The translations under genes were made by a program, and so were the position numbers. From Candidatus Gastranaerophilales bacterium (lineage in GTDB: Bacteria; Cyanobacteriota; Vampirovibrionia; Gastranaerophilales; Gastranaerophilaceae): DNA of 64,000 bases. Location of the stretch: contig CANQRH010000006.1 in NCBI GenBank assembly GCA_947626225.1, positions 1 through 64,000 on the forward strand, given 5' to 3'. Below the pieces are notes generated by a model that ran no database searches, was not told the DNA's origin, and worked only from the letters and a program-made list of their open reading frames with translations. Below, piece by piece: positions 1 to 64,000 of this stretch (the stretch's first letter is position 1; each line of letters starts with the position of its first letter).

Positions 1-1
1 T

Positions 2-76
2 AATACCGAATCCAAAAATGTTGTTACAACTCAAGACGGTGTTAAAAAAACTGTTATTAAACAGTTGAAAAAATAA
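2..76 (+). CDS. C-terminal end of an unidentified protein (5'-truncated)
   Basis: The first bases hold an open frame without a start that ends in TAA at 74-76 and gives 24 residues, lysine- and threonine-rich (it ends VIKQLKK). It is followed directly by two rho-independent terminators, which supports its being the true end of a plus-strand gene that begins outside the window. Too little is present to assign a family. Confidence 0.6.
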   Translation, partial: NTESKNVVTTQDGVKKTVIKQLKK

Positions 77-87
77 AAAACAAAAAG

Positions 88-136
88 CAATTCCCGATGC
101 TGTTACCAACGTGACAATCGGGAGTTGTTTTTTTTT
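88..136 (+). terminator. Rho-independent terminator of the upstream gene
   Basis: A stem of about ten pairs (CAATTCCCGAT at 88-98 against ATCGGGAGTTG, with one G-T pair) closes a loop of about 17 bases and is followed by a run of ten T at 127-136. It begins 12 bases after the stop codon of the truncated gene. Confidence 0.75.
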
Positions 137-144
137 ATATAAAT

Positions 145-173
145 AAATCCTTTGCTTGCGAAGGATTTTTTTT
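145..173 (+). terminator. Second, tandem terminator
   Basis: AAATCCTT (145-152) pairs perfectly with AAGGATTT (161-168) across an 8-base loop, followed by more T. Being nine bases after the first terminator, it probably insulates the DXS-like operon from read-through. Confidence 0.6.
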
Positions 174-212
174 GCTTGATTATTCATGGTTTGTGCCGAT
201 GATAAACAATAC

Positions 213-240
213 TTGATATAAAACCTGATGATGTTATAAT
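213..240 (+). promoter_or_regulatory. Promoter of the DXS-like operon, with a leader hairpin
   Basis: TTGATA (213-218), a 16-base spacer and TATAAT (235-240) preceded by TGT (an extended -10) make a good vegetative promoter. The transcript would start near 247 and carry a leader of about 80 bases. That leader holds an 8-bp hairpin, GTAACAAT at 263-270 against ATTGTTAC at 276-283; whether it regulates is unknown. Confidence 0.6.
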
Positions 241-327
241 ATAAGCGGAGATTTCTAAAACCGTAACAATGAAAAATTGTTACCGGAAGCATTTTATGTT
301 ATAAGTGTATTAAAAAAGGAGAGTAGA

Positions 328-2091
328 ATGAATTGTACAGCGTGTATAGACAGAATAAACAGTCCCGAAGACGTTAAAAAGTTAAATCCGCAGGAAATGA
401 TTGAACTTGCATCCGATATCAGAAACGGTATTTTGAACAGAGTTAACACTATCAGCGGACATTTAGGCCCTGATTTGGGGTTTGTGGAAGCTACGATTGC
501 TCTTCACTATGTTTTTAATTCTCCCAAAGATAAATTTGTGTTTGATGTTTCTCACCAATGCTATCCGCATAAAATGCTTACGGGCAGAAAATACGGATTT
601 CTTAATCCTTTGGATGCCTCTATAACCGGTTATTCCAACATTTACGAAAGCGAACACGATCATTTTATAATCGGTCACACCTCTACATCAATCAGCCTTG
701 CCCTCGGTATGGCTAAAGCAAGAGATTTAAAGAACGAAAATTATAACGTTATTGCCGTAATCGGTGACGGCTCTTTATCGGGCGGAGAAGCACTTGAAGG
801 GTTGAACAATGCCGCGGTTCTCGGCGGTAATTTTATAATTGTTTTGAACGACAATGAAATGTGCATAGCTCCCACAAACGGCGGTTTGTATAAGGCTTTA
901 AAAGAACTGCGCGACTCAAACGGTACATCTTCAAACAATATGTTCAAAAGTATGGGTTATGATTATTACTACGTTGAAGAAGGCAATAATACCCAAAAAT
1001 TAATCGAAGCATTTGAAAAAGTCAAAGATATTGACAGACCGGTTGTTGTTCATATCCATACTTTAAAAGGTAAGGGCTATGAACCTGCAGTGAAGGACAA
1101 AGAATCTTATCACTATGCAATGCCGGGCTTTTTAAATGCGGATTCTTCAGCAGTTTGTGAGGTTGAAACTTATAATTCCTTAACAGCGGATTATCTGCTT
1201 TCCAAAAAAGAAAAAGACGGCAGAATTATTGCAGTTTCTCCCGCAACTCCGGCTGTTTCGGGCTTCACTCCGGAATTCAGACAAAAGATGGGAAAAAATT
1301 ACATCGATGTTGATATTGCCGAACAGCATTCAATCGGCTATATTTCCGGGCTCGCAAAAAACGGCGCAAAACCCGTTCTCGGAATTTTGAGCTCTTTTGT
1401 TCAAAGAGCTTACGATCAGCTTTCGCAGGATTTGGCTTTGAACAATTCTCCGGCTACTATTCTTGTATTCTGGGGCGGAATTTCTTCTGCCGATATGACA
1501 CATTTGAATATCTTTGATATTCCGTTAATTTCTAATATCCCCAATATAGTTTATCTTTCGCCGACAAATAAGGAAGAATACCTTGCAATGCTTGATTGGT
1601 CGGTTGAACAAAACGAACATCCGGTTGTTATCAGAGTACCTTTCTGTGATGTTGTTTCAACCGGTGTTAAGGACACTACGGATTATTCAAAACTTAATAA
1701 ATTTAAACTCGTAAACAGCGGAGAAAAAGTTGCAATAATCGCTGCCGGAAACTTCTTTAAGCTCGGTGACGATGTCAGAAATGAATTGAAAGATAAACTT
1801 TCAATAAATGCGACTTTAATAAATCCCGTATATTTAAGCGGTGTTGATACCGAATTATTGGAAAGCCTCAAACAAAACCATAATTTGGTTATAACACTTG
1901 AAGACGGCTGTGTTGACGGCGGATTTGGCGAAAAAATTACAAGATATTACGGCAATTCCGATATGAAGGTTTTAAATTACGGTGCGAAAAAAGAATTCAC
2001 GGACAGAATCCCGCTAAGTGAGCTTTATCAAAGATACCATCTTACTAAAGAGCTTATTTGCACTGATATCGCCGAGTTGATAAAAAAATGA
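328..2091 (+). CDS. DXS-like thiamine-diphosphate transketolase-family enzyme
   Basis: A 587-residue protein related to 1-deoxy-D-xylulose-5-phosphate synthase, the enzyme that condenses pyruvate and glyceraldehyde 3-phosphate at the head of the MEP isoprenoid pathway. Visible are the N-terminal SGHLG and [10 protein letters not shown] motifs, the ThDP site GDGS (146-149) with NDNEM (174-178), and the general-base glutamate in DIAEQH (E332). The segment that in canonical DXS reads DRAG...DGPTHQG is [17 protein letters not shown] here, so an arginine that contacts the acceptor phosphate seems absent; R360 and R436 remain. I chose ATG 328 because AAAGGAG lies eight bases upstream; the frame is open back to 277, inside the leader hairpin. 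It leads a four-gene cassette. It could be a DXS paralogue with another acceptor rather than the housekeeping enzyme. Confidence 0.8.
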
Positions 2092-2672
2092 TAACAGAAT
2101 GTATTGAAATGAATATTGATGAATTCAGAGAACTTATGGCAAAAAGAGTTCATGTTGAAAGCGGTTCGAAACTTTTTGAAATGTTTCACCGTTTAAGTCA
2201 GGATGCAATTAAAATTACTATGAAACTCAACAATGAGTATCATACTCCGGAGCAAATTGTTGAAATATTTTCAGAGCTTACCGGCAGAGATGTCGATGAA
2301 ACCTTCAGACTGTTTCCGCCTTTTTATACCGATTGCGGTAAAAATATCGTTGTGGGCAGAAATGTTTTCATAAATTCCTGCTGCAGATTTCAGGATCAGG
2401 GTGGAATTGTAATAGGGGATGATGTTTTAATAGGGCATAACACAACCGTTGCCACATTAAATCACGATTTGAACCCCGAAACACGTGCATGTTTAACGCC
2501 AAATCCCGTACATATAGGCAATAAAGTATGGATAGGTTCTGATTGTACAATTTTACCCGGAGTTCATATAGGTGACGGCGCAATAATAGGTGCAGGAAGC
2601 GTTGTGGTTAAAGATGTGCCCCAAAATTGTGTCGCTGTCGGAAACCCTGCAAGAGTAATTAAGGAGGTATAA
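2088..2672 (+). CDS. Maltose/galactoside O-acetyltransferase-like enzyme (hexapeptide repeat)
   Basis: A 194-residue protein of the LbH acyltransferase family (Maa/LacA/NodL type), which transfers acetyl from acetyl-CoA to a sugar or similar hydroxyl. Residues 1-80 form the helical N-terminal part; from about 85 on there are hexapeptide turns ([35 protein letters not shown]). The catalytic histidine is expected in LNHDLNPE, and the C-terminus NPARVIKEV is typical. Its ATG overlaps the stop of the DXS-like gene by four bases (ATGA), so the two are probably translationally coupled; an alternative ATG lies at 2109. The acceptor substrate cannot be read from sequence. Confidence 0.85.
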
Positions 2673-3710
2673 ATGTTTAAAAATTTTTTGTTATTATGCT
2701 TGACGTTGATTTTAATTATAGGAGGAATAAATATGAGCGAGGCTAAAGATATTAAGTTGGACAACAGCTGGGACAAGGTTTTTCCTAAAAGCGATAAGGT
2801 AAATCATAAAAAAGTAACATTCCGTAACCGTTACGGAATTACTCTTGTTGCGGATATGTATACTCCGAAGAATTATTCCGGCAAACTTCCTGCCATAGCT
2901 GTTGCTGGACCTTTCGGAGCAGTTAAAGAACAGTCATCAGGTTTGTATGCACAGGAAATGGCCGAAAGAGGCTTTTTAACCATTGCTTTTGATCCTTCTT
3001 ACACGGGAGAATCCGGAGGTGAACCGCGCTATATGGCTTCACCCGACATTAATACCGAAGATTTTATGGCAGCTGTGGATTTTCTTTCGGTTCAAGATAA
3101 TGTTGATGCCGAAAAAATCGGTATAATCGGTATTTGCGGATGGGGCGGTTTGGCAATTAATGCTGCCGCTTTGGATACAAGAATTAAGGCGGTTGTCGCA
3201 TCGACAATGTACGATATGAGCAGAGTTAATGCTTACGGCTACTTTGACAAAACCGATGAAGATGCCAGATACGAAATGAAAAAGAGTTTGAATGCACAGA
3301 GAATTGCGGATTACAAATCGGGAACATATAAAAGAGGCGGCGGAGTTGTTGATCCTCTGCCTGATGATGCTCCGTTTTTCGTAAAAGATTATTATGATTA
3401 CTACAAAACCAAAAGAGGATATCATAAACGTTCTCTAAATTCCAATGACGGCTGGAATGTAACGGGATGTATGTCATTTATTAATCAGCCTATACTTGCA
3501 TTTTCAAATGAAATACGCAGTGCGGTTTTGTTAATTCATGGTGAAAAAGCTCACAGCCGTTATTTTAGCGAAGATGCATATAAAAAACTCAAAGGGGATA
3601 ACAAAGAACTTATGATTATTCCGAATGCCGTTCACACTGATTTGTACGACAAAAAAGACGTTATTCCTTTTGATAAAATTGAACGGTTTTTTAAAAGTAA
3701 TTTGAGGTAA
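2673..3710 (+). CDS. Alpha/beta hydrolase with signal peptide (YcjY/DLH-like)
   Basis: A 345-residue alpha/beta-hydrolase fold protein of the COG1073 kind. The first 24 residues form a signal peptide (hydrophobic LLLCLTLILIIGG, likely cleaved after SEA), implying export. The core carries FDPSYTGESGG, a nucleophile-elbow region GICGWGG and the late catalytic histidine in PNAVHTDLYD. In YcjY-like proteins the elbow reads GICASGG; the serine position is tryptophan here, leaving the cysteine two residues earlier as the only candidate nucleophile. There are two in-frame starts with strong Shine-Dalgarno sites: ATG 2673 (AAGGAGGT) and ATG 2733 (GGAGG), the latter skipping the export signal. Substrate unknown; it follows the acetyltransferase without a gap. 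Confidence 0.8.
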   Translation: MFKNFLLLCLTLILIIGGINMSEAKDIKLDNSWDKVFPKSDKVNHKKVTFRNRYGITLVADMYTPKNYSGKLPAIAVAGPFGAVKEQSSGLYAQEMAERGFLTIAFDPSYTGESGGEPRYMASPDINTEDFMAAVDFLSVQDNVDAEKIGIIGICGWGGLAINAAALDTRIKAVVASTMYDMSRVNAYGYFDKTDEDARYEMKKSLNAQRIADYKSGTYKRGGGVVDPLPDDAPFFVKDYYDYYKTKRGYHKRSLNSNDGWNVTGCMSFINQPILAFSNEIRSAVLLIHGEKAHSRYFSEDAYKKLKGDNKELMIIPNAVHTDLYDKKDVIPFDKIERFFKSNLR

Positions 3711-3711
3711 A

Positions 3712-4254
3712 ATGATGAAAAAGGTTTTAATTATATCAACAAGCTTGCGAAACAATGCTAATTCGGAAATTCTTGCACGCGAAACAGAACGCGGAGCTAA
3801 AGATGCGGGACACGAGGTCGAATTTGTATCATTAAAAGACAAAGAGATAAAATTCTGTAAAGGCTGTCTGGCATGTCAAAAGCTCGGTAAATGTGTAATC
3901 AACGATGATGCAAACGCAATAACCGAAAAGATGAAAGATGCCGATGTTATTGTGTGGGCAACTCCGGTTTATTACTACGAAATGACGGGACAGATGAAAA
4001 CTCTCATAGATAGGGCAAATTCATTGTTTGCATCTGGGCATAAGTTTAGTGAAGTCTATCTGATAACCACTTCTGCCGATTCATCCCAAGGTGTTGTTCA
4101 AACGGTAGTAAACGGTGTTAACGGCTGGATTGCATGTTTCAACGGAGTAAGACTTTGCGGATTTGTTGACGGAGGCGGTTTGGAAGCTCCAAACGATGCG
4201 TTAAACAGCCAAAAACTCCTTGAAGAAGCATATAACATGGGTAAGAATATCTAA
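3712..4254 (+). CDS. Flavodoxin-fold NADPH-dependent FMN reductase / iron-sulfur flavoprotein
   Basis: A 180-residue flavodoxin-like protein. STSLRNNANSE near residue 10 is the FMN-phosphate loop and ATPVYYYEMTGQMK (around 83-96) is the typical flavin-binding strand. CKGCLACQKLGKC (about 46-58) has the C-x2-C-x2-C-x5-C spacing of the [4Fe-4S] motif in Isf-type iron-sulfur flavoproteins, so it is probably an electron carrier or reductase of anaerobic metabolism. It begins one base after the hydrolase stop (ATGATG; the second ATG is equally possible) and closes the cassette; its last four bases overlap the convergent lipoprotein gene. Confidence 0.8.
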   Translation: MMKKVLIISTSLRNNANSEILARETERGAKDAGHEVEFVSLKDKEIKFCKGCLACQKLGKCVINDDANAITEKMKDADVIVWATPVYYYEMTGQMKTLIDRANSLFASGHKFSEVYLITTSADSSQGVVQTVVNGVNGWIACFNGVRLCGFVDGGGLEAPNDALNSQKLLEEAYNMGKNI

Positions 4255-4727
4255 GGTATATTTTTGGGAGCTTCGGCTTCGGATATCACTTGTATAATGC
4301 CTTCAACTTCGTTAAGGTTCATACCTTTTTCGCATCGTGCGCTATAATAGCCGTTAGATGCGGAAAAGCTCATTACGTATATTTTTTCGCCGTCTCCTCT
4401 GATATTTACGGGAACACCGCCGCAAAGGATTTTGGTTTCATTTACGGGATAAACCGTATAATCTCCCGAAACATTACCTTCTTTCATACTTTTTCTGACA
4501 CAAACCGTTCTTAATTCATCAAGCGGATAGGTAATTTCAATCATATCTTTCATTGCTCTGACGGTATAATTTGAAAGGACAAGAGGAAATTTAAACCCTG
4601 CAATTTTATAAGCCTGCTCAAGATTCATACTACAGTCAGTCCAAGGATTCGGAAGTTGAGTCATTGAGGTGCAGCCGGACAAAAATCCCATAAACAGCAA
4701 TGTTATTATAACATACCTTTTGAACAT
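4251..4727 (-). CDS. Putative lipoprotein of unknown function
   Basis: A 158-residue protein with a lipoprotein signal: hydrophobic segment VIITLLFMGF followed by the lipobox LSGC (C19). The mature part is a small soluble domain with several cysteines (TDCS, RTVC, ILCGG, ARCE) that could form disulfides after export. I recognise no family. No Shine-Dalgarno sequence precedes the ATG; instead an extended -10 ends six bases before it, so the mRNA is probably leaderless. lspA, needed for maturation, lies at 11056-11517. It converges on the flavoprotein gene with a 4-base overlap. Confidence 0.75.
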   Translation of the reverse strand: MFKRYVIITLLFMGFLSGCTSMTQLPNPWTDCSMNLEQAYKIAGFKFPLVLSNYTVRAMKDMIEITYPLDELRTVCVRKSMKEGNVSGDYTVYPVNETKILCGGVPVNIRGDGEKIYVMSFSASNGYYSARCEKGMNLNEVEGIIQVISEAEAPKNIP

Positions 4728-4733
4728 AAATTC

Positions 4734-4742
4734 AGTATAGCA
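4734..4742 (-). promoter_or_regulatory. Extended -10 promoter of a leaderless gene
   Basis: On the minus strand TGC-TATACT is followed by exactly six bases (GAATTT) and the lipoprotein ATG, which puts the expected transcription start on the A of the ATG. No good -35 element is seen, as is common with extended -10 promoters. Confidence 0.6.
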
Positions 4743-4806
4743 CGGTTTGTTAATAAATGAATTAATTTAAAATTAAAAAAAACTGCTGCTGTCCAACCTA
4801 AGAAAT

Positions 4807-5799
4807 TTAAGAGCCGCTTTTTAATTCCCATAATTCGCGAATTGATTCCGGAGCGGATTTGTCGGGATTTTTTATTTCGGAAAAGAACTTTTTCAAATCT
4901 CTGTAATCGGGGTTGCAGTTTTTTATCAAATATTCCATGTTATCCGAATGTATTCCCTGCTGTCCGGCTATACAGTTTGCTATACTGTAACCCCAGCGGT
5001 ATTTTTCGAGAAAAGATTTCATATAATTATCTACGGTTTCAAGCAGCAAATCCGTATCATAATTACTTCCGTAACGGTTTAAGTAATGCGCAATAAGTTC
5101 CGTACAGGTATTCCCAGCTCCTCTGCCCATTCCGCAAATACTTGAATCGATTATTATATCACGATTTGCCGATAGCTTTATAAACTCAAGCGACAGTGCA
5201 AAAGATAACTGAAGGTTATTGTGGGAATGGAACCCCAGTTTTATTGATTTGTTCAGGTTTTCATCCAAAATCCCGTAAATTCTTCCCAAATCTTCGGGAT
5301 ACATTGTGCCGAGCGTATTTACTATATAAAATGCTTCAGGTGAGATATCGTCAGCTTTTTGTGCAAGTTTTGCAAGCTCAATGTCGGTGTAAGCACATGT
5401 ATTGTATGCCTGCATAAAGAGTTTATAACCCTTATCCTTTATTATCCGTGAATATTCAACAGCCTGTTCAAAATTTTCTTTCTTGAATACTATTCTAACC
5501 GCATCTATTGATTTGCCGTTGTATTCACAAAGTTTTTCAAGATTATACTTGCCGTAATTGAACATAGCAAGAAATTTTGAATTTTTTCTGTCTGCCGGCA
5601 AATATTCCGCTATATTCTCCGCACTGTCATAATATGTTGTTCCGTTACTGCCTCTGACATTACAAAGCCAGCCGGTTTCTATCATATCAATGTTCGCATT
5701 TACAAGATTATTAATTATTCCTTTTATTGTATCTGCGCCGAACAGACCGTCTGTTATGTAAGCTCCGTCACGTAAAGTACAATCCAACAAATATATCAT
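4807..5799 (-). CDS. HMG-CoA lyase-like / 4-hydroxy-2-oxovalerate aldolase-type protein (DRE-TIM barrel)
   Basis: A 330-residue TIM barrel of the DRE-TIM metallolyase family. LLDCTLRDGAY at the N-terminus carries the Asp-Arg-Asp signature (D6, R10, D11), GFHSHNN (about 205-211) gives the metal-binding histidines, and CGMGRGAGNT (about 239-248) is the conserved glycine-rich loop. Relatives cleave or form C-C bonds of 2-oxo acids with a divalent metal; the DmpG-like variety is often found with surface-polysaccharide genes. No dehydrogenase partner is adjacent, so the exact reaction stays open. The start lacks a Shine-Dalgarno sequence and sits six bases after an extended -10. Confidence 0.75.
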   Translation of the reverse strand: MIYLLDCTLRDGAYITDGLFGADTIKGIINNLVNANIDMIETGWLCNVRGSNGTTYYDSAENIAEYLPADRKNSKFLAMFNYGKYNLEKLCEYNGKSIDAVRIVFKKENFEQAVEYSRIIKDKGYKLFMQAYNTCAYTDIELAKLAQKADDISPEAFYIVNTLGTMYPEDLGRIYGILDENLNKSIKLGFHSHNNLQLSFALSLEFIKLSANRDIIIDSSICGMGRGAGNTCTELIAHYLNRYGSNYDTDLLLETVDNYMKSFLEKYRWGYSIANCIAGQQGIHSDNMEYLIKNCNPDYRDLKKFFSEIKNPDKSAPESIRELWELKSGS

Positions 5800-5805
5800 A
5801 AAATA

Positions 5806-5814
5806 AGATTACCA
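5806..5814 (-). promoter_or_regulatory. Extended -10 promoter of a leaderless gene
   Basis: Minus-strand TGG-TAATCT followed by six bases (TATTTT) and the aldolase-like ATG. Same geometry as at 4734. Confidence 0.5.
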
Positions 5815-5887
5815 TAAAATTTTGTCTTTATCGGTTTATTTTAAATAAAATTTCGTAACCTTTTGCCGAACAAAATTTTTCTTGCTG

Positions 5888-6202
5888 TTAATTATTTTCC
5901 CTTTTTTCTTCTTCTTTTATGAAATTTGCAAGCTGTTCAAGGTGTTTGTCTTCAATTGCCTCAATAAGCTCGGTAACGGATTTTATTTTTCCGAGTGCAA
6001 ATCCCGTTTCCGCAAGCAGTACACAGTCATTGCAAAGTCTGTAGCCTTCGTATTCAATTGAACCCGCAAGACATTTTGTTTCACCGCAGCAGTCGCAGTC
6101 AAAAGTTTCATCGATTATATCGGGATTATCCTCAATATCATCAATCCTCATTTGTTCCACAACTTCTTGCATTTCTTGTATAATTTCATGTTCTGATTTC
6201 AT
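5888..6202 (-). CDS. Small cysteine-cluster (probable zinc-binding) protein
   Basis: A 104-residue acidic protein. The N-terminal third is helical and rich in Glu, Met and Asp; the centre has CDCCGETKC (36-44) and CNDC (57-60), a probable zinc site; the C-terminus is a charged helix ending EEEKREN. Family not recognised. Its ATG overlaps the pdxJ stop by four bases and AAAGGACT is a usable Shine-Dalgarno site inside pdxJ, so it is co-translated with pdxJ. A role linked to PLP synthesis is possible but unsupported. Confidence 0.7.
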   Translation of the reverse strand: MKSEHEIIQEMQEVVEQMRIDDIEDNPDIIDETFDCDCCGETKCLAGSIEYEGYRLCNDCVLLAETGFALGKIKSVTELIEAIEDKHLEQLANFIKEEEKRENN

Positions 6203-6909
6203 TCAATCAGTCCTTTCATCCTGCTTACCGCTTCGCCGAGTCCGGTAAATACCGCACGGGATATTATGCTGTGCCCGATGTTTAATTCCTGTAAACCCTC
6301 TATTTCATGCATTCTGTGTACGTTTTCATAATTTAAACCGTGCCCGGCATTGACTTTCAGCCCTAAACTTCTTGCAAGGCCGGCGGAATTTTTTAACTTT
6401 TGAAATTCCTGTTCTTCCTCTTTGTACCCGAAACATTCCGAATATGCACCCGTATGAAGCTCGATAAACTGTGCACCCGTTTGTGCGGCAGCTTTTACTT
6501 GTTCTTCATCAGCATCAATAAATAAACTTACGATAATCCCGGCATCAAGAAGCGGTTTTATAAATTCGGCAACTTTTTCAATGCACCCCGAAACATCAAG
6601 TCCGCCTTCCGTTGTGACTTCCTGACGTCTTTCGGGAACAAGGCAGATTGAATAAGGTTTTATATCAAGTGCAATATATCTGATATCATCATCCATTGCC
6701 ATTTCAAGATTTAAACGGGTTTTAAGAGTTTTTATAAGTGAGTAAACATCTTCGTCTTTTATATGCCGTCTGTCCTCTCTTAAATGTGTTGTAATTGATG
6801 ATGCACCGTTTTCTTCGGCTATGGCAGCCGCTTTTATTACATCCGGTTCAACTCCGCCTCTGGCATTCCTTAATGTTGCAATATGATCTATGTTTACACC
6901 TAATAACAT
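6199..6909 (-). CDS. pdxJ: Pyridoxine 5'-phosphate synthase
   Basis: PdxJ condenses 1-deoxy-D-xylulose 5-phosphate with 3-amino-2-oxopropyl phosphate to pyridoxine 5'-phosphate, the last ring-forming step of DXP-dependent vitamin B6 synthesis in the cytoplasm. The 236-residue length is normal. Diagnostic motifs are GVNIDHIATLRNARG at the N-terminus, ITTHLREDRRHI (about 39-50), EMAM (about 69-72), LVPERRQEVTTEGGLDV (about 92-108) and GHGLNYEN. Its ATG shares a base with the stop of murT (TAATG) behind GGAG, so murT, pdxJ and the Cys-cluster gene form one tightly coupled operon. The substrate DXP is the product of DXS, of which a relative lies at 328-2091. Confidence 0.95.
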   Translation of the reverse strand: MLLGVNIDHIATLRNARGGVEPDVIKAAAIAEENGASSITTHLREDRRHIKDEDVYSLIKTLKTRLNLEMAMDDDIRYIALDIKPYSICLVPERRQEVTTEGGLDVSGCIEKVAEFIKPLLDAGIIVSLFIDADEEQVKAAAQTGAQFIELHTGAYSECFGYKEEEQEFQKLKNSAGLARSLGLKVNAGHGLNYENVHRMHEIEGLQELNIGHSIISRAVFTGLGEAVSRMKGLIE

Positions 6910-8222
6910 TATTTCTCCTTTATTTGTAAAAGCGCCGTATATGAAGGAAGAATCGTTGTTTTACCTTCTTTTGACGCTTTGTTTATAGCTTTTTTTATAT
7001 CATGTTCAATTCGTATTTTATCCTGCGGTACTCCTGCATATTTAAGCCTTAACGCCATATCTTCGGCTCTTGTACCCGATGAAATTATGGTTTTTTGTGT
7101 GTTTTTAAGTTGTTCAAAGTCGCTGTCCCAAAGCCATGAAATATCTCTGCCGTCTGCATAGTTGTCGTTTATTGCAATTACGATATTTGAATTGAGATCA
7201 ACCGTTTTTAATACTTCACTTGCACCGGTCGGATTTTTTATAAGCTGTATTACTACGGGGTTTCCGTTAATTGTACGTTTTTCCGTTCTTCCGAAAATCG
7301 CCCTGTAACTGTTAAGTGCTTTTTGAATTTCTGCCTGATTTAATCCGTTTTCAAATCCGAATGTAATTGCGGCAAGGGCATTATAGGCATTATAAAGTCC
7401 CGCAAGATTTACTTTGAACTTAAATTCCGTTTCTTTTGCAGCAACTTTCAAGATAGAATACTCATCAAAAATTTTTACATAAGCTTTGTAATCGCATTCC
7501 GGACGTTTATAACCGCATTTTTCACAGTAATAATGCCCTTGCTGTGCAAAAAAACGTTTTGAATATTTTAAAGGTTCACCGCATTTACAGCTGAAAACCT
7601 CAGATGGCGCATTTGACTTACCGTCATAAGCACAGGCGTATTCAACTTCCTCAAAACCGTAATATACGCCGTATTTTGTAAGATTAAAAGTCGAAACAAT
7701 CGGATCGTCAGCGTTCAAAATGAGCTTCAAATCAGGATTTTTGTTTATGGCTTTTTTGATAAATTCGGCAGTGGTATTGAGTTCACCGTACCTGTCAAGC
7801 TGATCACGGAAAAGATTTGTCACAACAAGATAATCGGATTTCATGCAGTCATAAAGCTTTGTAAGATAAGCTTCATCACTTTCTATTACCGCATAATCAT
7901 ATCTTTTAAAAGGTCTTATGTTCAGTGCAAAAACATTAGCCATACCGGTCAGCATATTCGCGCCTTCAAGATTGTGAATAACTGTTTGGTGCGCGGTTTC
8001 AAGAATATGCGCCATAATTCCCGAAGTCGTTGATTTGCCGTTTGTACCCGTTACTGTGGCAATTTTTTGGTTTATGTATTTTGAACAGTATTTTAAAAAA
8101 TCAGGACAAATTTTCAGTGCGGCCATTCCCGCAAAAGATGTTCCGGAAGATCTTCCGAGAAGTTTTATCATCAAATATGCAATTTTTGCCGTTATAAGCG
8201 CAGTGTAAAATCTGATTATCAT
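6909..8222 (-). CDS. murT: Mur ligase-like MurT (lipid II isoglutaminyl synthase subunit)
   Basis: A 437-residue Mur-ligase family protein. ATVTGTNGKSTTSG (about 55-68) is the ATP-binding loop, and a Cys4 zinc ribbon (CKCG ... CEKCG, about 210-238) inserted in the central domain is characteristic of MurT. The C-terminal part is the MurT_C domain (AINDNYADGRDISW). MurT works with the glutaminase GatD to amidate D-glutamate of the stem peptide on lipid II. No gatD is adjacent: pdxJ follows instead. The first 25 residues are hydrophobic and may associate with the membrane. Confidence 0.88.
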   Translation of the reverse strand: MIIRFYTALITAKIAYLMIKLLGRSSGTSFAGMAALKICPDFLKYCSKYINQKIATVTGTNGKSTTSGIMAHILETAHQTVIHNLEGANMLTGMANVFALNIRPFKRYDYAVIESDEAYLTKLYDCMKSDYLVVTNLFRDQLDRYGELNTTAEFIKKAINKNPDLKLILNADDPIVSTFNLTKYGVYYGFEEVEYACAYDGKSNAPSEVFSCKCGEPLKYSKRFFAQQGHYYCEKCGYKRPECDYKAYVKIFDEYSILKVAAKETEFKFKVNLAGLYNAYNALAAITFGFENGLNQAEIQKALNSYRAIFGRTEKRTINGNPVVIQLIKNPTGASEVLKTVDLNSNIVIAINDNYADGRDISWLWDSDFEQLKNTQKTIISSGTRAEDMALRLKYAGVPQDKIRIEHDIKKAINKASKEGKTTILPSYTALLQIKEK

Positions 8223-8278
8223 AAATAGTACTTTAGACGTATTCCCTTTATTTCATATATTAATATAATAATATAAAT

Positions 8279-8638
8279 ATGTACATACTTATCGCAATAG
8301 TTTTTACCGCGGAAATTATAATTGCCCTGAATTTAATTGCTCTGCTTGTTAAAGCGGACAGAAAAATCTGCGATTTGAACGATTGTGTCACCGTATTTAA
8401 TCCGCTGGCGCAAACTTGCCTTCAATATGTAAGATGCGTGGTTTCAAGTTTTAACGGTACTTACGGGAAGGTTATCGGATTTATTAAAAAGAAACAGGAA
8501 CAAATCGTGTACAAAGTCATTATAATGATAAGTGTTTACGCCGTTCTTGTTCTGTTTAAAATCAACAGAAAGAAAGCATCAAAAATCTGCGGGCTTATAG
8601 GTGCAATCCGTGATGCAGCAATCGAATTGATGGTTTAG
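8279..8638 (+). CDS. Small membrane protein of unknown function
   Basis: A 119-residue protein with an N-terminal membrane segment (about 3-24, ILIAIVFTAEIIIALNLIAL), a middle stretch with three cysteines and a second hydrophobic segment (about 80-95, VIIMISVYAVLVLF). It lies divergent to murT and upstream of the YtxH/DUF948-type genes, with which it may belong. A TATAAT at 8264-8269 leaves almost no leader and no Shine-Dalgarno site is visible. Family not recognised. Confidence 0.65.
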   Translation: MYILIAIVFTAEIIIALNLIALLVKADRKICDLNDCVTVFNPLAQTCLQYVRCVVSSFNGTYGKVIGFIKKKQEQIVYKVIIMISVYAVLVLFKINRKKASKICGLIGAIRDAAIELMV

Positions 8639-8695
8639 CTTGTAATTGAAATAAAAATATGTTAGTATAAATTCAAGAAAGATGAGGTTAGATAT

Positions 8696-9010
8696 ATGAG
8701 TAAAAACAAATCATTTATGTTCGGAATGGGTTTGCTTGCAGGCGTTGTAGGCGGGCTTGTCGCGGGTGTTTTGTATGCACCGAAACCCGGAGAAGAATCC
8801 AGACGCGAACTTAAAGAAGCTGCTTGCGAATTTTATGAAAAACATTCTCCCGCAATTTCCGAAGCAAAAAAACAGGCATTGGAAAGTGTTGACTTGATGA
8901 AATATAAGCTGGAAAGACAATTGAGAAAATTCAGTAATATGATAAAATCAAAGAAACTTCTGAAAGCTAAAGAGCTTGAAGAAATTGATGATGAGTACAA
9001 TAACTATTAA
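8696..9010 (+). CDS. YtxH domain-containing small membrane protein
   Basis: A 104-residue protein with an N-terminal glycine-rich hydrophobic segment (FGMGLLAGVVGGLVAGVLYA, about 9-28) followed by PKPGEESRRELKE, the hallmark of YtxH-type general-stress proteins, then a long charged helix. GATGAGG upstream serves as Shine-Dalgarno site. It is first of three small genes (8696-9719) with a common theme of one membrane helix plus a cytoplasmic amphipathic helix. Confidence 0.85.
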   Translation: MSKNKSFMFGMGLLAGVVGGLVAGVLYAPKPGEESRRELKEAACEFYEKHSPAISEAKKQALESVDLMKYKLERQLRKFSNMIKSKKLLKAKELEEIDDEYNNY

Positions 9011-9024
9011 AAGGAAATCAGTAA

Positions 9025-9381
9025 ATGGAGATGTCACAAATAGCGTTAAATCAAGGCTTGACCTTTCTTGCATGGGCAACGGGTATTATAATCATTGTTG
9101 TTGCGGGATTTTTGGTAAAACTCTTGATTGACCTTTCAAAACTGGCAAAAAACCTTAACGAAACATCAATTATTGTTAATACGGAATTGAAACCGACACT
9201 TAAAGAGCTTAATCAGACGCTTAGTTCCATAAATGAAATCGTAAAAAATACGGACAAAGGTGTTCTTGATTTTAAAACCGCTGTCGGCAAATTCTTTGAC
9301 AAAACCAAAATCGTATCGGGTACGTTACTCGGCGGGTTGGTAAAAGGTTTTTCCACAGCTTATAAATTATTTAAAAAATAG
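9025..9381 (+). CDS. DUF948-like membrane protein
   Basis: A 118-residue protein with one membrane helix (about 15-35, LAWATGIIIIVVAGFLVKLL) followed by a coiled-coil-prone helix with the pattern TLKELNQTLSSINEIVKNTDKG, as in DUF948 (YtxG-like) proteins, which commonly accompany YtxH genes. AAAAGGA precedes the ATG; it lies 14 bases after the YtxH gene and is surely in the same operon. Confidence 0.75.
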   Translation: MEMSQIALNQGLTFLAWATGIIIIVVAGFLVKLLIDLSKLAKNLNETSIIVNTELKPTLKELNQTLSSINEIVKNTDKGVLDFKTAVGKFFDKTKIVSGTLLGGLVKGFSTAYKLFKK

Positions 9382-9446
9382 CCGTTTACGGGGATAAAAT
9401 TTTCCGTAAAAATTGTTAGAATAAAACAAGAAAAGGAGTAATAACT

Positions 9447-9719
9447 ATGTCAGCAACAAAATTTTTAGCAGGTTTTATAGTCGGCGGTGCAATAGGTGCA
9501 ATCGCAGGAGTGCTTTTAGCTCCAAAATCCGGCGAAGAAACCCGTGCAATGCTTAAAGACGGTGCAAAAGAAGCTATAAAAAGAGCTGATGAAACCGTAA
9601 AAGAAATTCAGTCAAAAGCAGACGATGTAGTTTCCGATATGCAAAGAAAAGGCGAAGAAATAAAAGAAAAACTTCAAAACCTTATTAATCAGCAGAAAGA
9701 AGCTAAACAGGAAGCTTAA
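9447..9719 (+). CDS. YtxH domain-containing small membrane protein (second copy)
   Basis: A 90-residue protein: glycine-rich membrane segment (FLAGFIVGGAIGAIAGVLLA), then PKSGEETRAMLKDGAKEA and a charged helix rich in Lys and Glu. Close in plan to the copy at 8696. It has its own AAAAGGAG Shine-Dalgarno site, and the 65-base gap carries a -10-like TAGAAT, so it may have a separate promoter. A strong terminator follows immediately. Confidence 0.85.
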   Translation: MSATKFLAGFIVGGAIGAIAGVLLAPKSGEETRAMLKDGAKEAIKRADETVKEIQSKADDVVSDMQRKGEEIKEKLQNLINQQKEAKQEA

Positions 9720-9720
9720 A

Positions 9721-9745
9721 AAAGAGCCGAAAGGCTCTTTTTTTT
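9721..9745 (+). terminator. Rho-independent terminator
   Basis: AAAGAGCC (9721-9728), loop GAAA, GGCTCTTT (9733-9740), then T5. It starts one base after the stop of the second YtxH gene. Confidence 0.9.
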
Positions 9746-9792
9746 GTATCTGTTGTGATAAATCCATTCGGCAATCAACGGAAATTCCAAAT

Positions 9793-10155
9793 TTACATAC
9801 GCTTTAGAGCATCTTCCAAAGCTTTTTCAAGAACTGCGATTTTATTTTCCAAAACTTTTATTTTAGCTTCGCTGTTAGTATTAGAAACGGAACCTCTTTC
9901 AAGCTCGCGTTTGTATGCACCGAATTTGGTTTTCAGCGAGGTATAAACCGGAGCAAAGAACAACAGTGCCGAAATACCGCCGAGAAAAAATATTGCGGTA
10001 ATATAAACTGCGGTATTAACTGTGTACGTGTGTGCCGGAATATTCAGAATTTGTGAGAACTGACCGCTGATTAAGTTTATAACCGTGCTGTCCTGATAAT
10101 TCATTGCTATCAAAAACAATATTACAAGTAATGCTAAAACTGATATTATCTGCAT
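9793..10155 (-). CDS. LapA-like (DUF1049) membrane protein
   Basis: A 120-residue protein with two membrane helices (about 3-20 and 48-70) separated by a short loop, then a basic linker and a C-terminal coiled coil (KIKVLENKIAVLEKALEDAL). This plan matches LapA/YciS-type proteins. A good Shine-Dalgarno site (GAGGAGCG) is inside the end of the pseudouridine synthase gene, which it overlaps by ten bases. Confidence 0.7.
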   Translation of the reverse strand: MQIISVLALLVILFLIAMNYQDSTVINLISGQFSQILNIPAHTYTVNTAVYITAIFFLGGISALLFFAPVYTSLKTKFGAYKRELERGSVSNTNSEAKIKVLENKIAVLEKALEDALKRM

Positions 10156-11054
10156 TTTTCGCTCCTCAAAAATTTCAATACTTTACCGACTTTTTCATCG
10201 GGTTCAATTTCCAATTCCATTATTTCACCGCCAAAGGGTTTTGTAAACCTCAAAAAGAATGATTGTAAAACCTGTTCTTGAGTTTTTACTTTTCCCTTTC
10301 CAGCCCCGTAAAGAGTATCATTATATATCGGATGTTTTATATGGCTCAAATGCACTCTTATCTGATGAGTTCTGCCTGTTATAAGAGTAAGCTCAACGTA
10401 TGTGTGCTCTTTAAAGCGTTCAAGCACCTTAACGATTGTAATACTTTCTTTCCCGTCATCATTAACTGCCATTTTGTGCGGTGCTTTTGTATCTCTGCCT
10501 ATCGGAAGATTTATTTCAAATTCATCATCTTTGATTACACCTTTTACAACTGCCCTATACTTTTTTATTACGGAATGATTTTTGATTTGTTCCGCTAAAA
10601 ACTCGTGTGCCTGATTGTTTTTAGCTATCATTAGAAGTCCGGATGTGTTTCTGTCCAGTCTGTGAAGAATCCCACGTCTGAATTCCCCGTTAATATCGGA
10701 TAAATTGTTACCGTATTTGTATAAAAGTGCGTTAACAAGCGTATTTTCCCTTTCCGATACGGTGGGATGAGTGAGCATTCCTGAAGGCTTGTTTACCACA
10801 AGCATATTTTCGTCTTCGTAAACAATATCGAGCACAATATTTTGAGGGATAATATTCAAAGCTTGTTCAGACGGAAAGCTTATTTCAATTTTGTCGTTTT
10901 CTTTCAGAAGATAAGACGGCTTTTTCAATGTATCGTTAATTTTTACGTTCCCGGATTTTATATAATTTTGTATTTTAGAGCGCGACAAATCAGGGATAGC
11001 TTCCGATAAATAGTTATCAAGCCTGATATTATCATCTTCCGCAAATATAATCAT
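10146..11054 (-). CDS. RluA/RluD-family pseudouridine synthase
   Basis: A 302-residue enzyme that isomerises uridine in structured RNA. An S4 RNA-binding domain occupies about 1-75 (IRLDNYLSEAIPDLSRSKIQNYI) and the catalytic domain follows with the signature GILHRLDRNTSGLLM (about 129-143), whose aspartate is the nucleophile; GRTHQIRVHL is the C-terminal conserved motif. Length and plan suit RluD (23S rRNA 1911/1915/1917), but the target site cannot be proved from sequence. It starts one base after lspA with no clear Shine-Dalgarno site, suggesting coupling. Confidence 0.92.
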   Translation of the reverse strand: MIIFAEDDNIRLDNYLSEAIPDLSRSKIQNYIKSGNVKINDTLKKPSYLLKENDKIEISFPSEQALNIIPQNIVLDIVYEDENMLVVNKPSGMLTHPTVSERENTLVNALLYKYGNNLSDINGEFRRGILHRLDRNTSGLLMIAKNNQAHEFLAEQIKNHSVIKKYRAVVKGVIKDDEFEINLPIGRDTKAPHKMAVNDDGKESITIVKVLERFKEHTYVELTLITGRTHQIRVHLSHIKHPIYNDTLYGAGKGKVKTQEQVLQSFFLRFTKPFGGEIMELEIEPDEKVGKVLKFLRSEKCR

Positions 11055-11055
11055 A

Positions 11056-11517
11056 TTATCCGGCTTTCTTAATTAAAATTATTATAATTAAAGCTATAAC
11101 CCCGACATTTATAAATATATCGGATATGTTAAAAACGGGGAAATTAATGAAATTCAGCTGAAAATAATCTCTGACATATCCCAGAACAATTCTTTCATGG
11201 AGATTTCCCGCAATTCCTGCCGATAAAAGAGCGATAAAAAAGCAGGTTTTGAGCGGAATGGATTTTAACCTGTTAATAACGTGCAAAGCAAGCAAAACAA
11301 GTGCAATCATTGAAAGTATAATTAAAAGTTCTCTGGAATCCTGAAGCAGATTGAATGCCGCACCTGTATTTTTTACGAAATTCAGGGAGAATACCGGATT
11401 TGAAACGCTCAGCCCGGATAAAAGGTTCTCAACCATTATGTTAGACAGGTATAAATCCGTAAAAATAAAAAACGCATAACATACCGCAAAATATATAAAC
11501 TTACCTGTTTTGTCCAT
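11056..11517 (-). CDS. lspA: Lipoprotein signal peptidase (signal peptidase II)
   Basis: LspA cleaves the signal peptide of diacylglyceryl-modified prolipoproteins at the inner membrane. The 153-residue protein has four membrane helices and the conserved motifs NTGAAFNLL, GIAGNLHERIVLGYVRDYF and FPVFNISD, the last two holding the catalytic aspartates. It overlaps the end of the exported-protein gene by 17 bases, with GGAGAT as Shine-Dalgarno site. The lipoprotein encoded at 4251-4727 is a likely substrate. Confidence 0.93.
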   Translation of the reverse strand: MDKTGKFIYFAVCYAFFIFTDLYLSNIMVENLLSGLSVSNPVFSLNFVKNTGAAFNLLQDSRELLIILSMIALVLLALHVINRLKSIPLKTCFFIALLSAGIAGNLHERIVLGYVRDYFQLNFINFPVFNISDIFINVGVIALIIIILIKKAG

Positions 11518-12400
11518 CTTTTTTATCTCCGACTGTAATAAATCTGTTTTCGGGAACTACATTTATTCTTGTCATAACAAATGCAAGCCCGCTCATGTAT
11601 ATTCTGACTTCTTCTTCATTAATTCCTTCGGCGTAAGTAATTCCGACCGATGCTAGAGCATATTCGTTGACGTTATCTTTATTTGAGCGAAATACTCTTT
11701 CCAAAACGTTATCATATAATCTTCTGAAAGATTCTTCCGATTTTGTTTGCGGATACACAATATTTTCTTTGTTAATTGAAGCGACAACAGTTGATTTTTC
11801 CGGCGCTTTAACTTTTAAAGTAACCGTATAGTCTTTGTCTGAACCTGTTTGTTTGGGAGCATTCAATTCTATATCAACAAATCTTGCATCACCGAATTTT
11901 AACGAAGATGTTTCTTCAATAACTTTTTCGGAACTTATAAGCCATTTTTCACCGCATTTTTCAAGATGATAAACGCTTGAGGATTCGGAATAAAGTTCCC
12001 CGATTGCTTCAAATTCTCCGATTTGTTCGACGGGTGAAGCAACTGCACCTTCTCTGACAAGTACGGTCGCATAATTGTCGGTAAATTCAATGTTTCTTAT
12101 CACGGTTGTATAAGATATATCAGGATAAGTTTCCCAGGTTTCGTTCAGTGTTTTAAAATAGATTTCTTTATTGAACCCGTCCGAATTTACAAAATTGTCG
12201 GAATAAAGCTTTTTAAGAGCTTCAACATTATGTTCATTTGCATATTTGGTTTGATTTTCAATAACATTTTTTATATTGGAAAGTGTTGATTTATAAACTT
12301 TCTGCTGTGCGGCTTTGGCTTTATAATCGGTAATTATTCCCGCATGGCAAGGCACTCCCGCCAATAAAATCAATATTAATAAAACGGATATCTTTTTCAT
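11501..12400 (-). CDS. Exported protein with an NTF2-like domain
   Basis: From ATG 12400 the protein has 299 residues: signal peptide MKKISVLLILILLAGVPCHA with a likely signal peptidase I site after CHA (the cysteine is preceded by proline, so not a normal lipobox), then a helical region and a domain with NTF2/SnoaL-like features (LKKLYSDNFVNSDGF ... YATVLVREGAVASP ... HLEKCGEKWLISSEK). The C-terminal 120 residues are beta-rich and unassigned. Upstream in-frame ATGs at 12415 and 12406 fall before or within the -10 and so cannot be used; ATG 12400 is six bases after TATAAT. Leads the operon with lspA, the RluD-like gene and the LapA-like gene. Confidence 0.75.
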   Translation of the reverse strand: MKKISVLLILILLAGVPCHAGIITDYKAKAAQQKVYKSTLSNIKNVIENQTKYANEHNVEALKKLYSDNFVNSDGFNKEIYFKTLNETWETYPDISYTTVIRNIEFTDNYATVLVREGAVASPVEQIGEFEAIGELYSESSSVYHLEKCGEKWLISSEKVIEETSSLKFGDARFVDIELNAPKQTGSDKDYTVTLKVKAPEKSTVVASINKENIVYPQTKSEESFRRLYDNVLERVFRSNKDNVNEYALASVGITYAEGINEEEVRIYMSGLAFVMTRINVVPENRFITVGDKKDGQNR

Positions 12401-12406
12401 AACCAT

Positions 12407-12412
12407 ATTATA
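12407..12412 (-). promoter_or_regulatory. -10 element of a leaderless gene
   Basis: A consensus TATAAT on the minus strand lies exactly six bases before the ATG at 12400. There is no Shine-Dalgarno sequence. Confidence 0.65.
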
Positions 12413-12464
12413 CAAAAAAAACTTTTTTATGTTAATATCTTTTTGAAGATTAGGAGAGAAAAAG

Positions 12465-14945
12465 ATGAAAAGTTCATATTTTCCGCAGGAAATAGAAAAA
12501 AAATGGCAAAAGATTTGGGAAGATGAAAAAGTTTTTAAAACCCCCGATGAAAGTGATAAACCTAAATATTATGCACTTTCAATGTTTCCTTATCCTTCGG
12601 GTAAACTTCACATGGGACATGTGAGAAATTATACTATTACGGATGTTATAGCTCGTTTTAAGAAAATGAACGGATATAACGTACTTCATCCGATGGGTTG
12701 GGACAGTTTCGGTCTTCCTGCCGAAAATGCAGCCATGAAACACGGCGCAAACCCCGGAGTATGGACTGATGAAAATATTGCTTACATGACAAAACAATTG
12801 AAAATGCTCGGACTTTCTTACGATTGGGACAGAGAAGTTACGACATGCAAGCCGGATTATTACAAATGGACACAATGGCTGTTTTTACAGCTTTATAAAA
12901 AAGGACTGGCTTATAAAAAAGAAGCTGCCGTAAACTGGTGCGAAGAATGCGGAACCGTACTTGCTAACGAGCAGGTAATTGACGGTAAATGCTGGAGATG
13001 TGACCATGTTGTTGAGAAAAAATATCTTTCTCAGTGGTTTTTAAAGATTACCGATTATGCGGAAGTTTTGCTTGAGGATTTGGATAAACTTACCGGCTGG
13101 GGCGATAACGTTAAAACCATGCAGGCAAACTGGATTGGAAAATCGGAAGGTGCAATTTTCAGATTCCCCGTTATTGACTGTGATGAGGTGAAAGAGATTC
13201 CCGTTTACACAACTCGTCCCGACACTGTTCACGGCATAACATATCTTGTTGTTGCACCGGAATACAAAGATATTGAAAAGCTTACAACTCCCGAAAATAA
13301 AGAGGCTGTTGAAGCTTACCGCGCTAATGCCCGCAAAATGACCGAAATTGAAAGGTTATCAACAGAGCGTATAAAAACGGGCGTGCCCTTAGGTACCCAT
13401 TGCAAAAACCCGTTTACGGGCGAAATCTTCCCTCTGTGGACAGCCGATTATGCTCTTGCCGAATACGGAACCGGTGCGGTAATGGCTGTTCCGACACACG
13501 ATGAAAGAGATTTTGATTTTGCCAAAAAATATAATCTGCCGATGAAAGTCGTTATTCAAAACCCTGAAAATCCGTCAGACTGTAAAAATGAAGCTTATGT
13601 TGATGAAGGTGTTTTAATTAATTCAAACGAATTCAACGGAATGAAAAATACGGAGGCTAAAAAAGCGATTACGCAAAAAGCTGTTGACGGCGGGTTCGGC
13701 GAATTTAAAACGCAATACAGGCTTAGAGATTGGCTTGTTTCACGACAAAGATACTGGGGAGCGCCCATTCCGGTTGTATATTGCGAGAAATGCGGTATTC
13801 AGCCCGTTCCTGAAGATCAATTACCAGTGATGCTTCCTGAAGATGTTGATTTTTCGGTTGTCGGTAAATCTCCGATTACAACATCAAAAACATTTACGGA
13901 AACAACCTGTCCGATATGCGGCGGAAAAGCAAGACGTGAAACCGATACGATGGACACTTTTGTTTGCTCAAGCTGGTATTACTTGAGATATTCGGATGCC
14001 AAAAACGACAAATTGCCGTTCTCAAAAGACAAGGTAAATCATTGGCTTCCGGTTGATCAATATGTCGGCGGTATTGAACATGCTATTTTGCACTTACTTT
14101 ATTCAAGATTTTTTACGAAAGCTTTGAGGGATTTAGGTTTGCTTGATTTTGACGAACCTTTCAAAAATCTTTTGACTCAGGGTATGGTTTTAAAAGACGG
14201 TTCAAAAATGTCAAAATCCAAAGGTAATACGGTTGATCCCGATGAAATATTCCAAAATTACGGAGCGGATACGGCAAGATTATTTATACTTTCCGATTCC
14301 CCGCCGGCAAGAGATTTTGACTGGTCGGATGCAGGAGTGGAAGGATGTTACAAATTCCTAAACAGAGTTTGGAGGCTTATTGCGTCCAATGCGGAGAATA
14401 TTTCCGTTAATGTTTCCGTTCCGGCTTCTCTGAAAAAAGAAAACGATGATTTAATTCGTCTTGTACACATAGCCATTAAAGGTATTACAAATGATATTTC
14501 AAACGATTTTCAGTTTAATACCGTGATATCCAAGTACAGAGAACTCGTAAATTCAATCTATGATTGGCTTGGCAAAAAATCATCTTTGGATAATGAAGAC
14601 AAGGCGGTTTTGAGTTTTGCCGTTATAACTTTGTTAAAACTTATGTCGCCCGTTGCGGTTCATTTGACCGAAGAAGCTTGGCATGAGCTTGGCGGAGAAG
14701 GTTCGATTCACTCTCAAAAATGGTGTGAATGGGATGAAAATCTTGCAAAAGCCAGCTCAATTACGCTGGTCGTACAGATTAACGGCAAATTAAAGGATAA
14801 AATTGACGTTGATGAAGCGTTATCACAAGATGTGCTTAAAGAAATTGCGCTTAACAGCCCGAAAATTAAAGAATTAACGGACGGAAAAACTATTGTAAAA
14901 GTTATTGTTGTTCCAAAAAAACTTGTAAATATTGTTGTTAAGTAA
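12465..14945 (+). CDS. leuS: Leucyl-tRNA synthetase
   Basis: LeuS charges tRNA(Leu) with leucine. The 826-residue length is that of the bacterial enzyme. The class I HIGH motif appears as HMGHVRNY (about 46-53), the CP1 editing domain carries YTTRPDTVHG (about 248-257) and HDERDFDFA, a CxxC zinc knuckle region is present (CPICGG), and KMSKSKGNTVDPDE (about 581-594) is the KMSKS loop. AGGAGAG precedes the ATG. It stands alone between a divergent exported-protein operon and murC. Confidence 0.97.
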   Translation: MKSSYFPQEIEKKWQKIWEDEKVFKTPDESDKPKYYALSMFPYPSGKLHMGHVRNYTITDVIARFKKMNGYNVLHPMGWDSFGLPAENAAMKHGANPGVWTDENIAYMTKQLKMLGLSYDWDREVTTCKPDYYKWTQWLFLQLYKKGLAYKKEAAVNWCEECGTVLANEQVIDGKCWRCDHVVEKKYLSQWFLKITDYAEVLLEDLDKLTGWGDNVKTMQANWIGKSEGAIFRFPVIDCDEVKEIPVYTTRPDTVHGITYLVVAPEYKDIEKLTTPENKEAVEAYRANARKMTEIERLSTERIKTGVPLGTHCKNPFTGEIFPLWTADYALAEYGTGAVMAVPTHDERDFDFAKKYNLPMKVVIQNPENPSDCKNEAYVDEGVLINSNEFNGMKNTEAKKAITQKAVDGGFGEFKTQYRLRDWLVSRQRYWGAPIPVVYCEKCGIQPVPEDQLPVMLPEDVDFSVVGKSPITTSKTFTETTCPICGGKARRETDTMDTFVCSSWYYLRYSDAKNDKLPFSKDKVNHWLPVDQYVGGIEHAILHLLYSRFFTKALRDLGLLDFDEPFKNLLTQGMVLKDGSKMSKSKGNTVDPDEIFQNYGADTARLFILSDSPPARDFDWSDAGVEGCYKFLNRVWRLIASNAENISVNVSVPASLKKENDDLIRLVHIAIKGITNDISNDFQFNTVISKYRELVNSIYDWLGKKSSLDNEDKAVLSFAVITLLKLMSPVAVHLTEEAWHELGGEGSIHSQKWCEWDENLAKASSITLVVQINGKLKDKIDVDEALSQDVLKEIALNSPKIKELTDGKTIVKVIVVPKKLVNIVVK

Positions 14946-14990
14946 TATTTTTACAAATTGTTAATTTCAAGCCACACGCTTTTTATGCAT

Positions 14991-14996
14991 TATAAT
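14991..14996 (+). promoter_or_regulatory. -10 element before murC
   Basis: TATAAT in the 70-base leuS-murC gap, 20 bases before the murC start; a TTTCAA lies 20 bases upstream as a poor -35. It probably drives murC-murB-ddl-ftsQ. Confidence 0.45.
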
Positions 14997-15015
14997 AATG
15001 TAAGAGGGAAGAGAA

Positions 15016-16392
15016 TTGAAGAAAAAGTATTATTTTATTGCAATAGGCGGAGTAGGTATGAGCGGGCTTGCAGAATACCTGCTTGAAAACGGATGCGAAG
15101 TTTCGGGCTCCGATATCGTTGAAAGCAAATATACGGATAAATTAAAAAAATCAGGCGCAAAGATTTATATAGGACAGAAAAAGGAAAATGTTCCGCCGGA
15201 TGCGATAGTTGTTGCAAGTACGGCTATAAAAGAGAACAATCCCGAAATGATTAGGGCAAAAGAACTCGGGCTGACTGTTTATCATCGTTCCGATATTTTG
15301 GCTGAAATTTCAAAGTGGGGGAAATTCTTTTTGGGATTTTCCGGAACACACGGAAAAACAACGACTTGCGGTCTTTGTGCTTATGTCTTGGAAAAAGCCG
15401 GACTTTTGCCTTCTTATGTTGTCGGCGGAATTATTCCCGAACTGTCAATTAATGCTCACTGTCAGGACGGCAGATATTTCTGTGCGGAACTTGATGAAAG
15501 CGACGGTACAATCGTAAAATATTCGCCCAATGTCTGTGTAATTAACAATCTTGAACCCGATCATCTGGATTTTTACAAAGACGGGATTAAATCCATTTTG
15601 GATACTTTCGAAAAATTTATTTCAAGTATTCCTGATACGTCTGTTGTGCTGGTTAACAATGACTGCCGTAATGCAAAACAGCTTCACGGACATAAAACTT
15701 TGACTTTCGGGATGGCAGATGCCGATTATACGGCAAGAAATATTGACTATAAACCGGATTGTACAACTTTTGATGTTTATTATAAGGGGAAACTTTTAAC
15801 CCCGCTTAAAATAATTCTGCGCGGAAAACATAATGTATATAATGCTATGTCTGTTCTGGCAAGCCTTCATCAAGCCGGAGTTGATATTGAAAAAGTTGTA
15901 CCGCATTTTGCTTCTTTTTCGGGAATGGGCAGACGTTTTCAAAAGATGTGCGAATTTAACGGGATAACAGTTTATGATGATTATGCGCATCATCCGACTG
16001 AAATTAAAGCTACACTTTCTTCTGCAAACGGGATGAAAGATAAAAATGTCATTGCGGTTTTTCAGCCTCACAGATATACGAGATTAAAAAATTTGTGGGA
16101 CGGGTTTTTGCAGTCTTTTGAAGGAGTGCAGAGAATTGTGGTTACTGATGTTTTCTCTGCTTCGGAAGATGAAATTGAAGGTATAAATTCCGCTAATTTT
16201 GTTAAAGATTTGACTTCCCGTGTCGAAGTTCCCTGTGAATATATTCCCGGTTCGATAAATGATGTGGCAAGAAAATTATATCCGACATTAAAAGAAAATG
16301 ATGTAGTTATAGGGCTCGGAGCGGGAACAATTACAAATCTTGCCAAAGAACTTGAAGCCGTTAAAAATGAGGTTGTCGAAGTTGCTCATTGA
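15016..16392 (+). CDS. murC: UDP-N-acetylmuramate--L-alanine ligase
   Basis: MurC adds L-alanine to UDP-MurNAc, the first step of stem-peptide assembly. The 458-residue protein starts with the nucleotide-fold IAIGGVGMSGLAEYL, has the ATP loop SGTHGKTTTCGL (about 113-124), the catalytic ELDESDG, and the C-terminal YDDYAHHPTEIKATL signature that separates MurC from other Mur ligases. I chose the TTG at 15016, preceded by AGAGGGAAG at normal spacing. It heads a run of overlapping cell-wall and division genes. Confidence 0.96.
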   Translation: MKKKYYFIAIGGVGMSGLAEYLLENGCEVSGSDIVESKYTDKLKKSGAKIYIGQKKENVPPDAIVVASTAIKENNPEMIRAKELGLTVYHRSDILAEISKWGKFFLGFSGTHGKTTTCGLCAYVLEKAGLLPSYVVGGIIPELSINAHCQDGRYFCAELDESDGTIVKYSPNVCVINNLEPDHLDFYKDGIKSILDTFEKFISSIPDTSVVLVNNDCRNAKQLHGHKTLTFGMADADYTARNIDYKPDCTTFDVYYKGKLLTPLKIILRGKHNVYNAMSVLASLHQAGVDIEKVVPHFASFSGMGRRFQKMCEFNGITVYDDYAHHPTEIKATLSSANGMKDKNVIAVFQPHRYTRLKNLWDGFLQSFEGVQRIVVTDVFSASEDEIEGINSANFVKDLTSRVEVPCEYIPGSINDVARKLYPTLKENDVVIGLGAGTITNLAKELEAVKNEVVEVAH

Positions 16393-17269
16393 AAATGATT
16401 TTGATATTAAAAAACTGACATCTTTCAAAATAGGCGGGAAAATTGCAAAAGTATATTTTCCTGAAAATATTGATGAGTTTGTTCGGGTTATGAGCGAATA
16501 TCCCAATGCATTTGTGGCGGGAAACCTTTCCAATACACTCGTTTCTTCTGACGGATATGACGGAGTAGTTGTTATTACTTCCAAAACGGATAACATAAGC
16601 GTGAACGGCACTCATGTAACTGCTGGTGCAGGCGTGAGAGGACAGAAACTCTCACAATACGTGTGTGATGAAGGTTTAAGCGGGCTTGAATTTATGATAG
16701 GCTTCCCGGGTTCTGTCGGCGGTGAAGTTTTTATGAATGCTTCGGCTAACGGACAGTGTATATCGGATTGTATAAAATCGGTTAAAATTTTTTGCGCAGA
16801 TGAAGGTTTGACGGTTTTGAACAGAGATGAAATGCAATTTGGATACCGATCTTCCGTTTGTCATCATAAAAAGTATACCGTTTTGGAAGCTGAATTTGAG
16901 CTTGAAAGAAAGTCAAAAGAAACAATAAAAGAAAAAATGGATGAAAATTTAGCGTTCAGAAGTGCTTTTCAACCGCTGTTGAATTATCCTAACTGCGGGA
17001 GTATTTTCAAAAATCCGGATAACAACTCTGCCGGCAAGCTTTTGGAAATGTGCGGATTTAAAGGTAAAAGATGCGGCGGGGTGAAAGTTTGGGAAAACCA
17101 CGCAAACTTTATAATTAACGATAATAACGGCACATCAAAAGATGTGTTAAATCTTATGTGTGAAATGAAAGCCGGGGTTTCGGAAAAATTTGGTATAGAG
17201 CTTGAACCTGAAATAAGGTATTTGGGCGGAAAAGATGAGGTGGAATTATGCGGGAAATTAAAAATCTGA
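16382..17269 (+). CDS. murB: UDP-N-acetylenolpyruvoylglucosamine reductase
   Basis: MurB reduces UDP-GlcNAc-enolpyruvate to UDP-MurNAc with NADPH and FAD. Motifs: TSFKIGGKI near the N-terminus, the FAD-binding GFPGSVGGEVFMNASANG, YRSS with the active-site serine, NCGSIFKNP and HANFIIN, and a final glutamate in LEPEIRYLG. The short form without the type I insertion is present. The start is uncertain: TTG 16382 has GAGG nine bases upstream and is used here; ATG 16367 lacks a Shine-Dalgarno site; the frame is open to 16340. Any choice overlaps murC. Confidence 0.93.
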   Translation: MLIENDFDIKKLTSFKIGGKIAKVYFPENIDEFVRVMSEYPNAFVAGNLSNTLVSSDGYDGVVVITSKTDNISVNGTHVTAGAGVRGQKLSQYVCDEGLSGLEFMIGFPGSVGGEVFMNASANGQCISDCIKSVKIFCADEGLTVLNRDEMQFGYRSSVCHHKKYTVLEAEFELERKSKETIKEKMDENLAFRSAFQPLLNYPNCGSIFKNPDNNSAGKLLEMCGFKGKRCGGVKVWENHANFIINDNNGTSKDVLNLMCEMKAGVSEKFGIELEPEIRYLGGKDEVELCGKLKI

Positions 17270-18201
17270 TAAGTAAAGATGCAAAAATTGCCGTACTGGC
17301 AGGCGGTATGTCATCTGAAGCTGAAGTTTCAAGGCGTTCCGGCAAAGGTTGTTATGAGGCCTTAAAAAGGCTTGGTTATAAAAATGCGGAGCTTGTGGTT
17401 GTTGATAAAAACATTGCCCAAACGCTAAAAGACGGAAATTACGACTATGCTTACAATGCTTTGCATGGCAGATTCGGAGAAGACGGCTGTATTCAGGGCG
17501 TTTTGGAAATCCTTCAAATCCCTTATACCGGATGCGGAGTTATGGCAAGTTCCGTTTGTATGAACAAAGAATACACAAAACGTATTCTTTCAACAGACAA
17601 AAGTATTCCTTTAATAAAATCTGTTTTTGTCAGAAAAGGCGATGACGTAAAGGAAAAGACAAAAGAGCTTAAATATCCGCTTATTACAAAGCCTGTAAGC
17701 GAAGGTTCAAGCTTTGGGATGACAAAAGTAAACAGCCCTGATGAACTTGAAAAAGCTTATCAGGAAGCCGTAAAATACAATGATGATGTTCTGATTGAGG
17801 AATATCTTGTCGGTATTTGTGCAACAGTCGGGGTATTGGAAGATGAGAACGGCATATTTGCCACGGAAATTCTTGAACTCAGACCAAAAAACGAATGGTA
17901 CGATTATGAGGCAAAATACACAAAAGGTATGACGGAATTTATTCTTCCTGCCGAATTATCGGCTGATATGACCGAAAGAGTCAAAGAAATTGCCGTAAAA
18001 GCATTTGAAAAAGCTGGATGCCGAGGCGTCTCAAGAGTTGATTTCCTTATTGTCGGAGATATTCCTTATGTTTTGGAAATCAATACAAGTCCCGGAATGA
18101 CCGAAACAAGTGATTTGCCCGCTCAGGCAAATGCTATGGGAATTAATTACGATAATCTGGTACAATTAATATTAAACAGTGCAGGACCGGAAAATGGCTG
18201 A
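17248..18201 (+). CDS. ddl: D-alanine--D-alanine ligase
   Basis: Ddl makes the D-Ala-D-Ala dipeptide for peptidoglycan with ATP. The 317-residue ATP-grasp enzyme has AGGMSSEAEVSRRSG at the N-terminus, ALHGRFGEDGCIQG, KPVSEGSSFGM (the ATP and omega-loop region), VDFLI and EINTSPGMTETSD at the metal site. The ATG at 17248 overlaps murB by 22 bases and is preceded by GAGGTGG. The position between murB and ftsQ is the classical dcw order. Confidence 0.96.
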   Translation: MREIKNLISKDAKIAVLAGGMSSEAEVSRRSGKGCYEALKRLGYKNAELVVVDKNIAQTLKDGNYDYAYNALHGRFGEDGCIQGVLEILQIPYTGCGVMASSVCMNKEYTKRILSTDKSIPLIKSVFVRKGDDVKEKTKELKYPLITKPVSEGSSFGMTKVNSPDELEKAYQEAVKYNDDVLIEEYLVGICATVGVLEDENGIFATEILELRPKNEWYDYEAKYTKGMTEFILPAELSADMTERVKEIAVKAFEKAGCRGVSRVDFLIVGDIPYVLEINTSPGMTETSDLPAQANAMGINYDNLVQLILNSAGPENG

Positions 18202-19066
18202 TGAACAAATTGAAAATCAGAATAATGAACAGCCTGTTCCCGACGGAAAACATCTTGTAAAAAAGAAAAGACGGGAAAGGATTGTAAGAAAAGGCAGACT
18301 GAAACAAGAAAGATTCAGAATTATTGTAAGACTGCTGATTTCCGTATTGTGTATTGCCGGACTTTATTACGGTTCAAAATGCTCCGGCTGGTATATGCCC
18401 AAAACTGCTTTTAATAAAGCTGATTCGGACAGAGTACAAATTATTAACAACAACATTGTATCGGACGAAAGAATTTATGCGCTGCTGAAAAACAGCAATT
18501 TCCCTAATGTTCCTATTTATAGGGCAAAAACCGATTTTATAAAAAAAGAACTGCTAAAACTTTCTCCGGTAGAAAATGTTTACATAAGACGGTATGCATT
18601 CCCCGCAAGAATTCAAATTATTATCAGGGAACGAATTCCCGCAATCAGAATTTCTCCGAATGAAAAAATCGCGCCCGTTGCAATATTTACCACTGACGGA
18701 AAGCTTATAGGCAAAGAGTTTTTACCGCTTAAAAATGAATCCGATACGATTCTTGTGCTGTCTTACGGCAACAAGGGCGATGATTATCATAAATGGGACA
18801 TAAACAGGATTAAAGAAATTCAAAAAATAGCACAATACGTTTCTACGTATTCGAAAGAACCCGTTGAATATATTGATTTTAGAAATCCGCAAGATGTGTA
18901 TGTGAAAGTCAAAACGGTTAATATAAGGCTCGGAAAGCTTGACGATACTGTTTATAAAAGGATTGAACGAATCCCTTCCATCTTACCGCAGGTAAAACTC
19001 GTGGAAGCCAAAGTAAAATATTTGGATTTAAGCTGGGAAAAAGTTAACTATTTAAAATTACAATAA
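18194..19066 (+). CDS. ftsQ: Cell division protein FtsQ/DivIB
   Basis: A 290-residue bitopic protein: a charged cytoplasmic tail of about 50 residues rich in Lys and Arg, one membrane helix (about 44-62, IIVRLLISVLCIAGLYYG), then a periplasmic POTRA domain (VQIINNNIVSDERIYALL ... LSPVENVYIRRYAFPARIQI) and the FtsQ beta domain ending near LDLSWEKV. FtsQ links FtsL/FtsB to septal wall synthesis. ATG 18194, after AGGACCGG, overlaps ddl by eight bases; a GTG at 18179 is also in frame. ftsA and ftsZ do not follow; nadE does. Confidence 0.85.
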   Translation: MADEQIENQNNEQPVPDGKHLVKKKRRERIVRKGRLKQERFRIIVRLLISVLCIAGLYYGSKCSGWYMPKTAFNKADSDRVQIINNNIVSDERIYALLKNSNFPNVPIYRAKTDFIKKELLKLSPVENVYIRRYAFPARIQIIIRERIPAIRISPNEKIAPVAIFTTDGKLIGKEFLPLKNESDTILVLSYGNKGDDYHKWDINRIKEIQKIAQYVSTYSKEPVEYIDFRNPQDVYVKVKTVNIRLGKLDDTVYKRIERIPSILPQVKLVEAKVKYLDLSWEKVNYLKLQ

Positions 19067-19076
19067 GGAGATTTTT

Positions 19077-20480
19077 ATGAAAATTACCCTCGCACAGATT
19101 AGATTAAAAACAGCCGATTTTAAATTTAATTATGAAAATATAATTAGGAATATCAAAGACGGAAGTGATTTAATTATCTTCCCCCGTTGTGATATAGAAG
19201 ATTTGGGCGGAAAAGATTTGATTTTGGATAAAGCGTGTCGAGATGCTCAAACGGATTTTTATCAGTCGATTGCCAAGATGAATTTTCCGCAAAATATTTT
19301 AATAGGTGATGTTTTAATAAGAAACGGAAATGTCGAATTATCCGACAGCGGATTTTTTGAAATTTGCGGAAAAAAAGTTTATGTATCCGACAGCTTTTCG
19401 GAAGATACGGAATGCGATTTATACATACTTTCAAAAAACAGATATTACGCAATGAATACTTACAAAGAATTTGTTGAAAATATTGAAAGTCACACTGATT
19501 TTGTTCATATAAACGCACTTTCAACTGCCGATGAAAGTGTATTCGCGGGCGGAAGTTTTGCAAAAAATTCCGATAACGAACTTGTTTTGCAGATGCCGTT
19601 ATGCAAAGAAAATATCCAAACCGTCAACTTTTCCGAGTCTGTTCGATTTTATGAAGAACCTTTAGAAAAGCAGATTGTTGATGTGACGGTATTTGCATTA
19701 AAAGAATACTGTGAAAACACAGGGTTTAAAAAAGTTATATTAGGTTTATCCGGCGGAATAGACAGTGCTTTGACGGCGGTGCTGGCATGCAAAAGTCTGG
19801 GTGCTGAAAATGTTCTCGGGGTTTTAATGCCGAGTATGTTTTCATCGCAGGGGAGTGTGACAGACAGTCTTAAACTTGCTCAAAATCTGGGTATGCAAAC
19901 AATTAAAGAACCTATTACCCCGCTTTTTGATGCGTTTATGCAGAATCGTTCCCGTGAACATGATTTGGCTGAAGAAAATTTACAGGCACGTTTGAGAGCT
20001 TTGATTTTAATGTTTTATTCAAACCGTGAAAACAGACTTTTGCTTTCAACCGGCAACAAATCCGAAAGTGCAATGGGTTTCGGAACATTATACGGTGATT
20101 TGGCGGGCGGATTTAATTTGATTTGCGACCTGACAAAGACCAATGTTTATAAGGTTTGTGAATACCTGAATCGTGAAAGAGAAATAATTCCGCAGGCAAT
20201 AATTGACAAGGCGCCGTCTGCCGAACTTCACCCTAATCAGAAGGATCAGGACAGACTTCCGGAATATGCCGTCCTTGACGATATTATAGTTATGTATCTT
20301 GAAAAAAATCTTTCCGCGGATGAGATTTATGCAAAGTATGACAAAGCAATCGTTGATGATGTTATTAGAAAAATATACGGAATGCAATTTAAACGTCATC
20401 AGGGCTGCTTGGGTGTCAGATTAAGCGAACGTTCATTCTGCCGAGGCACGGAACTTCCCGTTGTACAAAGATTTTATTAA
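19077..20480 (+). CDS. nadE: NAD+ synthetase with a degenerate glutaminase domain
   Basis: NadE converts deamido-NAD to NAD+. The C-terminal synthetase half is intact: GLSGGIDSALTAVL (about 223-236, pyrophosphate loop), STGNKSESAMGFGTLYGDLAGG and KAPSAELHPNQKDQD. The N-terminal half is a shortened nitrilase-like glutaminase: the position of the catalytic glutamate (usual TPEL) reads FPRC (R37), the segment with the catalytic lysine is missing, and the usual ICEDLW with the nucleophile cysteine reads VSDSFS (about 103-108). At 467 residues it is shorter than the common glutamine-dependent enzyme (about 540-680). It probably uses ammonia directly or from a partner. AAGGAG precedes the ATG. Confidence 0.9.
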   Translation: MKITLAQIRLKTADFKFNYENIIRNIKDGSDLIIFPRCDIEDLGGKDLILDKACRDAQTDFYQSIAKMNFPQNILIGDVLIRNGNVELSDSGFFEICGKKVYVSDSFSEDTECDLYILSKNRYYAMNTYKEFVENIESHTDFVHINALSTADESVFAGGSFAKNSDNELVLQMPLCKENIQTVNFSESVRFYEEPLEKQIVDVTVFALKEYCENTGFKKVILGLSGGIDSALTAVLACKSLGAENVLGVLMPSMFSSQGSVTDSLKLAQNLGMQTIKEPITPLFDAFMQNRSREHDLAEENLQARLRALILMFYSNRENRLLLSTGNKSESAMGFGTLYGDLAGGFNLICDLTKTNVYKVCEYLNREREIIPQAIIDKAPSAELHPNQKDQDRLPEYAVLDDIIVMYLEKNLSADEIYAKYDKAIVDDVIRKIYGMQFKRHQGCLGVRLSERSFCRGTELPVVQRFY

Positions 20481-20510
20481 TTTAGTCTTAACAAAATTTT
20501 AAAAAACTCT

Positions 20511-20538
20511 TGCAAACTGATATTTTGCATAATATAAT
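20511..20538 (+). promoter_or_regulatory. Promoter of rpmI-rplT
   Basis: CTTGCA (20511-20516), a 16-base spacer and TATAAT (20533-20538). The leader to the L35 start is about 75 bases, enough for control by L20. Confidence 0.5.
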
Positions 20539-20556
20539 CGTTCTGCAAAGTTTTAT

Positions 20557-20581
20557 GGCTTTGGTATGCCAAAAGCTTTTT
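20557..20581 (+). promoter_or_regulatory. Leader hairpin of rpmI-rplT (candidate attenuator)
   Basis: GCTTTGG (20558-20564) pairs with CCAAAAGC (20569-20576, one bulged A) and is followed by T5, so it looks like a short intrinsic terminator inside the leader. L20 autoregulates its operon through the leader in several bacteria; this hairpin is a candidate for that role here. A small palindrome GTGCATTGCAC follows at 20595-20605. Confidence 0.35.
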
Positions 20582-20620
20582 GATTACACTAACCGTGCAT
20601 TGCACAGAAAAGAGGACAAA

Positions 20621-20830
20621 ATGCCAAAAATGAAAACACACAAGTCTGCTGCAAAACGCTACAAAGTTACCGCAACAGGCAAAATCGTCAGAAGACAAGC
20701 GGGTATAGGCCACTTGCTTCAACACAAATCTGCTTCCAGAAAACGCAGAATTTTCAAAACAATATCAATTTCAGCTTCACATTTTAAATTGATATCCAAA
20801 GAGTTACCCTACAGAAAGTATGCAAGATAG
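20621..20830 (+). CDS. rpmI: 50S ribosomal protein L35
   Basis: A 69-residue basic protein beginning [17 protein letters not shown], the standard L35 start, with [17 protein letters not shown] and the basic RKRRIFK motif. The frame is open far upstream, but ATG 20621 has AGAGGA upstream and matches the family start. It lies nine bases before rplT. infC, the usual first gene of this operon, is not present. Confidence 0.95.
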
Positions 20831-20839
20831 GAGGCGGAA

Positions 20840-21193
20840 ATGAGAGTAAAACGTGGTAATGTATTACGCAAAAGACATAAAAAAATCTTAAAATTAGCTA
20901 AAGGCTTTATCGGAGCCAGAAGCAGAATATTTAAAGTCGCAAATTGCGCCGTTATGAAAGCTTTAAAATATGCTTACAGAGACAGACGCACCAACAAAAG
21001 AAATATGCGTCGTTTGTGGATTGTAAGAATTAATGCTGCCGTCAGAGAACGCGGCATGAGCTATTCACGTTTCGTAAGCGCTTGCAAAAAGGCAAACATC
21101 ACTGTTAACAGAAAAATGCTTGCCGATTTGGCCGTGAGAGATGCAGATGCATTCTCCGTAGTTTTTGAAGCAGCTCAAAAAGCAGCTAAGTAA
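20840..21193 (+). CDS. rplT: 50S ribosomal protein L20
   Basis: A 117-residue basic protein that binds 23S rRNA early in assembly of the large subunit. [20 protein letters not shown] and [20 protein letters not shown] are the family signature; [20 protein letters not shown] is conserved. GGAGG precedes the ATG. A terminator follows 17 bases after the stop. Confidence 0.97.
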
Positions 21194-21210
21194 CGGTTTT
21201 TCCAACACAT

Positions 21211-21246
21211 AAACGGCTTCTTTGTATAAAGGAGTCGTTTTTTTTA
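21211..21246 (+). terminator. Terminator of rpmI-rplT
   Basis: A 13-bp stem AAACGGCTTCTTT (21211-21223) with AAAGGAGTCGTTT (21228-21240), two G-T pairs, loop GTAT, followed by T6. Confidence 0.85.
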
Positions 21247-21323
21247 ATATTTCTTTACAAAACGGGCAATTTTCTTTCGCAAAAATACTTTATATACTTG
21301 TAAGGTTAATTCGGAGTAAGGTT

Positions 21324-21671
21324 ATGTATGGTGATTTCAGTGTACCGGTAATGTATCAGGATTTGGCAAATTATTCCATGCCGTTTTTCCCGCCGATGCC
21401 TATTGGCGGTATCGGATATCCTTCATATTTAGGCGGGATTCAAATGCAGCCGCAGCTTGATGCTGACAGGGTTCAGTTAATGAAGAAAAAAGATGAGGAA
21501 GGCAAAAAAACTTTTAAAAAAGCTCTGACAGCTTTGGCTGTTATAAGTGCGGTAATTATTGCTCCGTCTTTAGTAAAAAATATTAAAAAAGCCGGCGGAA
21601 TTACAGGATATGTTAAAAAACAGCGGAACGCTTTAAAAAATCTGTTTAAGACTAAACCCGCAACTCCCTAA
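21324..21671 (+). CDS. Small membrane protein of unknown function, Pro/Gly-rich N-terminus
   Basis: A 115-residue protein. Residues 1-50 are rich in Pro, Gly, Tyr and Met (FFPPMPIGGIGYPSYLGG), followed by a charged stretch (LMKKKDEEGKKTFKKALT), one membrane helix (ALAVISAVIIAPSLV) and a basic tail. CGGAGTAAGG upstream of ATG 21324 sets the start. The plan (variable N-terminus, lysine cluster, single helix, basic amphipathic tail) is like that of the protein at 23372-23719. No family recognised; confined to this lineage is a guess. Confidence 0.65.
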   Translation: MYGDFSVPVMYQDLANYSMPFFPPMPIGGIGYPSYLGGIQMQPQLDADRVQLMKKKDEEGKKTFKKALTALAVISAVIIAPSLVKNIKKAGGITGYVKKQRNALKNLFKTKPATP

Positions 21672-21706
21672 ATAAGTTTTCCGCGAAAAATATTTAAAAA
21701 ATGATG

Positions 21707-21735
21707 TTGTTCTCCTTTAGCTTTTTATGTATAAT
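21707..21735 (+). promoter_or_regulatory. Promoter of yajQ-hemW
   Basis: TTGTTC (21707-21712), spacer of 17, TATAAT (21730-21735). A textbook vegetative promoter; the leader is short and contains AAAGGAG before ATG 21759. Confidence 0.7.
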
Positions 21736-21758
21736 AAAAGCCGTAAAGGAGTAAATAT

Positions 21759-22259
21759 ATGGCTAAAGATTGCAGTTTTGATATTGTTTCGGAATTCGAC
21801 AGGCAGGAGCTTGTAAATGCTGTTGATCAGGTTAAGCGTGATGTAGCATCAAGATTTGATTTAAAAGATTCGGGTTCTACGGTTGAACTCGATGCCGACA
21901 AGACTATTACCGTTACATCAAGCGATGATATGAAACTTAGAAATATCTGTGATATTCTTCAGTCAAAACTTGTAAAAAGAAATCTCAGCATAAAGATTTT
22001 GGATGCACAGCCCGTTGAAAACGCTCTCGGCGGAAACGTCAGACAGGTGTTTAAGCTTAAAAAAGGTTTGACTCAAGAGCTTGCAAAGAAAATCGTAGCG
22101 GATATCAAAGATTCAAAGAAAAAAGTTCAAGCTTCAATTCAAGGTGATCAGGTCAGAGTTTCGGGAAAGGATAAAGACGATTTGCAGGATATTATCAAAC
22201 TTTTACGCTCTAACGAGGACAAATACGACTATCCTTTACAATTTACGAATTACCGCTGA
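21759..22259 (+). CDS. YajQ-family nucleotide-binding protein (UPF0234)
   Basis: A 166-residue protein of the YajQ family, small two-domain ferredoxin-like proteins that bind nucleotides; some bind cyclic-di-GMP. Signatures are SFDIVSEFDRQELVNAVDQ at the N-terminus, RFDLKDSG, and the C-terminal RVSGKDKDDLQDIIKLL. Length is normal. AAAGGAG precedes the ATG. hemW begins two bases after its stop. Confidence 0.93.
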   Translation: MAKDCSFDIVSEFDRQELVNAVDQVKRDVASRFDLKDSGSTVELDADKTITVTSSDDMKLRNICDILQSKLVKRNLSIKILDAQPVENALGGNVRQVFKLKKGLTQELAKKIVADIKDSKKKVQASIQGDQVRVSGKDKDDLQDIIKLLRSNEDKYDYPLQFTNYR

Positions 22260-22261
22260 TT

Positions 22262-23335
22262 ATGACCGAGAACGCTTATATTCATATACCGTTTTGTAAA
22301 TCCAAGTGCAAATACTGCTCTTTTGTGTCTTTTCCGAGATTGGAATTAAAAGAAACTTATCTTGATACGTTAAGAAATGAGATAAAATCGTCTTATCAAG
22401 GCGAATATTTAAAAACTTTGTATTTCGGAGGCGGAACGCCGTCTTTGCTTTCGGTCAATGAATTTGAAAAAATCATCAGCATGTTTAACTTTTCCGATGA
22501 TGCGGAAATTACGGCTGAACTTAACCCCGAAAATATAGATTTGACTTATCTTATAGGTTTAAAAAATTGCGGAATAAACAGGCTGAGTTTCGGCTGCCAA
22601 AGTTTTGACGATGATATTTTAAAACAAATCGGAAGAAGGCATTGTGCTTCGGATGTAAAAGGCGCGGTAAATCTTGCTTTTCAGGCGGGATTTGAAAATG
22701 TCAGTCTTGATTTTATTTACGGACTTCCCAACCAAACTTTGAGCGGTTTTGAAAATGATTTGCGGATATTTGATGAGCGAATAAAACACATATCGCTTTA
22801 CGGGTTGAAAATTGATAAGGGCTGTTATTTTTATAAGCATGCTCCGCAAAATATTGCGGATGAAGATATGCAGGCGGATATGTACTTAAAAGCCATTGAA
22901 ATATTGACTCAACGCGGGTTTGAGCAGTATGAAACGAGCAATTTTTCAAAATACGGTTTTTATTCCCGTCACAACATAAATTACTGGAATAATAACAGTT
23001 ATTACGGTTTCGGAGTTTCGGCACACGGATACGAAAACGGAGCAAGATATTACAATACTTCGGATTTGGGAAAATACATAAACGGTGAGCCAAAAGTTGT
23101 GCATAAATTGAGCGGGAGAGAAAAACTTGAAGAAGAAATATTTTTAGGGCTCAGAAAAACCGCAGGAATAAATATTGAGGATATAAACAAAAAATATAAT
23201 ATTAATTTTTACGAAAAATACGGGCAGATTGTTGCCGAATTCCGAAAATATTTTGTAATTACAAATAAAAGTATAAGCTTTAATACAGACGGAATGCTTA
23301 TAAGTAATGTAATACTTTCGGAGTTTTTGGAATAA
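22262..23335 (+). CDS. hemW: HemW-like radical SAM protein (heme chaperone / coproporphyrinogen III oxidase-like)
   Basis: A 357-residue radical SAM protein with the cluster motif FCKSKCKYCSF (C12, C16, C19), the SAM-binding GGGTPS, and the C-terminal HemN_C domain. The missing fourth cysteine (CxF instead of CxC) points to HemW rather than true HemN. HemW inserts heme into target proteins. No Shine-Dalgarno site is visible, so translation is probably coupled to yajQ. Confidence 0.87.
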   Translation: MTENAYIHIPFCKSKCKYCSFVSFPRLELKETYLDTLRNEIKSSYQGEYLKTLYFGGGTPSLLSVNEFEKIISMFNFSDDAEITAELNPENIDLTYLIGLKNCGINRLSFGCQSFDDDILKQIGRRHCASDVKGAVNLAFQAGFENVSLDFIYGLPNQTLSGFENDLRIFDERIKHISLYGLKIDKGCYFYKHAPQNIADEDMQADMYLKAIEILTQRGFEQYETSNFSKYGFYSRHNINYWNNNSYYGFGVSAHGYENGARYYNTSDLGKYINGEPKVVHKLSGREKLEEEIFLGLRKTAGINIEDINKKYNINFYEKYGQIVAEFRKYFVITNKSISFNTDGMLISNVILSEFLE

Positions 23336-23364
23336 AAAAAGTTCCCTGAGAAGGGAACTTTTTT
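23335..23364. terminator. Bidirectional terminator between hemW and the 115-residue membrane protein
   Basis: AAAAAAGTTCCCT (23335-23347), loop GAGA, AGGGAACTTTTTT (23352-23364). The A- and T-tracts let it work on both strands for the two convergent genes. Confidence 0.85.
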
Positions 23365-23371
23365 CAAATTA

Positions 23372-23719
23372 TTAATTTTTAGCTTTTTTGCCGAACCATC
23401 CTTGGACTCTTTCAATGAAGCTTTGTCCTGATTCACCGATTGTAAATCCAAAATCTTTAATTTTTGTCCAAGATTTTTTGAAGAATCCTTCGGGGATTTC
23501 CGTAGACTTAGCCAGTTTACCGTTTTTAACGGCATAGCCGAGCCCGATAAAACCGCCTAATGCAATAACGGCAAGAGCCAAAACTGTTTTAAGTCCCTTT
23601 TTGCCTGATTTCGGTTCTTCAACAGAGTAGTTAGGATGCGGTGCGATTGAGAATTTTCCCGGAGCACTTAAATCAATACCGGTATTCCCGAAATTTACAT
23701 TGGATACAGCACTAATCAT
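23372..23719 (-). CDS. Small membrane protein of unknown function
   Basis: A 115-residue protein with N-terminus SAVSNVNFGNTGIDLSAPG, a lysine cluster KSGKKGLKT, one membrane helix (VLALAVIALGGFIGLGYAV) and a charged tail of amphipathic helices ending GWFGKKAKN. A strong AGGAGG Shine-Dalgarno site precedes the ATG. Same overall plan as the 21324 protein, though the sequences align poorly. Function unknown. Confidence 0.7.
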   Translation of the reverse strand: MISAVSNVNFGNTGIDLSAPGKFSIAPHPNYSVEEPKSGKKGLKTVLALAVIALGGFIGLGYAVKNGKLAKSTEIPEGFFKKSWTKIKDFGFTIGESGQSFIERVQGWFGKKAKN

Positions 23720-23864
23720 AATTTACCTCCTGTCTGTATAAAACACCTGATATTCAAATTTTGTCATTAAAATATTTGCTTTTCAATAATTGTTACAAAA
23801 ATTTACAAAAAGCATGGAATAATTTTTCATTGAATGTCATCATATATAGTGAAAGGGAGAAATT

Positions 23865-26519
23865 ATGGTACGGGAAAATTTAATTACTATCGAAGAAAAT
23901 GACAGATTGGAAGCAGGAGCAGCCGTAAACAGCTTGAATAATGCACCGGTGCGGAACAGAGCTTATGTTAACAGTTTAGGCTCAGAACTCGCTCTTAAAT
24001 ATCTTGCATCTTTGAATATAGATGTAAGAGACCTTCCAAATATTCATTCAATAAAAAGAATACTCGGGGAATTTGATATCTCCGATATAATTCTGCCAAA
24101 TATTCATATAGATGTCAGGGTTGTTTATGATGAGAATGTTATCTTTATCCCTAAATCCCATTTTGAATACAATCTTGTACCTGATATTTATCTTGTTTTG
24201 AAACTGGCTGAAGATAATTCTTCTGCGGAATTTCTCGGCTTTTTTGAACCGAAATTGATAAACAAAAATAATGCAAATAAAAATTATTATTTTATAGAGA
24301 AAGAGAAATTATCCGCACCGTCAGATTTAAAAAATTATATTGAAAACAGTAAAAAAAATACCGGAGGAGCCATTTCTGATGACGAATTAAGCACATGCGA
24401 AAACTTGATTGTGTCAATTTCAGACGGCAGAATTCCCCGTAATGAAAAGAAATACCTTATTTCTCAACTGCTTAAAAGTCCCGATTTAAGAGAAAAATTT
24501 ATTGAATATGAAAATTTTGAATTACTTTCGCATAAAGCTATGGAAGATGGCAGTATAAATTTAAAAGAATATAACGAAGAAAACTCCGATGCGAAAAAGG
24601 CAACTTTTGCTGAAAACTTAATTGACAATCTTGCTCAGGATGAGTCTGTACAGATTGAAAATATGGATCATACGGAAGGTTTTGATGAACTTCCTCAAAT
24701 TGATATGTTGTCAGAAACAGCTTCTCTTGGTGCTGTTGAAGCTTCCGCCGAAATAATTGAGGATTCAGTTGCTGATGCGGAGCCGATTGCTGAAGCTTTA
24801 TCAGGTGAGAATTCCGAACTTTCCGAAGGGTTAACAGAAGAACCTGCAGAGCCATTAGACACTGTCTTGGAAGAACTTCCGGAGGCTGAAGGATTAAGCG
24901 AAGAATCTGTCGAGCCTTTAGACACCGTCTTGGAAGAACTCCCCGAGGCTGAAGGATTAGCCGAAGAACCTGCAGAGCCATTAGACACTGTCTTGGAAGA
25001 ACTCCCCGAGGCTGAAGGGTTAATGGAAGGATCAGTCGAACCTCTAGACACTGTCCTGGAAGAACTTCCCGAGGCAGAAGGGTTAACGGAAGGATCTGTT
25101 GAACCGTTAGATACTGTCTTGGAAGAACTCCCCGAAGCTGAAACAATAGCGGAAGAACCTGCAGAACCGTTAGACACCGTCTTGGAAGAACTTCCCGAAG
25201 CTGAAGGATTAAACGAAGAATCTGCAGAGCCATTAGATACCGTCTTGGAAGAACTTCCTGAAGCGGAAACATTAGCGGAAGAATCTGTCGAACCTTTAGA
25301 TACAGAACTTGAAGAACTCCCTGAAGCGGAAGCATTAGCGGAAGAACCTGCAGAACCGTTAGACACCGTCTTGGAAGAACTTCCCGAAGCAGAAGGATTA
25401 AGCGAAGAACCTGTCGAACCTATAGACACAGCCTTGGAAGAACTCCCTGAAGCGGAAACATTAACGGAAGAACATACGGAACCCATAGACACGGCAGAGG
25501 ATGAAGTTCCCGAAACAATTGAATCAGCAGCACAAGATAGTATACCTGAAACAGTTGATGAAAATCTGCCCGATTCAATTGATAATGTTTTGGATGAATT
25601 ATCAGACATAACGGAGACTTTACCTGAATCTGATATGCATGAAAATACAACTTCTCAAAGTTTTGAAGATTTTGATCTGGATACAATTGCCGAGCACAGC
25701 GTTGCGGATATTTCAACAGATGAAGCATCATTAAAAGCGGAAATTGAAGCAAAAATAGCCGGCGGAGATGTTAATGAATCCGGTATTGAAGGGTTTAAAG
25801 ATGATACCGAAACAAATGAACTGGGATTGCTTTATGATGATGAAAAATCATCCCCTGCGGATATTAATGAACTTCCGCAGGATGTAACTTTCCCCGGAGC
25901 TGCTTTTATCAGAAACTATAAAAGTGTTTTTGATAAAATTGATAAAAGAATAGTTGCGGTTACCGCCGCTGTATTGATACTGGCAGTCGGTGCAATAAGT
26001 GCGGTAAAACATAAACCGTCCGATATTGAACCTGCAGAACCGGTAAAAGATGCCGTAAATACTTCCGACAATGCTCTTGAAGCAAATATTCCTCAGGTGG
26101 ATAATAATACGGCGGAAGTTAAAAAAGTTGAAACCCGAGAACTGAAAAGTACTGCAAAACAAGTATCTTCAAATAGTTATATGTCAGTCAGCAAGATTGT
26201 TTGGGATGTTCCCGATACATTGTCTTACAGTTCAAAAATGCAAAATTTCCTGAGAATGGCAGGTAAGAGTATTAAATTATCTCTGTCTGCGGATTTGCTT
26301 CTCACAAGTGAATACGCTTATACAAATCAGGTTAAAATCGGGCTGAAATTAACTAAAGACGGTAATATTAACGAGGCGAAAATATTATCGGGAAGCGGAT
26401 CAAATGAAATAGATAATATTGTGTTACAATCTGTTAAAAGTACTCTGAATGTTTTAAAACCGCCTGCCAATGAGATAAACACCTCAACTTTTGATTTGAA
26501 TATTATCATTTATTTTTAA
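23865..26519 (+). CDS. Repeat-bearing membrane protein: DUF1822-like N-terminus, eleven acidic repeats, TM helix, TonB-C-like end
   Basis: An 884-residue protein. Residues about 35-150 form a folded domain (ALKYLASLNIDVRDL ... VVYDENVIFIPKSHFEY ... FLGFFEPK) that resembles the cyanobacterial DUF1822 domain. A charged linker leads to eleven 21-residue repeats of the type EPLDTVLEELPEAEGL (about 321-551), then an acidic low-complexity stretch. A single membrane helix (RIVAVTAAVLILAVGAISAV, about 702-721) precedes a linker and a C-terminal domain (about 775-884, KIGLKLTKDGNINEAKILSGSGSNEID) like TonB-C/TolA-type ends. Without an N-terminal signal the repeats should be cytoplasmic and the end periplasmic. 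GGGAG precedes the ATG. The sigma-factor gene follows after 32 bases. Confidence 0.8.
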   Translation: MVRENLITIEENDRLEAGAAVNSLNNAPVRNRAYVNSLGSELALKYLASLNIDVRDLPNIHSIKRILGEFDISDIILPNIHIDVRVVYDENVIFIPKSHFEYNLVPDIYLVLKLAEDNSSAEFLGFFEPKLINKNNANKNYYFIEKEKLSAPSDLKNYIENSKKNTGGAISDDELSTCENLIVSISDGRIPRNEKKYLISQLLKSPDLREKFIEYENFELLSHKAMEDGSINLKEYNEENSDAKKATFAENLIDNLAQDESVQIENMDHTEGFDELPQIDMLSETASLGAVEASAEIIEDSVADAEPIAEALSGENSELSEGLTEEPAEPLDTVLEELPEAEGLSEESVEPLDTVLEELPEAEGLAEEPAEPLDTVLEELPEAEGLMEGSVEPLDTVLEELPEAEGLTEGSVEPLDTVLEELPEAETIAEEPAEPLDTVLEELPEAEGLNEESAEPLDTVLEELPEAETLAEESVEPLDTELEELPEAEALAEEPAEPLDTVLEELPEAEGLSEEPVEPIDTALEELPEAETLTEEHTEPIDTAEDEVPETIESAAQDSIPETVDENLPDSIDNVLDELSDITETLPESDMHENTTSQSFEDFDLDTIAEHSVADISTDEASLKAEIEAKIAGGDVNESGIEGFKDDTETNELGLLYDDEKSSPADINELPQDVTFPGAAFIRNYKSVFDKIDKRIVAVTAAVLILAVGAISAVKHKPSDIEPAEPVKDAVNTSDNALEANIPQVDNNTAEVKKVETRELKSTAKQVSSNSYMSVSKIVWDVPDTLSYSSKMQNFLRMAGKSIKLSLSADLLLTSEYAYTNQVKIGLKLTKDGNINEAKILSGSGSNEIDNIVLQSVKSTLNVLKPPANEINTSTFDLNIIIYF
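24825..25517 (+). repeat. Eleven tandem 63-bp in-frame repeats
   Basis: Units begin every 63 bases from 24825 to 25455; ten are close copies and the last is degenerate. Each encodes 21 residues, mostly Glu, Pro, Leu, with the invariant core EPLDTVLEELPEA. Two unit flavours alternate irregularly (EEPAEPLD and EESVEPLD or EGSVEPLD), and blocks of near-identical DNA suggest recent duplication by unequal recombination or slippage. Copy number may vary between strains. Confidence 0.95.
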
Positions 26520-26522
26520 GCA

Positions 26523-26531
26523 TGTTATAAT
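26523..26531 (+). promoter_or_regulatory. Extended -10 promoter before the sigma-factor gene
   Basis: TGT-TATAAT at 26523-26531 lies in the 32-base gap after the repeat protein; a transcript would begin near 26538, 14 bases before the GTG start. The sigma-factor/ATPase pair can thus be transcribed separately. Confidence 0.5.
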
Positions 26532-26551
26532 ATTGACAGGAAATATAAGAA

Positions 26552-27109
26552 GTGGAATTAGCTCAAGACAAAATAGATTTAATAGAACGAATAATAAAGA
26601 ACGATCGAAAATATCTCAGTAATGAAGATTTATACGATGACTTTTTTAACGAAACATGCAAGCGCTCGCTGATGATTATACAAACAGTCAGTTCGGACGT
26701 TACTTTGGAAAGCTATCTTAAAAAAGTCGCTGCAACATCGATTCTAAATGTGCTGAAAAATGAAGGAAGACTCAGGAGAGCCGGAGGCGGTTATCAGGCT
26801 TCAAAAAATCTTTCGCTTGATGATGAAAACAGCTGGTCGAAAATCAATGTTGAATACAAAGCCGCTGATATTCCCGAAACGCCCGAAGATTTGGCGGTAA
26901 AAAAGAATATTTTGCAGTGTATTGTTGATTCTGTTTACGAAGTGAATGAACGTTTCCCCGAAAAGAATTACTTAAAACTTTATCATCTCAGGTATCGTAA
27001 AGGTTTGACACAGGCTGAGATTGCTTATGAAATGGATATTTCCCAGTCGGAAGTCAGTAAAAGATTGTTCAAACTTATGAATGAAGTGAAAAAAACATTT
27101 AATAATTAA
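26552..27109 (+). CDS. Sigma-70-family (ECF-like) RNA polymerase sigma factor
   Basis: A 185-residue protein. Residues about 25-85 correspond to region 2 (LYDDFFNETCKRSLMIIQTV ... LESYLKKVAATSILNVLKNE), and the C-terminus (about 135-180) is a clear region 4 helix-turn-helix: LRYRKGLTQAEIAYEMDISQ followed by SEVSKRLFKLM. The start is GTG 26552 behind AGGAAATATAAG. It lies between the repeat/TonB-C protein and the zinc-ribbon ATPase, ten bases before the latter. No anti-sigma gene of a known family is adjacent; the membrane protein upstream is a candidate to control it. Confidence 0.75.
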   Translation: MELAQDKIDLIERIIKNDRKYLSNEDLYDDFFNETCKRSLMIIQTVSSDVTLESYLKKVAATSILNVLKNEGRLRRAGGGYQASKNLSLDDENSWSKINVEYKAADIPETPEDLAVKKNILQCIVDSVYEVNERFPEKNYLKLYHLRYRKGLTQAEIAYEMDISQSEVSKRLFKLMNEVKKTFNN

Positions 27110-27119
27110 GGTTTTGCAC

Positions 27120-30053
27120 ATGATATGTCCCGTATGTAAAAAAAAAATTAATGAAAATACGGTAAAATGTCCGTATTGTAATGCACGTACGGGATTGCTA
27201 TGCCCCGAATGCCATACCGTAAATTCTCTTTCGGATTTGAAATGCAAAAAATGCGGAAAAGAACTATTAAAACGCTGTTTGAATTGCGGAAGTGTTAATT
27301 ATCCCAATGCCGACAAATGCCGCAAATGCGGTACGGCTTTTAAAATTTCCGCCGATGAATTTCTTTCATATAACCCGAACCTCGTTTCACAAAAAAGTGC
27401 AAAGAATATACTTGTAAAAGGTATTTTATCAGCCGATAAAAAAATATTTTCGTTAAGCGGAGAAAAAGGCAGCGGTAAAAGTGTTGTTTTAAAATCTGTT
27501 ATGCAGGAGTTGAAAGATTTTGCATGGATATACGGAAAATGTACTCCGGTCACACAACTTACGGCAGGCGGATTTATTCAGGATGTTTTGCTGAATATGT
27601 TCAGACTGCCTAACTTTTGTCTTAACAGCCTGCAATTTAAAAAAGACTGTTTTGAGTTTTTTAAAAATGAATTTCCCGAACTGTCCGTCAGCGAAATCAA
27701 TGAGCTTTTAAACTTTTTATACCCCGAAAAAGAAGGAATATTTGAAGATATTATTACCTGTAAAAGCAAAACTTATGAATTTTTAAATAAAATCTTTGAC
27801 AGATTCACCGCTGCTTCCAAATTTGTTATTGCAGTTGATAATTTCGATTTTATTGACGGATTTTCTTATGAATTTTTAAGTAAATATATTCAAAAATCCG
27901 ATGTGTTGAAAAATCTTAAATTTTTACTTGTGTATAGCGAGCACAAACCTGCACAGGGATATTTTTATTTACAGACCGATAACAATCAAAATATTTATCT
28001 GGATGTCGGTTTGGCCGATTTGGAATTCCGTCAGGTTTCCATGATTCTTGAGCAAAAGAAAAAACGATTTGATGATTATATCGTTCCGCCAAGAAATGTT
28101 GTATTTGAAATTTATAAAGCGGGAAGCGGAAATCCCGCATATATAAGTCATGCACTTGATTATTACTATGATTGTATCAAATGCGGCAAAGAATTTGAAC
28201 TCGCCGCAACATTTAAGGGCTTGCTTGAATTAAGGCTTGCACTGCTTGCTAAATATAACCCGCAGGCTTATAATGTTCTTTTATGTTCTTCAGTTATCGG
28301 GGACAAAATTAATACGAATTTAATCAGAGAAATTTTTGAGATTGATAATAAAACATTCAAAAGAATATTGATTTATTTGAAAAAGATGAATTTTATAATT
28401 CCCGTAAATGATATCTACTGTGAGTTCAGCTCGCTTCTTTTGTGGGAAACCATTGTAAGAACAACAAAGAATGATAAAAATTATAATGATATAAATGAAA
28501 AAGTATTTAACACCCTTATGGGATTTACTCTAAATTCCCGTTCGGTGCTTGCTATTATCGCACAAAATATAAAACAACCGAAGCTTGCACTTGATATCTG
28601 GTCAAGTATTACAAGACTTTGTACATATATAGGCGATGTGAATTTGTATGCGATTGCTCAAAAACAGTCGCTGGCTTTAATTAATGAGTTTGATGAAAAC
28701 GATACTCTGAAAATCCGTTATAATATATCCGAACGTTTGGGAAAACTTCTTGCAAATTCAAATCCCGCGGAAGCTATGACATATCTTCCGGATGCCGTAT
28801 CAAATGCAAAGGCAATCGGCGATAGTGCCAAAGAGATTGAGCTGCTTGCATACCTTGCATCTTGCTGCAGAGCAACCGGAAAGTATTTCGGTGAGGTTGA
28901 ATGTGTTGATTCCGTGCTCGAGAAGATAAATCCGGATGATGAATTAAATATTGCTCTTTTAAAAACGACAAAATTAAACGCTTTATTGAGTATCGGCAAT
29001 TGCGGGCAGGTCATAAACATGATTGATAATGAAATTATGCCCGTTCTTGACAAGTATTTCAGCCGAAGACAAAGTTCGAAAGATTCAAGGGTTAATCTCG
29101 TTTATGAAACTTGGGTTAAAACTTATCTGGTGCTTGCAAACGCTCTTATCCTGCAGGGTAACGACAGAGCGTTTGAAATATTAACAATACTTTTCGACAT
29201 TATCGAACGAAATCAAATTCAGAATGAACTCTTTGTATGCGATTGCAAACTATCTCTTGCTTTTGCAAACACAATGAAAGGTAATTTTACCTCATCAGAG
29301 CAAATGCTTGAAGATATTCTGAAAACTTATACTAACCTGGATAATGTTGCAGTAATAAGGTGGAACTTTATAAATATTATTAACTGTTTTATGCAGAAAC
29401 GTTATTACGGTATTCAGCAGGATTTGTTTAAAGTCGTAACGTTTGCAAACAATGCCGGAGATAATTTCACAAAAAATATTTTGAAAACCCTTTTGGGAAA
29501 AGTATTTAAAGATAATGACAATTCCAAACAGGCAATGGAAATATATCGGGATCAGATAGCATATTTTGCCAAAGAAAAAATGGCACTGGGTGCTCTTTTA
29601 ACCTGGTATTTGATTGCGGATGCCGCGTTGATAACGGAAGGCCCGCAAAATGCAATGGAGATTGCACAGCAGGCTCTTGAAGTCGCGCAAAATCCGAAAA
29701 TTGATAACTATATTTTTACAATTCTTTTAAAAACGGTTATAGCAAAATGTGCAATGACAACCTCCGATTATGAAACAGCTAAAATAAATCTTGAAAGTGC
29801 AATCATTCTTGCAAGGAAATTTAATTTGAAAGATTTACTCTCAAGACTTTATATCCTTTACGGCAAATACTTTCAGGAAATCGGACTTATCAAATCGGAA
29901 AAACAAAAAGAATACCTTATGGGGGCTCAGGAGCTGTATGCCCATGCTCAAGAAATTATTGAACAGACCAAAAACCGTTATTTGTACGGCGAATTGAAAA
30001 AAGCCAAAGATGTTTTGAAATCTTTTTGCAAACTGAACAATATCAGTTTATAA
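27120..30053 (+). CDS. Zinc-ribbon / STAND-type ATPase with TPR-like C-terminus
   Basis: A 977-residue protein. Three zinc ribbons occupy the first 72 residues (CPVC...CPYC, CPEC...CKKC, CLNC...CRKC). An AAA/STAND NTPase follows with Walker A GEKGSGKS (about 114-121) and Walker B FVIAVDNFD (about 235-243). From about 430 to the end the chain is helical with TPR-like patterns (AMEIAQQALEVAQNP, AKINLESAIILARKF). This is the plan of signal-transducing NTPases of the MalT/adenylate-cyclase-associated kind. ATG 27120 has AAGG eight bases upstream; TTG 27114 is also in frame. Paralogous in plan to the protein at 58584-62105, but with an intact P-loop and no cyclase-like domain. Confidence 0.8.
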   Translation: MICPVCKKKINENTVKCPYCNARTGLLCPECHTVNSLSDLKCKKCGKELLKRCLNCGSVNYPNADKCRKCGTAFKISADEFLSYNPNLVSQKSAKNILVKGILSADKKIFSLSGEKGSGKSVVLKSVMQELKDFAWIYGKCTPVTQLTAGGFIQDVLLNMFRLPNFCLNSLQFKKDCFEFFKNEFPELSVSEINELLNFLYPEKEGIFEDIITCKSKTYEFLNKIFDRFTAASKFVIAVDNFDFIDGFSYEFLSKYIQKSDVLKNLKFLLVYSEHKPAQGYFYLQTDNNQNIYLDVGLADLEFRQVSMILEQKKKRFDDYIVPPRNVVFEIYKAGSGNPAYISHALDYYYDCIKCGKEFELAATFKGLLELRLALLAKYNPQAYNVLLCSSVIGDKINTNLIREIFEIDNKTFKRILIYLKKMNFIIPVNDIYCEFSSLLLWETIVRTTKNDKNYNDINEKVFNTLMGFTLNSRSVLAIIAQNIKQPKLALDIWSSITRLCTYIGDVNLYAIAQKQSLALINEFDENDTLKIRYNISERLGKLLANSNPAEAMTYLPDAVSNAKAIGDSAKEIELLAYLASCCRATGKYFGEVECVDSVLEKINPDDELNIALLKTTKLNALLSIGNCGQVINMIDNEIMPVLDKYFSRRQSSKDSRVNLVYETWVKTYLVLANALILQGNDRAFEILTILFDIIERNQIQNELFVCDCKLSLAFANTMKGNFTSSEQMLEDILKTYTNLDNVAVIRWNFINIINCFMQKRYYGIQQDLFKVVTFANNAGDNFTKNILKTLLGKVFKDNDNSKQAMEIYRDQIAYFAKEKMALGALLTWYLIADAALITEGPQNAMEIAQQALEVAQNPKIDNYIFTILLKTVIAKCAMTTSDYETAKINLESAIILARKFNLKDLLSRLYILYGKYFQEIGLIKSEKQKEYLMGAQELYAHAQEIIEQTKNRYLYGELKKAKDVLKSFCKLNNISL

Positions 30054-30155
30054 CGCGCGGGGAAGGGCTAAATTTGCCTAAGCGGAAGTGCGGATTTGCA
30101 TATGTTTTTTTTGATATATGTATTATTTGCAATAATTAATTTTTCATTAAGATAA

Positions 30156-30184
30156 TTAAGACAAAGTATAAATTGTTTTATAAT
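30156..30184 (+). promoter_or_regulatory. Promoter of groES-groEL
   Basis: TTAAGA (30156-30161), 17-base spacer, TATAAT (30179-30184). I looked for the HrcA operator (CIRCE, TTAGCACTC-N9-GAGTGCTAA) in 30054-30217 and did not find it. The rest of this 164-base gap shows nothing else. Confidence 0.6.
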
Positions 30185-30217
30185 TTCTATGTCAGGTAGA
30201 AAAAAAGGAGGAAAATT

Positions 30218-30502
30218 ATGTTAAAACCGTTAGGTGACAGAATTGTTATTAAAGTAATTGAAGATACCGAACAGACTTCGGGCGGAATTTTCATTCCCGA
30301 CAGCGCAAAAGAAAAACCGCAAAAAGGTGAAGTCGTTGCAGTCGGCGCAGGAAAAGTTAATGAAAAAGGCGAAAGAGAGCCTATGGATGTTAAAGCCGGA
30401 GATACAATACTTTATGCAAAATATGCAGGTACTGACATAAAAATCGACGGTACGGAGTATAAAATTTTATCAGTAAAAGATGCTTTAGCAATTATTGAGT
30501 AG
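30218..30502 (+). CDS. groES: Co-chaperonin GroES
   Basis: A 94-residue co-chaperonin that caps GroEL. It starts [18 protein letters not shown], has the mobile-loop [20 protein letters not shown] and ends with the [14 protein letters not shown] strand. AAAAGGAGG precedes the ATG. groEL starts 15 bases downstream. Confidence 0.97.
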
Positions 30503-30513
30503 AAAGGAAATAA

Positions 30514-32154
<1,641 letters not shown>

Positions 32155-32171
32155 TATCATAAAAAAAACTC

Positions 32172-32208
32172 AAAGACATGTACATTTTTTGTACATGTCT
32201 TTTTTTTA
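32172..32208 (+). terminator. Terminator of groES-groEL
   Basis: A perfect 12-bp stem AAAGACATGTAC (32172-32183) with GTACATGTCTTT (32191-32202), a seven-base T-rich loop, then a T run. Confidence 0.92.
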
Positions 32209-32307
32209 TTTATTTGGTTGGGAAGTTTCATAACGAATGCAATATGTGAAAACATTCACGGATTTTTGAAATAGTATCTTATCAGGCTATATGGAAAATT
32301 ATTTTTA

Positions 32308-32316
32308 TGTTATCCT
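32308..32316 (+). promoter_or_regulatory. Extended -10 promoter of a leaderless gene
   Basis: TGT-TATCCT followed by exactly six bases (AAAGCT) and the ATG at 32323. No Shine-Dalgarno site exists. Confidence 0.5.
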
Positions 32317-32322
32317 AAAGCT

Positions 32323-34158
32323 ATGAGACGGGTTATATGGGTTATCTTTGTTATTCTTACGGTGCTGTTATTTAGCAAAGCCTGCTTAAATGCGGATATT
32401 CCCGATTTGCAAAAGCCTGTTTTGCGCCCGAAATTTGAAACCAAAGATGCGGATTATCCGATACAAAAAAATGTAACCATAAACGGTGTTGATTACCTCG
32501 AATCACAGCTTCCCACAGGGAAATTTGGCGGAACATTCGTGACTTCGACTATCGGAGAAGGTCCAAAAACATTCAATCCCTTCAATTCTAAGGATAATAT
32601 TTCATCGACAATGTCCGAAATTATGTATGACGGACTTGTGACGACAAATCCAGTGACGGGCGAAGTTATTCCAAAGCTTGCAAAATCGTTTACCGTTAAT
32701 GGCTGTGAATATATTATAAAACTCAGAAAAGGTGTAAAATGGTCGGACGGAAAACCCGTTACAGCCGATGATGTCGTTTTTACATGGCAAAATATTATAT
32801 TTGACGGATTCGGGAATACTTCAACCAGAGATTCGGTTGTAATTGACGGAAAACTCCCGGCGGTAGAAAAAATTGATGATTATACGATAAAATTTATTAC
32901 TCCAAAGCCTTTTGCACCGTTTTTAAGAATGTTGTCATCACCCATAGCGCCAAAACATATCTTTGAACCCGCCGTTAAACGCGGAAAAGAGTATTTTGAC
33001 AGCTTTTTATCCACTACGGCTAAGCCCGAAGATTTTGTAACTTCCGGAGCTTTCAGACTTAAAGAATATGTTCCCGCTCAGCGTGCCGTCTTTGAAAGAA
33101 ACCCGAATTACTATGTGATTAATAAAGACGGGCAAAAACTCCCGTATTTGGATAAAATTGTTTACTTGATTGTCGGTGATATAAACAATCAGGTTTTGAA
33201 ATTTGAAGGCGGAGAACTTGATGAAATCAGCCTTCAGGGAGCTAATGTCGCACGTTTCAAAGAAATGGAGAAGCATTCAAACTTTACCGTTTTTAATATA
33301 GGCCCTGATACGGGAACAATGTATATTGCCTTGAATATGAACAACCGCAGGGATGATAAAGGAAATTTTTACGTTAATCCCGTTAAACAAAAATGGTTTC
33401 AGGATAAAAATTTCAGACAGGCAATTGATTATGCCATAGACAGAAAAAATATGGTTTTTAATATCGCAAACGGTCTGGCTGAACCTCTTTTTACTCCCGA
33501 AACTTTAAATTCTGTTTTTTTAAACAAAGATTTGAAACCTTATGAAAAAGATATTAACAAATCAAAAGAACTTTTGATTAAATCAGGTTTTTCATGGGAC
33601 AAAGCGGGACATTTAATTGACAAATTCGGAAATCATGTCGAGTTTGATTTATATACAAATGCGGGGAATACCGAACGGGAAGCAATCGGCGTAATGGTTA
33701 AACAGGATTTGGAAGATTTGGGGATGAAAGTTAATTTTAAACCCGTTGAATTTAATTCTCTGGTAAACAAACTGATGTCTACATTCGATTGGGATATGGT
33801 TATAATGGGATTCACAGGCTCGCCTCTTGAGCCGAACGGAGGGAAAAATGTTTGGCTGTCTGACGGTACTCTCCATATTTTTAATCAAAGGCTTGAAAAG
33901 GATTTGAACAGCCCGAGATATCCGTTTGAAAAAAGATTGGATTATCTGTATACTCAGGGTGCGCTTGCGGTAAAATTTGAGGACCGGAAAAAATATTATG
34001 ATGAATATCAGGCACTTGTTTACGATGAAAAACCGCTTATTTACATTTATTCACCGATAAGAACGGGTGCATTGAGAAACAAATTTAAAAATATTTATCC
34101 GACAAGTCTTGGCGGTATTACTCATAATATTGAAGAAATTTATATTGAGGACAACTAA
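32323..34158 (+). CDS. Peptide/nickel-type ABC transporter substrate-binding protein (family 5)
   Basis: A 611-residue periplasmic solute receptor of the DppA/OppA family (SBP_bac_5). An N-terminal signal (VIWVIFVILTVLLFS) ends near C21, though SKAC is not a canonical lipobox. The family motifs include the first-lobe segment ETLNPF-like KTFNPFNSKDN, LAKSFTVNGCEYIIKLRKGV followed by KWSDGKPVTADDVVFTWQN, and DFRQAIDYAIDR-like NFRQAIDYAIDRKNMV. The transported solute (peptide, opine, glycan or metal chelate) is unknown. It overlaps the first permease by one base (TAATG). Confidence 0.9.
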   Translation: MRRVIWVIFVILTVLLFSKACLNADIPDLQKPVLRPKFETKDADYPIQKNVTINGVDYLESQLPTGKFGGTFVTSTIGEGPKTFNPFNSKDNISSTMSEIMYDGLVTTNPVTGEVIPKLAKSFTVNGCEYIIKLRKGVKWSDGKPVTADDVVFTWQNIIFDGFGNTSTRDSVVIDGKLPAVEKIDDYTIKFITPKPFAPFLRMLSSPIAPKHIFEPAVKRGKEYFDSFLSTTAKPEDFVTSGAFRLKEYVPAQRAVFERNPNYYVINKDGQKLPYLDKIVYLIVGDINNQVLKFEGGELDEISLQGANVARFKEMEKHSNFTVFNIGPDTGTMYIALNMNNRRDDKGNFYVNPVKQKWFQDKNFRQAIDYAIDRKNMVFNIANGLAEPLFTPETLNSVFLNKDLKPYEKDINKSKELLIKSGFSWDKAGHLIDKFGNHVEFDLYTNAGNTEREAIGVMVKQDLEDLGMKVNFKPVEFNSLVNKLMSTFDWDMVIMGFTGSPLEPNGGKNVWLSDGTLHIFNQRLEKDLNSPRYPFEKRLDYLYTQGALAVKFEDRKKYYDEYQALVYDEKPLIYIYSPIRTGALRNKFKNIYPTSLGGITHNIEEIYIEDN

Positions 34159-35132
34159 TGCAGATACTTTTATACATTTTAAAACGAATAGTTCAAACGA
34201 TACCGCTTTTGATAATTGTATCGCTTATCAGCTTTTTTATAATTCGTCTGTCGCCCGTTGATCCGCTTGCGGAATTAAGGTTAAATCCTTCCGTATCAAA
34301 AGAAACTCTCCAAAAGGAATCAGAGCGATTGGGGCTTGATAAGCCCATAATAATTCAATACGGAAAATGGGCAAAAGCGTTTTTAAAAGGAGATTTGGGA
34401 GTTACTTCCAACGGGGAGCAGGTCAGCAGTAAATTAAAGGAACGTATTCCAAATACCTTACTGCTGACTGCTGTTGTAATTTTCTTGTCATGGAGTGTCG
34501 GAATACCGCTCGGTATACTCTCTGCGGTGTATTGGAAATCACCTTTTGACAGGGCTTTAACTATTTTAACGAGTATCGGAATGGCTGTTCCGTCTTTTTT
34601 CTTTGCCGTATTACTGCTGATTTTTGCGGTTAAAACCGGCTGGTTTCCGATTGGCGGGCTTACCGGCTCAAATTATCTTGAAATGAGTTTCGGACAAAAA
34701 GTTTTGGATATTGCACATCATTTGGTTCTGCCCGTAACGGTTTTGTTTACTTTATCGCTTGCGGGATTACAAAGGCAGATGAGAGGAAATCTTTTGGATG
34801 TGTTGGATAGTGATTATGTGAAATTTGCCCGTGCTAAAGGTTTGAGTGAATTTAAAGTAATATTTAAGCATGCATTCAGAAATGCCGTAAATCCGTTAAT
34901 TACGCTTTTGGGATTTGAGTTTGCCGGTTTGTTGAGCGGTGCCGCTCTTACCGAATACGTATTTCAATATCCGGGACTGGGAAGATTAATCCTTGAAGCG
35001 GTTTTAAAATCAGATATAAACCTTGTTATGGCATCACTTATGATGGGGGCGGTTATGCTGATTGTGGGAAATCTTATTGCCGATATTCTGCTTATCATTA
35101 CTGATCCGCGTATCAGAGGAGGACAGGCATGA
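34158..35132 (+). CDS. ABC transporter permease (DppB/OppB type)
   Basis: A 324-residue inner-membrane permease with six predicted helices. ILKRIVQTIPLLIIVSLISF followed by FFIIRLSPVDP at the N-terminus and the EAA loop DYVKFARAKGLSEFKVIFKHA are DppB signatures; FQYPGLGRLILEAV is the conserved late motif. ATG shares a base with the receptor stop, and its own end overlaps the next gene by four bases (ATGA), so the three are co-translated. Confidence 0.93.
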   Translation: MQILLYILKRIVQTIPLLIIVSLISFFIIRLSPVDPLAELRLNPSVSKETLQKESERLGLDKPIIIQYGKWAKAFLKGDLGVTSNGEQVSSKLKERIPNTLLLTAVVIFLSWSVGIPLGILSAVYWKSPFDRALTILTSIGMAVPSFFFAVLLLIFAVKTGWFPIGGLTGSNYLEMSFGQKVLDIAHHLVLPVTVLFTLSLAGLQRQMRGNLLDVLDSDYVKFARAKGLSEFKVIFKHAFRNAVNPLITLLGFEFAGLLSGAALTEYVFQYPGLGRLILEAVLKSDINLVMASLMMGAVMLIVGNLIADILLIITDPRIRGGQA

Positions 35133-36199
35133 TAAAAGATATATTAAAACAATTGTGGAAAGATAAGTTTGCAAGAATTGCGCTGGTAATCTTGGGAATT
35201 ATTTATCTCGCACTGTTTTTTGCCGATTTTATTGCACCTTATACAAAAGATTTTTCCGACAGAACAATGGCTTATGTACCGCCGTCTAAAATTTTTACGA
35301 TAGATGAAAACGGCAGATTGTCAAAACCTTACACGTACAATTATTCAAGAGAGTTTGACGATGCCGATTTAAAAATTGTTTATACTCTTGACAGAAGCCA
35401 AAAACATTATATAAAATTCTTTGCTCAAGGTCAGCCCTACAAGTTTTTAGGAATTTTCCCGATGAAAAGACATCTTTTCACTACCGATAATGACGGAAGA
35501 ATATTCCTTTTGGGAACTGATATAAACGGCCGTGATGTATTTTCAAGACTTTTGTTCGGCGGCAGAATTTCTATGACTATCGGCTTTTTGGCACTTTTTG
35601 TTTTATTCCCGATAGGGCTTTTATACGGCGGTATTGCAGGATATTTCGGCGGGAAAACGGATATTATTATGATGAGATTTGCCGAAGCAGTTATGTCGAT
35701 TCCGAGTTTTTATCTTTTAATTATTCTGGCATCTATTCTGCCTTCCGGAATGACAAGCGTTCAAAGGTTTATGCTTATTGTTGTAATTCTTGCGCTTATC
35801 GGCTGGGCGGGATTTGCAAGAGTCGTAAGAGGTATGGTTTTATCGGTTAAAAATCAGGAATATGTTCAGGCTGCCAAATCAATCGGCGCTTCTGATTTGA
35901 GAATTATTGTAAAACATATTCTTCCGCAGACTGCAAGTTTTGTTATTGTTGCAATGACTTTATCTGTGCCTTCTTATATTCTCTCCGAATCGGGACTTTC
36001 ATTTTTGGGGCTCGGTATCCAGCAGCCCGATGCAAGCTGGGGAAATATGCTTAAAGAAGCTCAGGAGTATACAAATATAATTTATCGTCCGTGGCTGTTG
36101 ACTCCGGGATTTTTAATATTTGTTGCGGTGTTGGCATTTAATTTGATTGGTGATACAATCAGAGATGTGCTTGATCCGAAAAGCAAAGAAAGATTATAG
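35129..36199 (+). CDS. ABC transporter permease (DppC/OppC/YejE type)
   Basis: A 356-residue partner permease. The first membrane helix (about 14-34) is followed by an unusually long periplasmic segment of about 90 residues before LGTDINGRDVFSRLLFGGRIS, the DppC signature. The EAA loop is EYVQAAKSIGASDLRIIVKHI and the C-terminus LIGDTIRDVLDPK is typical. The extended loop is more like YejE than DppC. No ATP-binding subunit follows; mgtC does, nine bases on. Confidence 0.92.
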   Translation: MIKDILKQLWKDKFARIALVILGIIYLALFFADFIAPYTKDFSDRTMAYVPPSKIFTIDENGRLSKPYTYNYSREFDDADLKIVYTLDRSQKHYIKFFAQGQPYKFLGIFPMKRHLFTTDNDGRIFLLGTDINGRDVFSRLLFGGRISMTIGFLALFVLFPIGLLYGGIAGYFGGKTDIIMMRFAEAVMSIPSFYLLIILASILPSGMTSVQRFMLIVVILALIGWAGFARVVRGMVLSVKNQEYVQAAKSIGASDLRIIVKHILPQTASFVIVAMTLSVPSYILSESGLSFLGLGIQQPDASWGNMLKEAQEYTNIIYRPWLLTPGFLIFVAVLAFNLIGDTIRDVLDPKSKERL

Positions 36200-36207
36200 G
36201 AGGCGCG

Positions 36208-36903
36208 ATGTTGGATTACGGTATTTGTTTAAGAATTTTGGCAGCGGTTCTGCTGGGGTTTGTAATCGGTTTGGAACGCGAAATGACGAACAAATATGCC
36301 GGTTTAAGAACAAATATTTTAGTATGCCTCGGTGCTTGTATATTCACCATAATTTCCATATACGGATTTCCGGAAGTTTCCGTTAGCGCGGATGAACTTG
36401 GAACACGTGATACGGCAAGAGTAGCGGCTCAAATTTTAACGGGTATAGGTTTTATAGGCGGCGGAACAGTATTAAGACACGGCGCAAATGTTTTCGGACT
36501 TACTACTGCTGCTACTTTATGGGTTTCGGCGGCAATCGGGATGGCCTGCGGAACGGGTATGTTCCATATTGCCATTGCAGGGACAATACTTTCCATTATT
36601 ACTCTGGTATCTGTCAGAGTGTTTGAAAAAAGCGTTCTTGTTTCAAGTACTAAAAATACTAAAAGACTCAAGATAAATATTGCCTGTGTTCACGAAAAAG
36701 CCGACAATATTTATAATTATATTATTGAAAACTATACTCATCTCAGAGAAATTTCAAAAAAACTCAATAAACAGGATGATAATTTAACCAAAATCGTTGT
36801 GATACTTGATATTGCGGACAAAAAACCTATTCAAGCTCTTTATAAAGTTTTCCAAAAAATTGAAGGTATTGAATCAATATCAATTCAGGAATTTAATGAT
36901 TAG
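36208..36903 (+). CDS. MgtC/SapB family membrane protein
   Basis: A 231-residue protein: an MgtC membrane domain of about 145 residues with the signature LLGFVIGLEREMTNKYAGLRT and TGIGFIGGGTVLRHG, then a cytoplasmic ACT-like domain. Family members are linked to magnesium-limited growth and, in pathogens, to inhibition of the F-type ATP synthase. TAGGAGGCG precedes the ATG. It follows the ABC genes closely and may share their transcript. Its last four bases overlap the convergent giant gene. Confidence 0.88.
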   Translation: MLDYGICLRILAAVLLGFVIGLEREMTNKYAGLRTNILVCLGACIFTIISIYGFPEVSVSADELGTRDTARVAAQILTGIGFIGGGTVLRHGANVFGLTTAATLWVSAAIGMACGTGMFHIAIAGTILSIITLVSVRVFEKSVLVSSTKNTKRLKINIACVHEKADNIYNYIIENYTHLREISKKLNKQDDNLTKIVVILDIADKKPIQALYKVFQKIEGIESISIQEFND

Positions 36904-39900
36904 GTTTTATATTTTGACAAAAGATTTCCCGGTTCCTGTTGTACGGACCGGGGTTCCGTAGGCTCAATATTTGCATAATATTTATCATCATCAAGAGATT
37001 CCATTGCTTTCATTATACCTAATCTGCCTGCTTTTAATTGTATCTGAGCAAGCCATGATTCAATTGCGTATGTAATCATAAGAGTGAATACAGCCCAAGA
37101 TATTCCTAATGTCCTTAAGATATTAACTAACTTCTTTGTCTTAAATAAATTTCCGATTTTACCGGATGATAAGAGTTTGATAAATTCATCGGGATGAGCG
37201 TTAAATTCATCAATAACTTTGTTCCGGATTTGTTTTATTTCATCTTGAGGAATTTTATCTATAATTTTTTCCAATTTAGGAATAGTTTCAAGGATAGTTT
37301 TTTTATCTATGCCGCGGAAATTAAAATCTTCAGCTGTTTCAATTGATGCCTTAAATTTTGACAGTAAAATCTTTGGGGACAATTGCTCGGTAGGCATATT
37401 TTTTGTAAAATCCTGAATTCTCATTTCTTTAAATTTATCCGATTCTTTTTTGAATATCTTTAATAGTGTCTCACCCGTTATATTGCCGTCTTTTGGTACT
37501 TCTATGTTATAAGATTGCAATAATCTTATGGTATTTTCATCCGCTTTTATTGTTAATTCTTTGGCAAGGTCTTTCAGCAGCGGATTATTGTTAATATAAT
37601 CAGTATTCAATATTTTTTGGTTAAGAAAATCAATTTCTTCAAACAGTTTGTATATTTTATCTTCCGAGATGCTGCTGAGCTTGCGGGAGTCTATAGCAAG
37701 ATAACTTTCTTTGTCAAATTCACAGATTATGTTTTCTATTGTATTAATTGCTTTTTTAAATCTTTCTTTGCCCATATTTTTCACATTTTGCGGGTTTAAG
37801 AAAATATCTGCTATATCCGCTCTTTCTTGAGGTGTTCTTATGTTGTATTTTATACAGTCTAACAGTTTTTGTAATTTGTCAAACTTGACATTTCCTGAAA
37901 CTATTGACAGTTGAGTCAGTGACTCTTTCATATCGGATAGGATTCTGTCTTGTTTATATATATCCGTATTTCTGATATTTGTAGTGCCGTCTTTTAGATT
38001 TTTAAACATTTTTGTTATTATTTTATATACTGGATCTTCTTTGAAATTAACCTCGTTTAAAATAGCGCCGATCGGTTTTGCATCAACGTTTGTTTTTTGA
38101 ACTTGTATCGGAATATTTTTCTGTACATCTTTCAAATAATTTTTAAACCATTCGGATTGCATTTTATCGCTGTGTTTGCTCAAGAAATTCATTACTTTAT
38201 TAAATATTTTTACGCCGCTAAGTTTTCCTCTTTTAAACTGTATAAACAGGTATATAAACGGAGAAAGCATTGTTAAAATACCGCCATACATAACAAAAGG
38301 CTGAGCAATGTCAATTGCAGCTTCCATGGATTCCGAATAAAGCTGTGAATTATCATCAACTTTTTCAAATGTGTTAAAGATTTTTCTTTGCAGATTTTGA
38401 GCGTCTTTAAGTTGTTTTTCACTTACATCAAGTTTTTTCAGTTCCTCTCTTAAAAGTTGTTTTTCTTTGTATTCGTGCTTTTTATATTTGTCATAAGCTG
38501 CATAATGCTTTAAAACGGTTGGAATAAATGTTATTACTTCTTTAATTTTGGATTTGTCTTTGCCGGTATATTTTACATCTTTAACTTCATTGTAATCATC
38601 TTCGGTGTAGCCGATGAAGTTTGAGGGATCTTTTTCGAGTTCACGTTTAGCGTTGTATCTGCCTGCTCTCGCTGAGGATTTTTGAAGTTTAAGCCCGATT
38701 AATAAACCTGCGATACCGGTTATAAATGCACTTATACCGGATATAAGCCAATGTCTGCCTTTTTTATGTGCCATAGCAACGGTAAACATTTGTTTAGCTT
38801 TATCAGATATACTTATTGCCTTTCGGGTATTATGAATTCCGTTTTTGTATTCTGAATTCTCCATATCATTCATATATGAATTTGCAAATTTATTCCACTT
38901 AAAGCTGTATGTTGCACCGCTTTCTTTACCTTTTTTCAGGCTTTCGTATAATTTTTTGGTTTCATCAGATGTGTTTTGGGAAACTTTTTTGTCTACAAAT
39001 TTAGTTAATATTCCTGCTTTATTTAACAAAGCGCTCAAAATACCGCCGATTGCGGCTCCTAAAAACGGTGTACCGTTTATCAATACGCCTGCCGCAACTT
39101 CCATATTTTGAGAATATTTTTCCGCTTCGTTGTTTATAAGTCGTACCGTTCTTTGGATTACATCTTTATCTTTTTTAGCCTGAATAAGTTCTTCGGATGA
39201 AAGCTCTCTTATTACTTTTTTTGATTCATCGGTATCGTTTTTTATGGAATTTTTGTAAGCTTTTCTGTCTTTAATAATATTTATAATGCTTTTAAACATT
39301 CCTGTTTTAAGTTTTTCTTTAAGTTTTTCTTTTTTACGTTCGGGATGTTTTGCAAGTTCTTCTTTTGCCTGTTGAATTTGTTCGGGAGTATAAATTACGA
39401 AATTTTTTGCATCTTCGAGGGATTTTCTGGCTTGATAGCGTGCGATTTTAGAGCTGTCTACCTGTAATTTTGAAGCATAAATATTTGCACCGATAAATGA
39501 TGCTAAATATGCAGCTCCTACGGCTATCCAGCCTATTTTTATTGCACGGTTGAATTTTGCTGTCTCTTTGGTGAATTTTTTCAGAATTTCTTCCGCTTCC
39601 CGGCGTAATGAGGCATCAGGTATTTTTTTTACAAATCTTTTATTTGTAAGCTGCCTCGGGTTCTTATAATTGTAGGCATTTTTATTATTTAAGCTTTCAG
39701 TTATTTTATTCCATAAATTAATTACTTTTTCATCTTTTAACAAATTTGTGCGTGTGTTATTTATTTTAGTATAATTACGCTGATGTACAAACTTCGCATT
39801 CAAAAATGCACTGCCCAGTAATACGGCAAAGGGAATAATTCCTATCAAAGGTTCGGTAGCTGTTTCAACATTTTCTGCAACACTTTCGGAATGGTTATCC

Positions 39901-40085
39901 ATTATGTCGACAATATCAATAATTTCTTCGCCCAAAGCTTTAGCCTGTGCAAGTTCGGCATCGGAATATTGTCGGCGCTTGTATAGTTCATCACGCTGAG
40001 CCTGTTCATTTTTTTGATTTTGTTCCCACTTCTTGAAGTTGTCTTGATTTTTGACAACTTGAGATAGTGAATTAAAAAAATCCAT
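36900..40085 (-). CDS. Giant membrane protein built of three related modules, function unknown
   Basis: From ATG 40085 (AGGGAAAATT upstream) the protein has 1061 residues. A module of two halves recurs. First half: about 41-100 (DAELAQAKALGEEI ... ESVAENVETATEPLIG), 296-355 (EELIQAKKDKDVIQ ... EKYSQNMEVAAGVLIN) and 551-615 (EKQLKDAQNLQRKI ... QLYSESMEAAIDIA), each ending in hydrophobic helices. Second half: a helix plus an arginine motif, about 185-235 (IARYQARKSLEDAKNFVIYT), 450-495 (RAGRYNAKRELEKDPSNFIG) and the C-terminus (KAGRLGIMKAMESLDDDKYY). Between the parts of module three lies about 380 residues of charged helix. No signal peptide, enzyme motif or known domain was recognised. It lies 54 bases after a histidine kinase gene on the same strand. 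Confidence 0.75.
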   Translation of the reverse strand: MDFFNSLSQVVKNQDNFKKWEQNQKNEQAQRDELYKRRQYSDAELAQAKALGEEIIDIVDIMDNHSESVAENVETATEPLIGIIPFAVLLGSAFLNAKFVHQRNYTKINNTRTNLLKDEKVINLWNKITESLNNKNAYNYKNPRQLTNKRFVKKIPDASLRREAEEILKKFTKETAKFNRAIKIGWIAVGAAYLASFIGANIYASKLQVDSSKIARYQARKSLEDAKNFVIYTPEQIQQAKEELAKHPERKKEKLKEKLKTGMFKSIINIIKDRKAYKNSIKNDTDESKKVIRELSSEELIQAKKDKDVIQRTVRLINNEAEKYSQNMEVAAGVLINGTPFLGAAIGGILSALLNKAGILTKFVDKKVSQNTSDETKKLYESLKKGKESGATYSFKWNKFANSYMNDMENSEYKNGIHNTRKAISISDKAKQMFTVAMAHKKGRHWLISGISAFITGIAGLLIGLKLQKSSARAGRYNAKRELEKDPSNFIGYTEDDYNEVKDVKYTGKDKSKIKEVITFIPTVLKHYAAYDKYKKHEYKEKQLLREELKKLDVSEKQLKDAQNLQRKIFNTFEKVDDNSQLYSESMEAAIDIAQPFVMYGGILTMLSPFIYLFIQFKRGKLSGVKIFNKVMNFLSKHSDKMQSEWFKNYLKDVQKNIPIQVQKTNVDAKPIGAILNEVNFKEDPVYKIITKMFKNLKDGTTNIRNTDIYKQDRILSDMKESLTQLSIVSGNVKFDKLQKLLDCIKYNIRTPQERADIADIFLNPQNVKNMGKERFKKAINTIENIICEFDKESYLAIDSRKLSSISEDKIYKLFEEIDFLNQKILNTDYINNNPLLKDLAKELTIKADENTIRLLQSYNIEVPKDGNITGETLLKIFKKESDKFKEMRIQDFTKNMPTEQLSPKILLSKFKASIETAEDFNFRGIDKKTILETIPKLEKIIDKIPQDEIKQIRNKVIDEFNAHPDEFIKLLSSGKIGNLFKTKKLVNILRTLGISWAVFTLMITYAIESWLAQIQLKAGRLGIMKAMESLDDDKYYANIEPTEPRSVQQEPGNLLSKYKT

Positions 40086-40139
40086 AATTTTCCCTATATA
40101 AATATAAAAACGCAAAAGAGTTTTTTTTTGATATTTATA

Positions 40140-40799
40140 TTAAGTATTGTAAAAAGGTAAAACTATTTGAAATTCCGTCATTTCGGGAGTGGAAAAATTG
40201 AGTTTCAGTTCGGCATTCTGCATTTTCAAATTGTTGGCGCAAATGTACAAACCCAGACCGTTTCCAGTTGTTTTTGTGGTAAATCCTTCTTCAAAAATGA
40301 GCTGTTGTTTTTCTTTTGGTATTTCTTTTCCGTTATTTGATACTTTTATGTATGCCATATCTTTTGTTATATCCGTGGAAATATTTATTTTGCCACGGTT
40401 TTCAATGGCTTCAATTGCATTTTTGATTATGTTGACAAGACAGGCAAGAAATTTATTTTCATCAACATAAATATCTGCTGATTTGTCAATAATGCATGAA
40501 AAGTCAATTTCTTTTCCGGATGCATATATTTTTGACAGTTCAATACTTTCTTTAATAATTGATTTTAAATCACAATGTTTCGGGTTAAAATTATCAAGAG
40601 ATTTCAAATCAAGCAGTGAATTTGAAATTATTTTCAAAGATTTTTCAATACATCCGAGAGCATTTTCAACCGATGTATTATGTATATTTTCCTTTTCAAG
40701 ATTTTTTCGAATTACCTGAGTGTAAAGCTCGCATATTGACAAGTGGTTTCTAATTTCGTGTGCTATGCATCTTGATTGTTCGGAAATTGTATTATTCAT
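40140..40799 (-). CDS. Soluble histidine kinase (NtrB-like core, no sensor domain)
   Basis: A 219-residue kinase core. The dimerisation and phosphoacceptor helix is at the very N-terminus (CIAHEIRNHLS, H14), followed by the HATPase domain with N box NIIKNAIEAI, a G1-like region (VSNNGKEIPKEKQ), F box FEEGFTTKTTG and G2 GNGLGLYIC. There is no membrane segment or PAS/GAF domain, so a signal must come through a partner. GAGGATTA precedes the ATG. It lies downstream of a NarL-type regulator, with a terminator between them, and upstream of the giant membrane protein. Confidence 0.88.
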   Translation of the reverse strand: MNNTISEQSRCIAHEIRNHLSICELYTQVIRKNLEKENIHNTSVENALGCIEKSLKIISNSLLDLKSLDNFNPKHCDLKSIIKESIELSKIYASGKEIDFSCIIDKSADIYVDENKFLACLVNIIKNAIEAIENRGKINISTDITKDMAYIKVSNNGKEIPKEKQQLIFEEGFTTKTTGNGLGLYICANNLKMQNAELKLNFSTPEMTEFQIVLPFYNT

Positions 40800-40811
40800 T
40801 TAATCCTCTTT

Positions 40812-40843
40812 AAAAAAAGGTTCAGCTTGACTGAACCTTTTTT
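40812..40843 (-). terminator. Terminator/attenuator between the response regulator and the histidine kinase
   Basis: A 13-bp stem (40813-40825 with 40831-40843), loop of five, with A/T tracts on both sides. On the minus strand it follows the regulator stop by 18 bases and sits just before the Shine-Dalgarno site of the kinase, so kinase expression needs read-through or another promoter. Confidence 0.85.
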
Positions 40844-40860
40844 AACTTTTTTTTATTCGT

Positions 40861-41553
40861 TTATGCACGTAATGCTTGTCTTTTATTAAATCCGTTGTTA
40901 AGTGCATAAAGAACTGCTTGTGTTCTGTCGTTTACCTGTAATTTTTGGAAAATATTGTTTACGTGAGTCTTAACAGTAGTTTCCGAAATAAACAGTTTTC
41001 CTGCAATACCCTTATAGTTATTACCTTGTGTAAGCAAATCCAAAACTTCTTCTTCTCTTGCCGTAAGATATGAAAGAAGATTTTCTCCGGATGATACATT
41101 GTTTTCTTCTTTGAATGACTGTTGGAAAAATTCAAAGAACCTTGATGTAAGGGCTGTCGGTAGGTAAATTTTTCCGGATGCAACCTCATCCATAGCATAA
41201 ATCAATTGAGCCGATGCCATTGTTTTCAAAACATAGCCTTTGGCACCTATTTTCATTGCTCTGAAAATTAAATCCGCATCATCGTAACCGCTTAATGCAA
41301 TAACTTTTACTCCCAAGTCAAGTTTTTCAAGTTCTTGGATAGCTTGAAGACCGTCTTTTTCCGGCATATTAATATCCATCAAAATAATGTCGGGACGATA
41401 TTTTTTTGCAAGGTTAATACCCATATTTGCGCTTGTTGTTGCGCCGACTACATCATAACTGCTTTCAAGCGTAATTAATTCTTTTACTCCTCTGAGATGA
41501 TCTGCATTATCATCTATGAGTAACACTCTGGATTTTCTTTTAAACTCTCTCAT
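40861..41553 (-). CDS. NarL/LuxR-family response regulator
   Basis: A 230-residue regulator. The receiver domain has LLIDDN (D14, D15), the phosphoacceptor D60 in IILMDINMPEKDG, the switch residues ALSG and K110 in VLKTM. After a linker of about 35 residues the LuxR helix-turn-helix covers about 165-228 (LTAREEEVLDLLTQGNNYKG and ISETTVKTHVNNIFQKLQV). AGGGAGAAAATT precedes the ATG. The neighbouring soluble kinase is the likely partner. The 249-base gap to rmuC holds promoters for both genes and no other feature I could see. Confidence 0.93.
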   Translation of the reverse strand: MREFKRKSRVLLIDDNADHLRGVKELITLESSYDVVGATTSANMGINLAKKYRPDIILMDINMPEKDGLQAIQELEKLDLGVKVIALSGYDDADLIFRAMKIGAKGYVLKTMASAQLIYAMDEVASGKIYLPTALTSRFFEFFQQSFKEENNVSSGENLLSYLTAREEEVLDLLTQGNNYKGIAGKLFISETTVKTHVNNIFQKLQVNDRTQAVLYALNNGFNKRQALRA

Positions 41554-41770
41554 AATTTTCTCCCTGTTGCCTACTCTATAGATACTACAACTTTTAGACG
41601 GGTGTTTTCATCCATGACTTGATTGATATTCCCGTATTAACGGTTTGAGAATTTGTCTTACATCTTTGGATTGATATTTTGCCTCAACCATGCTCTACAC
41701 CATGCTTTTAAACTTTTGACCGCATGGTTTATATTTTTTTGCCGCTAATATTTTTGTACTAATCTTCTTG

Positions 41771-41779
41771 TGGTATAAT
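41771..41779 (+). promoter_or_regulatory. Extended -10 promoter of rmuC
   Basis: TGG-TATAAT at 41771-41779, about 24 bases before the rmuC ATG; the leader carries GAGGAG. Confidence 0.6.
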
Positions 41780-41802
41780 TTTTTTAAGCAGAGGAGTGTG
41801 TT

Positions 41803-42867
41803 ATGGAATTTTTAATATTTTCGGTTGGTTTTTTAATCGGTGCTTTGTGCGTGTTCATACCGTTTAAGATAATAAATAAGAATAATAAAGATTCTCGTGA
41901 AATGATGCTTGAGCAGATGAAGCTTTATTTTGAAAATACTGCAAATAAGATTTTCAAAGAATCTTCTTCAGAGTTTTCCGAACTTAGCACAAAGAGTTTG
42001 GACGAATTTTTTAAACGTTTTAAGGAGCGTATTGAAGATTTTGAAAAGCGTGCACAGGAAAACTTTAAAACGGAAACCGAAAATTTCATGAAATTTGATA
42101 TGAATATAAAAAACTTTCTTGAAACGGGGAATCAGATTTCGCGTGATGCAAATTCGCTTGTTAATGTTATGAGATCCGACAACAGGGCTTCCGGCAGATG
42201 GGGTGAAATTGTTCTTGAACGTGTACTTGAAGCTTCGGGACTCAGAAAAGAAGAAGAATACAAAGTTCAATCGGGTACTGGTGAGGGCAGACCGGACGCT
42301 ACCGTATTTCTTCCCCAAGGCAGATGTGTTTTTATAGACAGCAAAACATCTTTTTCATCGTGGGAAGCTATGGTTAATGCTCAGAATGATGAAGAAAAGC
42401 AAATTCATTATAATCAATTTACGGATTCGGTTAAAGCGCATATTACCGGGCTTGCAAAACGCGGATACTGGCTTGATGATGCATCACCCGATTTTGTTTT
42501 GATGTTTATTCCGATTGAAAGCTGTTATTCTTTGATGTTCTGTGATGAATGCAAATTGTGGGATTATGCCTGGAAAAATAATATAATGCCCGTTTCGCCC
42601 TCAACTTTGCTTTCCGCTCTGAAAATCATAAATTCTTTCCATGTGGTTGAACGCCAAAATAAAAATGTTCTTGAAATGTCAAATTTGTGTACAAGCGTTC
42701 ATGATAAATTTGCCGCACTGCTTTCAGAGCTGTTAAAAATTCGGGACAGCCTTGATTCGTCCTTGAAGAAACTCAACGGTACGGGTAATATAATAAATCA
42801 AATTACAAAACTTGAAAAACTCGGATGCAAATATACAAAAGATATTCCGCAGTTTGAAGAAGAATAA
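41803..42867 (+). CDS. rmuC: DNA recombination protein RmuC
   Basis: A 354-residue RmuC-family protein, thought to limit inversions at short inverted repeats. A membrane helix at the N-terminus (FLIFSVGFLIGALCVFIPF) is followed by a coiled coil (about 30-115) and the nuclease-like domain with RWGEIVLERVLEASGL and RPDATVFLP...VFIDSKTSF, where D and K of the PD-(D/E)XK-like core are seen. GAGGAG precedes the ATG. It converges on lpxK with one base between the stops. Confidence 0.92.
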   Translation: MEFLIFSVGFLIGALCVFIPFKIINKNNKDSREMMLEQMKLYFENTANKIFKESSSEFSELSTKSLDEFFKRFKERIEDFEKRAQENFKTETENFMKFDMNIKNFLETGNQISRDANSLVNVMRSDNRASGRWGEIVLERVLEASGLRKEEEYKVQSGTGEGRPDATVFLPQGRCVFIDSKTSFSSWEAMVNAQNDEEKQIHYNQFTDSVKAHITGLAKRGYWLDDASPDFVLMFIPIESCYSLMFCDECKLWDYAWKNNIMPVSPSTLLSALKIINSFHVVERQNKNVLEMSNLCTSVHDKFAALLSELLKIRDSLDSSLKKLNGTGNIINQITKLEKLGCKYTKDIPQFEEE

Positions 42868-42868
42868 A

Positions 42869-43879
42869 TTATTTGCCGATTAGATTTTCAACATCAATAA
42901 CAGTTTTAAGTTTAAGTGCATAAATATCCGAACGATTGAAGTCCTTCATCTTAACCGCGTCCTTTTCAGTCGTGACGATAATGCCTTCGGGAAGTTCATC
43001 CTCGTTGTAACTGTGGTGGTCATCAAAAGTAACTGTTTTATCACAATTTTGTAAAAATGCATAAAACTGTTCGGGCTGACCTATTGCACAGACTGCGGTA
43101 TAAGCTGCATTTTCGGGCAGTTGTTCTTTTGTTTTTATATTGTATATGCAATCCGGTTCAACTTTACATACCGCCGTGTCAACCTTCATTTTTTTTGCCG
43201 TAATTTTGGCAAGTTTTTCGGCTCTTGTATGATTGGTATTTTTGCTTACCACAACAAGTTTGCCGATACGTTTGAAAGCTTCCGGCCCTTCTCTTAAAGG
43301 CCCTGCGGGAAGCAGTTTTTCGTTGCCGAATCCTTTTTCGCTGTCCGTTAATACAATGTCAAGATTGCGGTAAAGTTTTCTGTGCTGAAATCCGTCATCC
43401 AGAATGATTTTTGTTACTTTAAATTTTTCTTTGGCAAACCGTGAGGCTTTGTATCTGTTTTTGCAGGTTATGACAACCGCACCGCAGGTGTTTTTAGCAA
43501 GCCAAAAAGGCTCATCTCCCGCAAGTTTCGCATCATAATATATTTTTTCTCCGTCAGATATAATGTTAATGTTTTTATTGCAAAGCTTTCCGCCGTAACC
43601 TCTTGAGATAATTGCCGTTTTTTCTCCTTTTGAAATAAAATATTTTGCAATCTCGGATACTACGGGGGTTTTGCCGACACCGCCGGTTGTTATGTTACCT
43701 ACTGATATTACAAATGCATCAACTTTCTTAGGTTTTAAGATATTGCAGTCATAAAGCTTGTTTTTTAAACCGCTTCCAAAACCGTAGAAAAACGAAGCAA
43801 ATTCCAGAACCTTTAAAAGTATGCCGCCAGCATCTTTGTTATAATGTATCTTTGTTATTTCCGTTTTGAAATTATTCAT
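42869..43879 (-). CDS. lpxK: Tetraacyldisaccharide 4'-kinase
   Basis: LpxK phosphorylates the lipid A precursor at the 4' position at the inner membrane. The 336-residue protein has an N-terminal amphipathic region, the Walker A loop GNITTGGVGKTP (about 61-72), the RGYGGK motif, DDGFQHRKLYRNLDIVL and LPAGPLREG, all diagnostic. Its presence is direct evidence for lipid A and hence an outer membrane. Its ATG shares one base with the mlaD-like stop (TGATG), so the two are coupled. Confidence 0.95.
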   Translation of the reverse strand: MNNFKTEITKIHYNKDAGGILLKVLEFASFFYGFGSGLKNKLYDCNILKPKKVDAFVISVGNITTGGVGKTPVVSEIAKYFISKGEKTAIISRGYGGKLCNKNINIISDGEKIYYDAKLAGDEPFWLAKNTCGAVVITCKNRYKASRFAKEKFKVTKIILDDGFQHRKLYRNLDIVLTDSEKGFGNEKLLPAGPLREGPEAFKRIGKLVVVSKNTNHTRAEKLAKITAKKMKVDTAVCKVEPDCIYNIKTKEQLPENAAYTAVCAIGQPEQFYAFLQNCDKTVTFDDHHSYNEDELPEGIIVTTEKDAVKMKDFNRSDIYALKLKTVIDVENLIGK

Positions 43880-45240
43880 CAGAACATTAACCTGAACAGT
43901 AAAAATCTTTTGTTAAGTTTCTCGGAAAATTTCCTTAAATTACAAGTAGTAACTTTTGTATCCTCAATTATTGTTTGTAATTCCGTTTTATTTTCGGGTG
44001 TAAGTTTGTTTACGGTATCAAGTGTTGTTGAAATATCCGACATAGCCGTATTTACACTGGCAACCGTACGATTAATATCTTTTTTAAGCTGTTCGTCTTT
44101 AGTTAATGAATTTACGTAACCGCTTATTTCATTTACGTTGTGAGTAATTGCCCGGAAATCTTCCGCCATTGCTTTTGATTCTTCCTCATTACCGAGTATT
44201 TTATTGATATTTTCAGCGAGTTTGTCAAAGGATTCGGCTGAAGTATACAGAGTTTTTTTGAAATGCGGATCTCCGAGAAGGTTGTTAATATTGTATGAAA
44301 GCATGTTAAAATCCGTAGTGGCTTTATCCATCATTACCATTAACTGTCTGATATCACCTTTTGATGTATCAAGCAAATCGTTTAATTTAACCATTGTAAT
44401 GCTGGTTTGTCCGGTCAGTGCATTAATATTAGTTACCGAGGTTTTCAATTCGGCTATGACTTGATCCGATAACAAATCGTTAATTTTTTTATTGGTTTCG
44501 GTTAAAGATTCTGCCGCTCTATACTGCCAATCCATAAAATCCGCTATTCGCATCGGCTCAATAATGGTATAAGGCGAATCCTGAACGGGATACGGCAAAA
44601 CAACATCATCAAGAGTTGAAATTCTTAAAATATTTTGTCCGTTCTCTTTTGCAACCGAGCCTTTCAAAAATTCGGGAAGGATAAGCCCCGGAAGATTTAC
44701 GACATAATCAATTTTGTATGCATAATTTGTTTTAATGGTGTCTTTTACCGTGAAAGGTATTACATCTTTTGAAACTACTTCAATATTTTTTATGGTTCCT
44801 ACATTTACAAACTTTTTGTCCAGTTTCATCTGAACGGCATCATCTTTGTAAAGGATATCTTTTGTTGCCATCGGAATATAAACCGTTCTGGTTCTCGGAG
44901 GAGTTATTTCAAGAAATAATTCACCGATAAGCCCCGACTGTTGTATGGAAAGCATTGATGCTTCAGGGATTTCAATACCGGGTTCGGTTATAACAAATTT
45001 TACTTTTACAAAGCTGTTTTCACCATCGACAAACGGGGTAATTTCTTCAACCTGACCGACTCTTAACCCCATCATTTGAACTCCCGCTCCGGGACGCATG
45101 CCGTTTACGTCTTTAAATACAACTTCTTTTCGGTCTGCTGCGGAAAATGTTCTGCCCTTTACTTTAAATACTACGCCGATTAAAAGAACTATGGCTATTA
45201 GCGTTAAAAGCCCTACTTTGAATGCTGAAGAAAATTTCAT
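43879..45240 (-). CDS. MCE-domain (MlaD-like) lipid transport protein
   Basis: A 453-residue protein with an N-terminal membrane helix (VGLLTLIAIVLLIGVVF) and an MCE domain (VVFKDVNGMRPGAGVQMMGLRVGQV ..., split here as VVFKDVNGM and GAGVQMMGLRVGQV) of the type in MlaD and cyanobacterial Ycf22-like proteins; MCE proteins form hexameric channels for phospholipids between membranes. The long C-terminal part (about 250-440) is helical with heptad-like repeats. I used ATG 45240, preceded by AGGAAGG; further in-frame ATGs at 45261 and 45270 lie at or in the -10. No mlaE/mlaF genes are adjacent. Confidence 0.87.
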   Translation of the reverse strand: MKFSSAFKVGLLTLIAIVLLIGVVFKVKGRTFSAADRKEVVFKDVNGMRPGAGVQMMGLRVGQVEEITPFVDGENSFVKVKFVITEPGIEIPEASMLSIQQSGLIGELFLEITPPRTRTVYIPMATKDILYKDDAVQMKLDKKFVNVGTIKNIEVVSKDVIPFTVKDTIKTNYAYKIDYVVNLPGLILPEFLKGSVAKENGQNILRISTLDDVVLPYPVQDSPYTIIEPMRIADFMDWQYRAAESLTETNKKINDLLSDQVIAELKTSVTNINALTGQTSITMVKLNDLLDTSKGDIRQLMVMMDKATTDFNMLSYNINNLLGDPHFKKTLYTSAESFDKLAENINKILGNEEESKAMAEDFRAITHNVNEISGYVNSLTKDEQLKKDINRTVASVNTAMSDISTTLDTVNKLTPENKTELQTIIEDTKVTTCNLRKFSEKLNKRFLLFRLMF

Positions 45241-45261
45241 ATATACCTTCCTGTTGCTCAT

Positions 45262-45290
45262 ATTATACAAAAAATAACCGAATAAGTAAA
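45262..45290 (-). promoter_or_regulatory. Promoter of mlaD-like/lpxK
   Basis: Minus-strand TTTACT (45285-45290), 17-base spacer, TATAAT (45262-45267). The leader of about 15 bases includes the Shine-Dalgarno site of ATG 45240, which excludes the upstream ATGs. Confidence 0.6.
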
Positions 45291-45371
45291 GGCTCTCTCC
45301 TTTTGCAAATGTTTATGTGATTTATTATATCTTGTGTAATGCTTAGCATTGAAATATTAATTTATTTGTCC

Positions 45372-45377
45372 TAAAAT
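45372..45377 (+). promoter_or_regulatory. -10 element of a leaderless gene
   Basis: TAAAAT is followed by six bases (CCTTCT) and the nth ATG at 45384. No Shine-Dalgarno site. Same geometry as at 4734, 5806, 12407 and 32308. Confidence 0.45.
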
Positions 45378-45383
45378 CCTTCT

Positions 45384-46013
45384 ATGATTGATATTGACAG
45401 AATAGTTGAGTTATTAAAGGATGCAAAACAGCAAAAAAGTGAATTTGTCAATCTTATGGACAGTTTTAATGAGCCGTTTTTGGTTCTTATAGCCTGCATT
45501 TTAAGTCTCAGAACAAATGACAAAACCACTTATCCCGCGACTTTAAGAATGCTTAAACTTGGCAAAACACCCGAAGATTTTGCCGAATGTGATGTAAAAG
45601 AACTTGAAAAAGCTATTTATCCCGTTGGATTTTATTCAAATAAAGCACGTCAAATCGTTGAACTTTCAAAAGAACTGGTCGAAAAATATAATTCAAAGGT
45701 TCCAAAATCCATTGATGAGCTTTGCAAATTTAACGGTGTGGGCAGAAAAACCGCGAACTTAACCATATCAAGAGGATTTAATGAGCCGGCAATATGTGTG
45801 GATGTTCATGTTCACAGAATTTTTAATCGTATAGGATATGTTAAAACCAAAAATCCCGAAGAAACCGAGTTTGCTCTGCGCGAAAAACTTCCGGTTAAAT
45901 ATTGGATTGATATTAACACACTTCTTGTAACGCACGGACAAAATGTATGCAAACCCCTAAAACCGCTTTGCAGTCAATGTCCGATAAAAGATTTTTGTAA
46001 AAAATTAATATAA
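45384..46013 (+). CDS. nth: Endonuclease III
   Basis: A 209-residue DNA glycosylase/AP lyase that removes oxidised pyrimidines. The helix-hairpin-helix FNGVGRKTANLTI carries the catalytic lysine and ICVDVHVHRIFNRIG the catalytic aspartate; the C-terminal CKPLKPLCSQCPIKDFC binds a [4Fe-4S] cluster with C-x6-C-x2-C-x5-C spacing. The segment ILSLRTND replaces the usual ILSAQTTD. Length is normal. Confidence 0.93.
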   Translation: MIDIDRIVELLKDAKQQKSEFVNLMDSFNEPFLVLIACILSLRTNDKTTYPATLRMLKLGKTPEDFAECDVKELEKAIYPVGFYSNKARQIVELSKELVEKYNSKVPKSIDELCKFNGVGRKTANLTISRGFNEPAICVDVHVHRIFNRIGYVKTKNPEETEFALREKLPVKYWIDINTLLVTHGQNVCKPLKPLCSQCPIKDFCKKLI

Positions 46014-46088
46014 CTTTACAAAAAATATATAAAACAGCAATTTTTAAAATTCACGGTATTTATAAATCAGCAAGTAAAGGAGAAATAA

Positions 46089-46556
46089 ATGAAAATATCG
46101 CGCTTAGATTTCGGATGTGTTAAAAATTACTTAAACAGAGGTAAATTGCCTCATGTTGAAATGAATTTTTCTGATTATTCAGGTACTGCAAGAAAACAGC
46201 TTTATCAGGCAAAGGGTGTTATTGAAAATTATGCAAAGCACAACAAAATTCACATAAGTTTTAATGATGTTCCGAAGTCTGATAATATTAGCATGCAGGT
46301 AGAAAAATACAAAACATTTAACAAACCGCTGGCGAAAAAAGATATTGCCGATTTGCCTTATACTCATTATTTCTTAGCTGATGATACGGCTGCGAAATAT
46401 GTATATCCTCATGAACAAAAACTCATCGGAAAGTTACCTATTGTTTCCGCAAATGACGAATTGAAAACTTATGAACGTATAGCAAAAACGGAAGATAATT
46501 TCCTCAGACATGTTTACAGAACACTTGAAGAATTGACCGGCAAGGTTTTGAAGTAA
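46089..46556 (+). CDS. Protein of unknown function (155 aa)
   Basis: A basic, soluble-looking protein of 155 residues with no signal, membrane helix or recognised motif. It has a central DLPYTHYFLADDTAAKYVYP segment and a helical C-terminus (DNFLRHVYRTLEELTGKVL). AAAGGAG precedes the ATG. It stands between nth and the hydrogenase operon, with its own upstream gap of 75 bases; no relation to either neighbour is evident. Confidence 0.65.
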   Translation: MKISRLDFGCVKNYLNRGKLPHVEMNFSDYSGTARKQLYQAKGVIENYAKHNKIHISFNDVPKSDNISMQVEKYKTFNKPLAKKDIADLPYTHYFLADDTAAKYVYPHEQKLIGKLPIVSANDELKTYERIAKTEDNFLRHVYRTLEELTGKVLK

Positions 46557-46587
46557 CTTGATTTTAAAATAACGATGTGTCATAATT

Positions 46588-46628
46588 CTGTTAAGATTGT
46601 TAACAGCAATCGCGGTTAATTATATATA
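46588..46628 (+). promoter_or_regulatory. Inverted-repeat operator and promoter of the hydrogenase operon
   Basis: CTGTTAA (46588-46594), spacer GATTG, TTAACAG (46600-46606) is a perfect 7-bp inverted repeat. Its right arm supplies a -35-like TTAACA (46600-46605), 17 bases before TATATA (46623-46628), so a bound protein would block the promoter. The half-sites resemble those of the NADH sensor Rex (TTGTTAA...TTAACAA), though the spacing is one base longer than in the common clostridial form. Confidence 0.5.
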
Positions 46629-46642
46629 AACAGGAGTTTGAC

Positions 46643-47137
46643 ATGAGTGTAGAAAATCCGAGTAAAATCAACACATCAAAATTAGATGAGATTTTGCAGT
46701 CTTATGATTACAAAAAATCTAACCTGATTGCGATTTTACAGAAAGTTCAGGAAGTTTACCGATATCTTCCCGAAGATGCAATGATTTATATCGGCACAAA
46801 AATAGAAGGCTTATCTCCTGCAACGGTTTTCGGAGTTGCAACTTTTTATGCGCAATTCTCGCTTGAACCTAAAGGGAAGTATGAAATTAAAGTATGCGAC
46901 GGTACAGCCTGCCACGTTAGAGGCTCGATGCCCGTACTTAACGCTATCAGAGCAAAACTTGATATGCCTCAGGGTAAATTGACCAGTGATAACGGTCTTT
47001 TCTCCCTTGAAACAGTAAGTTGTCTGGGAGCCTGCGGACTTGCACCGGTCGTCGTTATTAACGGCAAGGTATATCCTCAAATGACATCCGATGCTATTAC
47101 TATAGTACTGGATACCTTGTTGAAGGAGGAGGGTTAA
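46643..47137 (+). CDS. hydC: Electron-bifurcating hydrogenase subunit HydC (NuoE-like)
   Basis: A 164-residue thioredoxin-like [2Fe-2S] protein of the NuoE/HndA family. KVCDGTACHVRGS and ETVSCLGACGLAPVVVING carry the four cluster cysteines (C-x4-C ... C-x3-C). It forms the small electron-entry subunit of a NAD(H)-linked [FeFe] hydrogenase. AGGAG precedes the ATG. hydB begins immediately after its stop codon. Confidence 0.93.
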   Translation: MSVENPSKINTSKLDEILQSYDYKKSNLIAILQKVQEVYRYLPEDAMIYIGTKIEGLSPATVFGVATFYAQFSLEPKGKYEIKVCDGTACHVRGSMPVLNAIRAKLDMPQGKLTSDNGLFSLETVSCLGACGLAPVVVINGKVYPQMTSDAITIVLDTLLKEEG

Positions 47138-49000
47138 ATGGAAAAAACAGCATTAAATATTAATATACAGGAAGAACAAACCAAAGCGAAAGAAGCAATT
47201 TCCAAACAGGGCTTGCGTGTTCTTGTCTGTGCCGGAACGGGTTGTGTCGCAAACGGCTCGTTAAAAGTAATTGAAAAATTCAAAGAACTCGGTGCTGATG
47301 TTGCAGTATTGAACGATTACGATAAAATGACGGTTGTCCCCACGGGATGCCACGGCTTTTGTGAACAGGGCGTACTCGTTGTAATTCCCGATATGCATGT
47401 TACATATGTAAAAGTTAAGGAAAGCGACGTCGAAGAAATCTACGAAAGCCACATAAAAAATAATAAACCCGTAGAAAGATTATTATATGTTGATCCAAAA
47501 ACGCATGAACATGTTATGGACGATGAACATATTAATTTCTACGCAAAACAGACAAGAACCGCACTTGCAAACTGCGGAAACATCAACGCGGAATGCATTG
47601 ACGAAGCAATTGCGGTAAGAGGTTATGAAGCTTTGGCAAAAGTATTGGAAGAAAATAATCCCGATTCGGTAATTGAAACAATAGAAAAATCGGGACTAAG
47701 AGGCAGAGGCGGCGGCGGTTTCCCCACGGGCAGAAAATGGAGATTTACCGCGGCTAACAGAGGCGGTAAATCATATATTGTCTGCAACGGAGATGAAGGT
47801 GACCCGGGGGCGTTTATGGACAGATCCGTTATGGAAGGCGATCCGCACAAACTCCTTGAAGGTATGGCAATAGCGGCATTTGCAATCGGTGCCGATGAAG
47901 GTTACATCTATGTTCGTGCAGAATATCCGCTCGCAATTAAACGATTGAGAAAAGCTATTAAAGATGCCGAAGAAAGACATTTTTTAGGAAAAAATATTAT
48001 GGGAAGCGATTTCTCGCTTGACATTCATATTAAAGAAGGTGCCGGAGCTTTTGTTTGCGGTGAAGAAACCGCACTTATGGCATCTATTGAAGGTGAACGC
48101 GGAATGCCCAGGCCAAAACCGCCTTTCCCTGCTAATAAAGGACTTTTCGGACGCCCGACATTGATTAATAACGTTGAAACTCTTGCAAACGTTCCGGTCA
48201 TAATCCTTAACGGTGCTGACTGGTTTGCTAAAATGGGTACCGAAACCTCCAAGGGTACAAAAACATTCGCACTTACGGGCGAAGTTAACAATACCGGACT
48301 TATAGAAGTTCCGATGGGTACGACTTTGAGAGAAATCGTATTTGATATCGGAGGCGGAATGCGTGACGGTAAGAAGTTTAAAGCCGTTCAAATCGGCGGT
48401 CCTTCAGGCGGATGCTTAACCGAAGAACACCTTGATATTCCGATGGATTACGACAACCTTATAAAAGCAGGTGCAATGGTCGGCTCAGGCGGACTTGTCG
48501 TAATGAGTGACAAGACTTGTATTGTCGAAGTCGCAAGATTCTTTATGAATTTTACCCAGAATGAAAGCTGCGGTAAGTGCGTTCCGTGCCGTGAAGGTAC
48601 TAAAAACATGCTCAAAATCCTTGAAAAAATTGTTGCCGGTAAAGGTGAAATGAAGGATTTGGAATTGCTGGAAGAACTTGCCGTAGCGGTAAAAGACGGC
48701 TCGTTATGCGGTCTGGGTAAAACCGCACCTAATCCCGTTCTTTCAACTTTGAAGTACTTCAGGGATGAATATATCGCACATATTAAAGATAAAAAATGTC
48801 CTGCAGGTGTTTGTACCGCTATGAAAAAGATTGTTATTCAGGAATCTTTGTGCAAGGGCTGTACAAAATGTGCAAGAACTTGCCCTGTAGGTGCAATTGA
48901 CGGAACCGTTAAAAATCCGCATCACATTAATCAGGATAAATGTATTAAATGTGAAGCTTGTTTGAAAAACTGTCCGTTCAAGGCAATTGTTTTGGAATAA
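47138..49000 (+). CDS. hydB: Electron-bifurcating hydrogenase subunit HydB (NuoF-like)
   Basis: A 620-residue flavoprotein. An N-terminal thioredoxin-like [2Fe-2S] domain (CAGTGCVANG ... GCHGFCEQG) leads to the NuoF core with NADH/FMN motifs GLRGRGGGGFPTGRKW and CNGDEGDPGAFMDR, the GAGAYICGEE-like EGAGAFVCGEETAL, and the [4Fe-4S] site ESCGKCVPCREGTK. The C-terminus adds two ferredoxin clusters (CKGCTKCARTCPVGAI and CIKCEACLKNCPFKAI). This full HydB plan matches bifurcating HydABC, which couples NADH and reduced ferredoxin to H2. GAAGGAGGAGG precedes the ATG. Confidence 0.95.
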   Translation: MEKTALNINIQEEQTKAKEAISKQGLRVLVCAGTGCVANGSLKVIEKFKELGADVAVLNDYDKMTVVPTGCHGFCEQGVLVVIPDMHVTYVKVKESDVEEIYESHIKNNKPVERLLYVDPKTHEHVMDDEHINFYAKQTRTALANCGNINAECIDEAIAVRGYEALAKVLEENNPDSVIETIEKSGLRGRGGGGFPTGRKWRFTAANRGGKSYIVCNGDEGDPGAFMDRSVMEGDPHKLLEGMAIAAFAIGADEGYIYVRAEYPLAIKRLRKAIKDAEERHFLGKNIMGSDFSLDIHIKEGAGAFVCGEETALMASIEGERGMPRPKPPFPANKGLFGRPTLINNVETLANVPVIILNGADWFAKMGTETSKGTKTFALTGEVNNTGLIEVPMGTTLREIVFDIGGGMRDGKKFKAVQIGGPSGGCLTEEHLDIPMDYDNLIKAGAMVGSGGLVVMSDKTCIVEVARFFMNFTQNESCGKCVPCREGTKNMLKILEKIVAGKGEMKDLELLEELAVAVKDGSLCGLGKTAPNPVLSTLKYFRDEYIAHIKDKKCPAGVCTAMKKIVIQESLCKGCTKCARTCPVGAIDGTVKNPHHINQDKCIKCEACLKNCPFKAIVLE

Positions 49001-49018
49001 AAAATAAAGGATAAAAAA

Positions 49019-50770
49019 ATGAGTGATAAAAAAACATTATTTATAGACGGAAAAGAAGTTGAATTTACGGACGAACCAAACCTTCTTGAAGTAATAAGAA
49101 AGGCGGGATTGAATGTTCCGACATTCTGTTATCGTCCTGATTTAACTACATTCGGCGCCTGCAGAATGTGCGTTGTTGAAGTCGAAGGCAGAGGAATACA
49201 ATCATCCTGTACAATGCCTCCCGAAGCAGGTTTGAAAATTCATATTAACACTGAAAGAACAAGAAGAATCAGAAAAACCGTTCTGGAACTCCTTCTTGCA
49301 AACCATGACAAAAGCTGTTTAACATGTGATAAATCAGGTAAATGCGAACTTCAGCAGTATGCTGAAGAATACGGCATCAGACAAATCAGATATCCAGATA
49401 AAGCTCAGGAAGATTATCTGCCGATAGATGATTCAAGTCCTTCACTTGTTCGTGATCCGAATAAATGTATTCTCTGCGGTGCTTGTGTCAGAGCTTGCTC
49501 GGAATTTCAGGGACATTCGGTTTTGGGATTTGCAAACCGCGGTTCAAAAACGGTTGTTCAGCCGATGAACGGCAGACCGCTCGGACAGGTTGACTGTGTT
49601 AACTGCGGTCAATGCGCTGCCGTTTGCCCGACCGGTGCTTTGACTATCAAATCTGATATAGAAAAAGTTTGGAGCGAAATTACCAATCCCGATAAAAAAG
49701 TTGCAGTTCAAATGGCTCCGGCAACAAGAGTTGCGTTGGGTGAACTTTTCGGACTTAAACCCGGTGAAAATATTATCGGCAAAATGAATGCGGCACTCAG
49801 AAAAATAGGTTTTGACTTAATCTTTGATACAAATTTCGGAGCGGATTTAACTATTATGGAAGAAGCTTCCGAATTTCTGGAAAGACTGAAATCAGGGCAA
49901 AATCTTCCTCTGTTTACATCTTGCTGTCCGGCTTGGGTAAAATATCTTGAAGATCAGCATCCGGATATGCTTCATCATCTTTCAAGCTGTAAATCTCCGA
50001 TGGGTATGTTATCACCGGTTTTGAAAGAACTTGTTCCTCAAAACTTTGATATTGCACGGGAAAATTTGACGGTAGTTGCAATTATGCCGTGTACCGCCAA
50101 AAAGTATGAGTGCAAACGTCCGGAATTTTCTAAAGACGGTGTCCCTTATACCGATTATGTGCTTACAACTCAGGAACTCGGCAGAATGATTAAAGAAGCC
50201 GGGATTGACTTCAATTCTCTTGAACCTGAATGCAATGATTCTCCGTTTGGTGAGTATACCGGTGCCGGAACAATCTTCGGTGCATCAGGCGGTGTTGCCG
50301 AAGCTGCCGTCAGAACGGCCTATGAATTTGCAACGGGCGAGACTTTGAATGATGTTGATATCAAAGATATGAGAGGTACTTCTAACAGATGCCGTGATAT
50401 TGAGCTTGATTTGAAAGGTACAAAACTCGTTGTCAGAGTTGTTTCTACTTTGAAAGAAGCTGAAAAATCAATCCGCGAAATCAAAGAAGGCAAGGCACAA
50501 TTCCAGATGCTTGAAGTTATGGCTTGCCCCGGCGGCTGTATCAACGGCGGCGGACAGCCTCAAAGTTGCAATGACAGCTCAATTAAGGGCGAACGTGCTC
50601 AAGGATTGTATAAAGAAGATGCGGAACTTCCTTGCCGTAAATCACATTACAATCCTTCCGTCAGAAAACTTTATAACGAATATCTTGAAGAACCGAATTC
50701 ACATAAAGCGCATGAACTGCTTCATACGGTTTACAAAGACAAATTTAAAGGTTCTTATAAGGATGTATAA
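49019..50770 (+). CDS. hydA: [FeFe] hydrogenase catalytic subunit HydA (group A)
   Basis: A 583-residue hydrogenase. In order: plant-type [2Fe-2S] (FGACRMCVVEV ... SSCTMP), the His-Cys [4Fe-4S] motif HDKSCLTCDKSGKCELQ, two [4Fe-4S] clusters (CILCGACVRAC, CVNCGQCAAVCPTGAL), then the H-cluster domain with the three signatures TSCCPAW, MPCTAKKYE and MACPGGCINGGGQP, all cysteines present. The C-terminal small-subunit segment (SHKAHELLHTVY) is fused. It should be active in H2 production or uptake with HydB and HydC. The maturases HydE, HydF and HydG are not in the window. Confidence 0.97.
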   Translation: MSDKKTLFIDGKEVEFTDEPNLLEVIRKAGLNVPTFCYRPDLTTFGACRMCVVEVEGRGIQSSCTMPPEAGLKIHINTERTRRIRKTVLELLLANHDKSCLTCDKSGKCELQQYAEEYGIRQIRYPDKAQEDYLPIDDSSPSLVRDPNKCILCGACVRACSEFQGHSVLGFANRGSKTVVQPMNGRPLGQVDCVNCGQCAAVCPTGALTIKSDIEKVWSEITNPDKKVAVQMAPATRVALGELFGLKPGENIIGKMNAALRKIGFDLIFDTNFGADLTIMEEASEFLERLKSGQNLPLFTSCCPAWVKYLEDQHPDMLHHLSSCKSPMGMLSPVLKELVPQNFDIARENLTVVAIMPCTAKKYECKRPEFSKDGVPYTDYVLTTQELGRMIKEAGIDFNSLEPECNDSPFGEYTGAGTIFGASGGVAEAAVRTAYEFATGETLNDVDIKDMRGTSNRCRDIELDLKGTKLVVRVVSTLKEAEKSIREIKEGKAQFQMLEVMACPGGCINGGGQPQSCNDSSIKGERAQGLYKEDAELPCRKSHYNPSVRKLYNEYLEEPNSHKAHELLHTVYKDKFKGSYKDV

Positions 50771-50772
50771 AC

Positions 50773-50804
50773 AAAAAACTCACCTTGAAAAAGGTGAGTT
50801 TTTT
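50773..50804. terminator. Bidirectional terminator between hydA and ompH
   Basis: A 14-bp stem AAAAAACTCACCTT (50773-50786), loop GAAA, AAGGTGAGTTTTTT (50791-50804), with A and T tracts for both strands. Confidence 0.92.
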
Positions 50805-50820
50805 TAAGAAATTTATTTTT

Positions 50821-51282
50821 TTATTTAACGGCTTTTTTAACGGCTTCGGTAATGTCATCTCCGCCGTATAAAACAACGCCTTTTGCAAGTACTATATCAT
50901 AGTGAAGTGCTTTTGCCTGAGCTGCGATTTGATTTGAAATTGCCGTATCCAGTGCGGAAAGCTTAGTTGCATAATTTTTGTCCATTGCTTCTTTTTTATT
51001 TTTCAATTCTTTATTATATTTTTCTTCAAGCGCCTGTTTTTTCTTTACATCGGTTGTTGCCGCAACTTCTTTTCTTGCTTTTTCAACAAATGTAACGATT
51101 TCTTTAGTTTTAGCCTGTTGTTCTTTTTTGAGTGCTTGAACTTGAGATGAAGAATTTACAACCTGTTGAACATCAACTACTGCAATTTTTGATGCAACAT
51201 CAGACATCGCAAAATTGTTTACTGATAAGCCGATTACAAATGCCGTAATCCCAAGCGATAAAAATTTGATTTTGTTATTCAT
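50821..51282 (-). CDS. OmpH/Skp-family periplasmic chaperone
   Basis: A 153-residue protein with a signal peptide (FLSLGITAFVIGLSVNNFAM) and the OmpH pattern: an N-terminal strand IAVVDVQQVVNSSSQ, two long charged helices forming the coiled-coil tentacles (about 50-120) and a C-terminal strand YDIVLAKGVVLYGGDDIT. Skp-like proteins hold outer-membrane barrels in the periplasm. AAGGAG precedes the ATG. It is divergent from the tpsB barrel gene, a plausible client. Confidence 0.87.
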   Translation of the reverse strand: MNNKIKFLSLGITAFVIGLSVNNFAMSDVASKIAVVDVQQVVNSSSQVQALKKEQQAKTKEIVTFVEKARKEVAATTDVKKKQALEEKYNKELKNKKEAMDKNYATKLSALDTAISNQIAAQAKALHYDIVLAKGVVLYGGDDITEAVKKAVK

Positions 51283-51308
51283 AAACTTCTCCTTTTAATA
51301 AAATAAAA

Positions 51309-51345
51309 ATGCAATACAACAAAAGATTGATTTTTGTAATTGCAT
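51309..51345. other. Inverted repeat in the ompH-tpsB intergenic region
   Basis: ATGCAAT (51309-51315) and ATTGCAT (51339-51345) pair perfectly and the inner bases (CAAAA with TTTTTG) extend the stem, leaving a short loop. It lies in the leader of ompH, 27 bases before its ATG. It could be an mRNA hairpin or a protein site. The rest of this 239-base gap shows only promoters. Confidence 0.4.
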
Positions 51346-51358
51346 CTTTACATGAAAG

Positions 51359-51388
51359 ACTATATCATATATAATGATAACAGGTCAA
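51359..51388 (-). promoter_or_regulatory. Promoter of ompH
   Basis: Minus-strand TTGACC (51383-51388), spacer of 18, TATAGT (51359-51364), giving a leader of about 70 bases that includes the inverted repeat. Confidence 0.55.
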
Positions 51389-51521
51389 GTTGAAATTCTT
51401 GCTGATAATTAATTTTTGTTACCAAATTGTAATAAAAGTTAAAAAAATATTTATATTTCTGCTCTTTAGCGCAAGAATATAAATTGACCGGACTTTAATA
51501 TATTACAGAAAAGGTGAATAA

Positions 51522-53522
51522 ATGAAAAAGATGAATACCAGTAAAAAGATTTTTAGTGCAGCTATGTTTATCGCACTTATATCTTCGCCTGTAATTGCCG
51601 CATCATTACCTTCTCCGAGTGATTTAGGAGGGTTTAACCCTGCGCAAATTCGTCAGGAAGCAGAATTTCAGTCAGGTTTGAACCAAGGACATGACGGCAC
51701 TCAGCTCAGAGAAAGATATCAGGAAAGGAACAGAACTGAAGATTATCAATTCTTTCAAGACAGAAAGAAAACAGAAATTGATCCCAATGCGGGAAATCAA
51801 GTTATCCAAAACAGTAATGTCGATGTAAATTATCATCAGGCTACTATTGAAGAACTTGATACCAAGGGTGTTTTCGTTAACTCGGTTGAAGTTGCTCCGT
51901 CTGAAATTTTAACGCAGGATGAAATTAACAAACTTGTTCAGCCGATTGTCGGCCGTAACGTATTTATTGAAGATATCCAAAAAGTTATTGACAGTATCAA
52001 TAATTTATACGCCGAAAAAGGTTTTGTAACGGCAAGAGCATTTTTGCCCGAACAGACCGTTGAAAACGGAAATATTTACATTGCTTTAACGGAAAGTAAA
52101 ATCGGAAATATTACAGTTCAGCAGAACAAATGGACTAAAGAGGGATATATTACAAGACGACTTCCCGAAAAAGAAGGCCAGTTGTTTGATATTGTTGAAC
52201 TTGAAAAAGATATTCTTGATTTTAACAGATATAATGAAGGTGTAAGACTTTCCGCAAATCTTAGAGCGGGTGAAAAATCCGGCACAACCGATATTGATGT
52301 TGTTGCCGATGAAAACTTCCCGTTCCACTTGATGGGGCTTTTTGATAACGCAGGTCGTTATTCAACAGGCAGCCTGAGAGGCGGCGCAATGATTTATGCC
52401 GACAGCTTGTTCGGACACAGGGACAGATTATCATTGGGTACTTATCTTTCTAAAGGTGCTACAAGCCCGTTTATTGACTATAACTTCCCTGTTAACAAAA
52501 AAGACGGTCGTGTAGGGTTTATGTATTCGTCCACTTTTGCTAACGTAAAATACGGACCTTACGTTGATTTCTTTAAACTCAGAAGTGCCGGTCAACAGTA
52601 TTCTTTGTACTATTCACAACCGTTAATCAGAAAAACCGGATTTGAATTGAAATCATATGCTGCCGCTAATTATAAACGTGCCAGAACAATGATGTCATTC
52701 AAAGAACCTTATGACATTATTTATCATGATAATTTAGTTGATTCAATTGATAACATAACATCCGTTGAATTGGCATTACAGGCAAGAAAAGATACAAAAT
52801 ACGGTATTTGGTATCTTACTCAGGATGCTTACTATGCATTCCCGACATTCAAGAGCGACAGAGACAATCATTATTTCAAATACAGCGGCAGTGCCGTAAG
52901 ATTACATGATTTTTCTCACGGTGTAATCGGTCAATTAAGAGGTAATTATCAATTTGTACCGGGTGACAAACGTATTCCTTACCTTGATATGATGCAGACA
53001 GGTGGTTTGGCAACGGTAAGAGGTTATTCGGAAGGTTTAATGATCGGTAAAACAGGATACTTCCTCAGCGGTGAATTAATGTTCCCGCTTTTGCCGAGAC
53101 AGATTACAAGCCCGAGATCCGGAGAAAAAATTCCGTTTATCGGAAGATGGATTAAAGGTGCAATATTTGCCGATACTGCAGGTATTTTCCCCGCGGCTTG
53201 CGAAGATTATCTCGGCGGAAGCTATTTTGCGGCATCTGTTGGTATGGGGTTAAGAATTCAGCTCCCTGCTGATTTGACTGCAAGATTATATTGGGGCTTC
53301 CCGTTAATCCGTAACTATAACGAAGATGCAAGCAAAATGGGACGTTTCCACTTTGAAATGACTCTTTCACCGAACATTGATGCATTGCTTGCTTCCAGAA
53401 GTACAAAAGCTGCGGTTCCAAAAACTCAGTTCCAGAAGAATGTCGAAGCTGAATACGTTAATAACTACGACGATATCAGACATTACGACTACTTCCGTGA
53501 CGGCGGCGGCGGATCGCTTTAA
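51522..53522 (+). CDS. ShlB/FhaC-type outer membrane transporter (TpsB, two-partner secretion)
   Basis: A 666-residue protein with a signal peptide (IFSAAMFIALISSPVIAASL), a helical linker, two POTRA domains (about 115-190: VFVNSVEVAPSEILTQDEIN ... NIYIALTESKIGNITVQ, and about 190-250) and a 16-strand barrel. GGLATVRGYSEG (about 493-504) is the conserved VRGY motif of strand/loop 6 in the Omp85-TpsB superfamily. TpsB proteins export a large TpsA adhesin; none is adjacent. After the final barrel strand (GRFHFEMTLSP) there are about 55 more residues ending DGGGGSL, unusual since barrels normally end at the last strand. GAAAAGGTG precedes the ATG. Confidence 0.88.
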   Translation: MKKMNTSKKIFSAAMFIALISSPVIAASLPSPSDLGGFNPAQIRQEAEFQSGLNQGHDGTQLRERYQERNRTEDYQFFQDRKKTEIDPNAGNQVIQNSNVDVNYHQATIEELDTKGVFVNSVEVAPSEILTQDEINKLVQPIVGRNVFIEDIQKVIDSINNLYAEKGFVTARAFLPEQTVENGNIYIALTESKIGNITVQQNKWTKEGYITRRLPEKEGQLFDIVELEKDILDFNRYNEGVRLSANLRAGEKSGTTDIDVVADENFPFHLMGLFDNAGRYSTGSLRGGAMIYADSLFGHRDRLSLGTYLSKGATSPFIDYNFPVNKKDGRVGFMYSSTFANVKYGPYVDFFKLRSAGQQYSLYYSQPLIRKTGFELKSYAAANYKRARTMMSFKEPYDIIYHDNLVDSIDNITSVELALQARKDTKYGIWYLTQDAYYAFPTFKSDRDNHYFKYSGSAVRLHDFSHGVIGQLRGNYQFVPGDKRIPYLDMMQTGGLATVRGYSEGLMIGKTGYFLSGELMFPLLPRQITSPRSGEKIPFIGRWIKGAIFADTAGIFPAACEDYLGGSYFAASVGMGLRIQLPADLTARLYWGFPLIRNYNEDASKMGRFHFEMTLSPNIDALLASRSTKAAVPKTQFQKNVEAEYVNNYDDIRHYDYFRDGGGGSL

Positions 53523-53534
53523 TAATAAGATTTA

Positions 53535-53564
53535 TGCGGTAACATTTGTTACCGCATATTTTTT
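53535..53564 (+). terminator. Terminator between tpsB and bioD
   Basis: TGCGGTAAC (53535-53543), loop ATTT, GTTACCGCA (53548-53556), then TA and T6. The T run abuts the bioD Shine-Dalgarno site, so it could also modulate bioD. Confidence 0.75.
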
Positions 53565-53575
53565 CGGAGGATATT

Positions 53576-54241
53576 TTGACTAAAGGGATATTTATTACAG
53601 CTGTCGGGACTGATATCGGTAAAACCTTTATCAGTGCTTTGATTGTTAAAAAATTGAGAGAATCAGGATATAATTGCGGTTATTATAAGCCGGTGCTCAG
53701 CGGTGCGGAAAAAATTGACGGTAAGCTCACTTTAGGGGATTGCGAATATGTATTTAAAACCGCCGGAATTGATGCAAATCCTTTCGATTATGTGTCATAC
53801 TATTTTGAACCTGCCGTATCTCCGCATCTTGCCTCGCAAATGGAAAATAACCCGATTAAACTCACTAAAATCATTTCTGATTTTGAGAAGATAAAACGTC
53901 AGTATGATTACCTTGCGGTTGAAGGTGCGGGCGGAATTGTCTGTCCGTTTGGAGAGAATTTGCTGCTTTCGGATGTTATAAAAGCTTTAAATCTTGATAT
54001 CATTATAGTTTCGAATTCTTCACTCGGTTCAATAAATTCTGCCTTTTTAACTGCTGATTATGCAAAACGGAAAGGTATCAATATTCAAGGTATTATTCTG
54101 AATAATTATGATGAAAAGGATTTTATGCAGGCCGATAATAAAAAGCAGATTGAAAAGCTTACGGGTGTGAATGTTATAGCCGAAATTAAAAAGGGTGAAA
54201 GTAATATTGCGGATTTGTCAGGATTTTTTAAGGAGATATAA
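53576..54241 (+). CDS. bioD: Dethiobiotin synthetase
   Basis: BioD closes the ureido ring of dethiobiotin from 7,8-diaminopelargonate, CO2 and ATP. The 221-residue protein has the P-loop AVGTDIGKTFIS near the N-terminus, YKPVLSG with the conserved lysine, and VEGAGGIVCPFGE. The start is TTG 53576, five bases after GGAGG; the frame is open to 53546 inside the terminator, which is unlikely. The stop shares a base with the bioA ATG. Confidence 0.93.
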   Translation: MTKGIFITAVGTDIGKTFISALIVKKLRESGYNCGYYKPVLSGAEKIDGKLTLGDCEYVFKTAGIDANPFDYVSYYFEPAVSPHLASQMENNPIKLTKIISDFEKIKRQYDYLAVEGAGGIVCPFGENLLLSDVIKALNLDIIIVSNSSLGSINSAFLTADYAKRKGINIQGIILNNYDEKDFMQADNKKQIEKLTGVNVIAEIKKGESNIADLSGFFKEI

Positions 54242-55596
54242 TGGAAAACTTAGCTGAAAAAGATTTAAAATATATATGGCATCCCTGCTCTCAGATGAAA
54301 GATTACGAGGAGTTGAAACCTATTGCGGTTGAGCGGGGTGAAGGAATTTACCTTTACGGTATTGACGGTAAGAAATATTATGATGTTATAAGTTCATGGT
54401 GGTGCAATCTTCTCGGACATTGCAATCCTCATATAAGCGAAAGTTTAAAAAAGCAGGCGGACAAGCTTGAACATGTTATATTCGCCAATTTTACCCATGA
54501 ACAGGCAATAAGGTTGTGTGAAAGACTTACAAAAATCCTGCCTGCGGGCTTGTGTAAATTTAACTTTACCGATAACGGTTCATCTGCGATTGAAGCGGCA
54601 ATGAAGGTTAGTTTTCAATACCATGCACAAACCGGAAATCCGCAAAAGACTCGATTTATGGCACTTACCGATGCTTATCACGGCGAAACTATAGGAGCTT
54701 TGTCGGTCGGGGATTGTGATTTGTATACAAAACTTTATAAACCTATTTTGATGGATATTTTGCGTGTTCAGGCTCCCGACTGTTACAGATGCAAATACGG
54801 CAAGTGCCGTGAAAATTGCAATTGTGAGTGTGCGGAACATGCGGAAAAAATGTTTGAAAAATACGGAAATGAAACATCCGCAATACTTGTTGAACCGCTC
54901 TTACAAGGTTCTGCGGGAATGAAGATTTATCCTCCGTTGTATTTGAGAAAACTCAGAGAACTTTGTGACAGGTATAATGTGCATTTGCTGGCCGATGAAA
55001 TTGCTACCGGATTTGGCAGAACGGGAAAAATGTTTGCATTTGACCATGCCGGTGTTTCACCCGATATAATTTGTCTGTCTAAAGGACTTACGGGCGGTTA
55101 TATGCCTATGGCAATTTTTGTCACGACTCAAAAGATTTATGATGCTTTTTATGATGATTATTCAACCGGAAAAGCATTTATGCACAGTCACACTTACAGC
55201 GGCAACCCGCTTGCCTGCTCATGCGCAAATGCAGTTTTGGATATAATTGAGCCTTCCCTTAAACAAGCGCAAAACAATGAAAAATATTTTAATGAGCTTA
55301 TAAAGACTAAGTTTTTATCTCATCCTAATGTCGGAGAAGTCCGCCATATCGGACTTATAAATGCCATTGAACTTGTTAAAGACAAAACAACTAAAGAACC
55401 GTTTGACGGCAAGCTCAGACTCGGATATCAAATATACAAAAAAGCTTTGGAAAAAGGTGTGATACTGCGGCCTTTGGGTGACGTAATCTATTTTAATCCC
55501 CCGCTTGTTATAACACGCGAAGATATGGACTATGTAACCGATGTTGCACGCGAATGTCTTGATTTGGCTTTAAAAGATATTAAATGCTACAGCTAA
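54241..55596 (+). CDS. bioA: Adenosylmethionine-8-amino-7-oxononanoate aminotransferase
   Basis: BioA transaminates KAPA to 7,8-diaminopelargonate with S-adenosylmethionine and PLP. The 451-residue fold-type I enzyme has IWHPCSQMKDYE, VISSWWCNLLGHCNP, DEIATGFGRTGKMFA, and SKGLTGGYMPMA with the PLP lysine. An insertion with six cysteines (CYRCKYGKCRENCNCEC, about 181-197) may bind a metal; similar short cysteine inserts occur in other anaerobes. GGAGATATA precedes the ATG. bioB and bioF are not in the window. Confidence 0.95.
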   Translation: MENLAEKDLKYIWHPCSQMKDYEELKPIAVERGEGIYLYGIDGKKYYDVISSWWCNLLGHCNPHISESLKKQADKLEHVIFANFTHEQAIRLCERLTKILPAGLCKFNFTDNGSSAIEAAMKVSFQYHAQTGNPQKTRFMALTDAYHGETIGALSVGDCDLYTKLYKPILMDILRVQAPDCYRCKYGKCRENCNCECAEHAEKMFEKYGNETSAILVEPLLQGSAGMKIYPPLYLRKLRELCDRYNVHLLADEIATGFGRTGKMFAFDHAGVSPDIICLSKGLTGGYMPMAIFVTTQKIYDAFYDDYSTGKAFMHSHTYSGNPLACSCANAVLDIIEPSLKQAQNNEKYFNELIKTKFLSHPNVGEVRHIGLINAIELVKDKTTKEPFDGKLRLGYQIYKKALEKGVILRPLGDVIYFNPPLVITREDMDYVTDVARECLDLALKDIKCYS

Positions 55597-55634
55597 ACGG
55601 CACTGCACATATTTCAAATACGGAAATTGCAGAA

Positions 55635-55661
55635 TGTAATAATGTATTTGTTACACTTTTT
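55635..55661 (+). terminator. Terminator of bioD-bioA
   Basis: An 8-bp AT-rich stem (55635-55642 with 55648-55655) and T5 at 55657-55661. Weak but correctly placed, 38 bases after bioA. Confidence 0.45.
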
Positions 55662-55744
55662 AAAACCTATACTCCAACCCTAATTAAGTTTTTTTGAGAA
55701 AAAAAAGGAACTCTAACCTTTTATAATCGTCTTAAATTATAAAC

Positions 55745-55840
55745 TTATCCTTCGGTTGTGAGTTCTTCCCAGATGCTGGGTACTACGATTAACGCAGTAT
55801 AAACAATAAAACCGAAAAGGATTAAGTTGATAGCTTCCAT
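55745..55840 (-). CDS. 31-residue single-helix membrane peptide
   Basis: ATG 55840 (minus strand) is preceded by a strong AGGAGT Shine-Dalgarno site seven bases upstream, and the frame runs 31 codons to TAA. The product has a short polar start (MEAIN), a hydrophobic helix LILFGFIVYTALIVV and an acidic end (PSIWEELTTEG). Size and plan recall the small subunits of membrane complexes in cyanobacteria, but I cannot match it to one. It sits alone in the 363-base gap between bioA and the zinc-ribbon gene. Confidence 0.5.
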   Translation of the reverse strand: MEAINLILFGFIVYTALIVVPSIWEELTTEG

Positions 55841-55938
55841 GATATTAACTCCTATCTGTAGCTTCACAGGGCACACCGCCCCAATAATATTATTCCCGTT
55901 TTGTGAAAAAAAATAACATTATTTATAAAAATTTTTAT

Positions 55939-55944
55939 TATAAT
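55939..55944 (+). promoter_or_regulatory. -10 element before the zinc-ribbon gene
   Basis: TATAAT 15 bases before ATG 55960; the short leader contains GTGAGGA. No clear -35. Confidence 0.4.
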
Positions 55945-55959
55945 TATAGTGAGGAATTT

Positions 55960-56265
55960 ATGAAAAAGAAACTTGAAAAATTATTTGAAAATCTATGCTG
56001 TTCACACTGTAAGAACAGTTTTGACGAAAATTCATTTACAATAAAACGTGATGAAGAAGATTTAACCGTAGTGGGACTTAAATGTTCTCATTGCGGAAAA
56101 GATTTTGGCATGGCATTTTTAGGGTTTGGAAATATTGAGGTAAAAGATGTTGAACCGCTTGAAGTCCAACAAGGCCCGGAACCTATTGATTATAACGATG
56201 TAATTGATGCACACAGATTTATCAAAAATCTTAAAGGTGACTGGAGCAAGTATCTGCCTTCTTAA
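55960..56265 (+). CDS. Small zinc-ribbon protein
   Basis: A 101-residue protein starting MKKKLEKLFENL, with two CxxC pairs (CSHCKNSF and CSHCGKDFG, about 14-17 and 42-45) forming a zinc ribbon, a beta segment and a C-terminal helix (DVIDAHRFIKNLKGDWSKYL). GTGAGG before ATG 55960 sets the start; the frame is open to 55903, which lies before the -10. Its last 35 bases overlap the convergent EamA gene. Specific function unknown. Confidence 0.75.
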   Translation: MKKKLEKLFENLCCSHCKNSFDENSFTIKRDEEDLTVVGLKCSHCGKDFGMAFLGFGNIEVKDVEPLEVQQGPEPIDYNDVIDAHRFIKNLKGDWSKYLPS

Positions 56266-57121
56266 ATGATTGCAAAAATACCGAAAGCAGTATTAAAGCC
56301 ATTCCCGTATAAAAAGACAGAGTCAATTCGCGTGCTTCCCCGAGAAATATAATTGCAAACAATATGCCGTAAACAGGTTCAAGATTGCCGGCAAGACTTA
56401 CGGTGAAAGGCGAAAGCCTTTTGAGTACATCTATGTGCAAAAGATACAATAATACCGTACAAAAGATTGCAAGTATAATCAGCCATAGCCATTCAATCCC
56501 CTTAGGAATTAATTCTGTGCCTCGCATAAAACAAAGATAAAATATCATAAATATTGTCATAAAAACCGTTCCGCCCAAAAGTTCATAAAACAACATTGCT
56601 CTTGAAGATTTGCCGTGAACAATTTTATTATTGAAAAGTGTATATAGAGCAAACAGAAAAGCGGATATTATACCTAAAACTATTCCGAGTCTGAAACTTG
56701 AGTCAAAACTGAATATAAGCCATATCCCTAAAACCGCAAGCAGACTGTACAATAATTCTGTTAGTGAAAATTTTACCTTGCATATAAAAGGTTCAAAAAT
56801 AACCGTAAAAAATCCCACAAGGGAATAACATACCACCCCGACCGCAAGATTTGCATACTTGATACTTGCAAAGAAAAATATTAAATGAACGGCCAGCAAA
56901 GCACCGAGCCCCGATATTTTCAGCCAATCTCCATCTTGCGGCTTTTTTCTCATAAACAAAAGTATTAATGCAAAAAATACAAATGCCAGAAACATTCTGT
57001 ACCATACAATGACTGTTTCACTAAGAGGAATAAGCTTAGCAAAAACTCCCGTAAATCCCGACAGTAAAACAGAAGTGTGAAGTTTTAAATAATCAGTCCC
57101 CCGCATACCATGATTCTGCAC
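56231..57121 (-). CDS. EamA-family (DMT) transporter
   Basis: A 296-residue inner-membrane protein with ten predicted helices and two EamA halves: the first ends near LGIWLIFSF, the second holds SLAGNLEPVYGILFAIIFLGE, the family signature. Substrates of the family are metabolites such as amino acids; none can be named here. GTG 57121 is used; ATG 57106 is equally possible, with AAGGTG upstream. It begins 20 bases after glgA in the same direction. Confidence 0.85.
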   Translation of the reverse strand: MQNHGMRGTDYLKLHTSVLLSGFTGVFAKLIPLSETVIVWYRMFLAFVFFALILLFMRKKPQDGDWLKISGLGALLAVHLIFFFASIKYANLAVGVVCYSLVGFFTVIFEPFICKVKFSLTELLYSLLAVLGIWLIFSFDSSFRLGIVLGIISAFLFALYTLFNNKIVHGKSSRAMLFYELLGGTVFMTIFMIFYLCFMRGTELIPKGIEWLWLIILAIFCTVLLYLLHIDVLKRLSPFTVSLAGNLEPVYGILFAIIFLGEARELTLSFYTGMALILLSVFLQSFKKADTCSSHL

Positions 57122-57141
57122 CTTTTTTTTTAATAAGTCAA

Positions 57142-58584
57142 TTATTTGCTAAGTGATGTATATAAATCCAGGTAAACTTTTGAACTCTTTTCCCAAGAGA
57201 AATCAGCTTCCATTGCACTTTTTCTCATCGCATTGAATGTATATTTATCTTTGTACACGTCCGTTGAGCATTTTACAGCCTGCATCATGCTCCAAGAATC
57301 GTATCCCCAGAATTTAAATCCGGTTGAATCAGACAGAGGATAACCGACAACCGTATCTTCAAGTCCGCCGGTTGCTCTGACAACAGGCAGCGAACCGTAT
57401 CTCATAGCAATTAACTGACTCAACCCGCAAGGCTCAAATGCAGAAGGCATCAGATAAAAATCGCTTCCCGCATAAATAAGATTTGCAAGTTTTGCATCAT
57501 ATCCCACAAAAGCTCGAATGTTTGACGAATTGTTGGAAAGCCATATCAGAAGATTTTCATAATCCTTGTCACCGCTTCCCAAAAATACAAAATCAGCATT
57601 TAATCCTTTGAGTTCGTTTTCCGCACCTCTTATCAAATCAATTCCCTTTTGTGGTACCAGTCGTGAAACCATTGCGTATAACGGCCTTTCGGGATTATAT
57701 TCAAGCGAAAATTTTTCACACAGTTTTTTCTTATTTTCTTCTTTATTTTTCAAAGTTTTTATATCATAGTTTTTTACTATATTTTTATCTGTTTTTGGAT
57801 TAAACACATCGTAATCTATTCCGTTTAAAATTCCGATAACTTTGTGCTGATTCATTCTCAGTGTATAATCCATTCCTTCACCGTATTCACCTGTTAAAAT
57901 TTCTTGTGAGTATTTGGGAGATACGGCAATAACTTTGTCGGAATAATTTATGGCGCCTTTCATCCAGTTAACTTTTCCGTAATGTTCAACACCCCATTCG
58001 TTGTATACTATATCCTTGCGCATATTTGCAAAGTCAAGTACATCTTCAAACCAGACTCCCTGATATGCAAGATTATGTATTTCAAAAACATTCTTGGTAT
58101 TTTTCCAAAACTCATCATATCTGTAATTACTGTGAAGATATACCGGAATCATTGCCGTATGCCAATCATTTGAATGAATTACATCCGCTCTGAAATTTAA
58201 AAGTTTTGCATACTCAAGTGTTGCAAGCGAAAATGCTATATATCTTTCATGTTCATATCTTGTATCCAGCCATTTGGGATAAACTTCCTTAAAACAAGTG
58301 AAATACCAATCATTATGTACAAAAAATACGTTTATATTTGTATCGGGGAGTTTGCACATAAATAATCTGAATTTGTGCCCCACACCTCCGAATGTAAGCC
58401 ACATTTCAGAATTTTCAAGCTCTTTTATTCCGTATTTATTCGCATCAATCAAACCGTGAAACGGCGTAAAAATAGCAACTTCAGCATCTTTTTCAATATA
58501 TTTGGGCAAGCTTCCCGCAACATCTGCAAGTCCTCCCGCTTTGGAAAAAGGTGCAACTTCGGCTGATGCAAATAAAACTTTCAT
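57142..58584 (-). CDS. glgA: Glycogen synthase (ADP-glucose, GT5)
   Basis: GlgA elongates alpha-1,4-glucan from ADP-glucose. The 480-residue GT5 enzyme starts with FASAEVAPFSKAGGLADVAG, which contains the KAGGL nucleotide-sugar motif, and has HNLAYQGVW, VSRLVPQKGIDLI and the C-terminal PSAFEPCGLSQLIAMRYGS with the retaining-GT catalytic glutamate, then TGGLEDTV. The ATG shares one base with the stop of the upstream zinc-ribbon/STAND-like gene and its GAGGAT lies inside that gene, so the two are translationally coupled. Other glg genes are not in the window. Confidence 0.96.
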   Translation of the reverse strand: MKVLFASAEVAPFSKAGGLADVAGSLPKYIEKDAEVAIFTPFHGLIDANKYGIKELENSEMWLTFGGVGHKFRLFMCKLPDTNINVFFVHNDWYFTCFKEVYPKWLDTRYEHERYIAFSLATLEYAKLLNFRADVIHSNDWHTAMIPVYLHSNYRYDEFWKNTKNVFEIHNLAYQGVWFEDVLDFANMRKDIVYNEWGVEHYGKVNWMKGAINYSDKVIAVSPKYSQEILTGEYGEGMDYTLRMNQHKVIGILNGIDYDVFNPKTDKNIVKNYDIKTLKNKEENKKKLCEKFSLEYNPERPLYAMVSRLVPQKGIDLIRGAENELKGLNADFVFLGSGDKDYENLLIWLSNNSSNIRAFVGYDAKLANLIYAGSDFYLMPSAFEPCGLSQLIAMRYGSLPVVRATGGLEDTVVGYPLSDSTGFKFWGYDSWSMMQAVKCSTDVYKDKYTFNAMRKSAMEADFSWEKSSKVYLDLYTSLSK

Positions 58585-61500
58585 TATTTATCCTCACTTT
58601 CTTGTAAATCTTCAGGTTGAGCTTCCTCACTGTCGGAAGTGTTTTCCGGCTGAGTTATTTCTTCTTCCGTTAAGGAATCTTCTTCAACGGGAATGTAGTG
58701 TGAAGGATCTTCATCAAAGTTGAAATTTACACCGTATTTTTGTGCAAGATATTTTGCCTGATTTATGCATATCTGTGCACTTTCAAACTGCTGTTTAAAC
58801 ATCATTGCTTTGTACATGCTGTATTTAAATAACATTAAAAGATATTCGCTTGTTGTGTTATTTTTCTCAAGCTGAACAAGAGTATTGTTAAATATTCCGT
58901 ATGCAACATCATATTTATCCAGCTTCAGATGAAGTTCTCCCATCAAAAGCCAAGTACAGTATAATACTGAAATCATTCCGTTTTGATTTGTTTCCTGAAT
59001 TATGTTATAGAAAATGCTTTCCGCTTTCTTGTAGGATCCCGCCTTCATATATGCATATCCGATTAGCAAATCGGAGAATAATTCAAGTTGATGAATACCG
59101 GATTCTTTTGCGCATATTTTGGCTTTGTAAGCATATTCGGCAAAAGTGTTGCTGTCGCCGTTTGAAAGTGTAAATGCAGAAATGATATTGCAGATAATGG
59201 CGGCAAACCTGTCGTTCTGCTCAATTTCAATGCCTTCGAGAGATACGGGAATCCCCTTCATAAAGTCCTGTAAAAGCCCGAAAACAGCAAATGATTTAGG
59301 TATAAAACTTACAACACTGTTCAGTATATTCAAAAATTCTCTAATATCTCCGCTCAAAAGCATAACACCGGACAGTGCAATATAACCCGCGGAATCAATA
59401 ATGAGCTGTGCAAAACTTTCGTCGCTGTAATACTCAGGTTTTATTTTCGGTATTGTTTCGTTATTAATAACATTCAATACTTTGTAACCCACATCCACGC
59501 AGTCAACAAGCGTTCCGATATTGTATAAAATTTGAATATGCGCAACAGACATTAAGAAGAAATAAGTGTTAAAATTCGGACTGTCAGGATTTAATGATGA
59601 CGGCGGAAGCAAAGCAAGCACTTTATGTGTAAGTTCTAATGCATGGTTGTATTCTCCTGCCAATAAAGCTCCGTTAATCATCTTGTTGCATAATTCAATA
59701 ATTTTATCCGCATCACCGGTTTTTTCAATATTTTTAAGAGTTGTTTCGGCAACCTTGATTGATTTTTCTGGAATGTAATCATAGAGGTTATTTGCAATGT
59801 TATCATAAATTTCCGCTTTGTATGCCTTGTATGTTTCTTCGGTTTCTTCGGTTACCGTGCGGTCTAAAATTTCAATTATCTTATCACAGCAGTTTACAAA
59901 AGCCCGGAAATCTCCGAGAGATTGGTTGATTTGTGCCAGCTGTTCCCACTGGATACGTTCATTTTCACTGTCATTAAGAAGCCCGTATAAATAAGCTTTC
60001 AGAGGGCTTGGCATTGTTTCATCAAATACTTTGTCGAAAAGATTTTTTGCCGTATCTTCAAGTGAAATTTTACTTACGGTAGTTAAAAGATTTCTTCTTA
60101 AAAGGTTGTAATTCGGGAAATAGATGCAATTGTTGTACTCATACAAATATCCCATTTCCGCAAGTTTATCAAGATTTTCTTTAGTATTTTCAAATCCCAG
60201 ACTGTCTATAGTGCCTTTATCAATTCTGGTTCCGAGAAGAACGATAGATGTCAAGAGTTTCATTACTTCGACATCGTCCTGCAGCAGATTAAGTCTTCTT
60301 GCAATGAGCTTGTCAAGGCTTGATGGAATTATAATAGTTTTAGGATTAACCATTTCCACACTGTCATCGTCAGCTGAATATACACCGGATTCTATAAGAT
60401 ATTGAAGCGCAAAGTCTATAAACAAACTGCTTCCGCAGGCATATTTTGCAACTCTGTGGAAATAGAAATCATTAAGTACATTTCGATAATAAACTTTATT
60501 TTCTTCAATAATTTTCTCAAATGAAGCCGGTTTAAGCGTTATTTCAGTGTAATTGTCATACAGCATTAAGAAGTGGCAGTCTTTATGCAGTGAAAAATCT
60601 TTACTGTAATTCATCAAAATGCTGATATCAAGCTGTTCAAATTCTTGGAACAAGAATTTCATTACATCGTAAGAACTTTCATCAATCTTATCAAAGTCCT
60701 CAATAAAAATAAGTGTTTTGGGGATAACCTGAAGCAATGTAAGAAATATGTCAAAGTAAACCGATCTCTTATCCGCAATATCATCCGCCGGCCGTTTGTT
60801 CAAGGTAATCAAATCTTTAATCAATCCGTCGGGATCAACTGATTTGAACATTGTAAAATCATTCTGAGAAAACAGTTTCTGAGAAACCGTGTATTCAAAT
60901 ATTGCCGATACCAAATCTCTGAAGAAAGAATACGGGGTATATTTCATTTCATCATAGCAGGTAATCGTAATAATGTTGTTAAACTTTCCTGTTTCGGCAG
61001 CGGTGTTTAAAACTTTGATTGAATAAGGTTTATACATTTCGGGTGTTTTCAATGCAATAATGCCTTTCGGACAGGATTGAAGTTTATTCATTATATGGTA
61101 AAGGCAATCTATATTTTCCGTTCTGATAAAGTCGCATTTTATTTCTTCAAAGTTTATGGATTCAATATCGTAAATAGCATCTTTATCTTTTTTATTGGAG
61201 TTCAATCTGTTTAAAGCTTCACCGTCAAGCTTGTCCTGTTCAATAAGCATATTTTGAACAAAATTCGGAACTTCTATTTCGTCGGTTTCTTCCTGCGGAT
61301 ATTCTACGGTTACATATTCTCTCAAATCGACTTCATAGAACATCAGCATTTCATCATTTACCATAACAGAGTTTAACGGTGAAATCTTGTAATCACCGTC
61401 AATGGCATCAGACACATTGTCATCCGTCAAAACCTGGAAAGTATTCAGTATTTTATCTTCTTTCTTTTTGGTGCTTTGTGCTAAAAGGCTGATATTATAA

Positions 61501-62105
61501 CCTGATTCTACGTTATTGGGATCATCATCAATACTTCTTTTCAGAAGAAACATATTACATCTTATTGTCGCATTTTTCTTACCGGAAAGTTTGCAGTTCA
61601 TGGCGGTTATAAGATTTAAAAGTTCAATTGCGGCTTTCACGGCGGTTTGTGCCGAACTGTTGAAGGTATAATCTTTATTGCATCTTATAACATAAGTTTT
61701 ACCGATAATCTGACGTCTCAGCCCTATGGATTTTGTATAATCACGTATAATTTTATCAAGATTGATTTTAAACTTATTGTATAGCTTTGCCGAATCCAAA
61801 AGGTTTTTCATATCTTCCATGTTAGGAAAATCAATTGTAATTATTACAAATTCATCGGCATTGGATTCATTCATAATAATACTTTTTTCGGTATCAAAAC
61901 CGCATTTTTTACATTTCTTGGCGGCGGTCTGATTGATTTTCCCGCATTCGTGGCATTTTGAGATAATGGCATATCCGCATTTTTTACAATAATTGCTGTC
62001 GTTAATCGTCTTACAAATCGGGCATACCAATTTAAGCACCTTTTTGCAGTTAGGGCAAACCATTGCATTATCATCAATTTGTAATCCGCATTTAGGACAT
62101 TCCAT
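58584..62105 (-). CDS. Zinc-ribbon / degenerate cyclase / degenerate STAND ATPase with TPR-like C-terminus
   Basis: A 1173-residue protein. Three zinc ribbons (CPKC...CPNC, CPIC...CKKC, CHEC...CKKC) fill residues 1-70. Residues about 84-268 look like a class III nucleotide cyclase domain (FVIITIDFPN, AVKAAIELLNLI, MLMFYEVDLREYV) in which the second metal motif GD is GK, so it should be inactive. The NTPase part has a good Walker B (TLIFIEDFDKID, about 464-475) but the Walker A position reads ALKTPEMYKPYS, without the glycines. From about 640 the chain is helical and TPR-like; the tail is acidic. ATG 62105 follows GAGG; GTG 62108 is possible. It is the coupled upstream partner of glgA and shares its plan with the 27120 protein. 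Confidence 0.78.
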   Translation of the reverse strand: MECPKCGLQIDDNAMVCPNCKKVLKLVCPICKTINDSNYCKKCGYAIISKCHECGKINQTAAKKCKKCGFDTEKSIIMNESNADEFVIITIDFPNMEDMKNLLDSAKLYNKFKINLDKIIRDYTKSIGLRRQIIGKTYVIRCNKDYTFNSSAQTAVKAAIELLNLITAMNCKLSGKKNATIRCNMFLLKRSIDDDPNNVESGYNISLLAQSTKKKEDKILNTFQVLTDDNVSDAIDGDYKISPLNSVMVNDEMLMFYEVDLREYVTVEYPQEETDEIEVPNFVQNMLIEQDKLDGEALNRLNSNKKDKDAIYDIESINFEEIKCDFIRTENIDCLYHIMNKLQSCPKGIIALKTPEMYKPYSIKVLNTAAETGKFNNIITITCYDEMKYTPYSFFRDLVSAIFEYTVSQKLFSQNDFTMFKSVDPDGLIKDLITLNKRPADDIADKRSVYFDIFLTLLQVIPKTLIFIEDFDKIDESSYDVMKFLFQEFEQLDISILMNYSKDFSLHKDCHFLMLYDNYTEITLKPASFEKIIEENKVYYRNVLNDFYFHRVAKYACGSSLFIDFALQYLIESGVYSADDDSVEMVNPKTIIIPSSLDKLIARRLNLLQDDVEVMKLLTSIVLLGTRIDKGTIDSLGFENTKENLDKLAEMGYLYEYNNCIYFPNYNLLRRNLLTTVSKISLEDTAKNLFDKVFDETMPSPLKAYLYGLLNDSENERIQWEQLAQINQSLGDFRAFVNCCDKIIEILDRTVTEETEETYKAYKAEIYDNIANNLYDYIPEKSIKVAETTLKNIEKTGDADKIIELCNKMINGALLAGEYNHALELTHKVLALLPPSSLNPDSPNFNTYFFLMSVAHIQILYNIGTLVDCVDVGYKVLNVINNETIPKIKPEYYSDESFAQLIIDSAGYIALSGVMLLSGDIREFLNILNSVVSFIPKSFAVFGLLQDFMKGIPVSLEGIEIEQNDRFAAIICNIISAFTLSNGDSNTFAEYAYKAKICAKESGIHQLELFSDLLIGYAYMKAGSYKKAESIFYNIIQETNQNGMISVLYCTWLLMGELHLKLDKYDVAYGIFNNTLVQLEKNNTTSEYLLMLFKYSMYKAMMFKQQFESAQICINQAKYLAQKYGVNFNFDEDPSHYIPVEEDSLTEEEITQPENTSDSEEAQPEDLQESEDK

Positions 62106-62132
62106 CACATTACCTCAGTTTAAAGTATATGC

Positions 62133-63299
62133 TTAATACCGAATTCCCGCATCATTCATTCTGCGTATACATTCTTTAATTGTATCAACATCTTTCGTAA
62201 GAGCCACACGGAAATAGCCTTCCCCGTATTCTCCGTAACCTCTGCCCGAAGGTACTACAACATGTGCTTCTTCAAGCATTTTTGTTACAAATTCTTCTGA
62301 TGTCATTCCGCGTGTAACGGGAAGCCAGAGATAAAAAGTAGCTTTAGACGGTTTAACATCCCAGCCGAGTTTTCTAAACCCTTCTTCTGCAATGTCACGG
62401 CGTTTCTCATACATTTTATTCAAATCATCAATGTATTTTGAATCTATTGTAAATGCCGCAGATGCAGCGTCTTGTATCGCTTTGAAGGTTCCGGAATCAA
62501 TATTGTTTTTAATAGTTCCGAGAGCCTTAACCGCATCGGCATTTCCGCAGACAAAACCGACTCTCCAGCCTGTCATATTGTATGATTTTGAATGAGAATA
62601 AAATTCCAGAGCTACATCTTTTGCACCTTCAACCTGCAGAACGGACGGAGCTTTATATCCGTCAAATGTCATTTCCGAATATGCCATATCTGAACATAAA
62701 AGAATATCATATTTTTTGCAGAAGGCAACGGCTTTTTTATAAAATTCCAAATCAGCAACAGCACCTGTGGGGTTGTTCGGATAGTTTAAAAACATAAGTT
62801 TGGATTTTTTGGCAATATCTTCCGGAATTTTGTCAAAATCGGGAAGATATCCGTTTTCTTCCAAAAGCGGCATATGATAAGGAGTTCCGCCTGCAAATAT
62901 TGTAGCATTATGATAAACCGGATATCCCGGATCGGGTACTAACGTATAATCCCCCTTATCCGCGAAGGCAAAAAACACATGCGCAATCGCCTCTTTAGAA
63001 CCGATATTTGCAAGCATTTCTTTATCCGCATCAAGTTCAACACCAAAGCGTTTTTTCATCCATTCACAAGCGCCTTTTCTGAATTTTTCCGTCCCGTTGT
63101 AAGGCGGGTAATCATGATTTTTAGGGTTATCAATAGCTCTGTGCATTTCTTCAACAATCGGAGCCAAAGTGGGTGTATCGGGATCTCCTATACCAAGACT
63201 TATTATATCAATACCTTTAGCGCGTGCTTCCGCAATTTTTCTGTCTATTTCCGCAAACAAATACGGGGGGATTTTTTCCAAACGCTCTGATACTTTCAT
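62133..63299 (-). CDS. dapL: LL-diaminopimelate aminotransferase
   Basis: DapL makes LL-diaminopimelate directly from tetrahydrodipicolinate with glutamate, a shortcut used by cyanobacteria, chlamydiae and some anaerobes for lysine and wall synthesis. The 388-residue fold-type I enzyme has ISLGIGDPDTPT, YPPYNGTEKFRKG, NYPNNPTGAVA and SHSKSYNMTGWRVGF with the PLP lysine. AAGGAGAAG precedes the ATG. The closest alternatives are other class I aminotransferases of similar length, but the YPPYNG and SKSYNMTGWR patterns favour DapL. Confidence 0.88.
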   Translation of the reverse strand: MKVSERLEKIPPYLFAEIDRKIAEARAKGIDIISLGIGDPDTPTLAPIVEEMHRAIDNPKNHDYPPYNGTEKFRKGACEWMKKRFGVELDADKEMLANIGSKEAIAHVFFAFADKGDYTLVPDPGYPVYHNATIFAGGTPYHMPLLEENGYLPDFDKIPEDIAKKSKLMFLNYPNNPTGAVADLEFYKKAVAFCKKYDILLCSDMAYSEMTFDGYKAPSVLQVEGAKDVALEFYSHSKSYNMTGWRVGFVCGNADAVKALGTIKNNIDSGTFKAIQDAASAAFTIDSKYIDDLNKMYEKRRDIAEEGFRKLGWDVKPSKATFYLWLPVTRGMTSEEFVTKMLEEAHVVVPSGRGYGEYGEGYFRVALTKDVDTIKECIRRMNDAGIRY

Positions 63300-63340
63300 T
63301 ACTTCTCCTTCTTAAATTACTTGTCTTAAACCTTAAATTC

Positions 63341-63349
63341 ATGATAACA
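63341..63349 (-). promoter_or_regulatory. Extended -10 promoter of dapL
   Basis: Minus-strand TGT-TATCAT at 63341-63349, about 40 bases before the dapL ATG, in the short divergent gap to ruvB. Confidence 0.45.
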
Positions 63350-63368
63350 TAAATATAGAGGAAAGACA

Positions 63369-64000
63369 ATGAGCATAATCGCTGACGATAACGATTTCAA
63401 GGCTGAAAAAAATATAAAATCCGATATGGTAAAACCTGAAAGTATTGAATTTGACCGAAACTTTGAAAATACTATCAGACCAAAGTCTTTTGAAAGCTAT
63501 ATCGGACAAACCGCTTTAAAAGAAACATTAAAAATATCAGTTGAAGCGGCAAAAAAACGTTCCCAACCGCTTGACCATCTTTTGTTCTACGGTCCTCCGG
63601 GGCTGGGCAAAACAACGCTGGCAGGGGTTATAGCCGAGCAAATGGGAGTTGATATAAAAATAACTTCCGCACCGGCTCTTGAACGTCCGCGTGATATTAT
63701 CGGGATTTTAATGTCGCTGAAGGGCGGAGAAATTTTGTTTATTGACGAAATTCACAGACTGAACAAAATTGCCGAAGAAATTTTATACCCTGCAATGGAA
63801 GATTTTTACCTTGATATGACAACGGGTAAAAGCCAAACCGTCAAAACGCTCAGAATACCGCTTCCAAAATTTACCTTGATAGGCGCAACTACAAAAGCCG
63901 GAGCATTATCAGGTCCTTTGCGCGACAGATTCGGCATAATTCACAGATTGGAATTTTACGGTGCGGATGAGCTGGCTCAAGTTGTAAAACGTACCGCAGG
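63369..64000 (+). CDS. ruvB: Holliday junction helicase subunit RuvB (3'-truncated by the window)
   Basis: The first 210 residues of RuvB, the AAA+ motor of branch migration. Visible are [11 protein letters not shown], Walker [11 protein letters not shown] (about 74-83), the segment [13 protein letters not shown], Walker [11 protein letters not shown] (about 123-132), sensor 1 [20 protein letters not shown]. The ERPRD form is the one I associate with cyanobacterial RuvB (others usually have EKPGD). GAGGAAAG precedes ATG 63369. The N-terminal extension of about 30 residues is somewhat long. It continues beyond the window. Confidence 0.95.

Follow-up and report, generated by a model that had tools for sequence, protein, structure and literature searches.

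The window analysed here, a stretch of 64,000 nucleotides from a Gastranaerophilales genome of 1.59 Mb (G000, contig C6), carries three adjacent plus-strand genes, designated A, B and C, all of which lie where a previous sequence-only reading of this DNA had placed them. That reading had passed over the anti-sigma domain of A, the promoter ahead of it and a conserved divergent gene upstream, which are included in the following list of features (positions in the window).

23372-23719, minus strand: small protein with one helix, beginning MISAVSNVNFGN and encoded divergently from A; conserved neighbour and candidate member of the system
23816-23842, plus strand: ECF-like promoter element GGAATAATTTTTCATTGAATGTCATCA, conserved before A in most genera
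23865-26519, plus strand: gene A, 884 aa; DUF1822 domain, predicted class I anti-sigma domain, acidic linker, membrane helix and TonB-C-like end
23865-24353, plus strand: DUF1822 domain, predicted PD-(D/E)XK-like fold with incomplete active site (A residues 1-163)
24372-24548, plus strand: predicted class I anti-sigma domain without zinc ligands (A residues 170-228)
24819-25514, plus strand: eleven 21-residue acidic repeats, species-specific (A residues 319-550)
25950-26009, plus strand: single membrane helix by hydropathy (A residues 696-715; hydrophobic segment 696-714)
26319-26501, plus strand: TonB-C-like domain, presumed periplasmic (A residues 819-879)
26552-27109, plus strand: gene B, 185 aa, GTG start; predicted ECF-type sigma factor
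27114-30053, plus strand: gene C, 979 aa, TTG start as listed; predicted triple zinc-ribbon STAND ATPase with TPR-like helices
27126-27329, plus strand: zinc ribbons with twelve invariant cysteines (C residues 5-72)
27387-28733, plus strand: NB-ARC/STAND core with Walker A (C residues 92-540)
28791-30050, plus strand: TPR-like sensor helices (C residues 560-979)

The true start of gene C is probably the ATG at 27120 rather than the listed TTG at 27114, since the alignment of most orthologs begins at residue 3. A profile of C was used to fetch 80 named Gastranaerophilales loci from a second collection, 78 of which were informative. All 78 loci with enough contig showed the order A-B-C on a single strand, with gaps of 0-51 bp between A and B and of -20 to +20 bp between B and C, which makes the three genes a tight operon. 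The divergent gene with a matching N-terminus (MISSVSNVNFRGD) was found in 57 of 71 named loci. Separation of the three genes in relatives, which the sequence-only reading had set against its own proposal, was thus not seen in the window's clade; conservation of the neighbourhood gives way in several deeper genera (g3, g8, g21, g26, g36, g37 and g39) and in one sister-family genome (G344), where A, B and C are partly or wholly dispersed.

A survey of 146 family genomes from 41 genera detected the N-terminus of A and gene B in 134 each and C in 144; the operon is real and near-universal in this family. The distance between B and C is at most 1.5 kb in 104 of 129 genomes, and including two genomes whose sigma gene has a long insert raises this to 106. 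The tally leaves out G056, and some of the non-adjacent cases are contig ends. Twelve genomes lack A and twelve lack B, with seven lacking both (hypergeometric 2e-6, a value that ignores kinship and includes two incomplete genomes among the seven), and genus g34 retains C where A and B are missing. The tendency of A and B to vanish together, with C staying behind in g34, indicates that A and B form the pair and that C is a looser partner. Such a distribution could also be read as that of a merely conserved cluster, in which C functions separately and shares a transcript with A and B without any functional link, given that C is more widespread than the other two, that it is found without them in g34 and in other parts of the class, and that the genes are dispersed in several genera. 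Set against this are the constant order in every informative named locus and the near-zero spacing of B and C in most genomes (about 106 of 129). Because operon conservation over such a range usually marks a shared process, a common process of A, B and C is favoured, and a cluster without functional connection appears unlikely.

By its profile matches, B is an ECF-type sigma factor (NCBIfam sigma70-ECF, 51.3 bits against a cut-off of 42.9; Pfam Sigma70_r4, 26.4 against 24.1). In the sigma factor of genus g24 (L052:3997-5820), sigma2 and sigma4 are separated by about 400 acidic inserted residues. ECF promoters have the layout GGAAT, about 16 bp, GTC, and a pattern of the form GGAATA-T-tract-N7-TGTCATC (TGGAATATTTTTTT-N7-TGTCATCTTAT) lies about 50 bp upstream of A in most genera. 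With one mismatch allowed, this pattern occurred at exactly one site per genome in all eight genomes searched, always ahead of A. The conservation of an ECF-like promoter at this position, together with its single strict occurrence per genome, makes it likely that the operon is autoregulated by B, the predicted user of the promoter. The pattern is absent before the dispersed genes and in g24, g29 and g40, where B has diverged. In the sister family it is kept, slightly altered, before a solo A, and the flank of the sister-family B (L273) holds no such promoter. Neither a second strong site nor any site recurring before a common gene was found; a wider regulon, searched for with a looser pattern, was not supported, as the counts were only modestly above those of a reversed-pattern control and no site recurred at a common gene. 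In most close genera a conserved block, TTGTTACAAAAATTTACA (23790-23807 in the window), lies immediately upstream of the promoter and is possibly a binding site for another regulator.

The sequence-only reading had proposed that A acts in place of a classical anti-sigma factor. This does not hold, as A has, by homology and predicted fold, a class I anti-sigma domain of its own, zinc-less in this lineage, directly after the DUF1822 domain. Of 23 genomes sampled, 12 have orthologs with the zinc motif Hx3Cx2C at this position, and two of these orthologs (L056 and L061) exceed the Pfam cut-off for zf-HC2, whereas the ligands are gone in the window's clade (segment SQLLKSPDLREKFIEYENFE versus the zinc-bearing form HLIDCPMCREKLNETIEFE), which places that clade outside the zinc-binding (ZAS) subclass. 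Zinc-less and zinc-bearing domains are homologous by profile alignment (hhalign 97.6%, E 3e-12). A profile of 24 sequences (A1) searched against the PDB gave the anti-SigW factor RsiW as the top match (E 9.9e-6), exactly over the anti-sigma domain, followed more weakly by DdvA and RslA. Profiles built only from zinc-less sequences (A5 and A8) matched no anti-sigma protein in the PDB, so that for the window's own A the case rests on its orthologs and on structure. The AF2 model of the domain (pLDDT 90) consists of helices at residues 172-186, 192-204 and 206-227, and it superposes on MucA with Z 7.6 (2.3 A over 54 residues) and on RsiW with Z 7.4. A single split in a tree of C (support 99/100) divides the zinc-bearing from the zinc-less forms of A, so that one change suffices within the family; the sister-family A is zinc-less too, and a gain or a loss of zinc would both be compatible with this pattern. 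The zinc motif occurs in about half of class I anti-sigma domains (ASDIs) and is not required, and a mixture of domains with and without zinc is usual within class I (PMC7406223).

Taken on homology and predicted fold, A is therefore better described as a class I anti-sigma factor that carries additional domains, and it very likely regulates B from the membrane. The location of B beside A in all 78 named loci is what would be expected for an ASDI protein and its ECF sigma factor. Residual distances after removing C, which are a weak test, correlated at 0.59 between DUF1822 and sigma2, 0.34 between the anti-sigma domain and sigma2, and 0.10 between the anti-sigma domain and the zinc ribbons; they favour coupling of A with B and hint that A could bind and inhibit B.

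The N-terminal domain had been likened to DUF1822, and the profile search bore this out: PF08852 matched A with E 2.3e-7 in a search of the window's whole genome (E for one genome), and A orthologs exceed the Pfam cut-off, although a plain Pfam scan of the window's A does not list the domain. Residues 1-163 have a high-confidence predicted structure, and the structure matches over them are nearly all PD-(D/E)XK-type nucleases and their kin (SPARDA, Z 8.2; Hjc, Z 8.1; also RecU, EcoRV and HincII). Matches to phage proteins reach E values down to 7.7e-6, and two of these proteins bear a restriction-endonuclease annotation. These scores are moderate, with Z near 8 and a best Foldseek E against the PDB of only 0.2, and the catalytic D...(D/E)xK is not kept, the candidate stretch reading IPK and both K97 and D83 varying across genera. 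Considering the type of the matches, their moderate scores and the missing catalytic residues, the DUF1822 domain is probably a nuclease-derived and likely inactive binding domain.

Between this cytoplasmic head and the membrane, the linker of A (residues 230-690) is strongly acidic, with 33% D/E and 2% K/R. Eleven repeat anchors spaced exactly 21 residues apart lie at residues 331-541, and their number agrees with that given previously. The suggestion that the array acts as a ruler was not supported, and a conserved ruler was ruled out, since the repeat is private to the window's species, being absent in relatives except for a single copy of the core motif in L210, and since the linker varies about twofold in length among relatives, in which the membrane helix begins anywhere from residue 616 to 1138 and the whole protein measures 804 to 1373 aa. 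The other domains previously proposed, namely DUF1822, one membrane helix, an ECF sigma factor and zinc ribbons with STAND and TPR-like parts, were recovered; the TonB-C-like end was near the cut-off and stronger in orthologs, as the TonB_2/TonB_C match at residues 819-879 falls slightly under the cut-offs in the window and several orthologs exceed that of TonB_2.

The fusion of DUF1822, anti-sigma domain, membrane helix and TonB-C was observed solely in this family and its sister family. In g17 and g25, two separate genes stand in for the single A, one for DUF1822 and the anti-sigma domain and one for the membrane helix and TonB-C, and an A homolog of g40 has 394 aa and no TonB-C match; the inhibitor thus need not be covalently joined to the envelope domain. 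A TonB-dependent receptor plug domain is present in the window's genome and missing from all five relatives tested, so that the TonB-C-like end is unlikely to depend generally on TonB-dependent receptors. The single helix and the TonB-C-like end raise the question of whether A might instead transduce the energy of an ExbB/ExbD motor in the manner of TonB/TolA, in which case the sigma factor would only set its supply and the anti-sigma-like domain would be a functionless relic. MotA/ExbB family proteins occur in all six genomes tested and the zinc ligands are missing from A in the window's clade, as this would allow, but the lack of plug domains in the relatives is at odds with it, and so are the retained anti-sigma fold and the long cytoplasmic head of DUF1822 and anti-sigma domain, which is highly conserved, with invariant residues in the anti-sigma domain, and is encoded beside a sigma gene. 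We consider this explanation very unlikely and retain the reading of A as an anti-sigma factor.

Gene C, in turn, is a STAND switch by its predicted fold. The Pfam scan gave DZR zinc ribbons, AAA_16 (below cut-off) and TPR-like helices, and neither the twelve cysteines nor the Walker A glycine-lysine varies between genera. The predicted model (pLDDT 87.8) matches a solved STAND-TPR protein with E 3e-10, the core of MalT with Z 18.4 and Apaf-1 with Z 17.7; the fold also resembles Avs3, and the repeats are structurally similar to MalT domain III and to the Rap/NprR sensors. No CHAT or caspase match and no effector domain were found in C. A cyclase domain in C was considered and rejected, as the insert of a longer C (1223 aa, L054) is low-complexity or coiled with no recognised domain, and a defence system was likewise discarded, with no PADLOC match to either C or A. 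In other families of the class, C-like proteins (L181, L182, L184 and L185) may contain a degenerate class III cyclase domain between ribbons and ATPase, for which there are weak PDB matches (E 0.04-0.2) and no Pfam call. The window itself holds a paralog of C, a zinc-ribbon/AAA/TPR protein of 1174 aa at 58584-62108 on the minus strand, adjoining a starch/glycogen synthase gene at 57142-58584, and second C-like copies occur in many relatives too.

The resemblance of C to Apaf-1, MalT and Avs3 also suggests a different division of labour, in which C is the true output, a STAND sensor or effector of immune or stress type, dosed by a sigma/anti-sigma pair whose sole strong target is its own operon. 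The single strict promoter per genome ahead of A and the retention of C in g34 would fit this arrangement, as would the cyanobacterial sigma/DUF1822 genes that adjoin CHAT or protease genes (PMC8195603). It is harder to reconcile with the failure to find an effector domain or a PADLOC match in C, with the separation of C from A and B in several genera, and with a near-universal occurrence in the family, whereas defence systems are patchy. This possibility therefore seems rather improbable, and the preferred reading remains that of a sigma/anti-sigma pair produced together with a STAND ATPase.

Several known systems share parts of this plan. A resembles RsiW-SigW, MucA-AlgU, RskA/RslA and ChrR in its predicted anti-sigma fold, and orthologs of A share their Hx3Cx2C; one membrane helix, an adjoining ECF gene and, for the operon here, likely autoregulation are further points in common with such class I anti-sigma/ECF pairs. 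Unlike them, A adds an N-terminal DUF1822/PD-(D/E)XK-like domain, an acidic linker of several hundred residues and a TonB-C-like outer domain, and here the anti-sigma gene stands first in an operon that includes a third, STAND gene. FecA-FecR-FecI and the PUMA3 system VreA-VreR-VreI use a single-pass anti-sigma regulator with a periplasmic interaction domain, as is proposed for A. In PUMA3 the TolA/TonB-C-like domain sits in VreA (PMC2729926), whereas the TonB-C-like domain here is within the anti-sigma protein itself and no receptor is linked; FecR and STN domains gave no match in A or its orthologs, and the operon contains no receptor gene.

The pairing of sigma and DUF1822 genes reaches well beyond the Gastranaerophilales lineage. 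In cyanobacteria, DUF1822 genes (L121-L140) occur in 1-11 copies per genome, often immediately after a sigma-like gene, and an association of ECF sigma and DUF1822 genes beside EACC2-caspase genes is mentioned in a single sentence of PMC8195603. The cyanobacterial pairs likewise combine a DUF1822 protein with a sigma-like gene, but their order, sigma then DUF1822, is opposite to that of A and B; a CHAT-CHASE2 or trypsin-like gene may follow. The cyanobacterial proteins are for the most part soluble; none of the 20 DUF1822 proteins inspected has Hx3Cx2C, and 19 of them, unlike A, are without a membrane-helix-like segment. The EACC2/CHAT modules are linked to caspase or CHAT genes, whereas the third gene in the mapped loci here is the zinc-ribbon STAND ATPase. 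C in turn shares an NB-ARC core, a TPR sensor and an intact Walker A with MalT, Apaf-1 and the STAND-TPR protein 6mfv, but has three N-terminal zinc ribbons instead of a DNA-binding or CARD domain and is co-encoded with a sigma/anti-sigma pair. The zinc-ribbon/AAA/TPR proteins of other families of the class have an AAA-TPR part homologous to C, in some cases with zinc ribbons, and a cyclase-like middle domain (a weak link) that is missing from the window's C.

Computed gene order and spacing, the homology and fold of the anti-sigma domain, the conservation and rarity of the promoter, and the fold and intact motifs of C together make it likely that A is the cognate anti-sigma factor of the ECF sigma factor B and that the operon is a self-amplifying envelope-signalling unit. 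On this basis we propose the following course for A-B binding and inhibition, topology, signal, release and the role of C. The class I anti-sigma domain of A would keep B inactive, with the DUF1822 domain probably contributing to the inhibitory interface. The membrane helix and the long flexible acidic linker would join this cytoplasmic head to the TonB-C/TolA-like domain beyond the inner membrane, and B could be freed by a signal or a partner acting on that domain or from within the cytoplasm, after which it would bind core RNA polymerase and fire the GGAATA.../TGTCATC promoter before A, producing more A, B and C. Co-produced C would most likely be an ATP-driven, ligand-gated STAND switch (MalT/Apaf-like) acting on the A-B complex or serving as the output. 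The periplasm-to-nucleoid signalling envisaged by the sequence-only reading is partly borne out, in so far as the operon is conserved and A very likely regulates B from the membrane, but not in the form of DUF1822 replacing an anti-sigma factor. As a more speculative and rather doubtful extension, the PD-(D/E)XK-like head of the anti-sigma factor might read a cytoplasmic nucleic-acid or nucleotide signal and the TonB-C-like end the envelope, with the co-made STAND ATPase integrating both and remodelling the sigma/anti-sigma complex; if true, this would be a dual-input transmembrane sigma switch of a previously undescribed kind.

In agreement with the earlier statement that no system with this set had been described, no description was found in the open-access literature on DUF1822, on sigma/anti-sigma factors of Gastranaerophilales/Melainabacteria and on TonB C-terminal domains with anti-sigma factors, and the literature searched contains nothing on sigma/anti-sigma control in Gastranaerophilales. 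Since its sigma factor, anti-sigma factor and promoter are all clear, the system could be tested by reconstitution in E. coli. Gastranaerophilales are gut bacteria with cyanobacterial relatives, known mostly from metagenome genomes, and the most plausible interpretation of their locus is an ECF sigma/anti-sigma system under its own control, in which the anti-sigma factor has an unusual set of several domains and a STAND ATPase is encoded alongside. This places a STAND ATPase in one operon with an ECF sigma/anti-sigma pair, and DUF1822, a domain of unassigned function that is common in cyanobacteria, gains a likely fold and a testable role in sigma control.
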